DNA of 64,000 nt from Echinicola arenosa. Its GTDB lineage: Bacteria > Bacteroidota > Bacteroidia > Cytophagales > Cyclobacteriaceae. Shown piece after piece: positions 1 to 64,000 of this stretch. The notes beneath the pieces are model-generated. The model saw only the letters and a program-made list of their open reading frames with translations, searched no databases and was not told the origin of the DNA. Position 1 is the first letter of the stretch. Every line of letters starts with the position of its first letter. The translations under genes were made by a program, and so were the position numbers. The DNA is taken from the NCBI RefSeq assembly GCF_014841125.1, contig NZ_JACYTQ010000001.1:434001-498000 (forward strand), read 5' to 3'.

Positions 1-1
1 T

Positions 2-2701
2 GGTGCGCAGAAAGAGAAGGAAATGACTTCTGCTATTACCACCTTGAAAACAGAAGACTTGGTCAAAACCCCCAGTTCCAATGCCATGCAGTCCCTTCAA
101 GGAAAAGTGGCTGGTGTTCAGATTGTCAGTAAAGGTGCACCGGGAGCTTCGCCAACAGTAAGGGTAAGAGGTATTGGTTCATTCGAAGGCGGAGGAGCTC
201 CATTATACGTGGTGGATGGAATGTTCTTTGACAACATTGATTTCCTAAACTCCAATGACATCAAAACCCTCTCAGTACTAAAAGATGCCTCAGCCTCGGC
301 CATTTATGGTGCTCGGGCATCCAATGGTGTCGTACTCATCGAGACCAAATCAGGTGAATACGAACAAGAAGCGGAGATTGTCTATGACGGATATTATGGA
401 ATTCAAAACCCACAGAATGTACTAAAAATGGCCAATAGCCAGCAATTTGTTCAGTACGTGAACGAAACTGGATCTGCCCCTGATATGGAGTTTGTAGACA
501 ATGCCATGCAAGCCTATGGAAGGAGCCGGATAGACCCTAACATTCCGGCTGTAAATACAGACTGGTATAATGAGATTATGAGCCCTGCTCCAATTCAAAA
601 CCATACCTTGACTTTCTCTGGTGGTAGTGCCAAAACACGCTACTCTATTGGTGGTAGCTATTTTAGCCAAGATGGACTACTCAATGAAACTAGAAATGAA
701 TATGAAAGAGTAAACATCCGCGCCAATATCGACTCAAAAGTCAAAGAATGGATCACTGTGGGCGGTAACTTCACTTTCAGTACTGCCAAACAATATGTAG
801 GTTCAGACGCTGCTTGGTTTAATGCATATTTTGCTGTGCCTATTTTACCTAAATACGATGAAGATTTTGGGACATCACCAGTTCCACTATCCAATGCACA
901 ACGACTTGGGTACAGGGGAAGACAAAACCCGTTCTATCCACTAATTTACAACGACAGCAGAAACAAGATAAATAAGATTAATGGGAACTTACATGCGGAG
1001 CTAACTTTCATTCCTGAAAAATTGACTTTCAGGACTGCTTACAACTATAAGTTGGACATGATCAATGCTAGGAATGTAAACTTCACCTATAACGATGGAG
1101 TCCTTAACCCATTGTCCAGTCTTTCCAGGGAAAACCGTACTTATTTTGACCAAATATTAGATAATTACCTTACCTACAAAGACTATTTTGGTGACCATGG
1201 AATCACGGCTACTTTGGGACAATCTTTCAGGAGTGAAACCTACGAAGTACTTAGTGGAGACCGAAATGATTTGGATCCAAACCCTACATTTGGAAACGAA
1301 GAACTATGGTACTTAAACAATGGGCAGGCCAATGACATCAACACCGTATCAGATGGTGGGAGCCGAATATTTTACCTTTCCTTCTTTGGTAGGTTAGCTT
1401 ATAACTACAAAGAAAAATACCTGCTTTATGCTACATATCGTCAAGACAACTACAACAAATTCCAGGTTGATAGTGAAGACTTTTTTACGCTTGGTGCTGG
1501 CTGGGTAGCCACTGAGGAGGAATTTTTCAATGTGAAAGGCATCGATTTCCTTAAGCTAAGAGCCTCTTGGGGACAGTTAGGAAACGACGGCATTAGTCCC
1601 TCCGTAGGTCAACCAACCTTACAAGGAACCAATAACGCTTTCGACGACGTGCGTGTACCCGGATTTAGACTAGACCCAACTTACGATCTCATCGATAAGA
1701 TAGAGACTACAGAAGAAACTAACTTCGGATTGACAGCTAGGTTCTTTCAAAACAGGTTGTCTTTAGAAGCTGACTATTATATCAGAAACACACAAAGCCT
1801 AGCTGTTACGGTTTTGCAGCCTTTGTTTAGAGGTTCAGTAAGAAGAAGTGTTGGCGAAATTAGAAACCAAGGTCTAGAGCTGTCCCTTAATTGGGAAAAT
1901 CAAGTTTCTGAAGATTTCTCCTACTATATCGGCGGTAACTTTGCCACCCTAAAAAATACAGTCCGAGGACTTGGAGGCCCTGAATACCTCAATGCAGGTC
2001 AGGCAGAATTCCGTCAACGATCCATTGTAGGTCAACCTTATCAAGCATTTTATGGCTATGAAGTAGCAGGTGTTTTTCAAAACGAAGCTGACATCACTAA
2101 TAGTGGCTATTCAGAGCAGTTCTTGACTGATAATGATCTAGTCCCTGGAGATTTGATGTTTAAAGATCAAAATGGCGATGGTGTCATCGATGACCTAGAC
2201 AGAGTGGTTTTGGGTTCTTATTTACCCGATCTTACTTATGGGGGTAACCTAGGTTTCAGGTATAAGAATCTTGACTTTTCGGTCCTTATCCAAGGACAGT
2301 CAGGGCATAGTATCCTGAATAGAAAAAGAGGTGAAATGATCTTCACCAATGACACCAATATCGATGCTGATTTGGCCACCAACCTATGGAGAGGAGAAGG
2401 CACTTCAAATAAGTATCCTTCGGCTGCAGGACTGCGCAAAGGATGGAACCAAAATTTCAGTAATTATTTTGTGGAAGACGGTTCTTTCTTCAGGGTCCAA
2501 AATGTGCGTATGTCCTATTCCTTGATAAATAAAGAAATAATGGGTGCAATCATGCCTGAAACACGGATTACCCTGACAGCAGAACGTCCATTGACCATTT
2601 TCAATTATAATGGTTTCAACCCAGAAGTGGACAATGGCATTGACCGGCAGACCTACCCAGTCCCTGCAGTGTATACCGTAGGATTAAATGTCAAGTTCTA
2701 A
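2..2701 (+). CDS. SusC-type TonB-linked outer-membrane transporter, 5' end outside the window
   Basis: Outer-membrane beta-barrel that imports oligosaccharides with a SusD lid, powered by TonB. About 899 residues are visible. The reading frame is open to the window edge, so the signal peptide, the CarboxypepD-like domain and the start of the plug are missing. The plug motifs of the SusC family are clear: SNAMQSLQGKVAGVQI, VRVRGIGS, PLYVVDGM and the ending DASASAIYGARASNGVVLIETK region (a SusC/RagA signature). The barrel follows to a terminal aromatic residue (LNVKF), as expected for an outer-membrane protein. The first in-frame ATG, at base 23, lies inside the plug and is not the real start. 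SusD follows after 22 bases, so this is the first visible gene of a PUL operon. Family and role are certain; the substrate is inferred from downstream enzymes. Confidence 0.95.
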   Translation, partial: GAQKEKEMTSAITTLKTEDLVKTPSSNAMQSLQGKVAGVQIVSKGAPGASPTVRVRGIGSFEGGGAPLYVVDGMFFDNIDFLNSNDIKTLSVLKDASASAIYGARASNGVVLIETKSGEYEQEAEIVYDGYYGIQNPQNVLKMANSQQFVQYVNETGSAPDMEFVDNAMQAYGRSRIDPNIPAVNTDWYNEIMSPAPIQNHTLTFSGGSAKTRYSIGGSYFSQDGLLNETRNEYERVNIRANIDSKVKEWITVGGNFTFSTAKQYVGSDAAWFNAYFAVPILPKYDEDFGTSPVPLSNAQRLGYRGRQNPFYPLIYNDSRNKINKINGNLHAELTFIPEKLTFRTAYNYKLDMINARNVNFTYNDGVLNPLSSLSRENRTYFDQILDNYLTYKDYFGDHGITATLGQSFRSETYEVLSGDRNDLDPNPTFGNEELWYLNNGQANDINTVSDGGSRIFYLSFFGRLAYNYKEKYLLYATYRQDNYNKFQVDSEDFFTLGAGWVATEEEFFNVKGIDFLKLRASWGQLGNDGISPSVGQPTLQGTNNAFDDVRVPGFRLDPTYDLIDKIETTEETNFGLTARFFQNRLSLEADYYIRNTQSLAVTVLQPLFRGSVRRSVGEIRNQGLELSLNWENQVSEDFSYYIGGNFATLKNTVRGLGGPEYLNAGQAEFRQRSIVGQPYQAFYGYEVAGVFQNEADITNSGYSEQFLTDNDLVPGDLMFKDQNGDGVIDDLDRVVLGSYLPDLTYGGNLGFRYKNLDFSVLIQGQSGHSILNRKRGEMIFTNDTNIDADLATNLWRGEGTSNKYPSAAGLRKGWNQNFSNYFVEDGSFFRVQNVRMSYSLINKEIMGAIMPETRITLTAERPLTIFNYNGFNPEVDNGIDRQTYPVPAVYTVGLNVKF

Positions 2702-2723
2702 TATCAATAACCCAAGAACAGTC

Positions 2724-4262
2724 ATGAAAATATTTCAATATAAATCAATCAAATTGGTCATGGTCTTATCCTTAATGACCACTATATCCTGCAGTGAGTA
2801 CTTGGATGCTCCACTGGAAGACCAAATCCTAGCTCAGGAAACGGATTATTCCCAATCCCAAAACATGGTCTTATTACTCAATGGCGCTTATGCAGAGCTA
2901 TATGGATTCCAATGGGAAACCTTTCCGCTAATTTCTGTCAGGGGAGATGATGCCAACCCTGCCGGAGACCAGGAGCCCCTGTTCAAAACTGACACTTATG
3001 ATTATGACAGGAGTTTCTGGATATATAATTCCACTTGGTTAAACATGTATTCAGACATTATCTATTGGAATGGTGCCATTGAAGAAATTCAAAAATACCA
3101 GGAAGCCGGTGCCAGTGCTGCTAACGCCAGTCAGTACATTGCGGAAATCAATGTAATGAAAGGCTACAACCTACTTCAGTTGGCCAGGCTATGGAATAAT
3201 ATCCTGATTCCTGAAGGGTCTGATCCTAATGCACTTTACGAAGCAGAACTTACTCCATTTAATGAGGTCATGCAATACATTTCCGACCAGATGGATCAAG
3301 CCATGCCCAACCTTCCCAACGTACATCCTAATCAACGCTCTGATATTCGCGGAGGGATCACTCGCTATACAGCATTAGCTGTAAAAGCCTTGGCTAACCT
3401 AGAAATGGAAAACTATCAGGGAGCTGCAGATGCAACTGGTGAGATTATCAGCAGTGGAGAGTTTATGCTGGAAACGGATTATTATCAATTGTTTAAAATC
3501 CCAGGAAAACTCAACAACGAAAACATCTTGGAATTCCAGTATTCTGATTACGGGGCAGAAAGCGGCACATCAGATCGCTTCCCTTGGCAAGTTTACGGCC
3601 CACAGGCAGTAGGTTGGCAACCAGCTGTACCAGGTTCTAGCGGCGGTTGGGGCTTTTGGGAGCCAACTGAAAAGTATGTCAAATTCATGCTTGACAGAAA
3701 CGACCGTAAACGCCTAACAACTACCGTGTTGTTTACACCTGATGGCATAAGTGATATTGAATCAGATCCAAATTATGCTAACCTGCCCAACTGGGTAACC
3801 AACACTACTCCTGATGGAGACACCTTTGGGAATGCACCTAGGTATAGGTTTCTAAGCGGGAAACATTATTTGCCTACCACTCAATTGACCCCTGGAAGAT
3901 TTAACTATGGCGAAAACAAAAACATGATTGCCATCCGTTATGCTGAAATTTTATTGGTACATGCAGAGGCTTTGGTCAGTGGAGCTACAAGTAGTGTCAT
4001 GTCAGCAGATGAAGCGGTCAATACAGTGAGGTCAAGGGCCAACCTTGGAATGCTTAGTGGTGTGACCTTGGATAATGTGCTGGATGAAAAATTTGCTGAA
4101 TTCAGCATGGAATGGGGTGTCCGATTCTTTGACTTAGTAAGACACGGCCGTACAAGCGAACTCAATTATGGCGGCAGGACTTACCAAGAAGGAGACAGGT
4201 ATTTACCTTATCCATTGGACCAGCAAGACATTCTTCCCCAGCTTAAAGAAGCAGCCAATTAA
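2724..4262 (+). CDS. SusD/RagB-like surface glycan-binding lipoprotein
   Basis: Partner lid of the SusC transporter; it binds glycan at the cell surface. About 512 residues. The start chosen is the ATG 22 bases after the SusC stop, because it gives a lipoprotein signal (MKIFQYKSIKLVMVLSLM, then lipobox TTISC); an in-frame ATG 36 bases upstream would overlap SusC and spoil the signal peptide. Typical SusD features are an N-terminal TPR-like helical region with the conserved YNLLQLARLW-type segment (here MKGYNLLQLARLWNN), the RYAEILLVHAEAL motif in the C-terminal half, and a C-terminal region with RFFDLVRHG and YLPYP. Length is normal for the family. It is transcribed with SusC and with a LamG protein 30 bases downstream. 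Ligand specificity cannot be read from the sequence. Confidence 0.95.
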   Translation: MKIFQYKSIKLVMVLSLMTTISCSEYLDAPLEDQILAQETDYSQSQNMVLLLNGAYAELYGFQWETFPLISVRGDDANPAGDQEPLFKTDTYDYDRSFWIYNSTWLNMYSDIIYWNGAIEEIQKYQEAGASAANASQYIAEINVMKGYNLLQLARLWNNILIPEGSDPNALYEAELTPFNEVMQYISDQMDQAMPNLPNVHPNQRSDIRGGITRYTALAVKALANLEMENYQGAADATGEIISSGEFMLETDYYQLFKIPGKLNNENILEFQYSDYGAESGTSDRFPWQVYGPQAVGWQPAVPGSSGGWGFWEPTEKYVKFMLDRNDRKRLTTTVLFTPDGISDIESDPNYANLPNWVTNTTPDGDTFGNAPRYRFLSGKHYLPTTQLTPGRFNYGENKNMIAIRYAEILLVHAEALVSGATSSVMSADEAVNTVRSRANLGMLSGVTLDNVLDEKFAEFSMEWGVRFFDLVRHGRTSELNYGGRTYQEGDRYLPYPLDQQDILPQLKEAAN

Positions 4263-4292
4263 TAAATAAGGTAGCACACAAACCCAAAAAAC

Positions 4293-5384
4293 ATGAAATT
4301 AACAGCTAAAATATTCATAGCAGGGCTAATGTTAACCAGCTTGGCCTGCAAGGACGGATACATCGACGATATTGAAACAGTTTCACCAGGGCCTGACGAA
4401 ACCGCGCCCGTGGTGAACATCATCTTCCCAGAAGAGGGACCTTTAACTTGGGTGCCCAATGAGGTCATGTCCATCAATATTGATTTTGAAGTAACCGATG
4501 ATATTGAAATTCAAGATATAGTAGTTTCAATGGACGGAACCAACATTGGTAGTTTTTCTGACTTCAAAGATTACAGAAGAACGGCCATGAAACTTCCTTA
4601 TGACAATGTCACTAATGGAGCCCATACCCTGACCATTACTGCCAATGACCTTTCTGGAAAATCAACTACGAGCACCGTCAATTTTGAAAAGCCAGAAAAC
4701 TATGTTCCGCAATACGACGGAGAAATTTTCTACATGCCTTTCAATGATGAATACCTAGAATTGGTAAGCGTTTCTGATGCTACTGTTGTAGGGCAGCCCG
4801 GTTTTGCTGGACAAGCAGCTTCCGGCTCTAACGCCTATAAAGGCGCCACAGATTCTTACTTGACCTTTCCTTCAGCTGGCCTGACCAATAGTGAGTTTAG
4901 TGCTTCCTTTTGGTATAAAGTCAACGCAGCCCCAAACAGGGCTGGCATCCTGGTCATGGGACCGCCTGACGCGGCCAACCCTGACAATCCTAACAATAGA
5001 ACCGCTGGTTTTAGGTTGTTCAGAGAAGCTGCAGGCTCCAACCAAAGGATTAAGCTAAATGTAGGTAACGGTGGCGGAGAGAACTGGTTTGACGGAGGTG
5101 CTGCAGCTGATATCAACCCTAGTAGTGCTGATTGGGTCCATATTGCTTTTACCATTTCAAGTACAGAATGTGCCGTTTATATCAATGGTAATGTGGTCAG
5201 TCAAGGCACATATTCTGGTATCTCATGGGAAGGTTGCGACATCTTATCGATTGGCTCGGGAGCTCCACGTTTCGTAGAATGGGGACACCTTTCGGACAAT
5301 AGCTTTTTGGATGAACTGCACATCTTTGATAAGGCCCTAACCCAACAGGAAGTTCAAGCCATTCTTGACAACGAATTACCATAA
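4293..5384 (+). CDS. surface lipoprotein with Ig-like and LamG (concanavalin-like) domains
   Basis: Probable surface glycan-binding protein (SusE/F-position) of the PUL. 363 residues. It starts with a lipoprotein signal (MKLTAKIFIAGLMLTSLAC, lipid-acceptor Cys19). Residues about 35-130 form an Ig-like beta domain (TAPVVNIIFPEEG through VTNGAHTLTITANDLSG). Residues about 145-360 form a LamG/concanavalin A-like jelly roll: FYMPFNDEYLELV, SEFSASFWYKV, WVHIAFTIS, VYINGNVV and FLDELHIFDKALT are the usual strand motifs of this fold. No glycosidase catalytic motif is seen. It lies 30 bases after susD and before the first GH144 gene. A glycan-binding role is inferred from position and fold. Confidence 0.85.
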   Translation: MKLTAKIFIAGLMLTSLACKDGYIDDIETVSPGPDETAPVVNIIFPEEGPLTWVPNEVMSINIDFEVTDDIEIQDIVVSMDGTNIGSFSDFKDYRRTAMKLPYDNVTNGAHTLTITANDLSGKSTTSTVNFEKPENYVPQYDGEIFYMPFNDEYLELVSVSDATVVGQPGFAGQAASGSNAYKGATDSYLTFPSAGLTNSEFSASFWYKVNAAPNRAGILVMGPPDAANPDNPNNRTAGFRLFREAAGSNQRIKLNVGNGGGENWFDGGAAADINPSSADWVHIAFTISSTECAVYINGNVVSQGTYSGISWEGCDILSIGSGAPRFVEWGHLSDNSFLDELHIFDKALTQQEVQAILDNELP

Positions 5385-5407
5385 CATAAGTACCTATTAA
5401 ACCTATT

Positions 5408-5431
5408 CGGGTTCCATAATTATGGAACCCG
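5408..5431. repeat. perfect 24-bp palindrome between the LamG gene and the first GH144 gene
   Basis: The sequence CGGGTTCCATAA is followed directly by its exact reverse complement, giving 12-bp arms (13 with the flanking T/A) and no spacer. In RNA it would fold into a stable stem with a tight AATT loop. It begins 24 bases after the LamG stop codon and is followed by a moderately T-rich run (GATTATTTCC). It may be an intra-operon partial terminator or an mRNA 3'-end stabiliser that sets SusCD levels above enzyme levels. This function is inference. An ATG at 5422 lies inside the palindrome, which argues against it being the start of the next gene. Confidence 0.7.
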
Positions 5432-5451
5432 ATTATTTCCTTATGCCCAAA

Positions 5452-7413
5452 ATGAAAAACTTGTTACCTTGTTTTGTGATTTTTTTCCTTTTTTCCTCTT
5501 GTAAAGACAAAAAGGAGGTCTTGCCTGATTTGAACTTATTGGAGGTTAATGTAGGCGACATTTCACTAAGCGATGATAACACCCCTACTGAAAACATCCC
5601 TATCGACAGGTCCATTAGTATCAGGTTTTCTCAGAGTTTAAATCCTGAATCTGTTTCAACATCCATCAATCTATCAAAAGAAACTAACCCCGTAAACTTC
5701 ACTACCAACCTAATAGCCAATAACCAAACTATTGTCATCAGTCCTGTCGGTGTATTAGAAACTGGCTCTACTTATCAATTAAATATATCCAACGAATTAA
5801 AAGCAGCTAGTGGAGCTCAGTTCTCCGGAAAGGATTTCAGTTTTAAGACCATTTTAGGTGCGCTTGAAATGAACTCCTTTTCCATTCCTGAAAGCAACTA
5901 CACCAACACAGACCGGACAGAAAATGCCCCGGTCAATTTCATGGCAGAGCTCACCTTCAACAAACCTGTGGACCAAAACACAGTTCAGGAAGCTATTAGC
6001 CTAAGTGGCCCTACCATTCCTTCTTTACAGTTTTCATATGCCGAAAACGGTCAAAAAATCACCATTACCTCCAATTCTCCACTGGAATTTATCTCCAAAT
6101 ACACCCTCTCAGTAAGTAACAAACTAAAAGGAATCCAAGGAGAAAACTTTACAGCATTTGCTAAAGATTTTTATACTGAAGTAGATGAAACACCCAAATT
6201 ACCTATCATCTCAGACCAAGAACTACTCACCAAAGTACAAGCCCAAACCTTCCGCTATTTTTGGGATTTTGCTCATGAAACCAGTGGATTGGCAAGAGAA
6301 AGAAACACTTCTGGAAATACAGTAACCATAGGGGGTTCTGGATTTGGCGTAATGTCGTTGATTGTTGGTGTAAAAAGAGGTTTTATATCCAGGGATCAAG
6401 CAGTTGACAGATGGTCAAAAATAGTTGACTTCTTGATTGATGCAGACAGGTTTCATGGAGTATGGCCACACTGGATGAACGGGGAAACTGGAAAAACCAT
6501 CCCTTTCAGTAACAAGGACAATGGGGGCGACCTGGTGGAAACGGCTTTTATGATCCAAGGCTTGCTCACTGTAAAGGCCTATTTGAACCCAAACATCTTA
6601 GACGAAAAAATCATCATAGATAAAATCACGCAGTTATGGGAAACTGTGGAGTGGGACTGGTACACCAAAGAAAACAGTGGTGTTTTGTATTGGCATTGGT
6701 CACCAAATTACAACTGGGAAATGAATTTACCTATTAGAGGTTATAATGAAGCATTGATAGTCTATGTACTCGCAGCCTCTTCTCCCACACACCCCATTGA
6801 TAAAAGCATATATGAAAATGGTTGGGCCAAAAACGGAGATATCCAAAACGGCTCCAGCTATTACGGGTTGCAGCTGCCCTTAGGCAATAACTTTGGAGGG
6901 CCTTTATTCTTTGCTCATTATTCCTTTTTAGGACTGGATCCAAGGAATCTTTCAGATCAATATGCTAATTATTGGACCCAAAATGTGCAGCACACTTTGA
7001 TCAATCAAGCCCATTGTGTTCAAAATCCACAAGGTTTTATCGGCTATTCCGAAACCAGTTGGGGCTTGACTGCCAGTGACAATCATGAGGGATACAGTGC
7101 CCATTCACCCACCAATGATAAAGGTGTCATTACTCCTACCGCTGCGCTTTCTTCATTTCCTTATGCACCTGAAGAATCCATGAAGGCCCTTCACTATTTC
7201 TATTATAAGCTGGGGGACAAAATCTGGGGTGATTATGGTTTCTATGATGCCTATAATATTACAGAAAGCTGGTACGCAGATTCTTATTTAGCTATTGATC
7301 AAGGACCAGTCATCATCATGATCGAAAATTACAGATCTGCATTGCTATGGGACTTGTTTATGAGTGACAAAGACGTTCAATCAGGATTAAACAAGTTGGA
7401 GTTCTCCTATTAG
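5452..7413 (+). CDS. GH144-type (glycoamylase-domain) glycanase lipoprotein with two Ig-like domains
   Basis: Predicted endo- or exo-acting beta-1,2-glucanase of family GH144 (Pfam glycoamylase, an alpha/alpha-barrel). About 653 residues. The start at 5452 gives a clean lipoprotein signal (MKNLLPCFVIFFLFSSC, Cys17). Residues about 25-130 and 135-245 are two Ig-like (Big_5/SbsA-type) domains recognised by PIDRSISIRFSQSLNPESV and VNFMAELTFNKPVD. The catalytic domain runs from about 255 to the end: TFRYFWDFAHETSGLARER, GGSGFGVM, DNGGDLVETAFMIQGLL, WHWSPNYNWEMN, PLFFAHYSFLGLDP, SWGLTASD, ITPTAALSSFPYAP, LAIDQGPVIIMIENYRS. Lipidation suggests surface or periplasmic anchoring. The other two GH144 copies lie downstream. 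Family is confident; the exact linkage and endo/exo mode are inferred from characterised relatives. Confidence 0.88.
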   Translation: MKNLLPCFVIFFLFSSCKDKKEVLPDLNLLEVNVGDISLSDDNTPTENIPIDRSISIRFSQSLNPESVSTSINLSKETNPVNFTTNLIANNQTIVISPVGVLETGSTYQLNISNELKAASGAQFSGKDFSFKTILGALEMNSFSIPESNYTNTDRTENAPVNFMAELTFNKPVDQNTVQEAISLSGPTIPSLQFSYAENGQKITITSNSPLEFISKYTLSVSNKLKGIQGENFTAFAKDFYTEVDETPKLPIISDQELLTKVQAQTFRYFWDFAHETSGLARERNTSGNTVTIGGSGFGVMSLIVGVKRGFISRDQAVDRWSKIVDFLIDADRFHGVWPHWMNGETGKTIPFSNKDNGGDLVETAFMIQGLLTVKAYLNPNILDEKIIIDKITQLWETVEWDWYTKENSGVLYWHWSPNYNWEMNLPIRGYNEALIVYVLAASSPTHPIDKSIYENGWAKNGDIQNGSSYYGLQLPLGNNFGGPLFFAHYSFLGLDPRNLSDQYANYWTQNVQHTLINQAHCVQNPQGFIGYSETSWGLTASDNHEGYSAHSPTNDKGVITPTAALSSFPYAPEESMKALHYFYYKLGDKIWGDYGFYDAYNITESWYADSYLAIDQGPVIIMIENYRSALLWDLFMSDKDVQSGLNKLEFSY

Positions 7414-7419
7414 GAGAAC
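7401..7419. repeat. palindrome at the stop codon of the first GH144 gene
   Basis: GTTCTCCTA, one T, then TAGGAGAAC: 9-bp perfect arms that include the TAG stop codon. It is not followed by a T-run, so it is a poor classical terminator. It more likely marks an mRNA processing or stability hairpin inside the operon, like the palindrome at 5408-5431. Confidence 0.5.
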
Positions 7420-7483
7420 CTAATTTAAATAAAGACTCAAACTTATTTCTTCTTAAATCTAAGAGAAGCTAAAACATATCATT

Positions 7484-9778
7484 ATGAAAAAACTCATTCT
7501 CTTTCTTTTCCTTATTGGCGGTGCTTTGATGGCCTTCAAGTCATCGAAGGAAAGTGTCTCACCTGAAGAACAATATATTCATAAAGCTGACTCCGTGTTA
7601 GCACTGATGACACTAGAGGAAAAAATCGGTCAACTTAATCTTCCTGCAGCAGGTGACTTTACAACTGGACAAGCTTCCAGTTCCAACATAGCTGAAAAGA
7701 TCAAGGCAGGAAAAGTGGGTGGACTTTTCAACATTAAAACCGCAGCCAAAATCAAAGACGTCCAAAGAGTGGCTGTAGAAGAAAGTAGATTGGGCATACC
7801 ACTATTATTTGGGATGGATGTCATCCATGGATATGAGACTATTTTCCCTATTCCTTTGGGATTGTCATGCAGTTGGGACATGAGTTTGGTCAAGCAATCT
7901 GCCCAAATAGCTGCAAAAGAAGCCAGTGCAGATGGCATAAATTGGACTTTCTCTCCTATGACCGATATCGCAAGAGACCCTCGTTGGGGTAGGGTATCTG
8001 AAGGCAGCGGAGAAGACCCCTATTTGGGAGCTCAAATTACCAAAGCCATGGTTCATGGCTACCAAGGTAATGACCTTAGTCATAATAACACCATCATGGC
8101 TTGCGTAAAGCACTTTGCACTTTATGGAGCTCCTGAGGCAGGCAGAGACTATAATACGGTAGACATGAGTCGTCAGCGCATGTACAATGAATACTTCCTG
8201 CCTTACAAAGCCGCTGTAGAAGCTGGAGTGGGAACTGTGATGACATCTTTCAATGAGGTCGAAGGTATTCCTGCCAGTGCCAATAAATGGCTGATGACGG
8301 ATGTGCTTCGTGAGCAATGGGGATTTGATGGGTTTGTGGTAACCGATTACACAGCGATCAATGAAATGATCGCCCACGGAATTGGAGACTTAAAAACAGT
8401 ATCTGCATTGGCCCTAAAAGCTGGAGTAGAAATGGACATGGTTGGAGAGGGATTCTTGACCACTCTAAAAACCTCATTGGAAGAAGGCACTATTTCAGAG
8501 AAGCAAATTGACAATGCCTGTCGATTGGTCTTAATCGCCAAATTCAAACTGGGTTTGTTTGATGATCCTTACAAATACTGCGACCTGGATCGTGCTGAAA
8601 ACGAAATATTCACTTCTGAGAACAGAGCTATTGCGAGAAATATAGCAGCCCAATCCTTCGTCCTATTAAAAAACGAAGGTAATATCCTGCCTTTGAAAAA
8701 AGAAGGAACCATTGCCCTGGTAGGCCCCATGGCGGATAATGCTGAAAACATGACCGGAACTTGGAGTGTAGCCGGTAGGTTCAAAGAGTCCATTTCTTTG
8801 ATGCAAGGAATTAAAAATGCGGTGGGCAATAATGTCAACATTGTACATGCCCGTGGCGCTAACATCGTAGCAGATTCACTTTTGGAATCCAGGGTAAGCG
8901 TATTTGGAAAGCCTACTTATCGTGATTCACGATCTGAAGAGGAATTGATTCAAGAAGCTTTAGCAGCCTCAAAAAATGCTGATGTAATTGTAGCTGCCAT
9001 GGGTGAATCTGCCGAAATGAGTGGTGAATCTTCCAGCAGAAGTACCATAGAACTTCCAGCCAACCAAAGGAGGTTTTTAAAAGAATTAGTAAAAACAGGT
9101 AAACCGGTAGTGATGGTACTGTTTACAGGTAGACCTTTGGCCATCCAATGGGAAAATGGGCATATTCCAGCTATTCTGAATGTTTGGTTCGGAGGAAGTG
9201 AGGCTGGAGATGCCATTGCTGATGTTCTTTTCGGAAAAGTGAACCCTTCAGGAAAATTGACCGCTACTTTCCCTCAAAACACAGGGCAAATCCCCATTTA
9301 TTATAATCATAAAAATACAGGACGTCCTTTACCCGAAGGGCAATGGTTCCAAAAATTCCGTTCTAATTACCTCGATGTATCCAATGAACCCTTGTACCCA
9401 TTTGGTTATGGTTTGAGCTATACCTCTTTTGAATATGGGGATATCACCTTGAACCGAAATGAACTCTCGGGAAACCAAACCCTAACGGCCAGCATTGCTT
9501 TGACCAATAGTGGACAATATGAAGGAGCAGAAGTGGTACAGCTATATGTCAGAGATATGGTTGGAAGTATCACCCGTCCTGTAAAGGAATTGAAAGGATT
9601 TCAAAAAGTAAATTTAAAAGCTGGAGAAACTACAGAAGTTACTTTTGAGCTGACAAAAGAGGACCTCAAATTCTATAACCACAACCTTGACTTTGTCTTT
9701 GAACCTGGAGAATTTGAAATCTTGATAGGCACTAATTCTCAAGAACTTAGTAAATCAAAAATTAATTGGAAAGAATAA
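7484..9778 (+). CDS. GH3 beta-glucosidase (BglX-like), exported
   Basis: Family GH3 glycosidase, about 764 residues, the usual length of the BglX type. It would hydrolyse beta-linked gluco-oligosaccharides from the GH144 enzymes to glucose. N-terminal signal peptide (MKKLILFLFLIGGALMA). The (beta/alpha)8 domain, about 30-375, carries LLFGMDVIHG, SPMTDIARDPRWGR, SGEDPYLG, CVKHFALYG and the nucleophile motif GFVVTDY with Asp288. The alpha/beta sandwich domain, about 380-610, carries SFVLLKNEG and GESAEMSGESSSR, where Glu515 aligns with the acid/base of BglX. A C-terminal FN3-like domain follows (YPFGYGLSYTSFEY, then a VQLYVRD strand). A GH3 enzyme next to GH144 is the arrangement of the beta-1,2-glucan locus of Bacteroides thetaiotaomicron (BT_3567, sophorose-active), from which the substrate is inferred. 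It lies 70 bases after the first GH144 gene. Confidence 0.93.
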   Translation: MKKLILFLFLIGGALMAFKSSKESVSPEEQYIHKADSVLALMTLEEKIGQLNLPAAGDFTTGQASSSNIAEKIKAGKVGGLFNIKTAAKIKDVQRVAVEESRLGIPLLFGMDVIHGYETIFPIPLGLSCSWDMSLVKQSAQIAAKEASADGINWTFSPMTDIARDPRWGRVSEGSGEDPYLGAQITKAMVHGYQGNDLSHNNTIMACVKHFALYGAPEAGRDYNTVDMSRQRMYNEYFLPYKAAVEAGVGTVMTSFNEVEGIPASANKWLMTDVLREQWGFDGFVVTDYTAINEMIAHGIGDLKTVSALALKAGVEMDMVGEGFLTTLKTSLEEGTISEKQIDNACRLVLIAKFKLGLFDDPYKYCDLDRAENEIFTSENRAIARNIAAQSFVLLKNEGNILPLKKEGTIALVGPMADNAENMTGTWSVAGRFKESISLMQGIKNAVGNNVNIVHARGANIVADSLLESRVSVFGKPTYRDSRSEEELIQEALAASKNADVIVAAMGESAEMSGESSSRSTIELPANQRRFLKELVKTGKPVVMVLFTGRPLAIQWENGHIPAILNVWFGGSEAGDAIADVLFGKVNPSGKLTATFPQNTGQIPIYYNHKNTGRPLPEGQWFQKFRSNYLDVSNEPLYPFGYGLSYTSFEYGDITLNRNELSGNQTLTASIALTNSGQYEGAEVVQLYVRDMVGSITRPVKELKGFQKVNLKAGETTEVTFELTKEDLKFYNHNLDFVFEPGEFEILIGTNSQELSKSKINWKE

Positions 9779-9836
9779 ACATCCAACTTTCTTTCTGTAT
9801 CCTGCATATTAGGAAGATTGAAAATTAAAATTAGTC

Positions 9837-10643
9837 ATGAACAAAAATAAAACCTATCTCTTGCTGGTTGTACTCCTACTGGTCGTGTTTAACACTAAGG
9901 AGCTGATGGGCCAAGACAAGTCTCTCTTTGAAAAGCGAGTCTTCATAAATCAAAAAGGCGATACACTTCTTTACCGGATCCTTTATCCAGAAAATTATGA
10001 AAGTGGCAAAGAGTTTCCCATGGTTTTGTTTCTTCATGGAGCGGGAGAACGGGGAAGTGATAATGAAAAACAACTTTCACATGGTGCCAGTCTCTTTCTA
10101 GGCCCTGACAACAGAAAAAACTATCCGGCTATCGTGGTTTTTCCCCAATGCCCTCAAGATAAATATTGGATTGACATCAGTGTGAGGCAGGAACTGTTTG
10201 GCAAAGGAGACCCTGACTTTAGCCAGTCCATTGAACGCCCTTCCAAACAGTTGGAATTGGTCAATGACCTCAGCAAAATGCTAATCAAAAATGAGAAAGT
10301 TGACAAAAAACGCCTATATGTAATGGGACTTTCCATGGGAGGTATGGGAACCTTTGAGACTTTGGGGCGCTGGCCAAAAAAATATGCCGCAGCGGTAGTC
10401 ATATGTGGTGGCGGCAACCTGTCACTTGCTAAAAAATACGCACCTCATACGGCCATTTGGATTGCCCATGGAGCAAAGGATGACATTGTCCCTCCTATAT
10501 TATCTAAAAGAGTTTACGGTGTACTAAAAGCTGAAGGTGCTGATGTAAAATACACCCTTTATCCAGAAGCCAACCATAATTCATGGGATTCCACATTTGA
10601 GGAAACTGAATTGCTGCCTTGGCTCTTTTCTAAACACAAATAA
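9837..10643 (+). CDS. exported alpha/beta-hydrolase esterase (COG4099-like)
   Basis: Serine esterase of the alpha/beta-hydrolase fold, 268 residues, with an N-terminal hydrophobic signal (YLLLVVLLLVVFNTKELMG). The oxyanion motif is PMVLFLHGAGERGSDN. The nucleophile elbow is GLSMGG (Ser166). The acid is probably Asp215 in HGAKDDIVPP, and the base His247 in EANHNSW. This set is typical of secreted phospholipase/carboxylesterase-type enzymes in PULs. It lies 58 bases after GH3 and 11 bases before the second GH144 gene, so it is probably co-transcribed. A likely job is removing ester groups (acetyl, succinyl or similar) from the glycan; that is inference, and no acyl specificity can be read. Confidence 0.82.
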   Translation: MNKNKTYLLLVVLLLVVFNTKELMGQDKSLFEKRVFINQKGDTLLYRILYPENYESGKEFPMVLFLHGAGERGSDNEKQLSHGASLFLGPDNRKNYPAIVVFPQCPQDKYWIDISVRQELFGKGDPDFSQSIERPSKQLELVNDLSKMLIKNEKVDKKRLYVMGLSMGGMGTFETLGRWPKKYAAAVVICGGGNLSLAKKYAPHTAIWIAHGAKDDIVPPILSKRVYGVLKAEGADVKYTLYPEANHNSWDSTFEETELLPWLFSKHK

Positions 10644-10654
10644 CCAAATGAATC

Positions 10655-12244
10655 ATGAATAAGAAGCAGTTACCGTTTTATCTGACCTTCTTTTTGAGCA
10701 TCATCTTGTGGGGATGTGCTGAAGAAGATAGTGCATCAGAGAGCCCTATCCTTGCAAAAGGATATGACCGCCATGTAGAGCTTCATTGGCCCAAAACCGA
10801 TGGAATCAATGATTACGAAGTTTGGGTAAGCACAGAAAACAATAGCTTCAGTAAAAGAACTACAGTTCAAGACACTATGTACATGGATTTTGTTAATGAT
10901 CTTGGCAATAACCTTACACTAAAATATAAGATTGTTGGTCTAAACGAACAGGGAGAAAATCTGGAAATTGGTACTACCCAGGCTAATACCATGGATTTCT
11001 CAGATGAAGAACTGATCAATATGGTAGAATATTATACTTTCCGTTATTTCTGGCAAGGTGCTGAACCTACTTCGGGAATGGGGCCTGAACGAATCCATAT
11101 CGATGGTGACTATCCACAAAATGATCAATCTGTCGTAACCACCGGAGGAACAGGCTTTGGTATTTTCGGAATTATAGCGGCCATGGACCGAGGCTGGATC
11201 ACAAAAGAGCAAGGCGTTGCCCGGTTTGACAAGATGGTAAGCTTTCTTGAAAATGCAGATCGTTTTCATGGGGTATGGCCTCATTGGATCTATGGAGAAA
11301 CTGGCAAAGCCAGATCCTTTAGTGACAAGGACAATGGTGGAGACTTGGTCGAATCAGCCTTCCTAATGCAAGGTCTTCTGGCCGTTCGTGAATATTTCAA
11401 AAACGGCAATGAAAATGAAAAAAACCTGGCCAACCGAATAGATCATTTATGGAAAACCATGGAGTGGGATTGGTATACCCAAGGAGGTCATGATGTCCTT
11501 TATTGGCATTGGTCACCTACGCATGAATGGGAAATGGATTTCCCACTGGAAGGATATAACGAATGCCTGATTACTTACATTCTTGCTGCCTCCTCTCCTA
11601 CACACAGCATTCCCGCTTCCGCCTATCATAAGGGTTGGGCAAGAAGTGGTGGCATCAATACCGATGTAGAGGCATATGGATATCCTCTTCACCTCAAGCA
11701 CAATGGATCCGAAGCGATGGGAGGGCCATTGTTCTGGGCCCATTACTCCTACTTAGGCCTTAATCCAAAAGGATTAACCGATCAGTATGCCAACTATTGG
11801 GAAGAAAATAAAAACCATACCTTAATCAACAGGGCTTGGTGTGTGGAAAACCCCAATGACTACAAAGGCTATGGAAAAGATCTGTGGGGATTGACAGCGA
11901 GCTATACCACAACAGGTTATGCTGCCCACAGACCAGGAGGTGACCTTGGGGTAATTTCACCAACTGCCGCACTTTCGTCTATTCCATACACTCCAGAGGA
12001 ATCTCTAAATGTGATCAAAAACCTTTATTACAACTATGGAGAAAAGGTATTTGGTCGCTATGGTTTCTATGACGCCTTGAGTCCAGAAAATGATTATTAT
12101 CCCAAAAGGTACCTAGCCATAGACCAAGGCCCTATTGTGGCCATGATCGAAAATTACCGATCCGGTTTGGGGTGGAAGCTATTTATGGGGGCTCCTGAAA
12201 TCCAGGAAGGGTTGAAGAAACTGGGTTTTGAAAGCAATCCTTAA
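10655..12244 (+). CDS. second GH144-type glycanase, lipoprotein
   Basis: 529 residues. Lipoprotein signal (MNKKQLPFYLTFFLSIILWGC, Cys21). Residues about 30-115 form one FN3-like beta domain (KGYDRHVELHWPKTDGINDYEVW). The GH144 catalytic domain occupies about 120-525: YYTFRYFWQGAEPTSGMGPER, TTGGTGFGIFGI, DNGGDLVESAFLMQGLL, YWHWSPTHEWEMD, PLFWAHYSYLGLNP, LWGLTASY, ISPTAALSSIPYTPEES, LAIDQGPIVAMIENYRS. It differs from the first copy in accessory domain (one FN3-like instead of two Ig-like) and has an insertion-like HIDGDYPQND segment after the first motif. This suggests a division of labour, for example endo versus exo (sophorohydrolase-like) action; both modes are described for GH144. The mode here is not readable. 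Confidence 0.88.
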   Translation: MNKKQLPFYLTFFLSIILWGCAEEDSASESPILAKGYDRHVELHWPKTDGINDYEVWVSTENNSFSKRTTVQDTMYMDFVNDLGNNLTLKYKIVGLNEQGENLEIGTTQANTMDFSDEELINMVEYYTFRYFWQGAEPTSGMGPERIHIDGDYPQNDQSVVTTGGTGFGIFGIIAAMDRGWITKEQGVARFDKMVSFLENADRFHGVWPHWIYGETGKARSFSDKDNGGDLVESAFLMQGLLAVREYFKNGNENEKNLANRIDHLWKTMEWDWYTQGGHDVLYWHWSPTHEWEMDFPLEGYNECLITYILAASSPTHSIPASAYHKGWARSGGINTDVEAYGYPLHLKHNGSEAMGGPLFWAHYSYLGLNPKGLTDQYANYWEENKNHTLINRAWCVENPNDYKGYGKDLWGLTASYTTTGYAAHRPGGDLGVISPTAALSSIPYTPEESLNVIKNLYYNYGEKVFGRYGFYDALSPENDYYPKRYLAIDQGPIVAMIENYRSGLGWKLFMGAPEIQEGLKKLGFESNP

Positions 12245-12374
12245 GCTCATGTTTACATGACCTCATTATTAATCCGCCCATTTTGCAAAAGGAAAATAAT
12301 TCTCTTTAAAACTAAAAAATACTATTGGGCTAAAGAGTCATACCTGATTTATCTGAAAGGCAAAAACAATTGAC

Positions 12375-14180
12375 ATGAATAAGTTAAGCTTTATAATTGC
12401 TTCTACACTATTAGTTATCAGTTCTACTATAAGAGCACAGGAAATAGTACCACAAACTTATTGTAACCCGTTGGATATCGATTATACCTATATGGTCTAC
12501 AATTCAGCTAGAAACATCTCTTACCGTTCCGGTGCAGATCCAGCTGTAGTTGAATTCCGAGGTGAGTATTATATGTTTGTCACCCGTTCCTTTGGCTATT
12601 GGCATTCCACCAACCTGGTCACCTGGGATTTCATTAAACCCCAGCAGTGGTTTTTTGAAGGGAGCAATGCCCCTACCGCCTTTAATTATAAAGATTCTTT
12701 GGTATACTTTGCCGGGGATCCTGCGGGCTATGGCAGTATTCTTTATACAGATGATCCCAAAAGCGGTAAATGGACGCCAACAGCTTCGATTTCCAATAAT
12801 ATCCAAGATTCAGAATTATTTATTGATGACGATGGAAAATCCTACCTGTACTGGGGCTCATCCAATGTCCATCCTATCCGGGTGAAGATGCTGGATAAAG
12901 ATGACCGATTTCTTGAAACTGGCGTGAGAAAAGAATTGATCAACCTTGTTGAGGAAGAGCACGGCTGGGAACGGTTTGGAGAAAACAACTTTCACCCTAC
13001 CCTAAAAGAAGGCTATATGGAAGGCGCCTCCATGACCAAGCACAATGGTAAGTACTATTTGCAGTATGCCGCCCCAGGAACACAGTTCAATGTTTATGGT
13101 GACGGGGTTTATATCAGCGATTCCCCACTTGGCCCTTTCACCTATATGAAAAACAATCCCATGAGCTTTAAACCAGGGGGCTTCACCAATGGAGCAGGAC
13201 ATGGTATTACCGTGAAACAAACCAATGGCCAATACTGGCATTTTGGCACCATGGCTTTAGCTTCAAATTCCCACTGGGAACGACGTCTTTGTATGTTTCC
13301 CACATACTTTGATGATGAGGGCCTGATGCATTCCAACACCCATTATGGTGATTATCCCCGCTATGCTCCCAACCACCCCACAAAAGCCGGTGAACACTGT
13401 GGGTGGATGTTACTTTCCTACAAAGGGAAAACTACCGTCTCCTCCTCAAAACAGCAAATAAAAAAAAGCACCTCAACAGATGATGAAGTTGAAATAACTG
13501 AAATGCCTTTGGAAAAAAGTGATGACGGGGAAATTTTATCAAAAGTACTGACCGATGAAAGTCCGAAATCATTCTGGGTCGCTGAAGCCAATGATGACCA
13601 ACAATGGGTGGAAATTGAAATGTTAAACCCAGGAAAAATATATGCTTTTCAGCTGAACTTTCATGACCATGAATCGGGGATCTATACGCGTACCGAAGGG
13701 TTGAGACACCGCTTCACCATAGAAGTTTCAGCAGATGGTCAAAATTGGAAAACCGTGGTGGATAGAAGCAAAAGTTACCAAGACACGCCCAATGCCTATA
13801 TAGTGCTCAGCCAAGCTGTGGAAGGTAAATATGTACGCTATAATAATATCGAAGTACCAGGAAACAACTTTGCCTTGTCTGAAATAAGGGTATTTGGCTT
13901 AGGTTTTGGAAAAAAGCCAAGCTCAGTAAAGGGCTTTATGGTGGACAGGGAAGAAGATCGCAGGGATGTTTCTTTGTCATGGAGACCAGTTAAAGGTGCC
14001 CAAGGTTATAATATTAAATGGGGAATTGCACCTGATAAACTTTACCAATCCTGGTTGGTGTATGACACAACCGAACACTTCATGCGATGCCTTGACCGGG
14101 ACACCCAATATTATTTCTCGATTGAATCCTTCAATGAAAACGGAATATCCGAAAAAACAGAGGTTCTTGAAGTGAAGTAA
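12375..14180 (+). CDS. GH43-family glycosidase with F5/8-type C and FN3 domains
   Basis: 601 residues with signal peptide (MNKLSFIIASTLLVISSTIRA). The five-bladed propeller catalytic domain covers about 28-350. Its triad can be placed: general base Asp55 (RSGADPAVVEF), pKa modulator Asp145 (NIQDSELFIDDDG) and acid Glu216 (GYMEGASMTK). Residues about 380-515 form an F5/8-type C (discoidin) carbohydrate-binding domain (QWVEIEMLNPGKIYAFQLNF ... GKYVRYNNIEVPGNNFALSEI). Residues about 520-600 form an FN3 domain. GH43 enzymes act on arabinofuranosyl, xylosyl or galactosyl links, so this gene does not fit a plain glucan and suggests a side-chain-bearing substrate. The 130-base gap upstream is the largest within the operon; a small hairpin (TCATGT-TT-ACATGA, near 12247-12260) lies there. 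Subfamily and sugar are unknown. Confidence 0.85.
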   Translation: MNKLSFIIASTLLVISSTIRAQEIVPQTYCNPLDIDYTYMVYNSARNISYRSGADPAVVEFRGEYYMFVTRSFGYWHSTNLVTWDFIKPQQWFFEGSNAPTAFNYKDSLVYFAGDPAGYGSILYTDDPKSGKWTPTASISNNIQDSELFIDDDGKSYLYWGSSNVHPIRVKMLDKDDRFLETGVRKELINLVEEEHGWERFGENNFHPTLKEGYMEGASMTKHNGKYYLQYAAPGTQFNVYGDGVYISDSPLGPFTYMKNNPMSFKPGGFTNGAGHGITVKQTNGQYWHFGTMALASNSHWERRLCMFPTYFDDEGLMHSNTHYGDYPRYAPNHPTKAGEHCGWMLLSYKGKTTVSSSKQQIKKSTSTDDEVEITEMPLEKSDDGEILSKVLTDESPKSFWVAEANDDQQWVEIEMLNPGKIYAFQLNFHDHESGIYTRTEGLRHRFTIEVSADGQNWKTVVDRSKSYQDTPNAYIVLSQAVEGKYVRYNNIEVPGNNFALSEIRVFGLGFGKKPSSVKGFMVDREEDRRDVSLSWRPVKGAQGYNIKWGIAPDKLYQSWLVYDTTEHFMRCLDRDTQYYFSIESFNENGISEKTEVLEVK

Positions 14181-14213
14181 ATAAGAGAAGCTGTATAAAG
14201 AATCGAGAAAAAA

Positions 14214-15806
14214 ATGAGAAGATTGAATATTATATTATCACTTTTAGTAGTGCTAATTTTTTCACAAGCCCATGCCAGTAATAACTTCCAAGTAAAAGGC
14301 TATGACAGTCATGTGGAACTGACCTGGGATCATGATAACAGTGTAGACATTTACCGAATTTATGCCTCCACAGGATCAGGCGAAGACTTCCTATTGCGCG
14401 GTGAAACAAATGAAGACCATTACCTCGACTTTGTAACTGATTTAGGAAGGAATATTACACTTACCTATAAATTAATCCCAGTTGTAAATAATGAGGAAAA
14501 GAAGGCCTTGGAGTCAAAAACTGTCTCTGTTCGTGATTTTACCGATGAAGAGTTGCTGGATATGGTACAGCAATATACCTTCCGCTACTTTTGGGATTTT
14601 GGAGAACCCAATACAGGCCTATCTCATGAACGTACACACAGCAAACAAGGAAATATTGTTACTATTGGCGGAAGTGGATTTGGTGTAATGGCCATTATTG
14701 TAGGCGCCGAAAGAGGTTGGATAAGTCGAGAACAGGCTGTTGACAAATTATTACATGCCACAGACTTTTTACAAAACACAGACCGATTTCATGGCATGTG
14801 GGCCCATTGGTACAATGCTGAAACCGGCACTGTCCGTGAGTTTGGAAAAATGGACAATGGAGGCGATATCATAGAAAGTGCCTTTATGATGCAGGGGCTG
14901 CTTACGGCGAAACAATATTTCAATGAGGACAACAATAAAGAAGCCCAATTGCGTGATCGCATCACCCATCTTTGGCACGAGATGGATTGGAAATGGTATA
15001 CCAACGGCGGCAACCATTTGATCTGGCATTGGTCTCCCGATTACGGATTTGAAAAAAACCATGGTATACGGGGATATAATGAATGCCTGATAGCCTATAT
15101 TTTGGGCGTTTGTTCCCCTACAAACCCCATTCCTGTAGAAGCCTATCATGAAAGCTGGGCTGGCTGGGACAACCCCAACTTTGCTAACTATACTGAATAC
15201 TTTGGCATGGTGCTTCCTCTGGGCAACAAACGATGGTACGGTGGCCCCTTGTTTTTTGCCCATTACTCTTATTTGGGACTTGATCCTCGCGGTCTATCTG
15301 ACAAATACGCCAACTATTGGGTGCAAAACAGAAGACATACCCTCATCAACCGGGCCTATTGCATCGATAATCCTTATGGCTATCCTGGCTATGGCGAGGA
15401 CTTTTGGGGACTTACCGCAGGCGATCGCGTACCGGAAGGATATTCAGCCCATGCACCTGGCTATATCCGCGATCAAGGGACGATCACGCCTACAGCAGCC
15501 CTTTCATCCATGCCCTATACCCCAGATGAATCGATGAAAGTATTGAAAAACTTGTACCGAAATTACGGAAAAGAGCTATGGGGACCTTATGGCTTTTATG
15601 ATGGTATCAACCTAAGTGTATCGGATGTTCCCGAGGAACAAGTTCGGAAAACCTATATCGGTATCGACCAAGGCCCCATCATCATTATGATAGAGAATTA
15701 CCGTTCGGGTCTGCTTTGGGAAAACTTTATGAAAAATGAGGATATCCTCAATGGACTTAATCGATTAGGGTTCAAACGCCACGGAAAAGAAATCAGTACA
15801 AATTAA
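14214..15806 (+). CDS. third GH144-type glycanase, exported
   Basis: 530 residues. Signal peptide (MRRLNIILSLLVVLIFSQAHA) with no lipobox, so this copy is probably periplasmic or released, unlike the two lipidated paralogues. An FN3-like N-terminal domain, about 25-110 (KGYDSHVELTWDHDNSVDIYRIY), is close to that of the second copy. The GH144 domain spans about 115-520: YTFRYFWDFGEPNTGLSHER, IGGSGFGVMAI, DNGGDIIESAFMMQGLL, WHWSPDYGFE, GGPLFFAHYSYLGLDP, FWGLTAGD, ITPTAALSSMPYTPDES, IGIDQGPIIIMIENYRSGLLW. It lies 33 bases after GH43 and 14 bases before the sulfatase. Differences in localisation signals among the three copies suggest sequential work at the surface and in the periplasm (inference). 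Confidence 0.87.
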   Translation: MRRLNIILSLLVVLIFSQAHASNNFQVKGYDSHVELTWDHDNSVDIYRIYASTGSGEDFLLRGETNEDHYLDFVTDLGRNITLTYKLIPVVNNEEKKALESKTVSVRDFTDEELLDMVQQYTFRYFWDFGEPNTGLSHERTHSKQGNIVTIGGSGFGVMAIIVGAERGWISREQAVDKLLHATDFLQNTDRFHGMWAHWYNAETGTVREFGKMDNGGDIIESAFMMQGLLTAKQYFNEDNNKEAQLRDRITHLWHEMDWKWYTNGGNHLIWHWSPDYGFEKNHGIRGYNECLIAYILGVCSPTNPIPVEAYHESWAGWDNPNFANYTEYFGMVLPLGNKRWYGGPLFFAHYSYLGLDPRGLSDKYANYWVQNRRHTLINRAYCIDNPYGYPGYGEDFWGLTAGDRVPEGYSAHAPGYIRDQGTITPTAALSSMPYTPDESMKVLKNLYRNYGKELWGPYGFYDGINLSVSDVPEEQVRKTYIGIDQGPIIIMIENYRSGLLWENFMKNEDILNGLNRLGFKRHGKEISTN

Positions 15807-15820
15807 AAAATCAGACCGTT

Positions 15821-17461
15821 ATGTGGCCAATAAAAAATATAAATACAGCAATATTGACAATCATGCTTGCTAGTTCAAGCGTGATGCTCTCCTGTAAGGA
15901 CAATTCAAAGCAAGAGAAAAGACCGAATATTGTCTTTATCATGAGTGATGATCATGCCTATCAAGCGATCAGTGCGTATGATAACACATTGATCAATACG
16001 CCTAATATTGACCGAATTGCCAAAGAAGGTATGCTATTCACAAATGCTTCGGTAACCAACTCCATTTGTGCTCCCTCCCGCGCAACGATATTGACGGGAA
16101 AACACACGCATATGCATGGAAAAGTCGACAACGTTTTTCCGTTTGACACGACCAATGTGACCTTCCCACAGCTTCTCCATGATGCTGGCTACCAAACTGC
16201 CATGTTTGGGAAACTCCATTTTGGGAATAATCCCAAAGGATTTGATGAGTTCAAAATCCTTCCTGACCAAGGGGATTATTATAATCCAGAATTTATCACC
16301 AATAAGGGGGATACTACCATTATGGGCTATGTAACGGATATCATTACCGACTTGACCCTTGATTGGTTTGATAACAGAAGGGATGAAGACAAGCCTTTTA
16401 TGTTGTTTTATCTCCATAAGGCACCTCACCGGGAATGGTTGCCTGCCCCTCGGCATTATAAGGAATTTACTAAAAAGACTTTCCCTGAACCTGCCACCCT
16501 ATTTGATGATTACAAAGGTCGGGGCACTGCAGCTAAGGAAGCAGAAATGAATATCAGAGAACATATGACCGTTTCTGCTGACAATAAGATCTACCCCGAA
16601 ATTGCCAAGGAGCTAGGTATTGAAGAGCCATCCGAATGGGGGTATAATGTCTTCAAAAGCAAATATGGTAGATTTACCGAAGCACAAAAAGCCGAATGGG
16701 ATGCCATATATGGACCAATCAACGAGGAGTTTAAAAAGCAATACCCTTCCATGAGTGAAGAAGATTTCATGAGATGGAAATACCAAAGGTACATGCAGGA
16801 TTATCTGGGCACGATAGCCGCAGTAGATGAAAATGTAGGCCGCCTTATGGATTACCTCGATGAAAACGGGTTAAGCGAAAACACCATTGTGGTGTATACT
16901 TCAGACCAGGGTTTTTATTTGGGTGAGCATGGCTGGTTTGATAAGCGTTTTATTTATGATGAATCCTTCAAAACACCCCTATTGATAAAGTGGCCAGAAA
17001 AAATTGAGGCAGGGAGTAAAAATAATGTTATGGTACAAAACCTTGACTTTGCGCAAACATTTCTTGAAGCAGCAGATGTGAAAGCACCAGCCGATATGCA
17101 AGGAGAAAGCCTGATGCCGCTATTAGAAGGACAGCCGGAAAAATGGACCCGAGAGGGTGTTTATTATCATTATTATGAATATCCAGGTTTCCACATGGTC
17201 AAACGCCATTATGGCATTGTAACGGAAGATTATAAGTTGGCACATTTTTACTATGATATCGATGAGTGGGAACTATATGACCGCAAAAAAGACCCCATGG
17301 AAATGAACAATGTTTACGATGATCCTGCTTATGAAAAAGTGGTTAAGGAGCTTAAAGAAAAGCTCAAGAAGCTTCGCTTAAAATATAAAGACTCCGAAGA
17401 ACTAGATCAGCACTTTATACAGAAATATAAAGATCGCGGCATTATCAAAAGTGACCTTTAA
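15821..17461 (+). CDS. S1-type formylglycine-dependent sulfatase, lipoprotein
   Basis: 546 residues. Lipoprotein signal ending VMLSC (Cys25). Sulfatase signature 1 is complete: CAPSRATILTGK, where Cys83 would be oxidised to formylglycine and Arg87 is conserved. Metal and catalytic motifs are RPNIVFIMSDDHAY (Asp43/44), YTSDQGFYLGEHGWFDKRF and TPLLIKWP. The C-terminal subdomain is intact (ELYDRKKDPMEMNNVY). Full length for the S1 family. It removes sulfate esters from sugars; activation needs a formylglycine-generating enzyme or anSME, and none is in this window. It is the last gene of the PUL operon, 14 bases after GH144 and followed by a strong terminator. A sulfatase is unexpected for a plain beta-1,2-glucan, so the target may be sulfated or carry another sulfatase-family-cleavable group. 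Confidence 0.92.
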   Translation: MWPIKNINTAILTIMLASSSVMLSCKDNSKQEKRPNIVFIMSDDHAYQAISAYDNTLINTPNIDRIAKEGMLFTNASVTNSICAPSRATILTGKHTHMHGKVDNVFPFDTTNVTFPQLLHDAGYQTAMFGKLHFGNNPKGFDEFKILPDQGDYYNPEFITNKGDTTIMGYVTDIITDLTLDWFDNRRDEDKPFMLFYLHKAPHREWLPAPRHYKEFTKKTFPEPATLFDDYKGRGTAAKEAEMNIREHMTVSADNKIYPEIAKELGIEEPSEWGYNVFKSKYGRFTEAQKAEWDAIYGPINEEFKKQYPSMSEEDFMRWKYQRYMQDYLGTIAAVDENVGRLMDYLDENGLSENTIVVYTSDQGFYLGEHGWFDKRFIYDESFKTPLLIKWPEKIEAGSKNNVMVQNLDFAQTFLEAADVKAPADMQGESLMPLLEGQPEKWTREGVYYHYYEYPGFHMVKRHYGIVTEDYKLAHFYYDIDEWELYDRKKDPMEMNNVYDDPAYEKVVKELKEKLKKLRLKYKDSEELDQHFIQKYKDRGIIKSDL

Positions 17462-17544
17462 ATTAATTGCTGGAATCATAAACCTGATTGAATGCGCATT
17501 GTGAACTCCTGATTATTAATTATAAAATCTGTCGATTCTTTCTA

Positions 17545-17586
17545 CAAGCAGGAACTATTTGTAACAAATAGTTCCTGCTTGTTTCT
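17545..17586 (+). terminator. strong rho-independent-type terminator closing the PUL
   Basis: Perfect 17-bp inverted repeat: arms 17545-17561 and 17565-17581 around the loop TAA, followed by TTTCTCT. It lies about 85 bases after the sulfatase stop and marks the end of the PUL transcript. It may also terminate the converging remnant gene on the other strand. Confidence 0.85.
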
Positions 17587-17841
17587 CTAACAATTCAACA
17601 AAAATCCTTTCATTTTTCAAAATCACCAATTTCATAAAATTACCCCTGCTTTTTTCAGCAAAGTACAAATAAGGAAGCCTTACCTTCAATATGCTGAAGA
17701 ATTTTGCAGAATTCATCAGAATGATCAACTCTCCAAATCCAACATGAATCTCCCAACTTCAATAAATTGCCACTTGCTCCTAATTTCAAAGGCTTATGGA
17801 GTGATCGCAAAATACAAGTACAATCAAAAGCCACTTAACGT
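17587..17841. other. AT-rich non-coding stretch after the PUL
   Basis: Together with 17462-17586 this makes a 380-base gene-free region between the sulfatase and the broken outer-membrane gene on the - strand. Apart from the terminator at 17545-17586 I see no ORF, RNA motif or clear promoter. It probably includes the decayed 3' flank of the pseudogene. Confidence 0.5.
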
Positions 17842-18410
17842 TTAAAATCGGTACCCCAATCCAAATTGCACTCCAAACTCCGTTAATTTTTGATGATTAG
17901 TGTCTTTTTTGAATGGAATGACAGCGTGGCGTTTAAAATTTGGATTGATAAAAATCAAAAACTTATCGAAATCGTATTTTCCACCAAGCCCTAAGCTATA
18001 ACCAACTCCGGATTGGGAATCTATCCAATTGTCATTGTCACTAGTTTCAAAGTCCAATATGGGTCCACCATTGACGAATAGATATTTCCAAAACACATAA
18101 TGGGCATTAAAGGCCACAGAAACAACACTCATTTCCTTGTAATAAGGTTCTGTTGGTTCGCCACTGAACGCTGGTGTAATCATAACATCATTTAGGAATA
18201 ATTGACTCCAGTCTCTATTAAAAAGCCATCGAAAAGCTCTTTTAAATACTTTATACCAAATTCTTTGAAACTGGAATTATCATAACTTCCTCCACCATCT
18301 TGTGGTGACCTTAATAACTTTGCATCTGACACCCCATAATACACCCTAAATTCATTGGTGTTTTGGGCTATGGTCTATGTCACCATAACAGTAATTGCTT
18401 TCAAATGCAT
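17842..18410 (-). pseudogene. broken outer-membrane beta-barrel protein gene (nonsense codon plus frameshift)
   Basis: The open part, 17842-18183, reads like the C-terminal strands of a small Bacteroidota outer-membrane beta-barrel: VAFNAHYVFWKYLFVNGGP, GVGYSLGLGGKYDFDKFLIF, ending VQFGLGYRF. Continuing upstream on the same strand, another frame (18410 to 18192) reads TIAQNTNEFRVYYGVSDAKL, a segment with SPQDGGG, then FGIKYLKELFDGFLIETG and VNYS, the N-terminal half of the same kind of protein. The two frames join at about 18193 by a missing base (TCC-TA-AAT where TCC-TTA-AAT or similar is expected). In addition a TAG at 18375-18377 interrupts the putative signal peptide (MHLKAITVMVT-stop-TIAQ). 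The gene therefore has two independent lesions. A sequencing error could explain the frameshift but hardly both. Confidence 0.8.
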
Positions 18411-18516
18411 GATTTATTTGCGCTCTTAGTTTAAATGAAAAGTGAAATATATCTTTTAGCCGTATTTAATTCAAACAATCTTAAGACAAAAAGCAGCCAT
18501 TTTCCTAAAACCCAAA

Positions 18517-20664
18517 TTATTTCCTTTTGAAAATTTTGCCAATGGTCTTTCGCATTTCGTCAAGTTTTTCAATCGTCTCAGGAATAGTGGGATCCTTGAA
18601 ATTAATTACAGAATTGTCTGTAACGCCAGTTTGCATGGGATAAACAAGTATAAAACTATGCTCTTTGAAATATTTGTTGAGATAAGAAGGAATGCTTTCC
18701 ATTTCTTCGTTATAAGAAGATTTATCTTTTCTACTCAACACAATGATCAGGTTATCATCTCTTTTGAGATCTCTAGCCAAAATCAGGAATTCGCCCCATT
18801 CCTCAAAGAGAACAAATTCACAGGCAACTGGATGTTCTTCCTGAATTTCTTCAATCAAGGAAAGGGTCTCTTTGGTGGCATAGAATACTAGTTTTATCCC
18901 TGTATTCCGCGCAATGTTCCAGACCTTGATCAACCAAAAAGCAAAGCCTATTTCCTGTTCCGCGCCTTTTGGAACAATAACAAAATGCCTCTTGATCGTA
19001 GTAAATGGTTGGACCGGTTTATAAATAAGTGTAGTAACATTACATTTTGACAAAATACCTTCGGTGAGATTTCCCAAAAAAGAATCACTGATCCCCCTAT
19101 TCATGTGCAAGCCTAAGATCAAATCGCTGATTTTATGTTCTTTCACTACACTGGTAATTCCATTTCCAATATTAAGATCATAGCGGAGTAATTCATGTAA
19201 AAAATGATCCGTTGAAGCGGCAGTAATTGCTGCTTTTGTTAGGATTTTTTTTGCTTTTTTATCCGCACTTTGGTCAGTAGAGTCATTGTTAATAACACTC
19301 AACGCATAAATATCCCCAGTAGCTTTCTTTGATTTTATGGTAATACCCAAGTTGACCAGTTCATCTGTAGAATCCGGATTATTAATAGAAATCAATATTC
19401 GCTCAGGCAATTCTGATTCATCATGTGGTATTTCCGCTGCATCTAGAAAGGCAATATTTCTAGCACCTTTTTGGGCGACAAATGAAGCAATAGTGCAAGT
19501 GATAAGAATCATAAGAATTGTACCATTCAGCACATTCTCATTCAGCAACCGAATAGGCTCACCAGCATCGGTTTCACCTAAAATGATGTTGTATCCAACT
19601 AAAACTGCCGCCAAAGTAGCTGCAGCTTGTGCATTGCTCAAGCCAAAGATCAACCGCCTTTCATCAATTGAAAAATTATAGGTCTTTTGTGTGAGCCAAG
19701 CTGCAACAAACTTCGCAGTGGTGGCCACAATAGTCATTATCGCGGCGACCTTTAGGGTATACCAATCCTCGATAAATGCCCGATAGTCAATCAGCATGCC
19801 CACTCCAATCAGGAAAAAAGGTATAAATATGGCATTTCCCACAAATTCAATCCTATTCATCAAAGGTGAGGTATGCGGAATCAATCTGTTCAATGCCAAA
19901 CCAGCTAAAAAAGCACCAATAATCGGCTCCACACCCGCTGTTTCTGCCAATACCGCTCCTAAAAAAACCATTATGAGCACGAATATATATTGCGATACAT
20001 TATCGTTATATCGTTTGAAAAACCACCTGCTGATGATGGGAAAAACAAACAATACAACCAAACCAAAAGCAATTAATGAAACTAATAATCTGATCCAAAA
20101 TGAAAGGTTAACTTCCCCAGAAACCGTTCCTACCACAATGGCCAAAACCAATAATGCCAGCGTATCGGTAATCAAGGTCCCACCTACTGTGATATTAACA
20201 GCCGTATTTTTGGACACGCCCATATTGCTGATCAGCGGATAGGCAATCAAAGTGTGAGAAGCAAACATACTGGCAAGCAAAATAGATGTAGGTATTGAAA
20301 ACCCTAACACAAATATTCCAGAAACAATACCCAATACCATGGGAATCAAAAAAGTATAAAGGCCAAATACCAAACTTTTTTGGCTGTTCTTTTTAAAGTC
20401 GTCTATATTTATCTCCAAACCTGCCAGAAACATAATATATAGCAAACCGGCTGTACCAGAAAGAATGATGCTGCTATCCCTCTCCATAAGTAAAAACCCA
20501 TAGGGACCGATCACAGCACCAGCAATGATCAAACCCAATAAATGAGGGATTTTAAATTTGTTCAGGATAAGGGGAGCAAATAATATAATGACCAGAATTA
20601 AAAGAAACTTTAAAACCGGATTGGTCAGGGGCAAGGTTAAATCGAATATACTGATCAACATCAT
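18517..20664 (-). CDS. CPA2-family cation:proton antiporter (Kef/NapA-like) with cytoplasmic regulatory domain
   Basis: 715 residues. Residues about 15-405 contain about 12 hydrophobic segments of the Na+/H+ exchanger CPA2 fold (FKIPHLLGLIIAGAVIGPYG, LYIMFLAGLEINIDDF, the conserved region ASHTLIAYP, TLITDTLALLVLAIVVG). Residues about 425-715 are cytoplasmic and resemble a degenerate pair of universal-stress-protein-like domains (ISINNPDSTDELVNLG; ISDLILGLHMNRGISDSFLG); no TrkA-N NAD-binding motif is seen. Likely role: K+ or Na+/H+ exchange in the inner membrane for pH and ion homeostasis. The start could be either of two adjacent ATG codons (20664 or 20661). It stands alone, divergent from the AraC-type regulator 510 bases away. 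The ion cannot be told from sequence. Confidence 0.85.
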   Translation of the reverse strand: MMLISIFDLTLPLTNPVLKFLLILVIILFAPLILNKFKIPHLLGLIIAGAVIGPYGFLLMERDSSIILSGTAGLLYIMFLAGLEINIDDFKKNSQKSLVFGLYTFLIPMVLGIVSGIFVLGFSIPTSILLASMFASHTLIAYPLISNMGVSKNTAVNITVGGTLITDTLALLVLAIVVGTVSGEVNLSFWIRLLVSLIAFGLVVLFVFPIISRWFFKRYNDNVSQYIFVLIMVFLGAVLAETAGVEPIIGAFLAGLALNRLIPHTSPLMNRIEFVGNAIFIPFFLIGVGMLIDYRAFIEDWYTLKVAAIMTIVATTAKFVAAWLTQKTYNFSIDERRLIFGLSNAQAAATLAAVLVGYNIILGETDAGEPIRLLNENVLNGTILMILITCTIASFVAQKGARNIAFLDAAEIPHDESELPERILISINNPDSTDELVNLGITIKSKKATGDIYALSVINNDSTDQSADKKAKKILTKAAITAASTDHFLHELLRYDLNIGNGITSVVKEHKISDLILGLHMNRGISDSFLGNLTEGILSKCNVTTLIYKPVQPFTTIKRHFVIVPKGAEQEIGFAFWLIKVWNIARNTGIKLVFYATKETLSLIEEIQEEHPVACEFVLFEEWGEFLILARDLKRDDNLIIVLSRKDKSSYNEEMESIPSYLNKYFKEHSFILVYPMQTGVTDNSVINFKDPTIPETIEKLDEMRKTIGKIFKRK

Positions 20665-21174
20665 AACAACCTACTTAGATAAAATTCCAAAAGCAATGCT
20701 ACATTTCGACTATACTTTGGTTATGGAAAAAATGATTTCCGCTCATGTATGATCAAAAAACAAATTCACAAATCACCACTTACTTTAAAGTAAAATCCTT
20801 CTTTAAAAATACGTTTTCCACCTGAAGAATTGCACAATAATCCATTGATTTTCTTAATGTCCCCACAAAAAAAACACAATGATCAACTGATAATCAAATA
20901 ATTAACTCAATCACCCAAAAAAACCTCGCTTGAAACGAATTTCTAACCGTAATAGATTCCTGAACTTTTTAAAGTTAGATTCTCTCCGCGCTTAGTTTCA
21001 TTAGGCCTATATTTCATCACCATCAAACATAATATACCATTAACATCCAATTAACCTTAAAAAGGTACTTTTGAGGGTTAGCAAGCAAGGAATTTAGACT
21101 GTTTTACCAACAGTTAGAACCACTATTTTACCTTAATTTGAATCGACCATTTTCACCTAAAGAACACTAGTATT
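20665..21174. other. 510-base intergenic region between divergent antiporter and AraC genes
   Basis: AT-rich, no convincing ORF. It must hold the promoters of both neighbours. One element, TACTTTTG at 21066-21073, matches the Bacteroidota -7 consensus TAnnTTTG on the + strand about 100 bases before the AraC gene, but no good TTTG -33 box sits 19-21 bases upstream, so I treat it as tentative. A short dyad ACCTT-AAA-AAGGT (21055-21067 region) overlaps it. Confidence 0.35.
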
Positions 21175-22260
21175 ATGGGCATTATGATCGCTGTAGTTAT
21201 GTTACAAGCACTGACAAGCGGCTTATTGATTTACCTCAATAAGCGTTACAAGGGAGAAGACCTGTATTTAAGTCTTTTATTTGGCGTCATTTTTTGTCAT
21301 TTATTCTATAAGGGGGTTCTTTATTGGGCTTTTGATGACAAAGAATTATTTGACAAACTTCATGGTTGTTTTTCCCTGCTCTACGGTCCACTTTTGTTTT
21401 TCTATGTAAAATCAATTCAAAATAAAACCTTATCAACTTCTCAGATCATTCTGCATTCCTCGCCATTCTTTGTGGGGTTTGGATTGAATATCATGATGAT
21501 TATGCTCGTATTGATTCAAAAAACGCCTCAACTCATCATTAACATTTACGATCTATCTATCATCATTGCTGTTTTAATTTCATTTAGCGCCTATAGCATT
21601 TCAACTTTTTATCAACTGCGTCAAAAAAACAACGATCCGATATTTCAACAAAAATCCCTTATCTCCAAAATCATCGCTTCTTCCAATCTTTTACTATCAG
21701 GCTTGATTATCTTTGGGTGGCTCATGCTAATATGGGATATTCAATTCCCTATTTCTTCGCGCTATGTCTACTACTTCCTAATGTTGCTTTTATTTTTCAG
21801 TGTTATCCATATTAGAATGAGAATGCTATTTGTTCAAAAGACATCCGATAACAATTCTCTTAAAATCGATATCAGTCCACAACCCAAGTACCGCAACTCT
21901 AAAATTCAGAAAAATGAATTGGAACAGGTAATTGACTCGATCAATCAGTTGTTCAAAGAAAAAAAACCATTCTTGGACCCTGATTTCAACCTTGATCAAC
22001 TTGCTAATGAGATCGAAACTTCCAAACTAAAAATCACCCAAGCTTTGAACATTCATCTAGGTAAAAATTTTTATCAATTTGTAAATACCGCAAGAATAGA
22101 AGAATCCAAAGCATTACTCCAGCAGCCACATGAAGATAACCTAACTGTCATAGGTTATGAAAGTGGATTCAAGTCCAAATCCACCTTTTATAAATACTTT
22201 AAAGAAGCTACCGGATGCAGTCCAAGTGACTACAAAAAGTCCATTCAACTCCAGCATTAA
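21175..22260 (+). CDS. AraC-family regulator with N-terminal multi-spanning membrane domain
   Basis: 361 residues. Residues 1 to about 220 contain about seven hydrophobic segments (for example VVMLQALTSGLLIYLN, LLYGPLLFFYVKSI, FVGFGLNIMMIMLVLI, YVYYFLMLLLFFSVIHI). Residues about 245-357 form an AraC/XylS DNA-binding domain with two helix-turn-helices (FNLDQLANEIETSKLKITQA; VIGYESGFKSKSTFYKYFKE, the second being the hallmark). This layout is common in Bacteroidota membrane-anchored AraC regulators that sense envelope or external signals. It points into the TonB-receptor/phosphatase pair 136 bases downstream, which is its likely target. Ligand unknown. Confidence 0.88.
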   Translation: MGIMIAVVMLQALTSGLLIYLNKRYKGEDLYLSLLFGVIFCHLFYKGVLYWAFDDKELFDKLHGCFSLLYGPLLFFYVKSIQNKTLSTSQIILHSSPFFVGFGLNIMMIMLVLIQKTPQLIINIYDLSIIIAVLISFSAYSISTFYQLRQKNNDPIFQQKSLISKIIASSNLLLSGLIIFGWLMLIWDIQFPISSRYVYYFLMLLLFFSVIHIRMRMLFVQKTSDNNSLKIDISPQPKYRNSKIQKNELEQVIDSINQLFKEKKPFLDPDFNLDQLANEIETSKLKITQALNIHLGKNFYQFVNTARIEESKALLQQPHEDNLTVIGYESGFKSKSTFYKYFKEATGCSPSDYKKSIQLQH

Positions 22261-22417
22261 GGCACATTCATTTTTTGATAACTATTAATTAACAATACAT
22301 AAACAACTGAAAACAAGCTATTTATATTCCAAAAAATCATTCCACGGTACGTAAAAATTTACACGGACGACTGCAAGGAGGATTCCCAATAGGTTTGTGA
22401 AAAAATTATTCACACCC

Positions 22418-25273
22418 ATGAAAAAACTATTACCATTATTAATGTTTCTTCTGGCTTTGAACCTCTCAATGGCTCAAAACCATGCTTCCCTAACAGGAAG
22501 AATTTCTGATGGCGCTGGATACTTGCCCGGTGTCAATGTACTTGTACTTGAATCCAGTCAAGGAGCTCCTACAGACCTCAGTGGTAAATTTGAAATCTCC
22601 AACCTTCCTACGGGCAATGCGACTGTCCGAATAAGTTACCTTGGATTTGAAACCATCACTAAAGAAGTGGTATTGGCTGCTGGTACCAACTCCCTAGGTA
22701 CAGTTCAGATGCAGGAAGCCTCTGGAGACTTGGAAGAATATGTTATCCAAGGCACCATGGTTCCTTCCCAGCTGAAGGCCATTTCCATCAAGAAAAACTC
22801 CTTGGCGATCATGGATGTGATCGCTGCGGATGCAATTGGTAAATTGCCAGATAGAAATGCTGCAGAAGCCGTGCAAAGACTCCCTGCTGCCAGTGTAAAC
22901 CGCTATCATGGAGAGGCCAACCAAGTAAGTGTGAGAGGTACTCCTTATGCTTGGTCCTCTACCCTTTACAATGGAACAAGGCTACCAAGCTCAAATTTTG
23001 CAGGAAATAGAAATGCCTTATTGGATGCCATTCCCACTGAAATGATCCAATATGTGCAGCTCAGCAAAGCCATCACCCCAGACATGGAAGGCGATGCTAT
23101 TGGTGGTTCAATCAATTTCGTCACCAGGTCCGCTCCCCAAGAGCGCATGCTCAATGTAAGTGCTGCAGGAGGATACAACCAAAAATCTCAAAATGGAAGT
23201 TATAATGCTTCCCTTGTCTATGGTGAACGTTTTTTCAATGATAAGTTTGGTGTTGTGGTCGCAGGATCAATTTGGAACAGAAATTTTGCTTCTGATGAAA
23301 TTGTATTGGACTATAACCTCAGTAAAGCCATTCCTTCAGAAAGGTATAGCATCAACACCATGAACGCTAAAAGGTACTTTGGGACCCGTCGCACCACAGC
23401 TTTAAATGCTGCTTTGGAGTATGAATTTAACGATAACCAAAAGCTTTTTGCCAGATTTGTAAGAGATCAATTTGATGATATTCGTCCGGTTTATGAGGCA
23501 TATTATGAGTTTGACAACAACCGTTACCGATACAGCAACCGTGAGTCAGAATACCGCACGCACTTAAAAGGCTTTGAGTTCGGTGGGATGCATCATTTGG
23601 CCACCAACTTTAAAATGGATTGGAAAGTTTCTTCCTATAACATGTTCTACAAACTGGACACCCCTCCTGGCATGCCTGAAGATCAAAGAGGATTACCAAT
23701 TGCCCAGTTTTTCCAAAACCTAGAGGGGGATTTCGGTGGACGTTCTTCTGATGGACTGATCTACAACTCCTTTGATGCGCCAGATGGTAAGGGAATTACC
23801 CCGCTTAATTTCGATCCACAGCTTACCAATGAAAACGATTACTTGGATCCAGAAAGGTTAACGCTTCAGCAAATGATCATTTACCAGATTGATCAAAGGG
23901 ACAGAGACAATGTGGGACAACTTAACTTCACTTGGGATGTCAACCCAGTATTCAGCCTTAAAGCTGGAGGCAAATTCCGCTTTAAGAAAAACGAAGCCAT
24001 GATGACACCAATGGTGTTTTTACCAAATGCGCTGCTAGGAATTCCTAATTCGGCTCCCCTTCGTACATTAAGTGAATTCCAGCGTATGGATTTCCCAGCT
24101 CCAGGTACTTTCTTCAGTGAACTTAATGGACAGTTTGATGAACTAGCCATTCAGCCGATGCCTCAAAGTCAGACTTTTGAAATTTTCACTCCTGAATTCA
24201 TGGCAGCCAATGACATCAACAACTACTCTCCGGGTTCAAATGCCACAACCAAATACGATGGAACTGAGGATGTTTATGCAGGGTACCTTATGGGAACTTA
24301 CCACTTGACAGACAAGCTTCAGTTGATTGGTGGAGTTAGGAATGAATACACCAAGCTGACCATGAACAGTTTTGCCTATGATGCTGCCACACGGGAGGTG
24401 ACTCCGATTACTCGTGACAATGACTACAATGCCTTCCTGCCTATGCTTCACTTGAAGTATAGCCCAAAAGAAAAGGTTAACTTAAGAGCTGCTTATACCA
24501 AAACTTTCAGTAGGCCTAACTTTGGTAGCCTTAGCCCTTCTGAGAATATTGATATCACCACGGGTATTCCAAGAATCACTAGAGGAAATACGGCTCTTCA
24601 GCCTACCTTCTCCAATAACTATGACTTGATGGGTGAGTGGTTCTTGGAAGACATCGGAATGGTTACAGCAGGCGCATTCTATAAAGACATCCAAAACTTT
24701 ATTTTCACTGACTTATCTCAGGAAACCATTGATGGCACCAATTATTTGGTTACCCAACCTAGAAACTTGGAAAATGCTTATTTAATAGGTTTTGAAATGG
24801 GAATCACCAAAAGATTCTCCACCTTGCCAGGCTTCTGGAGTGGCTTTGGTGTGAATGTCAACTATACCAAAATCCACTCTGAACTAGAAGTGCCACACTT
24901 GGATGAAAACGGAACCGTATTGGCTACAGACATCACTAGCCTTCCTAATCAATCCGGTGATCTTTTCAACACAGCACTATTCTATGAAAAAAATGGCCTA
25001 ATGCTTCGTCTGGCAGGAAACTACAGAGGCTCTTCCATTGAGACCATCAACCAAAACCTTGGTCCTGACTTTTACATCACAGTAGACAAAAATTTCACTA
25101 TTGACTTCTCAGGTGCCTATTCCATCACCGATAAGATCAAGGCATTTGCAGAGGTAAGAAATCTCACCAATGAGCCTTTTGTACAATACCTTGGAGACAA
25201 CAAAGATCGAATTACTTCCAGTGAATGGTATTCAATCAATGGACAGGCAGGTATCAGATTTATCATTTTCTAA
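22418..25273 (+). CDS. TonB-dependent outer-membrane receptor (TonB-Xanth-Caul type) with CarboxypepD-like N-domain
   Basis: About 951 residues from the ATG at 22418; a GTG at 22397 would add seven residues. I prefer the ATG because MKKLLPLLMFLLALNLSMA is a compact signal peptide, but an AAGGAGG at 22375-22381, rare in this phylum, lies nearer the GTG, so the start is unsettled. Domains: carboxypeptidase-regulatory-like fold, about 20-110 (GAGYLPGVNVLV, DLSGKFEISNLPTG, VRISYLGFET); plug, about 120-250, with IGKLPDRNAAEAVQRLPA and VSVRGTPY, characteristic of the TonB-Xanth-Caul subgroup; then a barrel to terminal GQAGIRFIIF. There is no SusD partner, so it does not belong to a classical PUL. 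It is followed after 12 bases by an exported phosphatase and preceded by an AraC regulator, suggesting uptake of a phosphorylated nutrient (inference). Confidence 0.9.
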   Translation: MKKLLPLLMFLLALNLSMAQNHASLTGRISDGAGYLPGVNVLVLESSQGAPTDLSGKFEISNLPTGNATVRISYLGFETITKEVVLAAGTNSLGTVQMQEASGDLEEYVIQGTMVPSQLKAISIKKNSLAIMDVIAADAIGKLPDRNAAEAVQRLPAASVNRYHGEANQVSVRGTPYAWSSTLYNGTRLPSSNFAGNRNALLDAIPTEMIQYVQLSKAITPDMEGDAIGGSINFVTRSAPQERMLNVSAAGGYNQKSQNGSYNASLVYGERFFNDKFGVVVAGSIWNRNFASDEIVLDYNLSKAIPSERYSINTMNAKRYFGTRRTTALNAALEYEFNDNQKLFARFVRDQFDDIRPVYEAYYEFDNNRYRYSNRESEYRTHLKGFEFGGMHHLATNFKMDWKVSSYNMFYKLDTPPGMPEDQRGLPIAQFFQNLEGDFGGRSSDGLIYNSFDAPDGKGITPLNFDPQLTNENDYLDPERLTLQQMIIYQIDQRDRDNVGQLNFTWDVNPVFSLKAGGKFRFKKNEAMMTPMVFLPNALLGIPNSAPLRTLSEFQRMDFPAPGTFFSELNGQFDELAIQPMPQSQTFEIFTPEFMAANDINNYSPGSNATTKYDGTEDVYAGYLMGTYHLTDKLQLIGGVRNEYTKLTMNSFAYDAATREVTPITRDNDYNAFLPMLHLKYSPKEKVNLRAAYTKTFSRPNFGSLSPSENIDITTGIPRITRGNTALQPTFSNNYDLMGEWFLEDIGMVTAGAFYKDIQNFIFTDLSQETIDGTNYLVTQPRNLENAYLIGFEMGITKRFSTLPGFWSGFGVNVNYTKIHSELEVPHLDENGTVLATDITSLPNQSGDLFNTALFYEKNGLMLRLAGNYRGSSIETINQNLGPDFYITVDKNFTIDFSGAYSITDKIKAFAEVRNLTNEPFVQYLGDNKDRITSSEWYSINGQAGIRFIIF

Positions 25274-25285
25274 AAAAACAACATC

Positions 25286-26104
25286 ATGAATTTCAAAAAA
25301 TATATAGTACTTCCAGCATTCCTTATTAGCAGTTTCACTGTATTTGCACAACAAAACCTTGGCTTAAAAAGCAGCCCTAATTTCCGGGAATTAGGAGGAA
25401 TAGAAGTCCAAGATGGAGAAATTGTAAAAGATCACTTGATCTATCGATCAGGAAGTTTTGCCCACCTTCCAGAGGAAGACAAAGCCAAATTAGAAGAAAC
25501 AAAGATCCAAACTATCATTGACTTCAGATCAGATTTTGAAATAGAAAATGAGCCAGATGACATTCCAGCTTCCTTGAATGCTTCTTGGATCCATACCCCG
25601 ATCGGAAGCCTTGATCCTAAAGCAATGAACAAGTTTATGAAGGTCATGACTTCGGAAGACTTTAGCAATGAAATGGTAGATGCATTGATGATTGATGCCA
25701 ACAAAGGTTTTGTAGAAAGCATCCAGGATTTCAAGCCTTTGTTTGACAACCTTCTCAATACTAATCAAGCAGTATTATTCCATTGTAGTGCTGGAAAAGA
25801 TAGGACAGGATTTGCTTCTTCTTTGATTCTGTACAGCCTTGGCGCAGACTGGGAAACAATCATGGCAGATTATTTACGATCCAATGAGGCTGTGGGAAAA
25901 ACAGATAAAAGCAAATTGGAAATGTATGGTATTCCAAAAGAGAGAGCAGATTATTTAATGGGCGTAAAGCCTGAATACCTTCAAGCAGCATGGGATGCTG
26001 TCGAGTCAAAGTACGGAAGTGTAGATGTAATGCTGGAGAAAGAATTGGGCATTGGTAAAAAGGAGAAAAAAGCTTTGAGAAAAAAGTATCTCATTAAAAA
26101 ATAA
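25286..26104 (+). CDS. exported tyrosine-phosphatase-fold protein (Y_phosphatase3-like)
   Basis: 272 residues with signal peptide (MNFKKYIVLPAFLISSFTVFA), so it is periplasmic or secreted. The fold is that of the bacterial tyrosine/lipid phosphatase family: SSPNFRELGGI near the N-terminus, IYRSGSFAHLPEED, TIIDFRSDFE, and the phosphate-binding P-loop HCSAGKDRTGFA with Cys167 as nucleophile and Arg173. All catalytic positions are intact. It lies 12 bases downstream of a TonB receptor gene, so both are probably one transcript. Families with the CX5R loop include protein, phosphoinositide and inositol-phosphate phosphatases. A nutrient-scavenging role (dephosphorylating an imported organophosphate such as an inositol phosphate) is inferred from the context and is not proven. 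Confidence 0.85.
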   Translation: MNFKKYIVLPAFLISSFTVFAQQNLGLKSSPNFRELGGIEVQDGEIVKDHLIYRSGSFAHLPEEDKAKLEETKIQTIIDFRSDFEIENEPDDIPASLNASWIHTPIGSLDPKAMNKFMKVMTSEDFSNEMVDALMIDANKGFVESIQDFKPLFDNLLNTNQAVLFHCSAGKDRTGFASSLILYSLGADWETIMADYLRSNEAVGKTDKSKLEMYGIPKERADYLMGVKPEYLQAAWDAVESKYGSVDVMLEKELGIGKKEKKALRKKYLIKK

Positions 26105-26130
26105 AAAATCCAACCTAATGAATTATTGCA

Positions 26131-26168
26131 AAAGGGCCTCAAATTTAAGATTTGAGGCCCTTTCTATT
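26131..26168. terminator. bidirectional terminator between the phosphatase and fumarylacetoacetase genes
   Basis: 14-bp perfect arms (26131-26144 and 26150-26163, AAAGGGCCTCAAAT and its complement) with loop TTAAG. On the + strand it is followed by CTATTTTTCC. It sits between two converging genes and probably serves both. Confidence 0.85.
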
Positions 26169-26191
26169 TTTCCTTTGTATCATTTACACTG

Positions 26192-27460
26192 TTATTTTGC
26201 AGGCAAAATCTTTCCTGTCACCTCTCCAAACCCTACCCTGACACCATTCTTTTCAGCGTGGCCTTTTATGCTTACAGTATCCCCATCTTCAATAAACTTC
26301 CGCTCACTCCCATCATCCAACCTCAGAGGTTTGGTACCTTTCCATGCCAACTCCAACATTGAGCCATAACTATCCTCTGCTGGGCCAGAAATGGTCCCAG
26401 AAGCATACAGGTCCCCAATTTGAATATTACACCCATTAACTGTTTGATGTGCCAATTGCTGGGCAATATTCCAATACATGTATTTAAAGTTGGACCGACA
26501 AACCAAGTTATCTTTACCTTTTTCAGGTTGGATATAAACCTCTAAGTTAATGTCATATCCAAAATCCTTTTTACATTGTAGATAAGGAAGCAGTTCTTCT
26601 TCAGGCTCAGGTGAAGCAGTTCTAAAAGGCTCCAAAGCGTCCATGGTCACCACCCAAGGAGAAATACTGGAGGCAAAGCTTTTTCCCAAAAAAGGCCCCA
26701 GCGGAACATATTCCCAAGCTTGGATATCCCTTGCTGACCAATCATTGAACAAGACCATTCCGAAAATATATTGCTCGGCAGCATCGATATTTACGCTCTC
26801 TCCCATTTTGGTGGGCTTCCCCACGATAAACGCCATCTCCAATTCAAAGTCCAATCTTCTGCTCGGCCCAAAAGATGGCTTTTCCATATCAGGGTCTTTA
26901 AACTGCCCTTTTGGCCTGTAAATTTCTGTACCGGAAATGACTATGGAAGAAGTACGACCATGATAGCCTACGGGCAAATGCTTCCAATTGGGTAAGAGGG
27001 CATTTTCTGGATCCCTGAACATTGCACCTACATTTGTTGCGTGCTCCTTACTGCTATAAAAATCCGTGTAATCTCCGATTTTTACAGGCATTAACATGGT
27101 GGCCTCCTTTCTGTTGACCATCACCTTTCCTCTTGCTTGATGGTCCTTCAAGTCTGGGTTCTCATCCAACAATAATTTCTGAACAGTGTCCCTTACCTTC
27201 TTAGTAATAGGCTTTCCCAATGCGATAAAGTCATTAAGGTTATCCCTTAAAAAGATGTTTTCAGGCAAGTTGATTTCAGAAAGAAATCCATGTTCATGCA
27301 AAACAGACAAATCCACTATCTTGTCTCCAATTGCTATACCAATCCTTGGCGAAAGCCTTTTGTTTTTGAATACCCCAAAAGGAAGATTATAAATGGTAAA
27401 ATCAGCGTTTTTGGATATTTGAACCCAACTTTTCAATGCGGCTAGTGGCTGTTCTTTCAT
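26192..27460 (-). CDS. fahA: fumarylacetoacetase (tyrosine degradation)
   Basis: Hydrolyses 4-fumarylacetoacetate to fumarate and acetoacetate, the last step of tyrosine/homogentisate catabolism (cytoplasmic). 422 residues, normal for the bacterial/eukaryotic enzyme. An N-terminal SH3-like domain (FGVFKNKRLSPRIGIAIGD) is followed by the FAH catalytic fold: PVGYHGRTSSIVISG, FELEMAFIVGKP, FGMVLFNDWSARDIQAWEY, PLGPFLGKSFASSISPWVV, GDLYASGTISGP and SYGSMLELAWKG, which include the metal-binding acidic residues. No other tyrosine-degradation genes are adjacent. It diverges from valS. On its own strand TAATTTTG occurs five bases before the ATG, a possible -7 element that would give a nearly leaderless message; this is uncertain. 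Confidence 0.95.
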   Translation of the reverse strand: MKEQPLAALKSWVQISKNADFTIYNLPFGVFKNKRLSPRIGIAIGDKIVDLSVLHEHGFLSEINLPENIFLRDNLNDFIALGKPITKKVRDTVQKLLLDENPDLKDHQARGKVMVNRKEATMLMPVKIGDYTDFYSSKEHATNVGAMFRDPENALLPNWKHLPVGYHGRTSSIVISGTEIYRPKGQFKDPDMEKPSFGPSRRLDFELEMAFIVGKPTKMGESVNIDAAEQYIFGMVLFNDWSARDIQAWEYVPLGPFLGKSFASSISPWVVTMDALEPFRTASPEPEEELLPYLQCKKDFGYDINLEVYIQPEKGKDNLVCRSNFKYMYWNIAQQLAHQTVNGCNIQIGDLYASGTISGPAEDSYGSMLELAWKGTKPLRLDDGSERKFIEDGDTVSIKGHAEKNGVRVGFGEVTGKILPAK

Positions 27461-27577
27461 GTGGACAAAATTAGGTTAGATACAAATTTAAAATTATTAG
27501 AAGATTAAAAAACCCAAAGTACAGTTTTGGCAGTAGCTTAATTAGAGGAATCGTAGTGGCTTCAAAGATATTTATAT

Positions 27578-27585
27578 TATTTTTG
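27578..27585 (+). promoter_or_regulatory. candidate -7 promoter box for valS
   Basis: TATTTTTG fits the Bacteroidota -7 consensus TAnnTTTG and lies 42 bases before the valS ATG. There is no exact TTTG at the expected -33 position, so support is partial. Confidence 0.4.
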
Positions 27586-27627
27586 CGCTCTAAGAAATAA
27601 TTCCGTTTCTACAATACAAATTCAATT

Positions 27628-30261
27628 ATGTCGCTATCCACAAAATATAATCCAACAGAAGCTGAATCTAAATGGTACAATTTCTGGATGGAAAATAAAT
27701 TGTTTAGTTCAACAGTAGATTACAATAAAGAGCCTTATTCCATCGTGATCCCACCACCAAACGTAACTGGTGTATTGCACATGGGGCACATGCTGAACAA
27801 TACGCTTCAGGATGTCTTGGTGAGAAAAGCCAGAATGGAAGGCAAAAATGCCTGCTGGGTTCCTGGTACTGACCATGCCTCTATTGCTACTGAAGCCAAG
27901 GTGGTGGCCATGTTGAAGGAAAGGGGCATCGATAAAAAATCAATCAGCAGAGATGAGTTTTTGAAATACGCTTGGGAATGGAAAGAAAAGTACGGTGGCA
28001 TTATTCTGGACCAACTTAAAAAACTAGGTGCTTCTTGTGATTGGGACAGAACCAAGTTCACCATGGATGCTGACTTGAGTGATGCAGTGATCAGTGTTTT
28101 TGTGGATCTTCACAAAAAAGGAAAAATCTATAGAGGCATCAGAATGGTCAACTGGGATCCACAGGGAAAAACAGCTCTTTCTGATGACGAAGTTGTTTTC
28201 AAAGAAATCAACTCTAAACTCTACTATATCAACTATAAAATTGAAGGAAGTGAAGAGGAATTCTTGACCATCGCCACGACCCGTCCTGAAACCATCATGG
28301 CAGACTCAGCGATTTGTATCAATCCGAATGACACTAGGTTTGAGCACCTAAAAGGCAAAAAGGCCTTGATTCCTTTGATCAACAGGGCCATCCCTATTGT
28401 TGAAGATGAATATGTGGACATGGAGTTTGGAACGGGCTGTTTGAAAGTTACACCAGCTCACGATGTCAATGATTACGAAATTGGGCTGAGACATAAATTA
28501 GAGGTGATCGATATCATCGCCGATGATGGAACCCTTAATGAAAAGGCGCAAATTTTGGTTGGTGAGGACAGGTTCATCGCCAGAAAAAAAATTGCCAAAT
28601 TACTTAAAGAAGCCAACCAACTGGCAAAAGAAGAGGATTACACTTCCAATGTAGGCCATTCCGAAAGGACTGATGCCGTCATCGAACCAAAACTTTCTTT
28701 ACAGTGGTTTATGAAAATGGAAGAAATCACCAAGCCTGCACTTAAGGCGGTGATGGATGATATCATCCAATTGTATCCTCCAAAATTCAAAAACATGTAC
28801 CGCAGTTGGATGGACAATGTGCGGGACTGGTGTATTTCCCGTCAATTGTGGTGGGGGCATCAAATCCCTGCTTATTACCTTCCAAACGGTGAATATGTAG
28901 TAGCCAAAACAGCTGAAGAGGCTTTAAAACTTGCCAACGAGCAATATCAGGAAAACTATTCCCTTGAAGACCTCAAGCAAGACGAGGATGTATTGGACAC
29001 TTGGTTCTCTTCTTGGTTGTGGCCAATCTCTGTTTTTGACACCGATATCTTCACTACTGGTGAGAAAAACGAAGACTTAAAATACTATTACCCTACCAAT
29101 GACTTGGTAACCGCTCCGGAGATTCTATTCTTCTGGGTAGCAAGGATGATCATCGCCGGATATGAATATATGGGCGAGAAGCCATTTAGAAACGTTTACC
29201 TGACGGGAATTGTAAGGGACAAATTGGGCCGTAAAATGTCCAAATCCCTAGGTAACTCTCCTGATCCATTGGAGTTGATCAAAAGTTATGGCGCAGATGG
29301 AGTGAGAACAGGTATGCTATTCAGCTCTCCTGCTGGCAATGACCTTCCTTTTGATGAAAAATTGGTAGAGCAAGGCCGTAACTTCTCCAATAAAATCTGG
29401 AATGCTTTCCGATTGATCCAAGGGTGGGAAGTGGATTCCAACATTTTGGAGCACCATAACCATACCGCTATCAAATGGTTTGAAAACCGCTTTAATCAGG
29501 CATTAGAGGAAATAGAAGACCACTTCAGCAAATTCAGGATTTCAGATGCCTTAATGAGTACATATAAATTGGTATGGGATGATTTCTGTTCTTGGTACCT
29601 TGAAATGGTCAAGCCAGAATACCAAAAGCCAATTGATCTGGAAACTTATGAAAAGACTTTAGGTTTCTTTGAATCGATCATGAAAGTGCTGCATCCGTTT
29701 ATGCCATTTATTACGGAAGAGCTTTGGCACCAGGTAAAAGGTAGAGATGTAAAAGACGCCTTAATTGTTTCCTCATGGCCAAGTGTTGCGAGTTATGATG
29801 AAAAGTTGATTGGTGAAGCAGCACAGGTTTTTGAAGTGGTTTCTCAAGTGAGAAATATCAGGGCCTCCAAAGGTATTTCACCTAAAGAAGCTTTTGAACT
29901 GACCATCAATACGCAAAACCAAGCTTTGTATGTGTCTTTTGAGGCGATCATGAAAAAGCTGGCCAACCTTAGCCAAGTAGCTTATGCCGACAAGGTAGAG
30001 GGGGCTTTGAGTTTTGTGGTAAAATCCGACGAGTTCTTTATTCCACTTAATGAAAAAATTGACGTGGAAGCAGAAAAAGAAAATATCCGGAAAGAACTGG
30101 AATACACAAAAGGTTTCCTAAACACAGTAATGAAGAAACTCAGTAATGAACGCTTTGTCAGTGGTGCCCCTGCTCAGGTAGTTGAAAATGAAAAGCAAAA
30201 ACAAGCTGATGCAGAAGCAAAAATAAAAGCACTGGAAGAAAGCTTAGCCAAATTGGTTTAA
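27628..30261 (+). CDS. valS: valyl-tRNA synthetase
   Basis: Charges tRNA-Val with valine; class I synthetase, cytoplasmic. 877 residues, full length. The HIGH motif is [18 protein letters not shown] (HMGH at 51-54) and the KMSKS loop is [16 protein letters not shown] (about 536-540). The CP1 editing domain lies between, with [20 protein letters not shown]. The anticodon-binding domain has [10 protein letters not shown]. The C-terminal coiled coil is present ([20 protein letters not shown] ... [20 protein letters not shown]), typical of ValRS. No leader peptide rich in Val codons was found upstream. It is followed by a hairpin terminator at 30286-30320. Confidence 0.98.
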
Positions 30262-30285
30262 ACCTTAAAAGTAACTTATATCATG

Positions 30286-30320
30286 AGAGTCATTCAGTTT
30301 TTGGGTGGCTCTTTTTTTAT
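30286..30320 (+). terminator. terminator after valS
   Basis: Stem AGAGTCA (30286-30292) with TGGCTCT (30306-30312; one G-T pair) around a 13-base loop, followed by a run of T to about 30319. The loop is large, so strength is moderate. Confidence 0.6.
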
Positions 30321-30342
30321 AGTTAGTAGAGTAGAGAATAAT

Positions 30343-30404
30343 GAGTCTTGAATATTTAGTCTCTTATATCCTCCTATTTCCTCAAGACTCCCTACTCAAG
30401 ACTC
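30343..30404. repeat. short inverted and tandem repeats (GAGTCTTGA / TCAAGACTC)
   Basis: GAGTCTTGA at 30343-30351 is the reverse complement of TCAAGACTC, which occurs twice, at 30382-30390 and 30396-30404. The two copies belong to a 14-base tandem unit (TCAAGACTCCCTAC / TCAAGACTCCTTAC). It lies in the 263-base gap between valS and proC, which otherwise holds only the valS terminator and presumably the proC promoter. It may be an intergenic repeat family; function unknown. Confidence 0.6.
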
Positions 30405-30524
30405 CTTACTACAAACATTTTTTTTCTTAATCAAAGATTAACATTCAAAGGATTGGTTTATTTTTACCTGCGCAACAGCATCATTCACAATTGAAGCTTT
30501 TCACCAAAGAACCAATTACAAGAA

Positions 30525-31322
30525 ATGAAAGACTTAAAAATAGCGATCATTGGATGTGGCAATTTAGGCTTGTCCATTGTCAATGGCTTATTGGACACAA
30601 CGGGCTTCAAGGCCCAAAGCCTAAGTGTAACCAAACGTCACCCTGAAAGCCTTTTTCACCTAGAACCCTTGGGGGTCACAGTCACCTCGGACAATATTTC
30701 CGCTTCCAAAGATGCTGACTTGATAGTTTTAGGCGTAAAACCCTACAACGTCCCCCACATTTTGAAAGAAATTTCGCCGGTACTCTCTCCTGATAAGCAA
30801 ACCATTATTTCCTTGGCTACAGGAGTAACTTTGGAAGACATGTACAAACATCTTCCTGCTGAGATGGCAGTTTTTAGAGCCATGCCCAATATCGCTGCCG
30901 ATATTCAGGAATCCATTACCTGTATCTGTGGAAAAAATGGAGATGCCAGCGTAGAAGCAAGTATCAAGGAATTGTTTAATAGTATCGGCATCTCAATTGT
31001 TATTGAAGAGCATTTGATGGAAGCGGCCACGGTCTTGGGTGCATGTGGCATTGCTTATGTCTTGCGATTTATGAGGGCGATGACTCAAGGAGGGATTCAA
31101 ATTGGCTTTGATGCCCATACCGCCAACACCATTGTAAACCAAACGGTAAAAGGCGCTGCAGAATTAATCATCAAAAAAGGTATCCACCCAGAAGCTGCCA
31201 TAGATAAGGTCACGACACCTAAAGGCTGTACCATTGTTGGTCTGAATGAGATGGAGCATCACGGCTTCAGTGCAGCCATGGTGAAGGGTGTTTTGGCCAG
31301 TTATGAGAAAATTGAAAAATAA
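30525..31322 (+). CDS. proC: pyrroline-5-carboxylate reductase
   Basis: Reduces 1-pyrroline-5-carboxylate to proline with NAD(P)H, the last step of proline synthesis. 265 residues, normal length. N-terminal Rossmann motif IAIIGCGNLGLSIVNGL, then VLGVKPYNV and IISLATGVTLEDM; the conserved MPNIAADIQES; C-terminal dimerisation/substrate domain with MEAATVLGACGIAYV and the signature TTPKGCTIVGLNEMEHHGFSAAMVKG region. The gene appears monocistronic; the neighbour downstream is on the other strand. The 5' gap contains AT-rich sequence with TATTTTTA near 30460, a near-match to the -7 box. Confidence 0.95.
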   Translation: MKDLKIAIIGCGNLGLSIVNGLLDTTGFKAQSLSVTKRHPESLFHLEPLGVTVTSDNISASKDADLIVLGVKPYNVPHILKEISPVLSPDKQTIISLATGVTLEDMYKHLPAEMAVFRAMPNIAADIQESITCICGKNGDASVEASIKELFNSIGISIVIEEHLMEAATVLGACGIAYVLRFMRAMTQGGIQIGFDAHTANTIVNQTVKGAAELIIKKGIHPEAAIDKVTTPKGCTIVGLNEMEHHGFSAAMVKGVLASYEKIEK

Positions 31323-31387
31323 TCGCCCCTTTTTACCAACTATTTATGGGGAGCTTAACAGTTTCAAATTGACAGTGCTTTCTAATA

Positions 31388-32545
31388 TTAAAACTGCTTC
31401 AGGTGGTACTTTCCAACAACAAATCCAGTTTGAGGGTCAAGTTTTTTGACAAAATTAGATAGCTCCGTCTCGCTTTCCATTCTATCTTCGACAAACTCCT
31501 TTAAATGTTCGTACTGATGGATGGTATATAAATTATCTTCTTGATCCAAAAACCAGGGATTAAGATAATTGAGACCATTATCCAAATCATTCAGGATTTT
31601 TCTACCCGAAATAATATTTGAGGTTCTTTTATCCTGAATAAAGAAGTTGATCCTGTTGTATTTGGCAAACATGTCTATAAAAAAATTATCATTGACCATT
31701 AAACCGGGGTAGTGCACCGCATATTTTTCTTGGATTTCTTCCCTATTTAAAACTGATGAGGGCTGTACCCCATATATGAGTTCCATTGGAAGATTTTGTC
31801 CTTCCAAATCAACATATATTTTGTGGATACCTTCATGCTCATCAATCTTAAAAACAGTATCCATATAAACATGAGTAGCATAGACATCTGTTTTGTACCT
31901 AAACATGTTATGTCTATCTTTAGTAGACCCAATTACATTCTTCTTATGGTCACTAATAACAGGTTTTATTTGTCCATTCTCTGAGTTCCATTTAAGTATA
32001 AAAACTGAATTTGAAAAATCACTATTAACCATTCCTTTTCGAACATCTCGAGAATAAACCAAGTATTCATTTTCGGAAATGGAAACTAAATTCCCAAATA
32101 TTAACGGTAATCTTATCGAGGCGACAAATTCACCATCAGTGGAGTACCGTATCAAATCCTTATTGGTCAATACTTCGATTGTTTCCCGCTGCTCATTATA
32201 ATTAACTCCTTCTAACCACAAATATTCACCAGGACCTTCTCCATATCTATCAATAATTGATACCATTTCAAAGTCCTTGTTTAAAACGTAGACTTTCATT
32301 GCTATTTCATAATCCGCAAGTATAAAATAATCCTTCGTCACCAAAACCCTATCTATAAAACCGTATCGAATTTCATTTGGAAGCTTGATATATTCAACCC
32401 TGTCAACAAATGAAGACAATAAGGGAGTTTGCTCCAGTTTTACCGATATTATTTGATTAATATTTTTATTATTTCCTTCATTGCATGAAACTATTGAAAG
32501 TAAAGTGATAGATATTGTAAATATTTTAATAGAAAACAATTTCAT
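31388..32545 (-). CDS. six-bladed beta-propeller lipoprotein
   Basis: 385 residues. Lipoprotein signal (MKLFSIKIFTISITLLSIVSC, Cys21). The rest is the Bacteroidota 6-bladed beta-propeller family (NHL/TolB-like): FVDRVEYIKLP, ITKD/VTKDYFILADYE-type blade starts, VYVLNKDFEMVSIIDRYGEG and PGEYLW, FVASIRLP, VYATHVYMDTVFKIDEHEG, LYTIHQY. No enzyme motif. Family members often sit beside short exported peptides and export machinery in Bacteroides. Here a 71-residue Cys-rich exported peptide gene lies 55 bases upstream on the same strand, so the two probably form an operon. Role unknown; peptide binding or sensing is a guess. Confidence 0.8.
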   Translation of the reverse strand: MKLFSIKIFTISITLLSIVSCNEGNNKNINQIISVKLEQTPLLSSFVDRVEYIKLPNEIRYGFIDRVLVTKDYFILADYEIAMKVYVLNKDFEMVSIIDRYGEGPGEYLWLEGVNYNEQRETIEVLTNKDLIRYSTDGEFVASIRLPLIFGNLVSISENEYLVYSRDVRKGMVNSDFSNSVFILKWNSENGQIKPVISDHKKNVIGSTKDRHNMFRYKTDVYATHVYMDTVFKIDEHEGIHKIYVDLEGQNLPMELIYGVQPSSVLNREEIQEKYAVHYPGLMVNDNFFIDMFAKYNRINFFIQDKRTSNIISGRKILNDLDNGLNYLNPWFLDQEDNLYTIHQYEHLKEFVEDRMESETELSNFVKKLDPQTGFVVGKYHLKQF

Positions 32546-32600
32546 AAATCAATTTGACCTAGTTCAAATAAAAAATAAGCTAAAAAGTGACCCAAATATT

Positions 32601-32816
32601 TCACCAAGGGTCCATGCATCCCTCTTCACATGAAACTTGATCTTCTACTTGACAATTGTTTAACAAATAATTTGGGCGACATTTTATTACAATTGCTGTA
32701 CAACCCGGATAGTAATTATAACAATAATCATCAACCGCTGCAAAAGATTCTCTTTCTGCTATACCAGTCTCATAAGACAAGATGAAAATAACTGAAGCTA
32801 AAAGTATTTTTTTCAT
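32601..32816 (-). CDS. short exported Cys-rich peptide (NVEALA-like?)
   Basis: 71 residues. A hydrophobic N-terminal signal (MKKILLASVIFILSYETGIA) is followed by about 50 residues with six cysteines (DDYCYNYYPGC, IVIKC, LNNC, QVSCEEGC), enough for three disulfides, and a Trp at the end. I do not know its function. Its build (short, signal-bearing, Cys-rich, with a SFAAVDD segment before the first Cys) and its position ahead of a six-bladed propeller gene resemble the NVEALA-peptide/propeller pairs of Bacteroides, but the NVEALA motif itself is not present, so membership is uncertain. It is small but plausible as a real gene because of signal peptide, Cys pattern and operon position. Confidence 0.6.
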   Translation of the reverse strand: MKKILLASVIFILSYETGIAERESFAAVDDYCYNYYPGCTAIVIKCRPNYLLNNCQVEDQVSCEEGCMDPW

Positions 32817-33038
32817 GTTAACAGTGTTTAATATTTTGAGTTAATAAAATAAAATCACACCATATAAACAACTTTATCACAGCACTTTGTATATGAAAAA
32901 ATTAAAAATGTAAAAATACATCAAGTACCAAAAAAGAAAACCAGACATTGTTAAAAATAAGTGATAAAACTTATTCACACTTAATTTATTAAGTTTCTAA
33001 CAAATTCATATCCAATCCCTTGACAACAAGGTTATCCC

Positions 33039-34370
33039 TCACACCTTGGCTATCTTCGCCAACACTTCCAAGCTCCTATCTACCTCATCCATGGTATTAC
33101 CCACAAATGGCGTAAGCCTAGCAAAAGACTGGCGATAAGGAGAACTGCTCGCTATTACACCCATATCATGAAAACGCCTGACAGTTTCATCTGCTTCCAA
33201 GCTATTGACCATAAAACAGTTGATTCCGGCAGACATATTGGGATCCAAAGGCGTAATCAAATCTACACCGGGAATATTTCTTATCCCTTCCTTCACATGA
33301 GTACTCAACTCAGTAGTCCTTTGATGCACCCTATCCCTTTTCATTTCCATCTGAAGTTCAAAGGCAGTATGAAGTGCCCAACGAAAATCAAAAGAATGAA
33401 AGCCTCCGGGAGTCATTAGTTCATGAAAAGTCGGTTCCCTTTCAGGAGGATTGCCCAAGTATTCAAGAAAAGGATATTCAGAAAACGCTGGAATCGTTGG
33501 TTCTATAAAATTCCAAGCTTCTCTTTTTGCATAGAGTATTCCCGTACCTCTTGGCCCAAAAATCCATTTATGGGTCCCCGCAGAAAAAAAGTCGCAGCCA
33601 AGCTCAGCAATATCCTTATCCTGATTTCCAAAGCCATGCACGCCATCTACTGCAAAGTAAATATGATTATCTTCAATCCGCCCCTTATTCACCTCCTTGA
33701 TAGCCTCAGCTATTTCAGCGATCGGCAATTTTACTCCTGTACTCGAATGCACCCAAGTGACCATTACCACTCTTGTCTTATCCGAAATAGCCTTTTTAAT
33801 GTTTCCAACTACCTCATCGACCGTAACCGTTCGGGGATCTTGATATTCTTCAACCCGACGATAAGAAGCACCTTTTTTCTTACAAGTATATTCAATGGAT
33901 TTGTCCGTAACATAATGATCATGCGTAGTGGCTAAAATCTCATCCCCAGGTCGAAGCTTCATGCCATTAAACAACAAAGAAGTTCCCATGGTGGTACTGT
34001 CTGTCAAGGCTATTTCAGCTGCAGTTACCCCCATATATTTGGCAGCTGCATCGCAAACTTTCAATTCAGCCGTCATAAAATTTTCCTCCCAATACATTGC
34101 TGGATTGTTATCAAATGCCTTTCGGTGCTTTTCGATGGCTTCTGCAACCGGGGCTGGATGGGAAGCTAAAAGCATTTGGGCCATTTGAACATGGCTATTG
34201 TCCAAAGGGAAAAGGGCCCTTACCCCTTCCCAAGTGCTGATATCAGTGAAAATTGGAGTGGTATTGGCTGTTGTAGAGTCAGCTTTATTACAGGAAGATA
34301 ATGTAGCAGGTAGGGTCAAGGCCATTCCCATAGAAAAGCCCGAAGAGCGGATGAATTTTCTTCTGTCCAT
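33039..34370 (-). CDS. class V aminotransferase-fold PLP enzyme with Tat-type signal
   Basis: 443 residues. The N-terminus MDRRKFIRSSGFSMGMALTL with following LSSC looks like a twin-arginine signal with a lipobox, so the folded PLP enzyme is probably exported as a lipoprotein. The fold is that of cysteine desulfurase/isopenicillin-N epimerase-like enzymes: TDSTTMGTSLLFNG, TTHDHYVTDKSIEYT, VVMVTWVHSSTGV, FAVDGVHGFG (Asp242 for the pyridine nitrogen) and FFSAGTHKWIFGPRGTG with Lys268 as the PLP lysine. Complete length. Relatives of this exported type are usually annotated only as aminotransferase class V. Substrate unknown. It stands between the propeller/peptide pair and a DUF4386 gene, with no tight linkage. 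Confidence 0.85.
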   Translation of the reverse strand: MDRRKFIRSSGFSMGMALTLPATLSSCNKADSTTANTTPIFTDISTWEGVRALFPLDNSHVQMAQMLLASHPAPVAEAIEKHRKAFDNNPAMYWEENFMTAELKVCDAAAKYMGVTAAEIALTDSTTMGTSLLFNGMKLRPGDEILATTHDHYVTDKSIEYTCKKKGASYRRVEEYQDPRTVTVDEVVGNIKKAISDKTRVVMVTWVHSSTGVKLPIAEIAEAIKEVNKGRIEDNHIYFAVDGVHGFGNQDKDIAELGCDFFSAGTHKWIFGPRGTGILYAKREAWNFIEPTIPAFSEYPFLEYLGNPPEREPTFHELMTPGGFHSFDFRWALHTAFELQMEMKRDRVHQRTTELSTHVKEGIRNIPGVDLITPLDPNMSAGINCFMVNSLEADETVRRFHDMGVIASSSPYRQSFARLTPFVGNTMDEVDRSLEVLAKIAKV

Positions 34371-34521
34371 AAGTTGAAGGTTTTGGGTTTACTGGTATAA
34401 TTTACTAAAAACCAACCCAATAACTACACACTTCAACTCAAAAAGACTGTTCTGGAAAATTAAATCACCTACCTTCCAAACCTTTGTCCAAGCATGGTTT
34501 ACATCTGACTTTCCTAAAAAT

Positions 34522-35163
34522 TTATCGAATCATCGCTCCGAGATTTTTAGGAGATCTTTTGCCACCTTTCACAAGCAACCATACAGCAAAAGACATTTCT
34601 CCAAGGATGCTAGGTATCGCAACAAAAGCCAAGAACAAGGAACCGTAAACATCATAATTGGGCATCAAGAAATGTGCTGTAGTATCTGCCATATACATCA
34701 CCCCAGCAATAACGAGGAAAATGGCAATTATTTTGGGTGCCTCTGCTATTTTTCCAAGCAAGATCAAATGAAAACCAAAAAAGAAAAGGCCTATCAACCA
34801 CACAGTATTAAAAATATCTACCAGTCTGAGTACCTCTCCATCACTACTAACCGAAAATGTTAGTGGAAGTGCGGCAAGGGCCACACCCATTATTATCGCA
34901 TGCACAATTCTAAAATAGGTACTTAAGCGAGACAAATGATGTTCCCTGTACATTTCATAAAGCGCCCACGCTACTACTACATCAAAAAGAACTGTAATCA
35001 TAAAGGCCATCACCCCTAAGCCCACCATAAAGCGATTATGCTCAATCATTTCCAAGGGAGACTCCATAATAGATTCCAACACAAAAAAATTAGCAAATAT
35101 TGCCGCAAAGAAAATAACCCAATAGCTAATTCCCGCGATGATAGAAAGCGTTCTTAATTTCAT
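34522..35163 (-). CDS. DUF4386-family integral membrane protein
   Basis: 213 residues with about six membrane segments (IIAGISYWVIFFAAIFANFF, VGLGVMAFMITVLFDVVVAW, IVHAIIMGVALAALPLTFS, TVWLIGLFFFGFHLILLG, IIAIFLVIAGVMYMADTTAHF, LFLAFVAIPSILGEMSFAVW). The pattern, including the conserved short loop ALYEMYREHHLSRLSTYFRI, matches the DUF4386 family of small bacterial membrane proteins of unknown function. Family assignment rests on memory of this pattern. It is followed 151 bases later by the aminotransferase gene and preceded by 235 AT-rich bases. Confidence 0.75.
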   Translation of the reverse strand: MKLRTLSIIAGISYWVIFFAAIFANFFVLESIMESPLEMIEHNRFMVGLGVMAFMITVLFDVVVAWALYEMYREHHLSRLSTYFRIVHAIIMGVALAALPLTFSVSSDGEVLRLVDIFNTVWLIGLFFFGFHLILLGKIAEAPKIIAIFLVIAGVMYMADTTAHFLMPNYDVYGSLFLAFVAIPSILGEMSFAVWLLVKGGKRSPKNLGAMIR

Positions 35164-35398
35164 TTTACCTTAATTATTTTAACAATTGCTTATTTAAAAC
35201 AAACTCATTAAAATAGTAAAATCAATTCATAATACTTTTATAACTGTATAAAAACACTTTTTGAACATCAAAAAAACACCGCATCTACTATTCCACTTTT
35301 AGTGCACGTCAAATCATTAAACCTAATATATAATCTGAGATCTGGTTCTCTGCGTACCCAATTAGACCCAAATCATCTCCAAACATTTAAACCCACCA

Positions 35399-37039
35399 TT
35401 ACTTACTCTCCCTAAGCACTTTAAACTCTGAGCCTTCTTTCCATGCCGGCCAAGATTCCTCCGCTACTACAGCCCTTCCAACTCGATACAGTAACTCCAC
35501 ATCCTCGACCGCACCATCCAAGTTCCATCTTGTGGTATCAAATTCATCAGAAGGCTTATGATAATATTTGGCCCTGTATTCATCCTGAAGGGATTTGCCA
35601 AACTCCTTACCTTTTTCTACATGGTCTATCCCAGTACCTGTGTAGAGCGCAGGAATACCTTTTTTAGCGAAGTTAAAATGGTCAGACCTAAAATAGTAGC
35701 CTGCTGAAGGTGTCGGCTCTTCAGATGTATATCTCCCCTGTTTTTCAGCCTCCCTTGCCAAAACATCCTCCAAATCAGATTGCCCTTTTCCTACCACGAC
35801 AATATCTTTCATCTTTCCATATGGATTGATTCCATCCATATTGATATTGGCAATGGTTTGTAAAATGGGGTAAACAGGATGCTCTGTATAATAAGCCGCC
35901 CCTAAAAGCCCTTGCTCCTCTGCTGTTACGGCCAAAAATACCACTGTTCTCTCGGGCTCTTGTCCGAAAGCAAATGCTTCGGCAATTTCCAGTAAAGCCG
36001 CCGTTCCGCTTGCATTATCCAATGCACCATTGTAAATACTATCACCATCTGCATCAGGCTTCCCTACACCAATATGATCCCAATGGGCCGTATAAATAAG
36101 GTATTCATCAGGATGCTTGCTTCCATCTCTTTTGGCTATTACATTTTTGGAAGTATTGAACCTTGTGCTGACCTTCAAGCTTGTGCTTGCTTTTAAACCC
36201 AAGGGAATCGCCTCGAAACCTGGCTTTCTAGCCTTGGCCAATAGTTCACGGTCATTATACCCTGCCATTTGAAATATCTTTGTGGCCGCAGGTAGGCTAA
36301 GCCAACCATCAAAAGCGAGCTGATGGGCAGATTTATCCTTGGGGTTCAAGTAAAGTTTTGGGGTGTTCCAGCCGTTTTGCACTACATTAAAGCCATAGCC
36401 AGCGGGAATAGTATTGTGTACTACCAAACAGCCAAGGGCACCCTGCCTAGTGGCTTCTTCAAACTTATAAGTCCATCGGCCATAATAGGTCATGGTATTA
36501 CCTTTGAAAAAATCTCCTTCTGTACCAAATCCGGGATCATTCACCAAAACAACCACAATCTTCCCCTCCACATCCAAACCTTCATAATCGTTCCAGTCAT
36601 ACTCAGGTGCTACAATGCCAAAACCTGCAAAAACCAACTCTGCATCCTCCACTTTGATCTTTGGATCTTGTCTTTCTGTGTAAATGACATAGTCCTTTAA
36701 TCCTAATAGGTCCATTCTTTCACCATTGCCTTCGATCCTCATTACTGTATCTGCTTCAGTAGTAATTTCCACTAAAGGAACATCTTGAAAATAACTTTCT
36801 CCATTGCCCGATGCCAACCCCATTTCCTCAAATTGGGCCTTTAAATATGCAAGGGTTTTCTCCTCTCCTTTTGTAAAAGGCATTCTACCCAAATACGCAT
36901 CAGAAGACAATTCTTGGATATGCTTTTGTAAAGATTCAGCAGTAATGCGTGATGCAGAGTCATAGTCACTTTTTTCATTGCACGAGAACAGCAAGTTAGC
37001 AGCAAAAAGCACGGAAATCATCTTTATATTCTTCATCAT
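35399..37039 (-). CDS. M28-family zinc metallopeptidase with PA domain, lipoprotein
   Basis: 546 residues. Lipoprotein signal (MMKNIKMISVLFAANLLFSC). Zinc-dependent exo-aminopeptidase of family M28. An inserted PA domain (about 130-270: ELVFAGFGIVAPEYDWNDYE, KIVVVLVNDPGFG, RQGALGCLVVHN) precedes the catalytic core. The metal ligands are seen in YTAHWDHIGVG (His, Asp), YNGALDNASGTAALLE (Asp), LAVTAEEQGLLGA (Glu-Glu), NMDGINPYG (Asp) and the late FRSDHFNFAKKG (His). All five ligand positions look intact. It trims peptides in the periplasm or at the surface for nutrition. It is divergent from the alpha/beta hydrolase gene. Confidence 0.93.
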   Translation of the reverse strand: MMKNIKMISVLFAANLLFSCNEKSDYDSASRITAESLQKHIQELSSDAYLGRMPFTKGEEKTLAYLKAQFEEMGLASGNGESYFQDVPLVEITTEADTVMRIEGNGERMDLLGLKDYVIYTERQDPKIKVEDAELVFAGFGIVAPEYDWNDYEGLDVEGKIVVVLVNDPGFGTEGDFFKGNTMTYYGRWTYKFEEATRQGALGCLVVHNTIPAGYGFNVVQNGWNTPKLYLNPKDKSAHQLAFDGWLSLPAATKIFQMAGYNDRELLAKARKPGFEAIPLGLKASTSLKVSTRFNTSKNVIAKRDGSKHPDEYLIYTAHWDHIGVGKPDADGDSIYNGALDNASGTAALLEIAEAFAFGQEPERTVVFLAVTAEEQGLLGAAYYTEHPVYPILQTIANINMDGINPYGKMKDIVVVGKGQSDLEDVLAREAEKQGRYTSEEPTPSAGYYFRSDHFNFAKKGIPALYTGTGIDHVEKGKEFGKSLQDEYRAKYYHKPSDEFDTTRWNLDGAVEDVELLYRVGRAVVAEESWPAWKEGSEFKVLRESK

Positions 37040-37196
37040 ATCAAATGGATTAGCGGTTTGGTCAATTGGTACAAAATAACAAATCCTTCCGAAATAATGG
37101 CTTGGCGGTTTAAAAATCAGCTTGCTTCATTTTTTATAGGATAATCTTGAAAAACACTTTAGCTTTATTATTGAAATTCAAGATCTACAAACGACA

Positions 37197-38225
37197 ATGT
37201 TCAAAAAACTACTCCCTTTTTTATTATCCATCGCCATCATCTTGGTTATTGTTTACATGCTCGGACCAAAAGAATCTTACAGCACCCTTGAAGGCACTTA
37301 CCCTCAAGTCCCAACAAACCTTGAACAGTTGGAAAGCTATGTTTTCCAAAAAGAAGATACAGTAAAAGGGCTGAAACCCAACAATGAAGCCCGCATCGTG
37401 TGGGCTGACAGCCTAAACAAGACCAAAACTCCCTATTCCGTTGTGTATATTCATGGCTTCGGTGCCAGTCAAATGGAAGGCAGTCCTGTCCATCAGAAAC
37501 TTGCAGAACATTTCGGAGCCAACCTTTATCTGGCCAGGCTTCCTGAGCATGGCATCAAAAGAGACAACACCTTTGAATACCTTACTGCAGAAAAACTTGC
37601 TGACGGGGCTAGAGAAGCCTTGATGATTGGAAAAAGCCTTGGGGATGAAGTCATCGTGGTAGGTACATCTATGGGTGGGGCTCTAACAGTGCTATTGGCA
37701 TCCGAAAGGGAGGACATCAAATCGATTTTATTATACTCTCCCTGTATCCGGGATTACGGCAACCAATTGGAAGCTTTTTTTAGTCCTTGGCAAGGATGGC
37801 TCTTTGAAAAATTTGGCACCAATGAAGACCAAGTTGTTTTGAACCCAAGAGAAGGAGATAAAGCGAAGTATTGGTCAGAAGAATATCATATTAATTCTTA
37901 CATCAGCTTGGCCAAATTGGTTTATAGCAAAATGAATGAGGAAACCTTCAAAAAAATCAAACAGCCACTATTTCTCGGTTATTACTACAAAGATGAACAA
38001 CATCAGGACAATGTAGTCTCTGTTCCTGCTATGCTTGATATGTTCGAAAAGGTCAGCACACCAGAAAATCTCAAGGAAAAAGTCGCCTTTCCAGAGGCCA
38101 ATGATCACGTCATTGGATCCAGCATTACTTCTGGTCAATGGCAAGAAGTGTTGGAAGCCAGTATAGACTTTCTGGAAAACAAGGTCAAAATTCCCGCCGC
38201 AGAAAAAGTAGAACAAGCACTTTAA
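37197..38225 (+). CDS. alpha/beta hydrolase with N-terminal membrane anchor
   Basis: 342 residues. One N-terminal hydrophobic segment (LLPFLLSIAIILVIVYML), likely an uncleaved anchor. Hydrolase motifs: YSVVYIHGFGASQMEGSP (oxyanion region), GTSMGGALTVLLAS (nucleophile Ser158), and a late VAFPEANDHVIGSS with the catalytic His. It resembles serine aminopeptidase/carboxylesterase-type lipases of Bacteroidota; substrate unknown. It lies 12 bases before the DSD1-type gene on the same strand, so both are probably one transcript. Confidence 0.8.
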   Translation: MFKKLLPFLLSIAIILVIVYMLGPKESYSTLEGTYPQVPTNLEQLESYVFQKEDTVKGLKPNNEARIVWADSLNKTKTPYSVVYIHGFGASQMEGSPVHQKLAEHFGANLYLARLPEHGIKRDNTFEYLTAEKLADGAREALMIGKSLGDEVIVVGTSMGGALTVLLASEREDIKSILLYSPCIRDYGNQLEAFFSPWQGWLFEKFGTNEDQVVLNPREGDKAKYWSEEYHINSYISLAKLVYSKMNEETFKKIKQPLFLGYYYKDEQHQDNVVSVPAMLDMFEKVSTPENLKEKVAFPEANDHVIGSSITSGQWQEVLEASIDFLENKVKIPAAEKVEQAL

Positions 38226-38237
38226 AGCCTATGAAAA

Positions 38238-39359
38238 ATGTATAGTTTTTCCGTCACCTCCCCTACCCTTTTAATTAATGAAGACATTTGTCGACAAAAT
38301 TTGAGGAAGATGTCCGAAAAGGCTAAGAAGCATGGCTTGGAGCTTATCCCACATTTCAAAACCCATCAATCGTTGAAAGTCGGTGAATGGTGCCGTTCTT
38401 ATAATATCCAAGAAATTACGGTCTCATCTATTGATATGGCCAGCTATTTTGCCCCGCAAAACTGGCAAAATATTCATATTGCCTTTCCCTTTAACCCGCG
38501 TGAAGTCCAACGCCTGAATGAGCTATCAGAAAAACACAGCCTTTCGGTTCAGTTGGTAAATGAGGAAGTGACCGCTTTGCTTGCCGAAAAGCTAAAATAC
38601 AAAGTGGGCTTTTTTATTGAAATTGATGCAGGCTATGGTCGAACAGGAGTGGAAGTGAGTGATTTCGGACTGATAGAAAAAATCATGAGGATGGCTAAAA
38701 CCAACCCCAACCTCCAGTTCAAAGGCTTTTATATTCATGCAGGGCATACTTACCATGCCACCCTTAATGAAATTGAAGAAATCCATCAGCAAACCAAAGC
38801 CGCCCTACATATGCTAAAGGACAAATACTTCACAGAATTCCCCGGTTTGGTTACGAGATCAGGTGACACCCCAAGCTGTTCTTTGATGGATGACTTTGAA
38901 GGAATAGACCAAATTGGTCCAGGCAACTTTGTATTTTATGACCTGACTCAGGCCAGTATAGGAAGTTGTGAAAAGGAAGACATTGCGGTAGCGTTAGCAG
39001 CCCCCATCGTGGATATCAAAAAGAGCAAAGGAGAAATCCTCCTTCATGCTGGAGGTGTACACCTGTCCAAAGATGTTTTGACTCAAGCCAATGGAAAAAA
39101 GAATTTTGGTGAAGTTGTTCTATTGACCAAAAGTGGCTGGTCCATACCCAGTAAAACATCTTATCTAAAAAGTATTTCTCAAGAACATGGTATCGTTCAA
39201 GCGGATGCGACATTGATCAACAATGTCAAAATAGGGGATGTTTTAGGAGTTTTACCGATCCATAGTTGCATGACCGCTGACTGCATGGGAAGCTATATGA
39301 CCTTATCGGGAGAATTAGTAGATCATCTGAAAGGCAATCCTAATCATAGCTACAAATGA
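38238..39359 (+). CDS. DSD1/D-threonine-aldolase-like PLP enzyme
   Basis: 373 residues. Alanine-racemase-type N-terminal barrel with the PLP lysine in LIPHFKTHQSLKVG, followed by the barrel motifs VGFFIEIDAGYGRTGVE, FKGFYIHAGHTYHA and VTRSGDTPSCS, and a C-terminal beta domain with IHSCMTADCM, where His-x-Cys matches the metal-binding motif of D-serine dehydratase/D-threonine aldolase enzymes. Expected reaction: metal- and PLP-dependent cleavage of a D-beta-hydroxy amino acid (D-threonine, D-serine or similar). Which of these cannot be told. It is 12 bases behind the alpha/beta hydrolase and ends in a strong terminator. Confidence 0.85.
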   Translation: MYSFSVTSPTLLINEDICRQNLRKMSEKAKKHGLELIPHFKTHQSLKVGEWCRSYNIQEITVSSIDMASYFAPQNWQNIHIAFPFNPREVQRLNELSEKHSLSVQLVNEEVTALLAEKLKYKVGFFIEIDAGYGRTGVEVSDFGLIEKIMRMAKTNPNLQFKGFYIHAGHTYHATLNEIEEIHQQTKAALHMLKDKYFTEFPGLVTRSGDTPSCSLMDDFEGIDQIGPGNFVFYDLTQASIGSCEKEDIAVALAAPIVDIKKSKGEILLHAGGVHLSKDVLTQANGKKNFGEVVLLTKSGWSIPSKTSYLKSISQEHGIVQADATLINNVKIGDVLGVLPIHSCMTADCMGSYMTLSGELVDHLKGNPNHSYK

Positions 39360-39389
39360 AAAAGTCCTGCGCTAAAGCGCAGGACTTTT
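39360..39389. terminator. bidirectional terminator between DSD1-like and arginine decarboxylase genes
   Basis: AAAGTCCTGCGC (39361-39372), loop TAAA, GCGCAGGACTTT (39377-39388); 12-bp perfect, GC-rich stem with A/T flanks that extend pairing by one. It serves two converging genes. Confidence 0.88.
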
Positions 39390-39393
39390 GGTT

Positions 39394-40782
39394 CTAGTAA
39401 CCAAGTGTTTTTAGCATACTCTCACTTTTTTGTTCGTCTGCAAAGAGGCGGTGCTTGATAGTCCCATCAGTGTCCCGATCAATAAGCACATGTTTGGGAG
39501 CAGGAATCAGACAATGCTGAATTCCTCCATAACCTCCCAAAGATTCTTGATATGCTCCTGTATGGAAAAACCCAATATACTGAGGCTTATCATCCGACTT
39601 TTTGGGAAGATATATATTGTATTGGTTCGCTTCTGAATTATAATAATCCATGCTGTCACAAGTCAGCCCTCCTAGGTTAATATTATGATACTCCTCTTTC
39701 CAATTGTTGACGGCCAACATGATGTATTTTTGGTTGAGTCCCCAGCTATCCGGTAATTGAGTGATAAAAGACCCGTCAATCATATACCATAATTCTTTGT
39801 CATTTTGGAGTTTTTCTTCCAAAATAGAATAAAGAACGGCTCCACTTTCTCCCACGGTATAACTGCCAAATTCCGTCATGATGTTAGGTTCCACCGTATT
39901 GTTCTTGGCACACATCCACTTGATGTTTTTGATAATCTGCTCAGCCATATACTGATAGTCATAATCAAAAAATACGTTGGTCTTGATGGGCCATCCCCCA
40001 CCTATATCCATGGTGTCCAACTCTGGACATATGGCTTTCAGGTCCACATACTTTTGGATAAATCTGGTCAATTCAGACCAATAATATGCCGTATCTCTTA
40101 TTCCAGAATTGATAAAGAAATGCAGCATTTTAAGACTCACGTTCGGGTTGTCCTTGATTTTGGTCTCATACAACTCAATAATATCCTTGTACCTTACACC
40201 GAGTCTAGAAGTATAAAAGCCAAACTTTGGTTCTTCATCTGCTGCAATCCTAATTCCCACCTGAAAAGGCACTTTTACATGCTCTAGGTAATAATCTATC
40301 TCGGTCAGGTTATCCAATACTGGGATACAGTTTTTAAAACCATCATTCAATAGTCCTGCTATGTACTCCTTATATAACTCTCTTTTAAAGCCATTGCAGA
40401 CGATGTAAGTATCCTTGGTGATTTTACCCTTTTCATAAAGGCTTCTTACCAAAGGAATGTCAAAGGTCGAGGAGGTTTCAATATGAATATCATTCTTCAA
40501 AGCCTCATCCAAAACAAAGCTAAAATGAGAAGACTTCGTGCAATAACAGTAAGTGTACTTACCGTGATAATCATGCGTTTCCATCGCATTTGCAAAGTAA
40601 GTCTTTGCGTTCTGAATACTCTCACTGATTTTGGGTAAGTAAGTGAGCTTTAAGGGAGTACCGTAGGTCTCAATGATTTCCATAAGATCTACCCCATTAA
40701 AAAACAGCTGGTTGTCCTCCACTTTAAATTCTTTGGTAGGGAAGTCAAAAGTTTGCTGAATTAAATCAATGTATTTGTTCAT
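39394..40782 (-). CDS. arginine decarboxylase-like PLP fold-III enzyme
   Basis: 462 residues. Fold type III (alanine racemase-like barrel plus beta domain) decarboxylase. Seen: YTYCYCTKSSHFSFVLDEAL with the PLP lysine in the CTKSSHF region, IETSSTFDIPLVRSL, FGFYTSRLGVRY, LDTMDIGGGWPIK (glycine loop for PLP phosphate), MTEFGSYTVGES, and C-terminal GLTCDSMDYY with the Cys-Asp pair that contributes to the active site across the dimer. This short form is the type annotated in Cytophagales/Flavobacteria as arginine decarboxylase (agmatine and polyamine synthesis); substrate is inferred from that usage. An arginase/argS operon lies 8.5 kb away. A long non-coding region with repeats precedes the gene. 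Confidence 0.8.
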   Translation of the reverse strand: MNKYIDLIQQTFDFPTKEFKVEDNQLFFNGVDLMEIIETYGTPLKLTYLPKISESIQNAKTYFANAMETHDYHGKYTYCYCTKSSHFSFVLDEALKNDIHIETSSTFDIPLVRSLYEKGKITKDTYIVCNGFKRELYKEYIAGLLNDGFKNCIPVLDNLTEIDYYLEHVKVPFQVGIRIAADEEPKFGFYTSRLGVRYKDIIELYETKIKDNPNVSLKMLHFFINSGIRDTAYYWSELTRFIQKYVDLKAICPELDTMDIGGGWPIKTNVFFDYDYQYMAEQIIKNIKWMCAKNNTVEPNIMTEFGSYTVGESGAVLYSILEEKLQNDKELWYMIDGSFITQLPDSWGLNQKYIMLAVNNWKEEYHNINLGGLTCDSMDYYNSEANQYNIYLPKKSDDKPQYIGFFHTGAYQESLGGYGGIQHCLIPAPKHVLIDRDTDGTIKHRLFADEQKSESMLKTLGY

Positions 40783-40980
40783 TAGGTACCTTTAAGGTTG
40801 TGGATTTTGATGCTTGAAAATTGCATTAATAATTATACAAATCAAAATTAAATCATACCACCTTCATTTTACGTTTAAATTTTATCTGTATATCCGCTAT
40901 CTCACCATTACATTTAACCCTTCAAAACATTCTCTCGAAAACAGCTCAGATCTCACAGAAATGATTGTCTAAACCTTTCT

Positions 40981-41030
40981 ACTGCCCCTGCTAAGTCCGT
41001 GGAATCTCCGTTGCGGTACGGACAGGCAGT
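40981..41030. repeat. nested three-tier hairpin
   Basis: Three nested inverted repeats: ACTGCC (40981-40986) with GGCAGT (41025-41030); GTCCGT (40995-41000) with ACGGAC (41018-41023); CCG (41008-41010) with CGG (41014-41016) around TTG. It resembles a REP-like palindromic intergenic repeat or the stem of a small structured RNA. No T-run follows, so it is not a plain terminator. Confidence 0.6.
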
Positions 41031-41100
41031 GGGAGTCAGGTTACTGGTGTCAAAATGGTCCATATTAATGAATGTAACATTTTTAACATTGCCACTTTAA

Positions 41101-41155
41101 CTCGTATTTAACCCCTAGTTAAGCCGTGTTTATCCCGTGTTTATCCCGTGTTTCT
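41101..41155. repeat. 11-base tandem repeat, five units
   Basis: Five consecutive 11-base units: CTCGTATTTAA, CCCCTAGTTAA, GCCGTGTTTAT, CCCGTGTTTAT, CCCGTGTTTCT. The last three are nearly identical; the first two are diverged. The period is close to one helical turn. Confidence 0.7.
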
Positions 41156-41510
41156 CTTATCAGTGATTCAGGCTTGTCTACACCTTAAGTCCTGGGAAAA
41201 CTTGGGTACATCCCTTTCAATGTTTTGGTTATAAGAACCTTGGGAATCCTTCTGTCCCTCATCGCGATAAGCCAATATTTTTCCAACTATTAAGGAGCTG
41301 AATGGATGATTTGATTTTTCGAATTGTTGGGGGATCAGATAGCTCAGATAAGATTTTCTTGCAACATATTTCGGTGAACTCAAAGGTTGCTATCCTACTT
41401 TGGTCAAATTGTAGCACAGGGCGAACAGCTACATTGTAAATGCTTGAGTTGATCCATTTAATAGGTTAAACGAGTGATTTACGTGTAAGGAAACATTTTT
41501 AATAATAGCT

Positions 41511-41654
41511 ATATCCGCAACTGTACCAGAAAAGATTAAAAGCGAATGGAAACGATCGTTTTGTTTGATTTAGGTACCCTCTGCTTCAGTTCTACCTAGC
41601 AGTTAGACAGGCTTCCGACCACTTAAGCAAAGAATTTATGGTTACTGGCGTCAT
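41511..41654 (-). repeat. copy A of a diverged repeat with a 20-codon ORF
   Basis: On the - strand this begins with a 20-codon ORF (41654 to 41592) reading MTPVTINSLLKWSEACLTAR then TAG. Similarity to copy B (48924-49078, + strand) continues past the stop (TAGAACTGAAG) and reappears at the end (TTTTAATC, CTGGTA, TTGCGGATATA). Four of seven differing codons in the ORF are synonymous. It may be a remnant of a mobile or REP-like element or a conserved small ORF. It points toward the arginine decarboxylase gene. Confidence 0.6.
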
Positions 41655-41981
41655 GGCGGATATTCAGAAAATTTTATTCACTTTTCAACAATCAATTGTC
41701 ATTTGGCTGCAAATTTGCTGTAATATTAAAAAACCCAAACACCTTTTTAACATATCTTAAGAATCCTTGGTATTGGATTCTCTTGGACTAAAATTGTGGA
41801 AAACTTCCCCAAAACACTAACAAAAGTTCCACAGCTTCAAAAGACTTAAAAAAAACAAAAAACCCTAATAATCAGTTATTTAAATAAGATTCAGGAGCTA
41901 AAAATTAGTGGTACGATTATTACAACTACCCAATTTAGGTAGAATCAAACATAAAACCCTGGTATTAAAAAACTCATAAAA

Positions 41982-43127
41982 ATGATATTTAAAGAAACTA
42001 ACTACAGGCAATTCCCTTTGCTCCTGATTTTCCTTGCAGGAATGTCATTTTTTGGATGTAAAGAAGAAGAACAAGTTGATGAAGGTTTACCCCTTCCGGT
42101 CATGACACTAAAAGAAGAAGCAGCTGCCAGATCCTATCAATATCTAGGCTCTATTGAAGGTGTCGAAAACGTTGAAATCAGACCTCAGGTAGATGGAATT
42201 TTGGAAAAAATTTATGTGGATGAAGGAGATTTTGTCAAAAAAGGCCAGCCATTATTCAAAATCAACAGCCAGCCCTACATGGAGGATCTTAAAAATGCAC
42301 AAGCAACAGTTGAATTGGAAAAGGCCAAATTGCGGAAAGCCAAAACCGAAATCGAAAGACTTCAGCCTCTTATTGACAATGAGGTTATTTCCGATGTAAG
42401 AATGCAAACTACCATTGCAGATTATGAAGTGGCCCAATCAGCCTTGGACCAAGCACAGGCTGTAGCTGCCAATATGCGGATCAACTTGGAGTTCACTACC
42501 ATCAAAGCCCCTGTTAATGGTTTTATGGGAAGGATTCCTCGCTCCATTGGCAACGTGGTTAAAAAGACAGACTCCGAACCACTGACTACCCTCTCCAATG
42601 TTCATGATGTTTATGTTTATTTTTCCATGAGTGAGTCCGACTACCTTTACTACGAAAGGATGAAAAGAGATTCCAACTCAAAAAAACTTAATCCACACGT
42701 TAAGTTGATATTGGCCGATGGAAGTATTTATGATAAGGTAGGGACTATTGATGCTAACTCTGGGCAAATCAACCGTTCTACCGGGTCCATTGCTTTGAGA
42801 GCGAAATTCTCCAATCCTGATACCCTTTTAAGGTCTGGAAACACAGGTAAAATTATGATGGAACAAATTTACCCCAATGCCATCTTGATCCCACAGGGCG
42901 CTACTACCTCTATTCACGACAAGAAGTTTGTCTATACACTCAATGAGGACAATACCGTGGACCGTAAAGAAATCAAAATTGAAGGCAGGTCTGGCAAACA
43001 ATATATAGTCAGCGATGGAAGTTTGTCTCCTAAAGACCGTATCGTTACGTCAGGCTTGGATAAATTAACCAATGGCATAAAAGTCAAACCTCTGGAGCAG
43101 GGCCAATTACTCTCTTCTGAAGACTAA
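41982..43127 (+). CDS. RND efflux periplasmic adaptor (membrane fusion) lipoprotein
   Basis: 381 residues. Lipoprotein signal (FPLLLIFLAGMSFFGC). AcrA/MexA-type adaptor: the first barrel/lipoyl half with IEGVENVEIRPQVDGILEKI and VDEGDFVKKGQPLFKIN; an alpha-helical hairpin, about 95-165 (DLKNAQATVELEKAKLRKAK ... DYEVAQSALDQAQAVAANMR); the second lipoyl half with INLEFTTIKAPVNGFMGRI; then beta-barrel and membrane-proximal domains with LRSGNTGKIMMEQI and ILIPQGATTSIHDKKFVY. It links the inner-membrane pump to the TolC-type channel. First gene of the pump operon, with the RND gene 146 bases downstream. Confidence 0.95.
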   Translation: MIFKETNYRQFPLLLIFLAGMSFFGCKEEEQVDEGLPLPVMTLKEEAAARSYQYLGSIEGVENVEIRPQVDGILEKIYVDEGDFVKKGQPLFKINSQPYMEDLKNAQATVELEKAKLRKAKTEIERLQPLIDNEVISDVRMQTTIADYEVAQSALDQAQAVAANMRINLEFTTIKAPVNGFMGRIPRSIGNVVKKTDSEPLTTLSNVHDVYVYFSMSESDYLYYERMKRDSNSKKLNPHVKLILADGSIYDKVGTIDANSGQINRSTGSIALRAKFSNPDTLLRSGNTGKIMMEQIYPNAILIPQGATTSIHDKKFVYTLNEDNTVDRKEIKIEGRSGKQYIVSDGSLSPKDRIVTSGLDKLTNGIKVKPLEQGQLLSSED

Positions 43128-43273
43128 ACCATAACTAATATCTTGAACTTAAGCTTTCACCAAAGACATGGAGGGGATTTTCCTTCTTTTGCAATTTGGT
43201 CTTGGATGAGCTATATCCATATCAAGCCCTAATTACTGTCTTTAACTCTTTTATTGGACAAAGTCATTAACCT

Positions 43274-46200
43274 ATGATCAAGAAAATAATTAACAGGCCT
43301 GTATTGGCTTTGGTAATTTCGATTCTACTGATATTGGCTGGAGCAGGAAGTATCTCTTTACTTCCAGTGGAGCGATTTCCTGAAATTGCTCCTCCAAGTG
43401 TCAGCGTTCAGGTGTACTATCCCGGTGCCAATGCCGAAACAGTCGCCAAATCGGTCCTTCTTCCCCTTGAGGAAGCCATCAACGGGGCTGAGAACATGAA
43501 CTACATCAACTCAACCGCGACCAACTCTGGACGAGGGCGTTCCACCGTTTATTTTGAACCCGGAACTGACCCCAATGTCGCTGCTGTCGAGATCCAAAAT
43601 AGAATTTCCATGGTAATGGAATCCATCCCTGCTGAAGTCAGAGAAGCCGGGATTGTGGTTTTAAAGCGACTTAAAGGCTCACTAATGACCATCCAGATTT
43701 ACAGCGATGGTGTTTATGATGAAACCTTCCTCAACGCCTACACCCGGATGAATATCAGGCGTGAACTAAAAAGAGTTGGCGGTATCGCGGAGGCCTCCAT
43801 TCTTAGGTCCAGGGATTACGCCATGAGGATCTGGCTTAACCCTGAAAAGCTGGCACTTTATGGACTTACACCGAGGGAAGTTTATAACCAAGTAAGGGAT
43901 CAAAGTTTTGAGGCCGCTCCTGGGAAATTTGGGGAAAACTCCGATGAGGTTTTCGAAATCGTGATGAAGCACAGTGGAAGGTTCAGTGAGCCCGATGAGT
44001 ATGAGAACTTGGTTATCAAAACAGAAGATGATGGCACACAACTCCGCTTAAAAGACGTGGCTAGGCTGGAGTTCGGTGCTTCCAATTATGCCAGCGACAA
44101 TAAACTGGATGGTATGTCTGCCGTAACCATTGATATTGTCCAGCAGCAGGGTGCCAATGCGGTAGAAATTGACAAAGCAGTAAGAAAGGTACTGGATGAT
44201 CAGGCTAAAGCTTTTCCAGAAGGAATGAATTATAGAATTTCTTACAGTGTGCGGGACCAGATTGACGAATCGATGCACCATGTCAAGAAAACGCTAATAG
44301 AGGCATTTATATTGGTATTTTTGGTAGTATTTATATTCCTGCAAAATTTTAGGGCCACAATTATTACAGCCATTTCCATTCCCGTATCCCTTATCGGTAC
44401 ATTCTTCTTTCTCAACATGATTGGAGCTACGATGAACGTACTGAGTATGTTCTCCATTGTGCTTGCCATTGGTATTGTGGTCGATGATGCCATTGTGGTC
44501 ATTGAGGCCATTTATGAAAAAATGGAAGATGAAGGCATGAAGGTTAAGCAAGCTGTAGTATCAGCCATGTCTGAAATCACCAGTGCCATTATCTCAATCA
44601 CCATTGTGATCGCTGCGGTATTCTTACCCGTAGGATTCTTAGATGGCCCAGTAGGTGTCTTTTATCAGGAATTTGCTTACACCATCATCTTCGCTGTTTT
44701 GATTTCTGCTGTAAATGCCTTAACACTGGTACCTGTACTGAGTGCACTAATTCTAAAAGAAAAGGATCCTGAAAAAAGGAAAAAAAGAATACCGCTAATT
44801 GAGAGGATTCGCAACTCTAGGGCTGCTTCAAAAGCAATTGATATTAGGGATAAGGGCCTCCGTAAGTTCGACAGTGCTTTTGATAAATTTACCGAAAAAT
44901 ACCTTCAAGTAGTCAAATGGGTTATTCTCCACAAATGGTGGACTACTGGAGCATTAGTGGTGGTTTCGGCACTTACCTTCTTTTTGGCTACAGTCACTCC
45001 AAAAGGCTTTATCCCTACAGAAGATGATAATTTCCTTATTTTCTCCTTGACCATGCCTGAAGGTTCATCACTTCACCGAACCAACCAAGTATTGAAACAA
45101 GCGGATTCGCTACTGCAGCAGGAAACTTCAGTGGCCAGCGTGAACACCGTTTCTGGATATAATATTGTCGATGACTCAGAGAGTTCTTCAACAGGCTTAG
45201 GCTATATCAAACTTCATGAGATCGGAGAAAGGGGCGAGTATAAGGAAATAAATGAAGTAGTGAAACGCCTATCAGAAAAACTAAGCGTTCTCAGTGAAGC
45301 TCGGGTCAATATTTACCCCAGACCAACCGTACAGGGCTTTGGTAACTTTGATGGGGTACAAATTGTCCTTCAAGACTACTCTGACGGTGATTATGGAGAA
45401 TTTGGATTGTTGATCAATGAATTTATCGCTGAGCTAACCAAGCAAAAGCAGATTGAAAAAGCTTTTACCTCCTATAACCCTAACTTCCCTCAATATAAAA
45501 TCAACATTGATTATGAGAAGGCCAAAGCTATGGGAGTGAGCGTGAAAGACATGATGTTCACGATCCAGTCCAACTTTGGCAGAACCCGTGTGGGAGATTT
45601 CAACCGTTTCACCCGTCAATATATGGTTTATATGCAATCCGACATCCAGTATAGGGAAACACCAGAAGCGATCAACTCCATCATGGTAAAAAATGACCAA
45701 GGAGAAATGGTTCCCATCAACACATTTGTGAAACTAGAGGAAACCTATGGACCTGAAACGGTCTTTAGATACAACCTATACAGTGCAGCCAGAATTAATA
45801 TTACCCCTGCCAAAGGATACAGTACTGGAGATGTCATGGATGTCATTGAGGAATTGACGAAAAGCAAACTTCCTGCAAACTTAGGCTTTGAGTGGACAGG
45901 TATGAGCTTGGAAGAGAAAAAGTCAGGTTCCAACACCACATTGGTATTTATCATCAGTATCATCCTGATATACTTCATCTTGGCAGCCCAATACGAAAGC
46001 TTCTGGTTACCAATGGCAGTAATCCTTTCCCTACCGGCAGGTATTTTAGGAGTCTTTGTTTTCATCAACCTAGCCGGCATAGACAACAACATTTATGTTC
46101 AGGTAGGACTGGTGATGCTGATAGGCTTACTTGCCAAAAACGCCATATTGATTGTTGAGTTTGTTGCGCAAAAAAGACGAGAAGGCCTCGAACTGGAGGA

Positions 46201-46456
46201 TGCTGTTGTTGAAGCATGTGCCTTAAGAATTCGCCCCATCTTGATGACTTCATTTGCTTTCACAGCAGGTTTGGTTCCATTGATGTTTTCTGTGGGTTCA
46301 TCCGCCCAAGGTACCAAATCGGTGAGTATCGGTACTGCTGGCGGTATGATTTTCGGAATATCTTTAGGTGTCATTTTTATCCCTGTATTGGCCTATATCT
46401 TCCAAAGAATCCAGGACAAGTACAGTATTGAAACCATTGAACAAGAAGAACTATGA
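43274..46456 (+). CDS. RND multidrug efflux permease (HAE1/AcrB type)
   Basis: Inner-membrane proton-driven efflux transporter. 1060 residues, full length, with 12 membrane segments and two large periplasmic loops. The N-terminus starts with IINRPVLALVISILLILAGA and VERFPEIAPPSVSVQVYYPG, typical of AcrB homologues. The proton-relay Asp pair lies in TM4 (GIVVDDAIVVIEAIYEKM), and the conserved Lys of TM10 in MLIGLLAKNAILIVEFV. The central LPVGFLDGPVGVFYQEFAYT and the late LRIRPILMTSFAFTAGLVP and SVSIGTAGGMIFG are family signatures. Its stop overlaps the start of the outer-membrane channel gene by four bases (ATGA), showing translational coupling. HAE1 members usually export amphiphilic drugs, bile-type detergents or dyes; the actual substrate here is unknown. 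Confidence 0.97.
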   Translation: MIKKIINRPVLALVISILLILAGAGSISLLPVERFPEIAPPSVSVQVYYPGANAETVAKSVLLPLEEAINGAENMNYINSTATNSGRGRSTVYFEPGTDPNVAAVEIQNRISMVMESIPAEVREAGIVVLKRLKGSLMTIQIYSDGVYDETFLNAYTRMNIRRELKRVGGIAEASILRSRDYAMRIWLNPEKLALYGLTPREVYNQVRDQSFEAAPGKFGENSDEVFEIVMKHSGRFSEPDEYENLVIKTEDDGTQLRLKDVARLEFGASNYASDNKLDGMSAVTIDIVQQQGANAVEIDKAVRKVLDDQAKAFPEGMNYRISYSVRDQIDESMHHVKKTLIEAFILVFLVVFIFLQNFRATIITAISIPVSLIGTFFFLNMIGATMNVLSMFSIVLAIGIVVDDAIVVIEAIYEKMEDEGMKVKQAVVSAMSEITSAIISITIVIAAVFLPVGFLDGPVGVFYQEFAYTIIFAVLISAVNALTLVPVLSALILKEKDPEKRKKRIPLIERIRNSRAASKAIDIRDKGLRKFDSAFDKFTEKYLQVVKWVILHKWWTTGALVVVSALTFFLATVTPKGFIPTEDDNFLIFSLTMPEGSSLHRTNQVLKQADSLLQQETSVASVNTVSGYNIVDDSESSSTGLGYIKLHEIGERGEYKEINEVVKRLSEKLSVLSEARVNIYPRPTVQGFGNFDGVQIVLQDYSDGDYGEFGLLINEFIAELTKQKQIEKAFTSYNPNFPQYKINIDYEKAKAMGVSVKDMMFTIQSNFGRTRVGDFNRFTRQYMVYMQSDIQYRETPEAINSIMVKNDQGEMVPINTFVKLEETYGPETVFRYNLYSAARINITPAKGYSTGDVMDVIEELTKSKLPANLGFEWTGMSLEEKKSGSNTTLVFIISIILIYFILAAQYESFWLPMAVILSLPAGILGVFVFINLAGIDNNIYVQVGLVMLIGLLAKNAILIVEFVAQKRREGLELEDAVVEACALRIRPILMTSFAFTAGLVPLMFSVGSSAQGTKSVSIGTAGGMIFGISLGVIFIPVLAYIFQRIQDKYSIETIEQEEL

Positions 46457-47913
46457 AAGTTTTTAGAAAATTAATTCCCCTTGGCTTGGTTTTACTTACA
46501 GTAGCAAGCTGCAAGGTTGGACAATCATATAAAAGACCAGAGGTGAATTTTCCGGAGGAATACTATGGAGCAGACAGTCTCAGAGATAGTGTCTTGACCG
46601 GAGAGAAAAACATTGCCACGCTAGACTGGAAAAGTTATTTCAAAGACTCCACATTGGTGAGTTTGATCGATACAGCTTTGTCCAATAATCTTGACATGCA
46701 AAAAGTGGCCAAGGAAATTGAGATTGGTTACCAAAACCTTAAGCAATCCAAAGCCAACTTCTTCCCTACTTTAGGCGCATCTCCTTTTAAATACAACAGG
46801 GAATATTATTCAGAGTATTATAATAACTATGGCTCCAACCGGTCCAGAAGAAATCATGGAGACAATCCTCCCACGACCCTGTATACGGAGAGACTTGAAT
46901 ATGTTTCTTCCCTTCAGGCAAGTTGGGAGATTGATATATGGGGGAAGTTTAGGTGGCAAAAAGAAGCGGCACAGGCAGAATTCATGAAAACACAGGAATT
47001 TAAAAAAGCAGTCCAAACTGCTTTGGTCTCTGAAATTGCTTCTACTTATTTGAATATGCTGATGCTCAAATCTCAACTTACAGTTTCCAAAAGAAATTAT
47101 GAGCTAAGCAAAAATACCCTTAGAATCGTCAACCTGCAATATGATGCTGGAGAAACTACTTCTCTAGCGGTCCAACAGACCAAATCCCAGATGCTTCGTT
47201 CAAAAGCACTGATCCCTGATCTGGAAAAAGCTTATGCCATTCAAGAAACCAAGCTAAATCAGCTTTTGGGAAGATCACCTCAAGAGGTAAAGCTCACCCA
47301 CCACTTGGAAGACGTAACATTTGACAGCGCCTATCAAACTGGTGTTCCTGTGGAACTAATCCAAAACCGACCGGATATTGCAGCATCTGAGTATAACCTG
47401 ATCATCAGCAATGCAAGGGTTGGAATCACAGAAGCCATGAAATACCCTTCCTTGACCATTAGCGGTGGAATCGGATTGAATTCTTACCAAATCCAACATT
47501 TCCTTGACCCACTTGGAGCAGGTTTTGCTATCGTGAACGGTGCCCTTTTCCAGCCTATCTTTCAAAACAGAAAGTTAAAAACCAACCACCTGATCGCTAT
47601 CAATGAAAGGGAAATAGCTCAATTGGATTTCAAAGATAAAATTATCGGTGCCGTTGGGGAAGTTTCCAATGCCTTGGTAACTATAGAAAAGCTTCAGGAA
47701 GCGCATGATATTTCCGCTGAAAGACTCAAAGTTACCAACAAAGGAGTAAAAGATGCCTTCCTACTGTTTCAAAGCGGATTTGCCAACTATCTTGAAATCA
47801 TCAATGCCCAAGAAGATGCTTTAGAAAACCAAATGGAGCTGGTAAGACTAAAAATGCAACTGGCCATAGCCAACATTGAACTGTACAGGAGTCTCGGTGG
47901 TGGATGGAAATAA
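46453..47913 (+). CDS. outer-membrane efflux channel (TolC/NodT family) lipoprotein
   Basis: 486 residues. Lipoprotein signal (MKVFRKLIPLGLVLLTVASC, Cys20) followed by KVGQSYKRPEVNFP, as in NodT/OprM-type channels. Two OEP repeats of long coiled-coil helices follow (LVSLIDTALSNNLDMQKVAK; QTALVSEIASTYLNMLMLKS; AISAERLKV-type helix in the second half; ANYLEIINAQEDALENQMEL). The conserved VPVELIQNRPDIAASEYNL and AGFAIVNGALFQPIFQNRKL are present. It forms the trimeric exit duct for the RND pump. Translationally coupled to the pump gene and followed by a strong terminator. Confidence 0.95.
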   Translation: MKVFRKLIPLGLVLLTVASCKVGQSYKRPEVNFPEEYYGADSLRDSVLTGEKNIATLDWKSYFKDSTLVSLIDTALSNNLDMQKVAKEIEIGYQNLKQSKANFFPTLGASPFKYNREYYSEYYNNYGSNRSRRNHGDNPPTTLYTERLEYVSSLQASWEIDIWGKFRWQKEAAQAEFMKTQEFKKAVQTALVSEIASTYLNMLMLKSQLTVSKRNYELSKNTLRIVNLQYDAGETTSLAVQQTKSQMLRSKALIPDLEKAYAIQETKLNQLLGRSPQEVKLTHHLEDVTFDSAYQTGVPVELIQNRPDIAASEYNLIISNARVGITEAMKYPSLTISGGIGLNSYQIQHFLDPLGAGFAIVNGALFQPIFQNRKLKTNHLIAINEREIAQLDFKDKIIGAVGEVSNALVTIEKLQEAHDISAERLKVTNKGVKDAFLLFQSGFANYLEIINAQEDALENQMELVRLKMQLAIANIELYRSLGGGWK

Positions 47914-47937
47914 TAAAGACATTTCAACGAAAAAAAT

Positions 47938-47970
47938 AATGCCCCGTAAATTATTACGGGGCATTTTTAT
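47938..47970. terminator. bidirectional terminator after the RND operon
   Basis: AATGCCCCGTAA (47938-47949), loop ATTA, TTACGGGGCATT (47954-47965), then TTTTAT. 12-bp perfect stem preceded by an A-run, so it works for the efflux operon and for the converging unknown gene on the - strand. Confidence 0.9.
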
Positions 47971-47997
47971 GGTCATTAGTATGGTTTATTGTTGTAT

Positions 47998-48489
47998 TCA
48001 ATAACTTAACTCATTGAAGAGCAACTTTTCTTCTAATCGGTGCTTCTTTTCATTAATCAGCACTTTTCTTAAAACTTGCTTAAACCTGATTTCTTGGTTT
48101 ACGATTTTAAAGATTTTCTCTAAGTATTCCTTAGCTACCTCTTCATTCCTTTTATAGAACTTCAAGGTAAAACTTCTTTTATCATGAATATTTTCCAAGA
48201 AAACTTCTTTAGGTTGACCAGCCAAAACAATGCCTCTAAAGAATGCATAATGATCGACCAAGTCACCTTTTAAACTAAAATAGATGGCCTGAAAGCTTTT
48301 GTTGGAACCAGGAAAGTTCCCAAAGTTAAAATCTGCCGAACCTTCTACCTGAACAGATTCATGTTCATTTAACCATTCGAAGGCACTTATTGCCCCATTA
48401 TCCTGATTTAAATTTCGAATAACAGATTGAAAAGTGAAAGTGTTACCGTTTAGACTTGAAGTATTATAATTTGAAGCTGTTGCTGTCAT
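47998..48489 (-). CDS. unknown 163-residue protein behind a SAM-I riboswitch; no Cys, no internal Met
   Basis: I do not recognise a family. The predicted protein is soluble (no signal peptide, no membrane segment), begins with a low-complexity MTATASNYNTSSLNGN stretch, has a mixed beta-rich middle (SFQAIYFSLKGDLVDHYAFF, RSFTLKFYKRNEE) and a basic helical C-terminus (RFKQVLRKVLINEKKHRLEEKL). It contains no cysteine and no methionine except the initiator. The SAM-I riboswitch (48606-48719) and a 21-codon ORF ending Cys-Cys (48541-48606) lie immediately upstream on the same strand; the gene ends before a bidirectional terminator, so it is the only long gene of this transcript. Expected expression is high when SAM is low. 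A role in sulfur-limited growth is inferred from the riboswitch and from the sulfur-free composition, not from homology. Confidence 0.75.
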   Translation of the reverse strand: MTATASNYNTSSLNGNTFTFQSVIRNLNQDNGAISAFEWLNEHESVQVEGSADFNFGNFPGSNKSFQAIYFSLKGDLVDHYAFFRGIVLAGQPKEVFLENIHDKRSFTLKFYKRNEEVAKEYLEKIFKIVNQEIRFKQVLRKVLINEKKHRLEEKLLFNELSY

Positions 48490-48540
48490 GATTTCTTATT
48501 TTTTGAAGTTATTAGTTTTTTGAATTACTGTGCCTGATAA

Positions 48541-48606
48541 TCAGCAACAGTTTGATGAAGTTTTGCCCAGTAAGTCCTGCATTCGCTGTGTTCCCATGGT
48601 TTTCAT
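48541..48606 (-). CDS. 21-codon leader ORF ending Asn-Cys-Cys after the SAM riboswitch
   Basis: Reads MKTMGTQRMQDLLGKTSSN then Cys-Cys and TGA. The A of its ATG (48606) is the last base of the riboswitch P1 3' arm, so ligand binding could hide or expose its start. It has three internal sulfur-relevant Met codons in the first half (two after the initiator, at positions 4 and 9) and two consecutive Cys codons at the end, as in amino-acid-sensing leader peptides. The next ORF starts 51 bases downstream. Whether it is translated is not shown by sequence alone. Confidence 0.55.
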   Translation of the reverse strand: MKTMGTQRMQDLLGKTSSNCC

Positions 48607-48719
48607 AATTTATAGGTCCTTTAATTGATTTAGGCAGGATTTAGCACCTTTTCTCTTCACGAGGGATAGGTTGCTATAGGTTCTATGAGCCTGTTCTCTC
48701 CCCTATTCTTTATAAATTA
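48606..48719 (-). promoter_or_regulatory. SAM-I (S-box) riboswitch
   Basis: Read on the - strand. P1 is perfect: TAATTTATA (48719-48711) pairs with TATAAATTA (48614-48606). Between them lie the family's conserved blocks in order: AAAGAATAGGGGAGAG (P2 5' side), ACAGGCTCATAGAACC (P3 and kink-turn region), TAGCAACCTATCCC (P2 3' side with the invariant GCAACC) and AAAAGGTGCTAAATCCTGCC (P4 and junction). This order and spacing match the SAM-I class. It binds S-adenosylmethionine and turns off downstream expression. No separate terminator stem was seen between it and the following ORF, so control may be translational. Confidence 0.9.
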
Positions 48720-48756
48720 GCTACTTACCGACTTGGCTTTTCACTAATAACTTTTT

Positions 48757-48764
48757 CAAAGGTA
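48757..48764 (-). promoter_or_regulatory. candidate -7 promoter box for the riboswitch transcript
   Basis: On the - strand TACCTTTG matches TAnnTTTG exactly and lies about 38 bases upstream of riboswitch P1. The -33 region is T-rich (TTAGTTTTT) without an exact TTTG at the ideal spacing. Confidence 0.5.
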
Positions 48765-49303
48765 ATACATTTTATTATAAAAACTAATATCCCTATAGAT
48801 TTTGTAGGGAATTATTTTCAAAATATTTTCTTCCCTTTTAAAAAAACTCCTATACTATCCCAAAAGGCACTTTTTTCACTTATTACTAATTATGATTGAT
48901 AAACAAAAATCTGATTATCCCCTATGATGCCTGTTACCATACCTCCTTTGCTCAAGTGGTCGGAAGCCTGTCTAACTGCCAGGTAGAACTGAAGTCTGAA
49001 GACCGAAGCGGTCAATACTTTAATCAAAAGGGTAGCTTCTACTCGATTTTAATCCTTACTGGTAAAATTGCGGATATACATAAACAAAAAACTCTTCCTA
49101 ATTAGATCACCTTCTTGATTTCATAGTTGATATATCTATTTAAACGTCAACGTCAAGCTATTAAAACTTATTAAAGAAAACCTATTTTTACCATCTCAAA
49201 GCAGACTCCCATATTTGCACATTTTTAACTACTTTTGTCACATCAATTTTCACCTAAGGATAGAATCAAACACCCAAATAAACTAGAGATTATTTAATCG
49301 ACT
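48765..49303. other. 539-base intergenic stretch before arginase
   Basis: AT-rich. It holds copy B of a diverged repeat with a 20-codon ORF (48924-49078). TACTTTTG at 49230-49237 fits the -7 consensus about 67 bases before the arginase ATG, but the nearest TTTG (49214-49217) is only 12 bases upstream, too close for a standard -33 box, so promoter assignment is weak. A short dyad TCCCTATAGATTTTGTAGGGA is present at 48790-48810. No other gene is supported. Confidence 0.45.
48924..49078 (+). repeat. copy B of a diverged repeat with a 20-codon ORF
   Basis: Contains a 20-codon ORF (48924-48986), MMPVTIPPLLKWSEACLTAR then TAG, 17 of 20 residues identical to copy A on the opposite strand 7.3 kb away. 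The best-conserved core is about 46 bases (AAGTGGTCGGAAGCCTGTCT ... GGTAGAACTGAAG) with two mismatches; the 3' half is more diverged. It lies about 320 bases upstream of arginase in the same orientation. Confidence 0.6.
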
Positions 49304-50254
49304 ATGAGAAACATCAAGCTTGTTGAAGTAAGGTCAGAGCTGGCTGCAGGAACTAGAGGAGCTAGTTTAGGAGTAGACGCTCTTAAAATAGCCAGCCTAG
49401 GAAAAAAATCAGACTTCTTTACCCGGTTTGAACCTATCAATGTCCAAGATGCCAATAATTATTTATGGAAAAACAATAATTTCCCTCATGCCAAATACAT
49501 TGATGGAGTATTTGAGGTAATCAATAATGTCCATGATACCGTAAAGGCGCTACGGTTGGAAAAGAAGTTCCCAATTATTTTAGCTGGAGACCATTCCACT
49601 GCTGCAGGAAGTATTATGGGCATCAAGGCTGCTGCTCCTGAAAAACGCCTTGGAGTGATTTGGATTGATGCGCATGCAGATGTACATAGTCCTTATACCA
49701 GTCCCTCCGGAAATATGCACGGAATGCCATTAGGCATGTGTCTACAGGAAGATAATCTCTCTTGTAAGCAGCATGATTTGTCTGATGAGGAATTTGAATA
49801 CTGGGAAAAAATAAAAAAGATTGGTGGTGACTTCCCTAAAATCAAAGCTGAAGACATTGTCTATATAGCAGTACGAGATACTGAAGAACCTGAAGATTTA
49901 TTGATCGAGAAACATGGAATCAAAAACTTCAAGACTAGCGAAGTAAGGGAGAAAGGGATTGAAAAAATTTCTCATGAGGCATTGGACATCTTGAGAAATT
50001 GTGATCAAATTTACATCTCTTTTGATGTCGACAGCATGGACAGCGCCATTTCCATGGGGACAGGCACACCTGTTCCTGATGGTCTGACCGTTGAGGAAGC
50101 TATCAATTTGAACAAAGAACTTATAAAAGATAAGAGAGTTTGCTGCTGGGAAATCGTGGAAGTCAATCCGACTTTGGACAATGAAAACATTATGGCCAAA
50201 AACGCCTTTGAAATTCTCGAAACCACTACGGAATCACTGGTAAGCAACTTTTAA
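49304..50254 (+). CDS. rocF: arginase-type ureohydrolase
   Basis: 316 residues of the arginase/agmatinase family. Mn ligands are intact: LAGDHSTAAGS (His97), WIDAHADVHSP (Asp122, His124, Asp126) and ISFDVDSMD (Asp241, Asp243). The SGNMHGMP sequence (Ser135-His139 region) is the arginase-type substrate loop, unlike the usual agmatinase loop, so arginase (arginine to ornithine plus urea) is preferred. The late WEIVEVNP glutamate is also conserved. Arginyl-tRNA synthetase begins 13 bases downstream, so both are co-transcribed. No urease is in the window, so urea may be a waste product. Confidence 0.85.
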   Translation: MRNIKLVEVRSELAAGTRGASLGVDALKIASLGKKSDFFTRFEPINVQDANNYLWKNNNFPHAKYIDGVFEVINNVHDTVKALRLEKKFPIILAGDHSTAAGSIMGIKAAAPEKRLGVIWIDAHADVHSPYTSPSGNMHGMPLGMCLQEDNLSCKQHDLSDEEFEYWEKIKKIGGDFPKIKAEDIVYIAVRDTEEPEDLLIEKHGIKNFKTSEVREKGIEKISHEALDILRNCDQIYISFDVDSMDSAISMGTGTPVPDGLTVEEAINLNKELIKDKRVCCWEIVEVNPTLDNENIMAKNAFEILETTTESLVSNF

Positions 50255-50266
50255 AAAACAAATAGA

Positions 50267-52057
50267 ATGACCATTCAAGAACAAATACTCAATGCCATCA
50301 GCGAGGCATTTGATAAAACTTTTAATCACCAAGTAGCTGCTGACAGCCTTACATTACAACCCACTCGCAAGGAATTTGAAGGCAACTATACTTTTGTACT
50401 ATTTCCATTCCTTAAGGTAACCAGGATGAAGCCAGAGGATAGCGGAGAGAAAATCGGCCAATACTTGGTCGATCACTGTGCTGTGGTGAGTGGCTTCAAT
50501 GTGGTAAAAGGCTTCTTGAACATTTCGGTCAATGAAGAATCATGGTTATCCGTTTTCCAAAATTTATTTCAAAAGGAAAACCTTGGCCAACTACCTCCCA
50601 AAGACCAAAAAGTAATGGTAGAGTTTAGCTCTCCCAATACCAACAAGCCGCTTCACTTGGGGCACTTGAGAAATAACTTCCTTGGGTTTGCTGTATCAGA
50701 AATCCTGTCTGCAAATGGCTATGAAGTCATCAAAGCCAACTTGGTCAATGACAGGGGAATCCATATCTGTAAATCCATGGTAGCCTATCAGCACTTCGGA
50801 GAAGGAGAAACTCCAGAATCTGGAGGACTTAAAGGCGATCATTTGGCAGGTAAATACTATGTGCTATTCGACAAGGCCTTTAAGAAAGAAATCAATGAAC
50901 TTGTAGAAAAAGGCCTATCAGAAGAAGATGCTAAAAAGCAAGCCCCTCTTATGCTGGAAGCCCAAGAAATGCTCAGAAAGTGGGAAGCTGGTGATGAGGA
51001 AACGGTGACTTTATGGAAAACCATGAACAGCTGGGTATATGAAGGCTTCGATGCTACCTATACTAAAATGGGAGTGAGTTTTGACAAATATTATTATGAG
51101 TCAGACACTTACCTATTGGGTAAAAACATTGTAGAAGAAGGACTCGAAAAAGGAGTGTTCTTCAAAAAAGACAATGGTTCTGTTTGGGCAGACCTTACAG
51201 CAGAAGGATTAGACGAAAAACTGGTATTGCGCGGTGATGGCACTTCTGTTTACATCACCCAAGACATGGGAACGGCTGACCTGAAATATGAAGATTTCAA
51301 AATCAACCAATCAGTCTATGTAGTGGGAAATGAGCAGGATTATCACTTTGATGTATTGTTCAAAATCATGAGAAAGCTGGGCAGACCATACGGCCAAGGA
51401 CTTTTCCACCTAAGCTATGGAATGGTGGACTTACCTACCGGAAAAATGAAATCCCGTGAAGGAACAGTGGTGGATGCGGATGACCTGATGCAGGAAATGA
51501 TTGATACTGCTGCAAGTCACACCAAGGAGTTGGGTAAGATTGATGGTTTTTCTGAAGAACAAGCCAAAGAACTCTATGAAATGCTTGGGTTAGGAGCCCT
51601 TAAATATTTCCTGCTCAAGGTTGATCCTAAAAAGAGAATGCTTTTCAACCCTCAAGAGTCCATAGAATTCCAAGGTAACACAGGACCTTTCATTCAATAC
51701 TCACATGCCAGAATTGCTTCTATTTTAAGAAAAGCAGACCAGATTGGCGTAAATTATACAGCAGAAGGTTTTGATGGGCTGTCCCATATTGAAGAAGGAG
51801 AAAAAGAACTGATTATCCTCTTGAACAATTTTGAAAAGAAGATTGCCCAAGCTGGCGAAGAACTATCCCCTTCTGTCATAGCACAATACATGTTCGATTT
51901 GGCCAAAGAGTATAACCGCTTTTATGCAGAACTTCCTATCTTTAGTGAAGAGAATGAGAAGGTTCGAAGCTTCCGTGTAGCACTTAGTGCGCAAGTTGCA
52001 AAAACTTTAAAGTCTGGAATGAAGTTATTAGGTATAAAAGTACCTGAAAGAATGTAA
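50267..52057 (+). CDS. argS: arginyl-tRNA synthetase
   Basis: Class I synthetase charging tRNA-Arg. 596 residues, normal length. An N-terminal Add-1 domain (about 1-110) recognises the tRNA elbow; the HIGH motif is in VEFSSPNTNKPLHLGHLRNN; ANLVNDRGIHICKSM and YESDTYLLGK follow. The KMSKS equivalent is degenerate (GKMKSREGTVVDADDLM), as usual for ArgRS. The C-terminal DALR anticodon-binding domain has FQGNTGPFIQYSHARIASIL and ends MKLLGIKVPERM, the typical ArgRS terminus. It follows arginase by 13 bases. Confidence 0.97.
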   Translation: MTIQEQILNAISEAFDKTFNHQVAADSLTLQPTRKEFEGNYTFVLFPFLKVTRMKPEDSGEKIGQYLVDHCAVVSGFNVVKGFLNISVNEESWLSVFQNLFQKENLGQLPPKDQKVMVEFSSPNTNKPLHLGHLRNNFLGFAVSEILSANGYEVIKANLVNDRGIHICKSMVAYQHFGEGETPESGGLKGDHLAGKYYVLFDKAFKKEINELVEKGLSEEDAKKQAPLMLEAQEMLRKWEAGDEETVTLWKTMNSWVYEGFDATYTKMGVSFDKYYYESDTYLLGKNIVEEGLEKGVFFKKDNGSVWADLTAEGLDEKLVLRGDGTSVYITQDMGTADLKYEDFKINQSVYVVGNEQDYHFDVLFKIMRKLGRPYGQGLFHLSYGMVDLPTGKMKSREGTVVDADDLMQEMIDTAASHTKELGKIDGFSEEQAKELYEMLGLGALKYFLLKVDPKKRMLFNPQESIEFQGNTGPFIQYSHARIASILRKADQIGVNYTAEGFDGLSHIEEGEKELIILLNNFEKKIAQAGEELSPSVIAQYMFDLAKEYNRFYAELPIFSEENEKVRSFRVALSAQVAKTLKSGMKLLGIKVPERM

Positions 52058-52101
52058 AAAAACTTTGTCTCGTTTAAACACTACGACCAAATTATAGACT
52101 T

Positions 52102-52704
52102 ATGAAAAAAATCATGATAATCCTTGCTGCCTTAGCAGTTGTTGCTTGTGAAAGTGCCAGCAAGACTTCTTCTGAAGAAAGTGCAATGGTAGCAACTAAT
52201 AATATCAATCAAGAAAGCAGCGAGATGGAAAAATCTTTTTATGATTTCACCATGACAGACATTGATGGAAATGAGGTCGATTTTAGTAAATTCAAAGGCA
52301 AAAAACTCCTTGTGGTGAATGTCGCATCCAAGTGTGGGTACACGCCACAGTATGAAGACCTTCAAAAGCTGAATGAAGAATATGGAGATAAAGTCACCAT
52401 TTTGGGGTTTCCTGCCAATAACTTCGGCGAACAAGAACCTGGCACCAATGATGACATCAAAAAGTTTTGTACCAGTAATTACGGTGTGACCTTCCCGATG
52501 TTTGAAAAAATCTCTGTAAAAGGAGTGGACAAGCACCCTCTTTACCGATGGCTGTCTGACAAATCCCTTAATGGTTGGAATGACCAAGAACCTACTTGGA
52601 ATTTCTGTAAATATTTCATTGATGAAAATGGCGAGCTGAAGCATTTCTTCCAATCATCTGTCAACCCAATGGATGACGAAATCATCAAATTGATCGAAGC
52701 TTAA
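52102..52704 (+). CDS. glutathione-peroxidase-family thiol peroxidase, lipoprotein
   Basis: 200 residues. Lipoprotein signal (MKKIMIILAALAVVAC, Cys16), so the enzyme faces the periplasm. The catalytic set of a cysteine-type GPx is present: NVASKCGYTPQYEDLQKL (Cys78), PANNFGEQEPGTNDDIKKFC (Gln111; Cys123 in the position of a resolving cysteine) and PTWNFCKYFID (Trp-Asn). Such bacterial enzymes normally use thioredoxin-type reductants. It reduces hydroperoxides in the envelope. It lies 44 bases after argS and is followed by a hairpin. Confidence 0.9.
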   Translation: MKKIMIILAALAVVACESASKTSSEESAMVATNNINQESSEMEKSFYDFTMTDIDGNEVDFSKFKGKKLLVVNVASKCGYTPQYEDLQKLNEEYGDKVTILGFPANNFGEQEPGTNDDIKKFCTSNYGVTFPMFEKISVKGVDKHPLYRWLSDKSLNGWNDQEPTWNFCKYFIDENGELKHFFQSSVNPMDDEIIKLIEA

Positions 52705-52716
52705 TTAAAAAACCAT

Positions 52717-52753
52717 AACAGCAGTTTTTTTATATTGAAGACTGCTGTTTTAC
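52717..52753 (+). terminator. hairpin terminator between the GPx and menA genes
   Basis: AACAGCAGT (52717-52725) pairs perfectly with ACTGCTGTT (52741-52749) across a 15-base T-rich loop; a short T-run follows. It is probably a modest terminator, leaving menA with its own promoter. Confidence 0.55.
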
Positions 52754-52769
52754 ATACCCAATTTCAGTA

Positions 52770-53684
52770 GTGGACATCACGCTTTCCAATAAAAAACAAG
52801 CATGGCTACATGCCATCAGATTAAGAACGCTTCCTTTGGCACTTGCCAGCATCCTTATGGCCAGCTTTATTGCTTGGTCACATGGCTTATTCAAATGGGA
52901 AGTGTTTACTTTAGCTGCACTTACCACCACCCTTTTACAAATCCTTTCTAATCTCGCCAATGATTATGGAGATAGCGTGCATGGGGCTGACAGTGATGAT
53001 CGGGAAGGTCCAATCAGAGCTGTTCAATCAGGCATCATTCAACCGCATGAAATGAAAAACGCCATGATTCTTTTTGGTGTGCTTTCTTTCATCAGTGGAA
53101 TAGGGCTGCTATATGTTTCACTGGACAGCTGGATCGTTTTTTTCACATTTATTGGTATTGGCTTATTATCCATTTTTGCGGCTGTCAATTATACCTCAGG
53201 TTCCAACCCATATGGTTATATGGGTTTCGGGGACATTTCAGTTTTTATGTTTTTTGGGTTAGTTGGTGTATTGGGAACCTACTTCCTACATACACTCAGT
53301 TTTTCTACAAGCCTTTTACTCCCTGCCGTCTCATTGGGATTTTTCAGTGCATCGGTATTGAATATCAACAATATCAGAGACATTGAGTCCGATAAAAAAG
53401 CTGGTAAAAAATCAATTCCTGTAAGGATTGGAAGAAAAGCTGCCGTGGGTTATAACTGGGTATTGGTGATTTTAGGGAACATTTCAGTGGCTTTGTTTGC
53501 ATGGATTGAGAATGCCCCTGGAGGCTTGTTGGCTTTGCTCATTTCTCCTTTAATGTTCAATATCGCCGTTCAACTGGGTAAAAAAACAAGCTCAAGGGAA
53601 CTGGATCCATATTTAAAAAAAATGGCCATATCCACCCTATTCTGGGTATTGGCTTTTGGCTTGGGCGTGGTGATTTTTTCCTAG
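52770..53684 (+). CDS. menA: 1,4-dihydroxy-2-naphthoate polyprenyltransferase
   Basis: Attaches the prenyl chain to dihydroxynaphthoate in menaquinone synthesis; integral membrane UbiA-family enzyme. 304 residues with about eight to nine membrane segments. The first Asp-rich motif is NLANDYGDSVHGADSDDREG and the second NINNIRDIESDKKAGKKSIP; both are complete and bind Mg-diphosphate. IRLRTLPLALASILM near the N-terminus is typical of MenA. The start appears to be GTG at 52770, since no ATG in frame precedes the first motif. Menaquinone is the usual quinone of this phylum. Confidence 0.93.
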   Translation: MDITLSNKKQAWLHAIRLRTLPLALASILMASFIAWSHGLFKWEVFTLAALTTTLLQILSNLANDYGDSVHGADSDDREGPIRAVQSGIIQPHEMKNAMILFGVLSFISGIGLLYVSLDSWIVFFTFIGIGLLSIFAAVNYTSGSNPYGYMGFGDISVFMFFGLVGVLGTYFLHTLSFSTSLLLPAVSLGFFSASVLNINNIRDIESDKKAGKKSIPVRIGRKAAVGYNWVLVILGNISVALFAWIENAPGGLLALLISPLMFNIAVQLGKKTSSRELDPYLKKMAISTLFWVLAFGLGVVIFS

Positions 53685-53813
53685 AAATTCTCTTTTTAGA
53701 CTAATTCTTGCTAGTTAGGTTATGTGAACAAATAAGGGGTAATGATTTTAGTTTAAACTCCTTGTTTTTCGTATTTTATGTGTATTCAACACTAAACCAT
53801 AATTAAAGCAACT

Positions 53814-54662
53814 ATGAAAACCATCTTAGTTCCATTCGATTTTTCTGAAGAAGCAGAGAATGCTCTTGAATTTGCCAAAGGGTTGGCAACCATTGTGCAT
53901 GGAAACTTAAAACTGCTTCATGTGATTGAAATTCCCACTGCCCAAAATTTCAATACCACTGGTGAAGTGGGACTGGGCGGCGAAGAAATCAACAACATCT
54001 TCATTGTAGAATTAGTAGAAAAGAGGAAAAAACAGATTGCTGAAATAAAAGAAAAACACCAAAACCTACCCTACAAATTCAGTACAAAAATGGTTTTCGG
54101 CAATCCCTATGCGGGAATCAGCAATGAAGTCTCTGAAATCAAAGCAGATATTATTATCATGGGATCCAAAGGATCCAGTGGCTTGGAAGAATTACTAATT
54201 GGTTCCAATACTGAAAAAGTAGTGCGACATGCCAAATGTCCTGTCATTACTATCAAAGGACGTGTACTTCCTTCCGATATCAAGTCAATAATCTTGGCCA
54301 GCGACTTTACCGAAGATAATGGAGAAATCATTAAACCTCTGAAAACCCTACAGGAATCCTTAGGTGCCGAATTACATTTGATCAAGGTAAATACACCCAA
54401 CTCCTTTGAAAACTCAAGAGATAGCAAGGCTAAAATCAAAGGATTTATTGCAGAGCACCAGCTTGACCATGTTACATTTGAAATCTATAATTGTGACTCG
54501 GAGGAAGATGGTATCATCCAATATGCCGAAGATAACAATATTGACATGATCGCCATGGCCACCCATGGCAGGACGGGCTTTATGCACCTGTTGAGCGGAA
54601 GCATTGCAGAAGATGTGGTCAACCATTCCAAAAGACCGGTATGGACGATGAAAATAAAATAA
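53814..54662 (+). CDS. tandem universal stress protein (two UspA domains)
   Basis: 282 residues with two UspA domains, about 1-145 and 150-282. Domain 1 starts MKTILVPFDFSEEAENALEF and ends with IIMGSKGSSGLEELLIGSNT, including the G-x2-G-x9-GS nucleotide-binding pattern, then VVRHAKCPVITIK. Domain 2 has IILASDFTEDNGE and MIAMATHGRTGFMHLLSGSI with VVNHSKRPVWTMK, the same pattern. Cytoplasmic, probably ATP-binding; role in stress or energy limitation. It is followed after only three bases by the SUI1-domain gene, so both form an operon. Confidence 0.92.
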   Translation: MKTILVPFDFSEEAENALEFAKGLATIVHGNLKLLHVIEIPTAQNFNTTGEVGLGGEEINNIFIVELVEKRKKQIAEIKEKHQNLPYKFSTKMVFGNPYAGISNEVSEIKADIIIMGSKGSSGLEELLIGSNTEKVVRHAKCPVITIKGRVLPSDIKSIILASDFTEDNGEIIKPLKTLQESLGAELHLIKVNTPNSFENSRDSKAKIKGFIAEHQLDHVTFEIYNCDSEEDGIIQYAEDNNIDMIAMATHGRTGFMHLLSGSIAEDVVNHSKRPVWTMKIK

Positions 54663-54665
54663 AGC

Positions 54666-55022
54666 ATGAGCAAAAAGAAAAACAACGACTGGAAAAAAAG
54701 AGATGGAGTGGTTTACTCCACCAACGACAATTTTGACTACGATGAATTTGGAGGGGAAGACCTGGAAACACTTCCTCCTCAGCAGCAAAGCCTAAAAGTA
54801 ATGCTGGATAAAAAGGCCCGTGGGGGAAAACAAGTTACGCTCATTGCGGGATTTATCGGTTCAGAAGAAGACCTAAAGAACCTAGGGAAACTTCTTAAAA
54901 GTAAATGTGGTGTAGGTGGAAGTGCCAAAGACGGGGAAATCCTAATCCAAGGCGACCATCGGGACAAAGTTCTGGAAATCTTACAACAACAAAATTATAA
55001 AGCCAAGAAATCAGGAGGTTGA
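54666..55022 (+). CDS. SUI1/YciH-type translation initiation factor (eIF1 homologue)
   Basis: 118 residues. A basic N-terminus ([20 protein letters not shown]) is followed by an acidic linker and the SUI1 fold, about 40-113: [40 protein letters not shown] and [20 protein letters not shown], close to the bacterial YciH consensus. Homologue of eukaryotic eIF1; in bacteria it can favour fidelity of start-codon selection, but the physiological role is poorly known. Coupled to a universal stress protein three bases upstream and followed by a strong terminator. Confidence 0.93.
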
Positions 55023-55026
55023 AATG

Positions 55027-55059
55027 AAAAAGGAGTGGTTTAAAAAACCGCTCCTTTTT
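55027..55059 (+). terminator. terminator after the SUI1 gene
   Basis: AAAAAGGAGTGGTT (55027-55040), loop TAAAA, AACCGCTCCTTTTT (55046-55059): 14-bp stem with one G-T pair ending in a T-run. Confidence 0.88.
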
Positions 55060-55352
55060 AAATTAAAAAATTGAACCACAAACTAATTTCACTACAATCC
55101 ATGGATTGCATTAACTTTTGAGCCACTCAAACTATCTCACATTCAGAAATATTTACGAAGTAAAAACTCAATCTGGATTTAGGCTTTTAGATTTTTTTCT
55201 TTATTCCTATGTTTTTTATTTGTAATGATTTTAAATAAGGCCTAATAAATTTTCAGATAATCCAAAGCTTCTGACGCCTCCGTAAATAATATCAAACAAC
55301 CAAAAAAATTGACTTAAGCTATATTATCAGCGTATTCAATGAAAGAGGCATT

Positions 55353-56594
55353 ATGATTCAATTCAGACTTTTAAGCTTAACCCATAAAACCACTGAAATT
55401 GGTAAAAGAGAGCATTTTGCGCTTAATACTGAAGAAGTATTAGAAGTGCTCCATTTAATAAAATCCCTCTCCCCCACAGAGGAATCGCTCGTTCTCTCAA
55501 CTTGTAATCGAACAGAGATACTTTATGTAGCAGAAAATGACCAGAAACAACAAATCTTAGAATTGATCTGTAAAATCAAGCACCAAGAATTGGAATTGGC
55601 AATAAATTCCTTCAGACACCTTACAGATGAACAGGAGGTTCTAAATTACTTTTTCAGGGTTTCTTCAGGGTTAGAATCGCAAATTTTGGGAGATGCACAG
55701 ATCATTTCACAAATCAAAACGGCCTATCAGTTTGCACAAAAACAGAAAACAGCCGGAACTTATATCCATAGGTTGATGCATGTGGTTTTTAGTGCCAATA
55801 AAAAAATAGCTTCCCAAACAGGCTTTAGATCAGGAATCAGTTCTGCACCTTATGCGGCTGTTGATATGATCTCTGAATACCAAAAAATGCTTAAGGACCC
55901 AAAAATTGCTATTATAGGTTTTGGAGATATGGGACAAAATGTCACCAGGCACTTACTTTCCAGAGGCAATCAACAACTCACTGTTTTCAACAGAACAGAA
56001 AACAAAATTTCCCTTTTCAACAGAAAGAACAAAACCCAAATAACTTATCGATCACTTGAGCAGTTGGATAGCTTAATAGAAAGCTATGACATCATTATTT
56101 CAACGCCAAGTGTTCAAAATCCTTTGATTTCAGCTGGTCACTTCTCCTCTCCAATCCACACTTTTAAAGTTTTGGTAGATATATCCATGCCTAGAAGCAT
56201 TAGTCCTATAGTTACTGATTTACCAGGCATAACCCTGTTTGACATGGACGACATTGGTCAGGTAACCCAGCAAACCATTGAACAAAAGTTGGCCTGTATT
56301 TCAGATGTTGAAAGTATCTTGCTTCAACATATGGATGAATTCTTTCATTGGAAACAGGACAACAAAAACCTTGAGGTCATCAGGTCCATGAAAACAGCTC
56401 TCCATTCTATTAAAATGGAAGAAATCGACAGGTTTCAGAAACAAGGACAGCCCAACGTTGACGTTGATTATGATAAGATCATGGATGCCATGATTCAGAA
56501 AATCATCAAAAAAGCTGTAGTCAATATAAAGTCCCTTCAAAATGAAGAAGAACGCCAACTTTACAATTCCATGATTACACAAACATTTCTTTAA
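55353..56594 (+). CDS. hemA: glutamyl-tRNA reductase
   Basis: First committed enzyme of tetrapyrrole synthesis by the C5 pathway: reduces glutamyl-tRNA to glutamate-1-semialdehyde with NADPH. 413 residues, normal length. N-terminal catalytic domain with the nucleophile in VLSTCNRTEIL (Cys51) and FFRVSSGLESQILGDAQI; a Rossmann domain with IAIIGFGDMGQNVTRHL and LTVFNRTENK; C-terminal dimerisation helices. No other hem gene is adjacent here. The his leader promoter lies just downstream. The 290-base gap upstream (55064-55352) is AT-rich; I see no riboswitch or clear promoter match in it. Confidence 0.96.
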   Translation: MIQFRLLSLTHKTTEIGKREHFALNTEEVLEVLHLIKSLSPTEESLVLSTCNRTEILYVAENDQKQQILELICKIKHQELELAINSFRHLTDEQEVLNYFFRVSSGLESQILGDAQIISQIKTAYQFAQKQKTAGTYIHRLMHVVFSANKKIASQTGFRSGISSAPYAAVDMISEYQKMLKDPKIAIIGFGDMGQNVTRHLLSRGNQQLTVFNRTENKISLFNRKNKTQITYRSLEQLDSLIESYDIIISTPSVQNPLISAGHFSSPIHTFKVLVDISMPRSISPIVTDLPGITLFDMDDIGQVTQQTIEQKLACISDVESILLQHMDEFFHWKQDNKNLEVIRSMKTALHSIKMEEIDRFQKQGQPNVDVDYDKIMDAMIQKIIKKAVVNIKSLQNEEERQLYNSMITQTFL

Positions 56595-56630
56595 GGAATT
56601 ATTAATTTTAATCAAAAATCATTTCGATTT

Positions 56631-56661
56631 TTTGGATAATAACGATAGCTGCTTAATTTTG
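56631..56661 (+). promoter_or_regulatory. promoter of the his leader/operon
   Basis: TTTG at 56631-56634 (-33) and TAATTTTG at 56654-56661 (-7, exact TAnnTTTG) separated by 19 bases, the Bacteroidota primary sigma factor arrangement. The predicted transcription start, about 56667-56669, is only a few bases before the leader-peptide ATG at 56672. Confidence 0.8.
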
Positions 56662-56671
56662 TGACCATATC

Positions 56672-56761
56672 ATGAGCAGCAATCAAAAATATATCCTTTC
56701 CCATTTACTTTTTGCAGTAAAACATACTGTGACTGTTCATCATTTCCATCATTCCTCTTAA
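56672..56761 (+). CDS. hisL: histidine operon leader peptide (29 codons, HHFHH near its end)
   Basis: Reads MSSNQKYILSHLLFAVKHTV, then TVHHFHHSS and TAA. Six of 29 codons are His, four of them in the five-codon block His-His-Phe-His-His (56738-56752) just before the stop. This is the classical design of a histidine-sensing leader peptide. The stop codon lies in the loop of a hairpin (56751-56769) and a second hairpin follows (56780-56803). hisG starts 110 bases downstream. The very short distance from promoter to ATG suggests a nearly leaderless start. It is not homologous by eye to enterobacterial hisL; the function is inferred from codon content and position. Confidence 0.85.
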   Translation: MSSNQKYILSHLLFAVKHTVTVHHFHHSS

Positions 56762-56812
56762 GGAGGAATACTATTTACATATCGCCCCAGAGGCTGCGCG
56801 ATAATTATTTGT
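56751..56812 (+). promoter_or_regulatory. histidine attenuator hairpins
   Basis: Hairpin 1: ATTCCTC (56751-56757), loop TTAAG, GAGGAAT (56763-56769). Hairpin 2: TATCGC (56780-56785) with GCGATA (56798-56803), GC-rich inside, followed by ATTATTT. Hairpin 2 is the candidate terminator. CCTCT (56754-56758) could instead pair with AGAGG (56789-56793), giving a mutually exclusive fold that would open hairpin 2 when a ribosome stalls on the His codons. The alternative pairing is inference from complementarity. Confidence 0.6.
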
Positions 56813-56871
56813 ACAGCCCGATTGATTCAAAGAATTTCTAAAAGAACTGTTCATATTTGTATCTTTATTTC

Positions 56872-57732
56872 ATGGAAAACATTATTCGTATAGCCGTCCA
56901 GAAAAGCGGCCGATTAAGTGAAGACTCATTGCGCCTCATCAAAGAATGTGGCATTAAATTCTATAATGGTACTGGAAAGTTAAAATCCACCTCCACCAAT
57001 TTCCCCATTGAATTTTTGTACCTCAGAGACGATGATATCCCAGGCTATGTAGCGGATGGAGTGGCAGACCTAGGTATTGTTGGTGAAAATGAACTGGTAG
57101 AGAAGGACAAAAGTGTTGATGTTCTAAAAAAGCTTGGTTTTTCGAAATGCCGCTTATCATTGGCCATTCCCAAAAGCCAGGATTACCCAGGACTTTCTTA
57201 TTTTGAAGGTAAAAACATTGCGACTTCCTATACAAAAATCCTAGGTGACTACTTAAAAAAGAACAAAGTCAACGCTGAAATCCACGAAATCAGTGGGTCA
57301 GTGGAAATAGCTCCAAGCATTGGACTCGCGGAAGGCATTTGCGATATTGTCAGCTCAGGCTCTACCCTAATGATGAATGGGTTAAAAGAAGTAGAAGAAA
57401 TTTTCAAATCTGAGGCCGTCTTGATCAGCCACAAGGGGTTAAATGATGAAAAGATGGCCATCGTGGAAAAGCTTCTTTTCCGCATCAATGCCGTACAAAC
57501 AGGGAAAAGCAACAAATATGTTTTGCTTAATGCCCCGAATGAATCCTTGGATAAAATCATTTCCCTCATTCCCGGCATGAGAAGCCCCACTATACTGCCA
57601 TTAGCTGAAGAAGGCTGGTCTTCTGTTCATTCAGTCTTAAGCGAGGATCTTTTTTGGGAGAACATTGAAGAACTAAGGTCTGCGGGTGCAGAAGGTATAT
57701 TGGTCGTTCCTATCGAAAAGATGGTGCTTTAA
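56872..57732 (+). CDS. hisG: ATP phosphoribosyltransferase (long form)
   Basis: First enzyme of histidine synthesis: ATP plus PRPP gives phosphoribosyl-ATP. About 286 residues from the ATG at 56872; a TTG 15 bases upstream is less likely. Catalytic domains I-II, about 1-210: NIIRIAVQKSGRLSEDSL, DDIPGYVADGVADLGIVGEN, IATSYTKILGDYL and the PRPP loop GSVEIAPSIGLAEGICDIVSSG. The C-terminal ACT-like regulatory domain of the long form follows (KYVLLNAPNESLDKIISLIP ... GAEGILVVPIEKM), so histidine feedback is expected. It lies behind the leader peptide/attenuator and heads hisGDCB. Confidence 0.97.
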   Translation: MENIIRIAVQKSGRLSEDSLRLIKECGIKFYNGTGKLKSTSTNFPIEFLYLRDDDIPGYVADGVADLGIVGENELVEKDKSVDVLKKLGFSKCRLSLAIPKSQDYPGLSYFEGKNIATSYTKILGDYLKKNKVNAEIHEISGSVEIAPSIGLAEGICDIVSSGSTLMMNGLKEVEEIFKSEAVLISHKGLNDEKMAIVEKLLFRINAVQTGKSNKYVLLNAPNESLDKIISLIPGMRSPTILPLAEEGWSSVHSVLSEDLFWENIEELRSAGAEGILVVPIEKMVL

Positions 57733-57759
57733 TTTGAATCATTCTCAAAACAAACACTG

Positions 57760-59052
57760 ATGAGAGTCATAACTAACCCAAGCAAAAGCGAATGGAAAAA
57801 AGAACTGGCCAGACCGGTTCAGAAAATGAAGGAAATTCAAAAGATTGTCAAGCCGATTATGCGTAAAGTTAATCGTCAAGGAGACAAAGCTTTGAAAAAA
57901 TTCGCATTGGAATATGATCATGTAGAAATAAAAGAACTTCTTGTTAGCCGAGAAGAAGTCAATGAGTCATACGAACAAGTAGATCAAAAACTTAAGGATG
58001 CAATCTTATTGGCCAAAGATAATATCGAGAAATTCCATAAGGCCCAAGCCACACCTGACCTAACCATGGAAGTCATGGAAGGAGTTACTTGCATGCGAAG
58101 AAGTGTGCCCATCCAAAAAGTCGGGTTATATATCCCTGGAGGAACAGCCCCCCTATTTTCGACCGTCCTTATGCTTGGTGTACCTGCCAATTTAGCTGGC
58201 TGTGAAGAAATTGTACTTTGCACACCTCCTAACAAAGAAGGTAAAATCCATCCAGCCATACTTTACACAGCTGACTTAATTGGTATTGATAAGATAGTCA
58301 AAGTTGGTGGTGCACAAGCTATTGCTGCCATGACGTATGGCACAGAAAGCGTTCCACAAGTGGCCAAAATTTTCGGGCCAGGTAACCAATATGTTACTGC
58401 TGCCAAACAATTGGCCACTAAAAAAGGTATCGCCATAGACATGCCTGCAGGCCCATCAGAAGTATTGGTTTATGCAGATGAAACGGCTATTCCTGCTTTC
58501 GTTGCGTCGGATCTATTATCCCAAGCTGAGCATGGCATTGACAGTCAAGTGATTCTTGTGGCAAGTTCTAGCAAGGTTGCTGAAAAGACATTGAAAGAAG
58601 TAGAAAATCAACTTGAAAAGCTTCCCAGAAAGGCCATAGCCAAAAAAGCTTTGGAAAATAGCATTGCTGTGGTTATGGGCAATCAGGACAAAGCCATTTC
58701 TCTAATCAACGAATATGCTCCTGAGCACTTGATCATCAATGTGGAAAATGATGAAGAGGTGGTGGCTCAAATCATCAATGCCGGGTCAGTGTTTATCGGA
58801 AACTTTACCCCTGAATCAGCAGGTGATTATGCTTCGGGAACCAACCATACTTTACCTACTTATGGTTTCGCCAAAAACTACAGTGGCGTATCTTTGGATA
58901 GCTTTGTGAAGAAAATAACCTATCAAAAAATCACCAAAACCGGCATCCAAAACCTGGGTCCCACTATAGAAGTGCTGGCAGGAAATGAAATGCTAGATGC
59001 GCATAAAAACGCAGTTTCTATTCGCTTAAAATACCTAGAAGACAATCAATAA
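57760..59052 (+). CDS. hisD: histidinol dehydrogenase
   Basis: Oxidises L-histidinol to L-histidine in two NAD-dependent steps; Zn enzyme. 430 residues. Signature regions: VGLYIPGGTAPLFSTVLMLG, VGGAQAIAAMTYGTESVPQV, KIFGPGNQYVTAAK, DMPAGPSEVLVYADE, LLSQAEHGIDSQVILV (including the Gln/His Zn ligands), EYAPEHLII (catalytic Glu-His) and GDYASGTNHTLPTYGFAKNY. All catalytic positions are intact. 27 bases after hisG and two bases before hisC. Confidence 0.98.
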   Translation: MRVITNPSKSEWKKELARPVQKMKEIQKIVKPIMRKVNRQGDKALKKFALEYDHVEIKELLVSREEVNESYEQVDQKLKDAILLAKDNIEKFHKAQATPDLTMEVMEGVTCMRRSVPIQKVGLYIPGGTAPLFSTVLMLGVPANLAGCEEIVLCTPPNKEGKIHPAILYTADLIGIDKIVKVGGAQAIAAMTYGTESVPQVAKIFGPGNQYVTAAKQLATKKGIAIDMPAGPSEVLVYADETAIPAFVASDLLSQAEHGIDSQVILVASSSKVAEKTLKEVENQLEKLPRKAIAKKALENSIAVVMGNQDKAISLINEYAPEHLIINVENDEEVVAQIINAGSVFIGNFTPESAGDYASGTNHTLPTYGFAKNYSGVSLDSFVKKITYQKITKTGIQNLGPTIEVLAGNEMLDAHKNAVSIRLKYLEDNQ

Positions 59053-59053
59053 A

Positions 59054-60121
59054 ATGGCTTTTGATTTAAATAAACTTTTGAGGCCTCACATTTTGCAACT
59101 GAAGCCTTATTCTTCTGCCAGGGATGAATATTCTGGAAAAGAAGGCGTATTCCTAGATGCCAATGAAAACCCATTTGGGTCAATTACCAAGGATGACCAT
59201 AACAGGTATCCAGACCCTTATCAGCAGGCATTAAAAAGTAAAATCAGTGAAATCAAAGGCGTTTCATCTGATCAGATTTTCTTGGGAAATGGCAGCGATG
59301 AAGCCATAGATTTATTGATGAGGGCATTTTGTAGACCGGGCAAAGACAACATTATCATTTTGCCTCCGACCTACGGCATGTATGAAGTCAGTGCGGATGT
59401 AAATGATATCGCTACTAAGCGAGTCAATTTGACTTCAGATTTTCAACTTAAGCCTGATGCTATTCTTGATGAAGTTGATGAAAATACCAAAATCATTTTC
59501 ATCTGCTCTCCAAATAATCCAAGTGGAAATAAAGTCAATAGGCAGGATATTATAAAGGTAATAGAAGGTTTCGATGGACTGATCGTCGTGGATGAGGCGT
59601 ACATTGACTTCAGTGATGAGCCAAGTTTCACAACCGAACTGTCCAATTATTCTAATCTTTTGGTCATGCAAACTTTCTCCAAAGCATGGGGACTGGCTTC
59701 CTTAAGGCTTGGGATGGCATTTGCTTCGATTGAGATTATCAAGATTCTCAATAAGATCAAACCACCTTACAATATCAGCGGTCTTACCCAAGAAACTGTT
59801 TTGGCAGCCATAAGCGATACCAGCAGAATGACCAAAATGGTAGATGAAATCATGGCTGAAAGAGTCTACTTGCAGGAAGCGTTTGAAAAGATGGATCTGA
59901 TCAAGAAAATCCACCCAACTCATGCTAACTTCTTACTAGTAGAAGTTCCAGCGGCCAAAAGAACTTATGACTACCTGATCGAAAACCAAATCATTGTGAG
60001 GGACAGGTCCAAAGTGACACTGTGTGAAGAATGTTTGAGAATATCTGTCGGTACAAGAGAAGAAAATGACCGATTGATTCAAGCGCTTGTACATTGCCCT
60101 GTTGATCTCACCATTGCTTAA
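59054..60121 (+). CDS. hisC: histidinol-phosphate aminotransferase
   Basis: PLP enzyme converting imidazole-acetol phosphate to histidinol phosphate. 355 residues. Class I/II aminotransferase motifs: FLDANENPFGS at the N-terminus, IFLGNGSDEAIDLLMRAF (PLP phosphate), IFICSPNNPSGN, IVVDEAYIDFSD, and the PLP lysine in MQTFSKAWGLASLRLGMAF. The C-terminal ECLRISVGTREEND contains the phosphate-binding Arg. It starts one base after the hisD stop, so translation is coupled. Confidence 0.97.
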   Translation: MAFDLNKLLRPHILQLKPYSSARDEYSGKEGVFLDANENPFGSITKDDHNRYPDPYQQALKSKISEIKGVSSDQIFLGNGSDEAIDLLMRAFCRPGKDNIIILPPTYGMYEVSADVNDIATKRVNLTSDFQLKPDAILDEVDENTKIIFICSPNNPSGNKVNRQDIIKVIEGFDGLIVVDEAYIDFSDEPSFTTELSNYSNLLVMQTFSKAWGLASLRLGMAFASIEIIKILNKIKPPYNISGLTQETVLAAISDTSRMTKMVDEIMAERVYLQEAFEKMDLIKKIHPTHANFLLVEVPAAKRTYDYLIENQIIVRDRSKVTLCEECLRISVGTREENDRLIQALVHCPVDLTIA

Positions 60122-60166
60122 ACACAAATATTCCATTGGCCAAAGGTCATTACAACCATAAAAACA

Positions 60167-61264
60167 ATGAAAAAAGTACTCTTTATAGATAGAGATGGCA
60201 CCATCATCAAAGAGCCACCAGTTGATTTTCAAGTAGACAGCCTGGAAAAACTGGAATTCTACCCAAAAGCTATCTCAAACCTGAGAAAAATTGCAGAAGA
60301 AACAGATTATGAGCTGGTCATGGTCACCAACCAAGATGGGCTAGGCACTGACTCTTTTCCTGAAGATACCTTCTGGCCTGCACAGTTTAAAATGCTCAAA
60401 ACACTGGAGCAGGAAGGCGTAATCTTTTCTGCCATCCATATTGATAAAACTTTTGAGCATGAAAATGCCCCAACAAGAAAGCCAAGGACCGGGCTACTAA
60501 CAACCTACATGGAAGGGGCTTATGACTTGGCCAATTCCTTTGTAATCGGTGATAGAAAAACGGATATACAATTGGCCAAAAACCTAGGTTCCAAAGCTAT
60601 CTTCATCGGAGAAGAAGTCGCAGAAGGAGCGGCTCTTTCAACTACTTCTTGGGATGAAATTTATGAATTCTTAAGGCTTCCAGCACGTAAAGCATCAGTA
60701 GAACGCAGCACTTCTGAAACCCAAATCAGCATCGAGGTGAATTTAGATGGTTCCGGTAAATGTGACATTGACACGGGCTTGCCATTCTTTGACCATATGC
60801 TGGAGCAGTTGGGCAAACATGGTGGAACAGACTTAACCATTAAGGTGAAAGGTGACTTGCATATTGATGAGCACCACACTATTGAGGATACTGCTTTGGC
60901 CCTTGGAGAAGCCTACCTTAAGGCATTAGGGGACAAAAAAGGCATCTACCGATATGGCTTCCTTTTACCGATGGACGATGTATTGGCGCAAGTGGCCATT
61001 GATTTTGGAGGTAGGCCATGGATGATGTGGGAAGCTGAATTTAACCGTGAAAAAATCGGTGACATGCCTACAGAAATGTTCTATCATTTCTTCAAATCTT
61101 TTAGCGACACTTCCAAGTGCAACTTGAATATTAAGGCAGAAGGCAACAATGAACACCATAAAATAGAAGCTATTTTCAAAGGCTTGGCAAGGGCAATCAA
61201 GATGGCTGTAAAGAGGGATATTGCGGCACTCAATCAACTACCAAGTACCAAAGGAGTCTTATAA
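60167..61264 (+). CDS. hisB: bifunctional histidinol-phosphatase / imidazoleglycerol-phosphate dehydratase
   Basis: 365 residues, a fusion. Residues 1 to about 165 are a HAD-type histidinol-phosphate phosphatase ([14 protein letters not shown] with the nucleophile and acid Asp, [33 protein letters not shown]). Residues about 172-365 are the Mn-dependent IGP dehydratase ([75 protein letters not shown]) with both His-rich metal motifs. Steps 6 and 8 of histidine synthesis. 45 bases after hisC. Last gene of this operon; the remaining his genes are not in the window. Confidence 0.98.
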
Positions 61265-61279
61265 AAACATCCTTATTAT

Positions 61280-61322
61280 AAAACAGAAAGGCTTTCCTAT
61301 TTGGAAAGCCTTTCTGTTTTAT
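61280..61322. terminator. terminator after hisB, shared with the globin gene
   Basis: 18-bp perfect arms (61280-61297 and 61303-61320) around TATTT, with flanking A and T runs. It lies between two converging genes. Confidence 0.92.
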
Positions 61323-61340
61323 AATCTGGTTTAACAACAA

Positions 61341-62402
61341 TTACCCTTGAACAATTGCTCCTTTGAGTCCTTCACTCGTCAAGAGTGCTCCGAATTCTCC
61401 AATAATTGATTCAGGGACTCCTTTGTTGGTAGCAGCTTTTACTACTGCTTGGATAAACAAGTCATAGTCTTCCGAAGTGACTTTTCCGGTCATTCTGGAA
61501 TTTACATCTGGATTATGGGCATCAGCCATATTCATTCCGCTGTAAGTAATGTTCGTGGAACCAATTGACTGAGCAAGTAAATCACTAAAGTTTCCTACTA
61601 AGGTGTTAAATCCAGATAAATCATTCGCTCCTACTTCTGCCAAAAGCACTGGGAAATAAGGTTTAAGATCAGCAAATTCAGGATCACTGGCTACCAAAAG
61701 AACTGTTTCAGTTACTACAGCTTGTAAAGGTAAATAGCCAGCTTCCACCATATTGCCATTGCCATCATCCACCATCACTGTCCCTCCCAATCGGGTATAA
61801 AGGTCTATCATGGTACCATCTTCTCGCTGAACAATAGCATCTCTGGTGCCTTCTAACAATTCTCCTACTGGCCCCAAAATATCATTACTACCAAATCCCG
61901 CTTCTGTTGCAGATTGTACTACCGCTTGTACGAATAGGTCAAAATCGTCATTATCGATCATCCCATTCATGCGATCATTTTTAGTTGGGTCGTGTGCATC
62001 TGCCATGCTCATGCCCGAATAGGTGAAATTCTGTGCTCCGGTAGACTGAGCCAATAACTCTGTAAAATCTTTAACCAATGCTGTAAAACCAGACAAGTCA
62101 TTTGCTCCAACTTCGGCGAGCAATACATTGAAATAAGGTCTTAATTCGGCATATTTGTCATCAGATGCGATGGTCAATACCGTTCCTTCCACCACAGTTC
62201 TAAGGTTTAAATATCCTTGCTCGATCATTTGGCCCTGATTGTTTGGGTCAGCTACCATTGTTTCTCCTCCTAACTTTGTGGCATAAAAGGAGTCGTCCAT
62301 TACAGGTGGCTCATAATCTTCATAGTCATCTCCACAAGAACTGAAGACCATCACTGATCCAAGCAGCAGGTAAGCCATCAATTGATTTAGTTTTCTCATC
62401 AT
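61341..62402 (-). CDS. lipoprotein with two tandem truncated-haemoglobin-like domains
   Basis: 353 residues. Lipoprotein signal (NQLMAYLLLGSVMVFSSC, Cys23). Two repeats, about 38-192 and 199-351, are highly alike. Each reads like group 1 truncated globin: FYATKLGG / LYTRLGG at the start, LRPYF / LKPYF in the CD region, LVKDFTELLAQSTG / LVGNFSDLLAQSIG (E helix), TYSGMSMADAH / TYSGMNMADAH with the putative proximal haem His at 137 and 296, then DFDLFVQAVVQSATEAG / DYDLFIQAVVKAATNKG and the final GELLEGTRDAIV / GALLTSEGLKGAIV (H helix). Each repeat also has an inserted loop after the first helix (MVDDGNGNMVEAGYLPLQ in repeat 2). A haem-binding, exported double globin is thus predicted. It follows a small membrane protein by 23 bases. 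Confidence 0.78.
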   Translation of the reverse strand: MMRKLNQLMAYLLLGSVMVFSSCGDDYEDYEPPVMDDSFYATKLGGETMVADPNNQGQMIEQGYLNLRTVVEGTVLTIASDDKYAELRPYFNVLLAEVGANDLSGFTALVKDFTELLAQSTGAQNFTYSGMSMADAHDPTKNDRMNGMIDNDDFDLFVQAVVQSATEAGFGSNDILGPVGELLEGTRDAIVQREDGTMIDLYTRLGGTVMVDDGNGNMVEAGYLPLQAVVTETVLLVASDPEFADLKPYFPVLLAEVGANDLSGFNTLVGNFSDLLAQSIGSTNITYSGMNMADAHNPDVNSRMTGKVTSEDYDLFIQAVVKAATNKGVPESIIGEFGALLTSEGLKGAIVQG

Positions 62403-62425
62403 TTCTAAGGTTTATGTAAAAATTA

Positions 62426-62848
62426 TCAGTTAGTAAATATTTTCTCGAAATAACTCCCCAGTTTGTATGTAAGAGAGCTTTTATTAATTGCAGGGCAACT
62501 GGCAGCCAATTGCTCCTCGCTTGGCTGAAAAAGAGAAGATTGAAGCGCATATTCATTATTCACCATTTTCACCAAATCATGGGGATTGTGCTTCACCCTA
62601 TCGTATAAAACAATCATATAATCAGCGCTTAGATTGATCCTCGCATCTCTCATACCTTCTTTTTTTAAAAGATCAATCTTGATATTTTCAGATTTTAGGG
62701 AGTCGATGTCTTCATTAAAATCTATTTGACTCATTGCCCAGTTGGGACCTTGAGGACGTTCACTGGTAACCATATAAATATGAATCGCCAGTGTAGCTAC
62801 CAGTAGTAGTACTATCGATGCCACTCCTATTATAATTTTCTTGATCAT
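62426..62848 (-). CDS. small unknown protein with one membrane anchor, paired with the globin lipoprotein
   Basis: 140 residues. One N-terminal membrane segment (IIIGVASIVLLLVATLAIHIYM), then a hydrophilic periplasmic part with GPNWAMSQIDFNEDIDS, a segment INLSADYMIVLYDRVKHNP and one Cys (ASCPAINKSS). I do not recognise a family. It is the first gene of a likely two-gene operon, 23 bases before the tandem truncated-globin lipoprotein, which suggests joint function at the envelope (haem, NO or O2 handling; inference). No CxxCH haem-attachment motif is present. Confidence 0.7.
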   Translation of the reverse strand: MIKKIIIGVASIVLLLVATLAIHIYMVTSERPQGPNWAMSQIDFNEDIDSLKSENIKIDLLKKEGMRDARINLSADYMIVLYDRVKHNPHDLVKMVNNEYALQSSLFQPSEEQLAASCPAINKSSLTYKLGSYFEKIFTN

Positions 62849-63005
62849 GGTTCTTTTCGTTTAAAGTCTGTTTCAAAAACATACGATCCTGACCTATCTA
62901 TTGGATTACCTGCCTTAAAAAAAAACAATAGGCACATCCAATAATTTGATCAAAGCATTGATTTTTAAAAACTATTTAATTAGTTTTATAACTAAACACT
63001 TTTAT

Positions 63006-63791
63006 ATGAAACAGTTATTTGCCATCGCGATCATTGTGCTTTTTTCTTCCTGTGGCGGAAGTTTCGATAAAGCCAACCAGTATTTTAAGAACCAACAATT
63101 TGGGGATGCCATTTCTGAGTTGAACTGGGTATTATTTATGAAAATGTCAAACCTGGAAGCCCTTCAACTTAGAGCCATGAGCTATGAAGCCATGGAAAAG
63201 TATAATGAGGCACTGACAGATTATAAACGAATCACGCAATTAGCTCCAAATGACCCTCAGGCTTTGGCAGGAATGGGAAAAGTTTATTGGGAATTAGAAG
63301 AATATCAGCAGGCAGAGAAGCACTTCTTGTTAGCTGCAAAAGAAGACCCAAAAAATGTAGAGCTATTGATTATGCTTGGCCGATCAATGATCAAAAACGA
63401 GAATTTCAAATCAGCCGAAGACTTCCTTTATGAGGCAAAAAAACTCGACCCAAAAAATGCCTCCATTTATTTTTATAGAGGAATAGTTCAAGCCCACCTT
63501 GGCGATGCCTGGACGGCTGCCTCACAATTTAATATGTATATCATGTACTCTGGGGACAATTTGACGGCCTATTACAATAGAGGGCTGGCCTATATGCGGA
63601 TGGGGATGGTAGATTGGGCGACAGAGGACTTTGACAGGGTATTAAAAAGCCAACCCAATCATTATAATGCACTTGCCCGAAGAGCTATCTGTCTAATGGA
63701 CACCAATCCCAGTCAATCCTGCCGAGACCTGAGATTGGCCGCAAAGCACGGGAGTGAATTCGCCAAAGAAAACCTTGACAAGTGCATGTGA
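63006..63791 (+). CDS. TPR-repeat lipoprotein
   Basis: About 261 residues. The ATG at 63006 is chosen because it gives a lipoprotein signal (MKQLFAIAIIVLFSSC, Cys16). An upstream TTG at 62946 in the same frame would bury the signal. Six or so TPR units cover residues about 20-250: FDKANQYFKNQQFGDAISEL, ALQLRAMSYEAMEKYNEALT, ALAGMGKVYWELEEYQQAEK, LLIMLGRSMIKNENFKSAED, YFYRGIVQAHLGDAWTAASQ and AYYNRGLAYMRMGMVDWATE. It ends with NPSQSCRDLRLAAKHG, seen in Sel1/TPR-type proteins of this phylum. A scaffold role in the envelope is likely; partners are unknown. Confidence 0.85.
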   Translation: MKQLFAIAIIVLFSSCGGSFDKANQYFKNQQFGDAISELNWVLFMKMSNLEALQLRAMSYEAMEKYNEALTDYKRITQLAPNDPQALAGMGKVYWELEEYQQAEKHFLLAAKEDPKNVELLIMLGRSMIKNENFKSAEDFLYEAKKLDPKNASIYFYRGIVQAHLGDAWTAASQFNMYIMYSGDNLTAYYNRGLAYMRMGMVDWATEDFDRVLKSQPNHYNALARRAICLMDTNPSQSCRDLRLAAKHGSEFAKENLDKCM

Positions 63792-63920
63792 GTCTAAATT
63801 CTAAAGACATTAACCTCTTACTTATACTTAAAACAAAGTGTAATTATTGAGCAATTTCACTTTTGTATTTTGGTCAACCTAAATACATTTTTTCACATTA
63901 ACTTTATAATAAACCGCTTT

Positions 63921-63940
63921 AAGTCCTATTTTTGGGACTT
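63921..63940 (+). repeat. hairpin just upstream of the glycosyltransferase start
   Basis: AAGTCC (63921-63926) and GGACTT (63935-63940) with an 8-base loop, ending five bases before the next ATG. It could affect initiation of that gene. Confidence 0.5.
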
Positions 63941-63945
63941 AAATT

Positions 63946-64000
63946 ATGAGCCACAAGAAATTAGTTATCATCCCGACCTACAACGAAAAGGAGAACATCC
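63946..64000 (+). CDS. GT2-family glycosyltransferase, only the first 18 codons in the window
   Basis: MSHKKLVIIPTYNEKENI is visible before the window ends. VIIPTYNEKENI is the N-terminal nucleotide-sugar motif of GT2 enzymes of the polyprenol-phosphate mannose synthase (DPM1-like) group, in which this short N-terminus is normal. The gene would transfer a sugar to a polyprenyl phosphate for envelope glycans or O-glycosylation. Assignment rests on this motif only. Confidence 0.65.
   Translation, partial: MSHKKLVIIPTYNEKENI

Follow-up and report, generated by a model that had tools for sequence, protein, structure and literature searches.

The stretch of Echinicola arenosa DNA analysed here, referred to below as the window, is 64,000 nucleotides long and carries a SAM-I riboswitch on its minus strand, at 48718-48607. 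The covariance model RF00162 was matched over its full length (model positions 1-108 of 108; 72.3 bits, E 5.5e-15; gathering score 44.4) and was the sole family above its gathering score when the 64-kb window was scanned with cmscan. The aptamer helix P1 (TAATTTATA/TATAAATTA) is made up of nine standard pairs, and the aptamer has its GCAACC and GGTGCTAAATCCTGCC blocks as well; the first-pass annotation, which had read a complete SAM-I aptamer from the letters alone, was right on this point. At 48764-48757 (-) lies TACCTTTG, a candidate -7 box fitting TAnnTTTG, the -7 box motif of Bacteroidota promoters. This motif is present 5′ of the aptamer in all 12 loci examined (11 Echinicola and G050).

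Between the riboswitch and a terminator-like hairpin at 47965-47938 (-), which reads in both directions, there is a single minus-strand ORF of at least 60 amino acids. This is the gene at 48489-47998 (-), encoding 163 aa, which had indeed been described as the only long one before the terminator. The scan for terminator-like sites on the minus strand revealed none between the riboswitch and the gene, or between the short ORF described next and the gene. An RND-efflux-like trio (adaptor, pump, and outer-membrane factor; named by eye) at 41982-47913 ends just past the hairpin. The E. arenosa genome contains four RF00162 matches in all, and from their translations the genes behind the other three read as metY, metH, and metZ.

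A short upstream ORF (uORF), MGTQRMQDLLGKTSSNCC, is located between the riboswitch and the gene at 48597-48541 (-) and was missed in the first-pass annotation. It begins 9 nt past P1, with an alternative in-frame start at an ATG (48606) that adjoins P1. The uORF ends CC, and thus has codons of the amino acid that would be sensed near its end, as is characteristic of leader peptides; we infer that the riboswitch acts first on this peptide.

Cys-tailed uORFs behind SAM-I riboswitches

The riboswitch, the uORF, and a homologue of the gene are each found in 11 of 11 Echinicola genomes. At least two Cys residues stand at or beside the uORF end in ten of these, including one (L085) that ends CCCR, and the remaining uORF (L089) has a single Cys at its end. 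The peptides share an RMQ-like core and the Cys end, with a pN/pS of 0.52 for equal-length pairs; the value for the gene is 0.24 over 55 pairs. A search for further CCC-stop uORFs in E. arenosa gave 48 pattern matches, with loci for 30, among which the two short frames both lay inside long open frames and were rejected.

In the host's family 110 other SAM-I sites were inspected, namely 30 loci plus 80 taken in score-ranked listing order, for uORFs of at least 20 codons within 25 nt of the aptamer. This sample is non-random, being score-ranked among the matches listed, some genomes supply several sites, and L095 and L105 were dropped as cut. Among the matches listed, a TATRAA-type P1 occurs at 46 of the 110 sites; a uORF follows in 41 of these 46, versus 4 of the 64 sites with other P1 types. 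The uORF start is 6-9 nt past the aptamer in 40 of the 41. The gene behind the 46 sites, assigned by motif, is metY in 38, metZ-like in four, ferredoxin-like in two, metX-like in one, and unassigned in one, while metH, likewise assigned by motif, stands behind 47 of the 64 others. P1 type and gene type therefore co-vary, and their effects are inseparable in the 110-site sample. The two ferredoxin-like cases (L120 and L122, two genomes of one genus) have SAM-I and a Cys-tailed uORF before the gene.

Of the 1419 residues in the 38 non-redundant uORFs 140 are Cys, and 125 of these Cys fall in the last third. One thousand dinucleotide shuffles of the same uORFs gave on average 63 Cys and never more than 85, and the other frames contain 2.9-4.1% Cys. 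The doublet CC is found in 24 of the 38 (shuffles: mean 3.1, maximum 9) and CCC in 15 (mean 0.2, maximum 3); four have no Cys at all. Both Cys codons are used (TGT 82, TGC 58). At least two Cys occur among the last 12 residues in 30 of the 41 TATRAA-type uORFs, and the 11 without include those of E. arenosa metY and metZ.

A further 79 sites, at most 27 per group, were taken from other families, with a uORF criterion of at least 15 codons; L220, L237, L257, L268, and L279 were left out as cut, and L225 and L272 as belonging to the same family. In family f4 all 13 TATRAA-type sites have a uORF, 12 of them with a Cys tail, compared with a uORF at 2 of 15 sites of other P1 types. The other families of the host's order have a uORF at 10 of 13 TATRAA-type sites (six with a Cys tail) and at 2 of 12 others. 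In the rest of the class the TATRAA type was found at none of 26 sites, and a uORF at one. In one f4 genome (L252) there is no uORF, and metY itself begins 10 nt past P1, as though any start codon at that place were blocked by P1. A strict DNA pattern run over the phylum matched in 7 of 395 genomes, and its reversed form in none among the matches listed; the pattern is too strict, and these numbers are therefore no measure of phylum-wide spread.

The Cys-tailed peptide might itself be the product, as a small thiol- or metal-binding peptide to which the downstream gene is secondary, and the conservation within Echinicola (the pN/pS given above, the RMQ-like core, and the Cys end) is what one would look for in that case. 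Outside Echinicola, however, the peptide bodies vary widely and the parts that recur are the Cys tail and the start spacing, which is expected of leader peptides. We regard a peptide product as quite improbable.

Another explanation is ordinary SAM-I control of the gene, with the uORF being a translated spacer that couples initiation and whose Cys codons sense nothing. The 11 of 41 uORFs lacking two Cys in their last 12 residues would fit a spacer, as would the uORF-less metY at L252. So would the RNA structures, among which pairing and shuffle comparisons found no attenuator common to the leaders. In E. arenosa, MFE folds predict a hairpin at 48551-48527 (-) with the Cys codons in its 5′ arm; across Echinicola its mean z is -1.87 and 9 of 11 loci lie below -1 when the downstream part is shuffled. 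Outside the genus the Cys tail did not pair with the following sequence more than shuffles did (6.3 vs 6.4 nt, n=48), and similar downstream structure is seen where the uORF has no Cys tail. Since structure is no better than shuffles elsewhere, we infer the Cys-sensing step from the codons, not from structure. What speaks against a mere spacer is that the Cys enrichment near the stop is far above both the shuffles and the other frames, and that it is repeated in f4; on balance we consider the spacer unlikely, and Cys sensing by a leader peptide the better account of the tail.

A general switch in which the Cys codons pair with the gene start codon was considered and dropped, because native pairs had no advantage over swapped ones (mean -7.66 vs -7.44 kcal/mol, with 0.21 of 2000 permutations as good as native) and, in Echinicola, synonymous recoding was beaten at 0.05 in only 4 of 11 loci.

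The 163-residue protein and its relatives

Searches of Pfam and NCBIfam with the 163-aa protein gave no match up to E 10, and none was found in the PDB; it thus remains as unrecognised by families as the first-pass annotation had it. Its AlphaFold2 model (pLDDT 75.2, pTM 0.59) returned nothing from Foldseek at E ≤0.001, and no MetY was among the 50 entries listed. A homologue is present in 35 of 148 genomes of the host's family. Seven of these 35 loci have SAM-I upstream (E. arenosa, G111, G047, G146, G050, G015, and G132); the other 28 have none within the loci scanned. An arginine decarboxylase gene lies directly 3′ of the homologue in 22 of the 35 (loci L040-L070).

When 118 genomes of the host's order were searched with a profile, three matches besides E. 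arenosa came up, all in family f110 (E 1e-8 to 9e-7). The matched region is the C-terminal part of proteins 364-390 aa long, which themselves match PF01053, the family of MetY (O-acetylhomoserine sulfhydrylase), and all three MetY-like genes are behind SAM-I. Two of the three uORFs end ISC and ACC, and that of G718 has no Cys tail. In hhalign the 163-aa family aligned with the three f110 proteins over about 80 columns (residues 73-154) at a probability of 96.5, and the start MTAI.. is common to both. The column of the catalytic Lys is occupied by S, N, and S in the f110 proteins. A hydrolase of about 36% identity is encoded 3′ of the G132 homologue and of the MetY-like genes of G718 and G693, but not of that in G640. 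In G718, argS, glutathione-peroxidase-like, and menA-like genes are nearby as in the window (56-65% identity), the MetY-like gene having a direction relative to argS unlike that in the window.

The 163-aa protein is too short to accommodate the PLP domain and matches nothing in Pfam, so we call it a relative of PF01053 and not a member. Its homology to the C-terminal domain runs through the longer relatives and has the support of hhalign but not of Foldseek. The protein (47998-48489, -) probably derives by shortening from a MetY paralogue, with loss of the PLP domain and retention of the C-terminal domain, to judge from these sequence comparisons. As to its function, one may guess at a small protein that associates with MetY or another sulfur-use enzyme and modulates it.

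An unrelated small protein family recruited behind SAM-I, whose likeness to MetY results from fusion or chance, would explain why neither Pfam nor the PDB nor Foldseek gave a significant match, why only about 80 columns align, and why there are but three MetY-like carriers, all f110. It would leave unexplained that both groups have the same leader type, the shared MTAI.. start, and the hydrolase shared by G132 and two of the three carriers; moreover, the predicted strand order appears compatible with the MetY C-terminal domain. Such an origin is in our opinion rather unlikely, and descent from MetY is preferred.

A feature of the Echinicola proteins is that they contain no Met or Cys past the start (0 of 1780 residues in 11 proteins). 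Among the other homologues with SAM-I, G050 has none, and G015 and G132 have one each. The 28 homologues without SAM-I have a mean of 2.9 (one has none, and three have at most one; some starts were chosen by hand), and the f110 MetY-like proteins have 2, 2, and 1 in 363, 392, and 389 residues. The 163-aa protein alone lacks both residues among 41 mechanically picked window ORFs of at least 130 aa, and at the window rate the chance of zero in 162 residues is 0.006. Echinicola represents one lineage, and the number of independent events is therefore small. A protein of this composition suits production when sulfur amino acids run out.

The first-pass annotation had argued from the riboswitch to a new protein of sulfur metabolism or sulfur limitation. 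The sulfur link is supported by the co-occurrence of riboswitch and gene in every Echinicola genome and at 7 of 35 homologue loci, by the Cys-tailed uORF, and by the MetY-like profile similarity, and the lack of Met and Cys would agree with sulfur limitation. The check it had proposed, whether homologues elsewhere also stand behind SAM-I, was positive at those seven loci and for the f110 genes but not at the other 28, and the homology searches it had suggested succeeded by profile comparison and failed against Pfam, NCBIfam, and Foldseek. The word "new" has to be given up in part: the gene probably did not arise entirely de novo.

A palindrome, CCCTACAAAATCTATAGGG, lies at 48809-48791 (-) and is probably an operator, judging by its recurrence. 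Searched as CCCTATAA-N3-TTATAGGG, with at most three mismatches in 16 fixed positions and at most 700 nt upstream, it stands 5′ of 32 of the 35 homologues, G015, G067, and G132 being without it. Forty-two sites were found in the loci; ten lie elsewhere, nine of them next to TauE/SafE or TonB-receptor genes, a pattern suggestive of a small regulon under one regulator. In the E. arenosa genome there are two palindromes with two mismatches besides the gene's own; the reversed control gave four, and this search therefore says little. One two-mismatch palindrome, at L334 6840 (G000:C3:66839-66857), is located between an ABC transporter gene and a MarR-like gene that is followed by ferredoxin reductase-like and ferredoxin-like genes; all were named by eye. 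The main control might instead lie with a DNA-binding protein at the palindrome, leaving the riboswitch as a vestige. In favor of this, the palindrome is also present where SAM-I is absent and an Rrf2 regulator gene is directly upstream in 10 of 35 loci. Against it, the aptamer is intact in 11 of 11 Echinicola, and G015 and G132 keep SAM-I without the palindrome; we consider such control very improbable.

A putative two-step sulfur-status leader

The interpretation that we favor, at a probability of roughly 60%, is that a two-step sulfur-status leader precedes a MetY-derived, Met/Cys-free protein. In the first step SAM would close P1, a structure assigned by homology, the 3′ strand of which ends 6-9 nt before the uORF start codon; with P1 closed so near that start, the uORF would be translated only at low SAM. 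In the second step a ribosome at the Cys codons would report the supply of charged Cys-tRNA just before the stop. Stalling there might melt the Cys-codon hairpin and so favor the downstream gene, the direction of this effect being guessed from how known attenuators behave. With the riboswitch in front of a Cys-ending uORF, sulfur supply may thus be read twice. Whether a SAM-I-gated Cys leader is widespread in Bacteroidota as a two-input gate of metY, with Echinicola having turned a Met/Cys-free MetY remnant into a sulfur-starvation protein, we put at about even odds.

If true, a SAM aptamer and a Cys leader at fixed spacing would join both sulfur amino-acid branches in one RNA, and would offer a simple testable model in a phylum with little-studied RNA control. 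The Met/Cys-free protein would be a case of an enzyme fragment retained for sulfur-poor times.

Riboswitches and leader peptides have mostly been described separately. Actinobacterial leader peptides with Cys codons are reportedly the subject of Canestrari 2020. The open papers searched, subscription papers being outside the scope, yielded no account of a SAM-I aptamer with a Cys-codon leader peptide behind it. The actinobacterial leaders are short ORFs before sulfur genes in which consecutive Cys codons lie close to the stop codon, and for which a terminator hairpin was not found either; they differ in having no riboswitch in front, in the phylum, and in the target genes (PMC1262725). The uORFC-8-2 preceding cysS in Rhodobacterales has two tandem Cys codons within a stem, but, as far as the available text goes, an intrinsic terminator and no riboswitch (PMC8632094). 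A riboswitch controlling a translated uORF before a gene is known from Mycobacterium tuberculosis ppe2; the ligand there is B12, and the available portion of that paper does not describe a Cys-codon tail (PMC11260477). Compared to MetY (PF01053), which the longer f110 relatives match, the 163-aa protein has neither the PLP domain nor a Pfam match. The aptamer itself is a full-length SAM-I (S-box) element above the gathering score of RF00162, but its P1 ends a few nucleotides before a Cys-tailed uORF, in place of direct control of a terminator or of the gene start.
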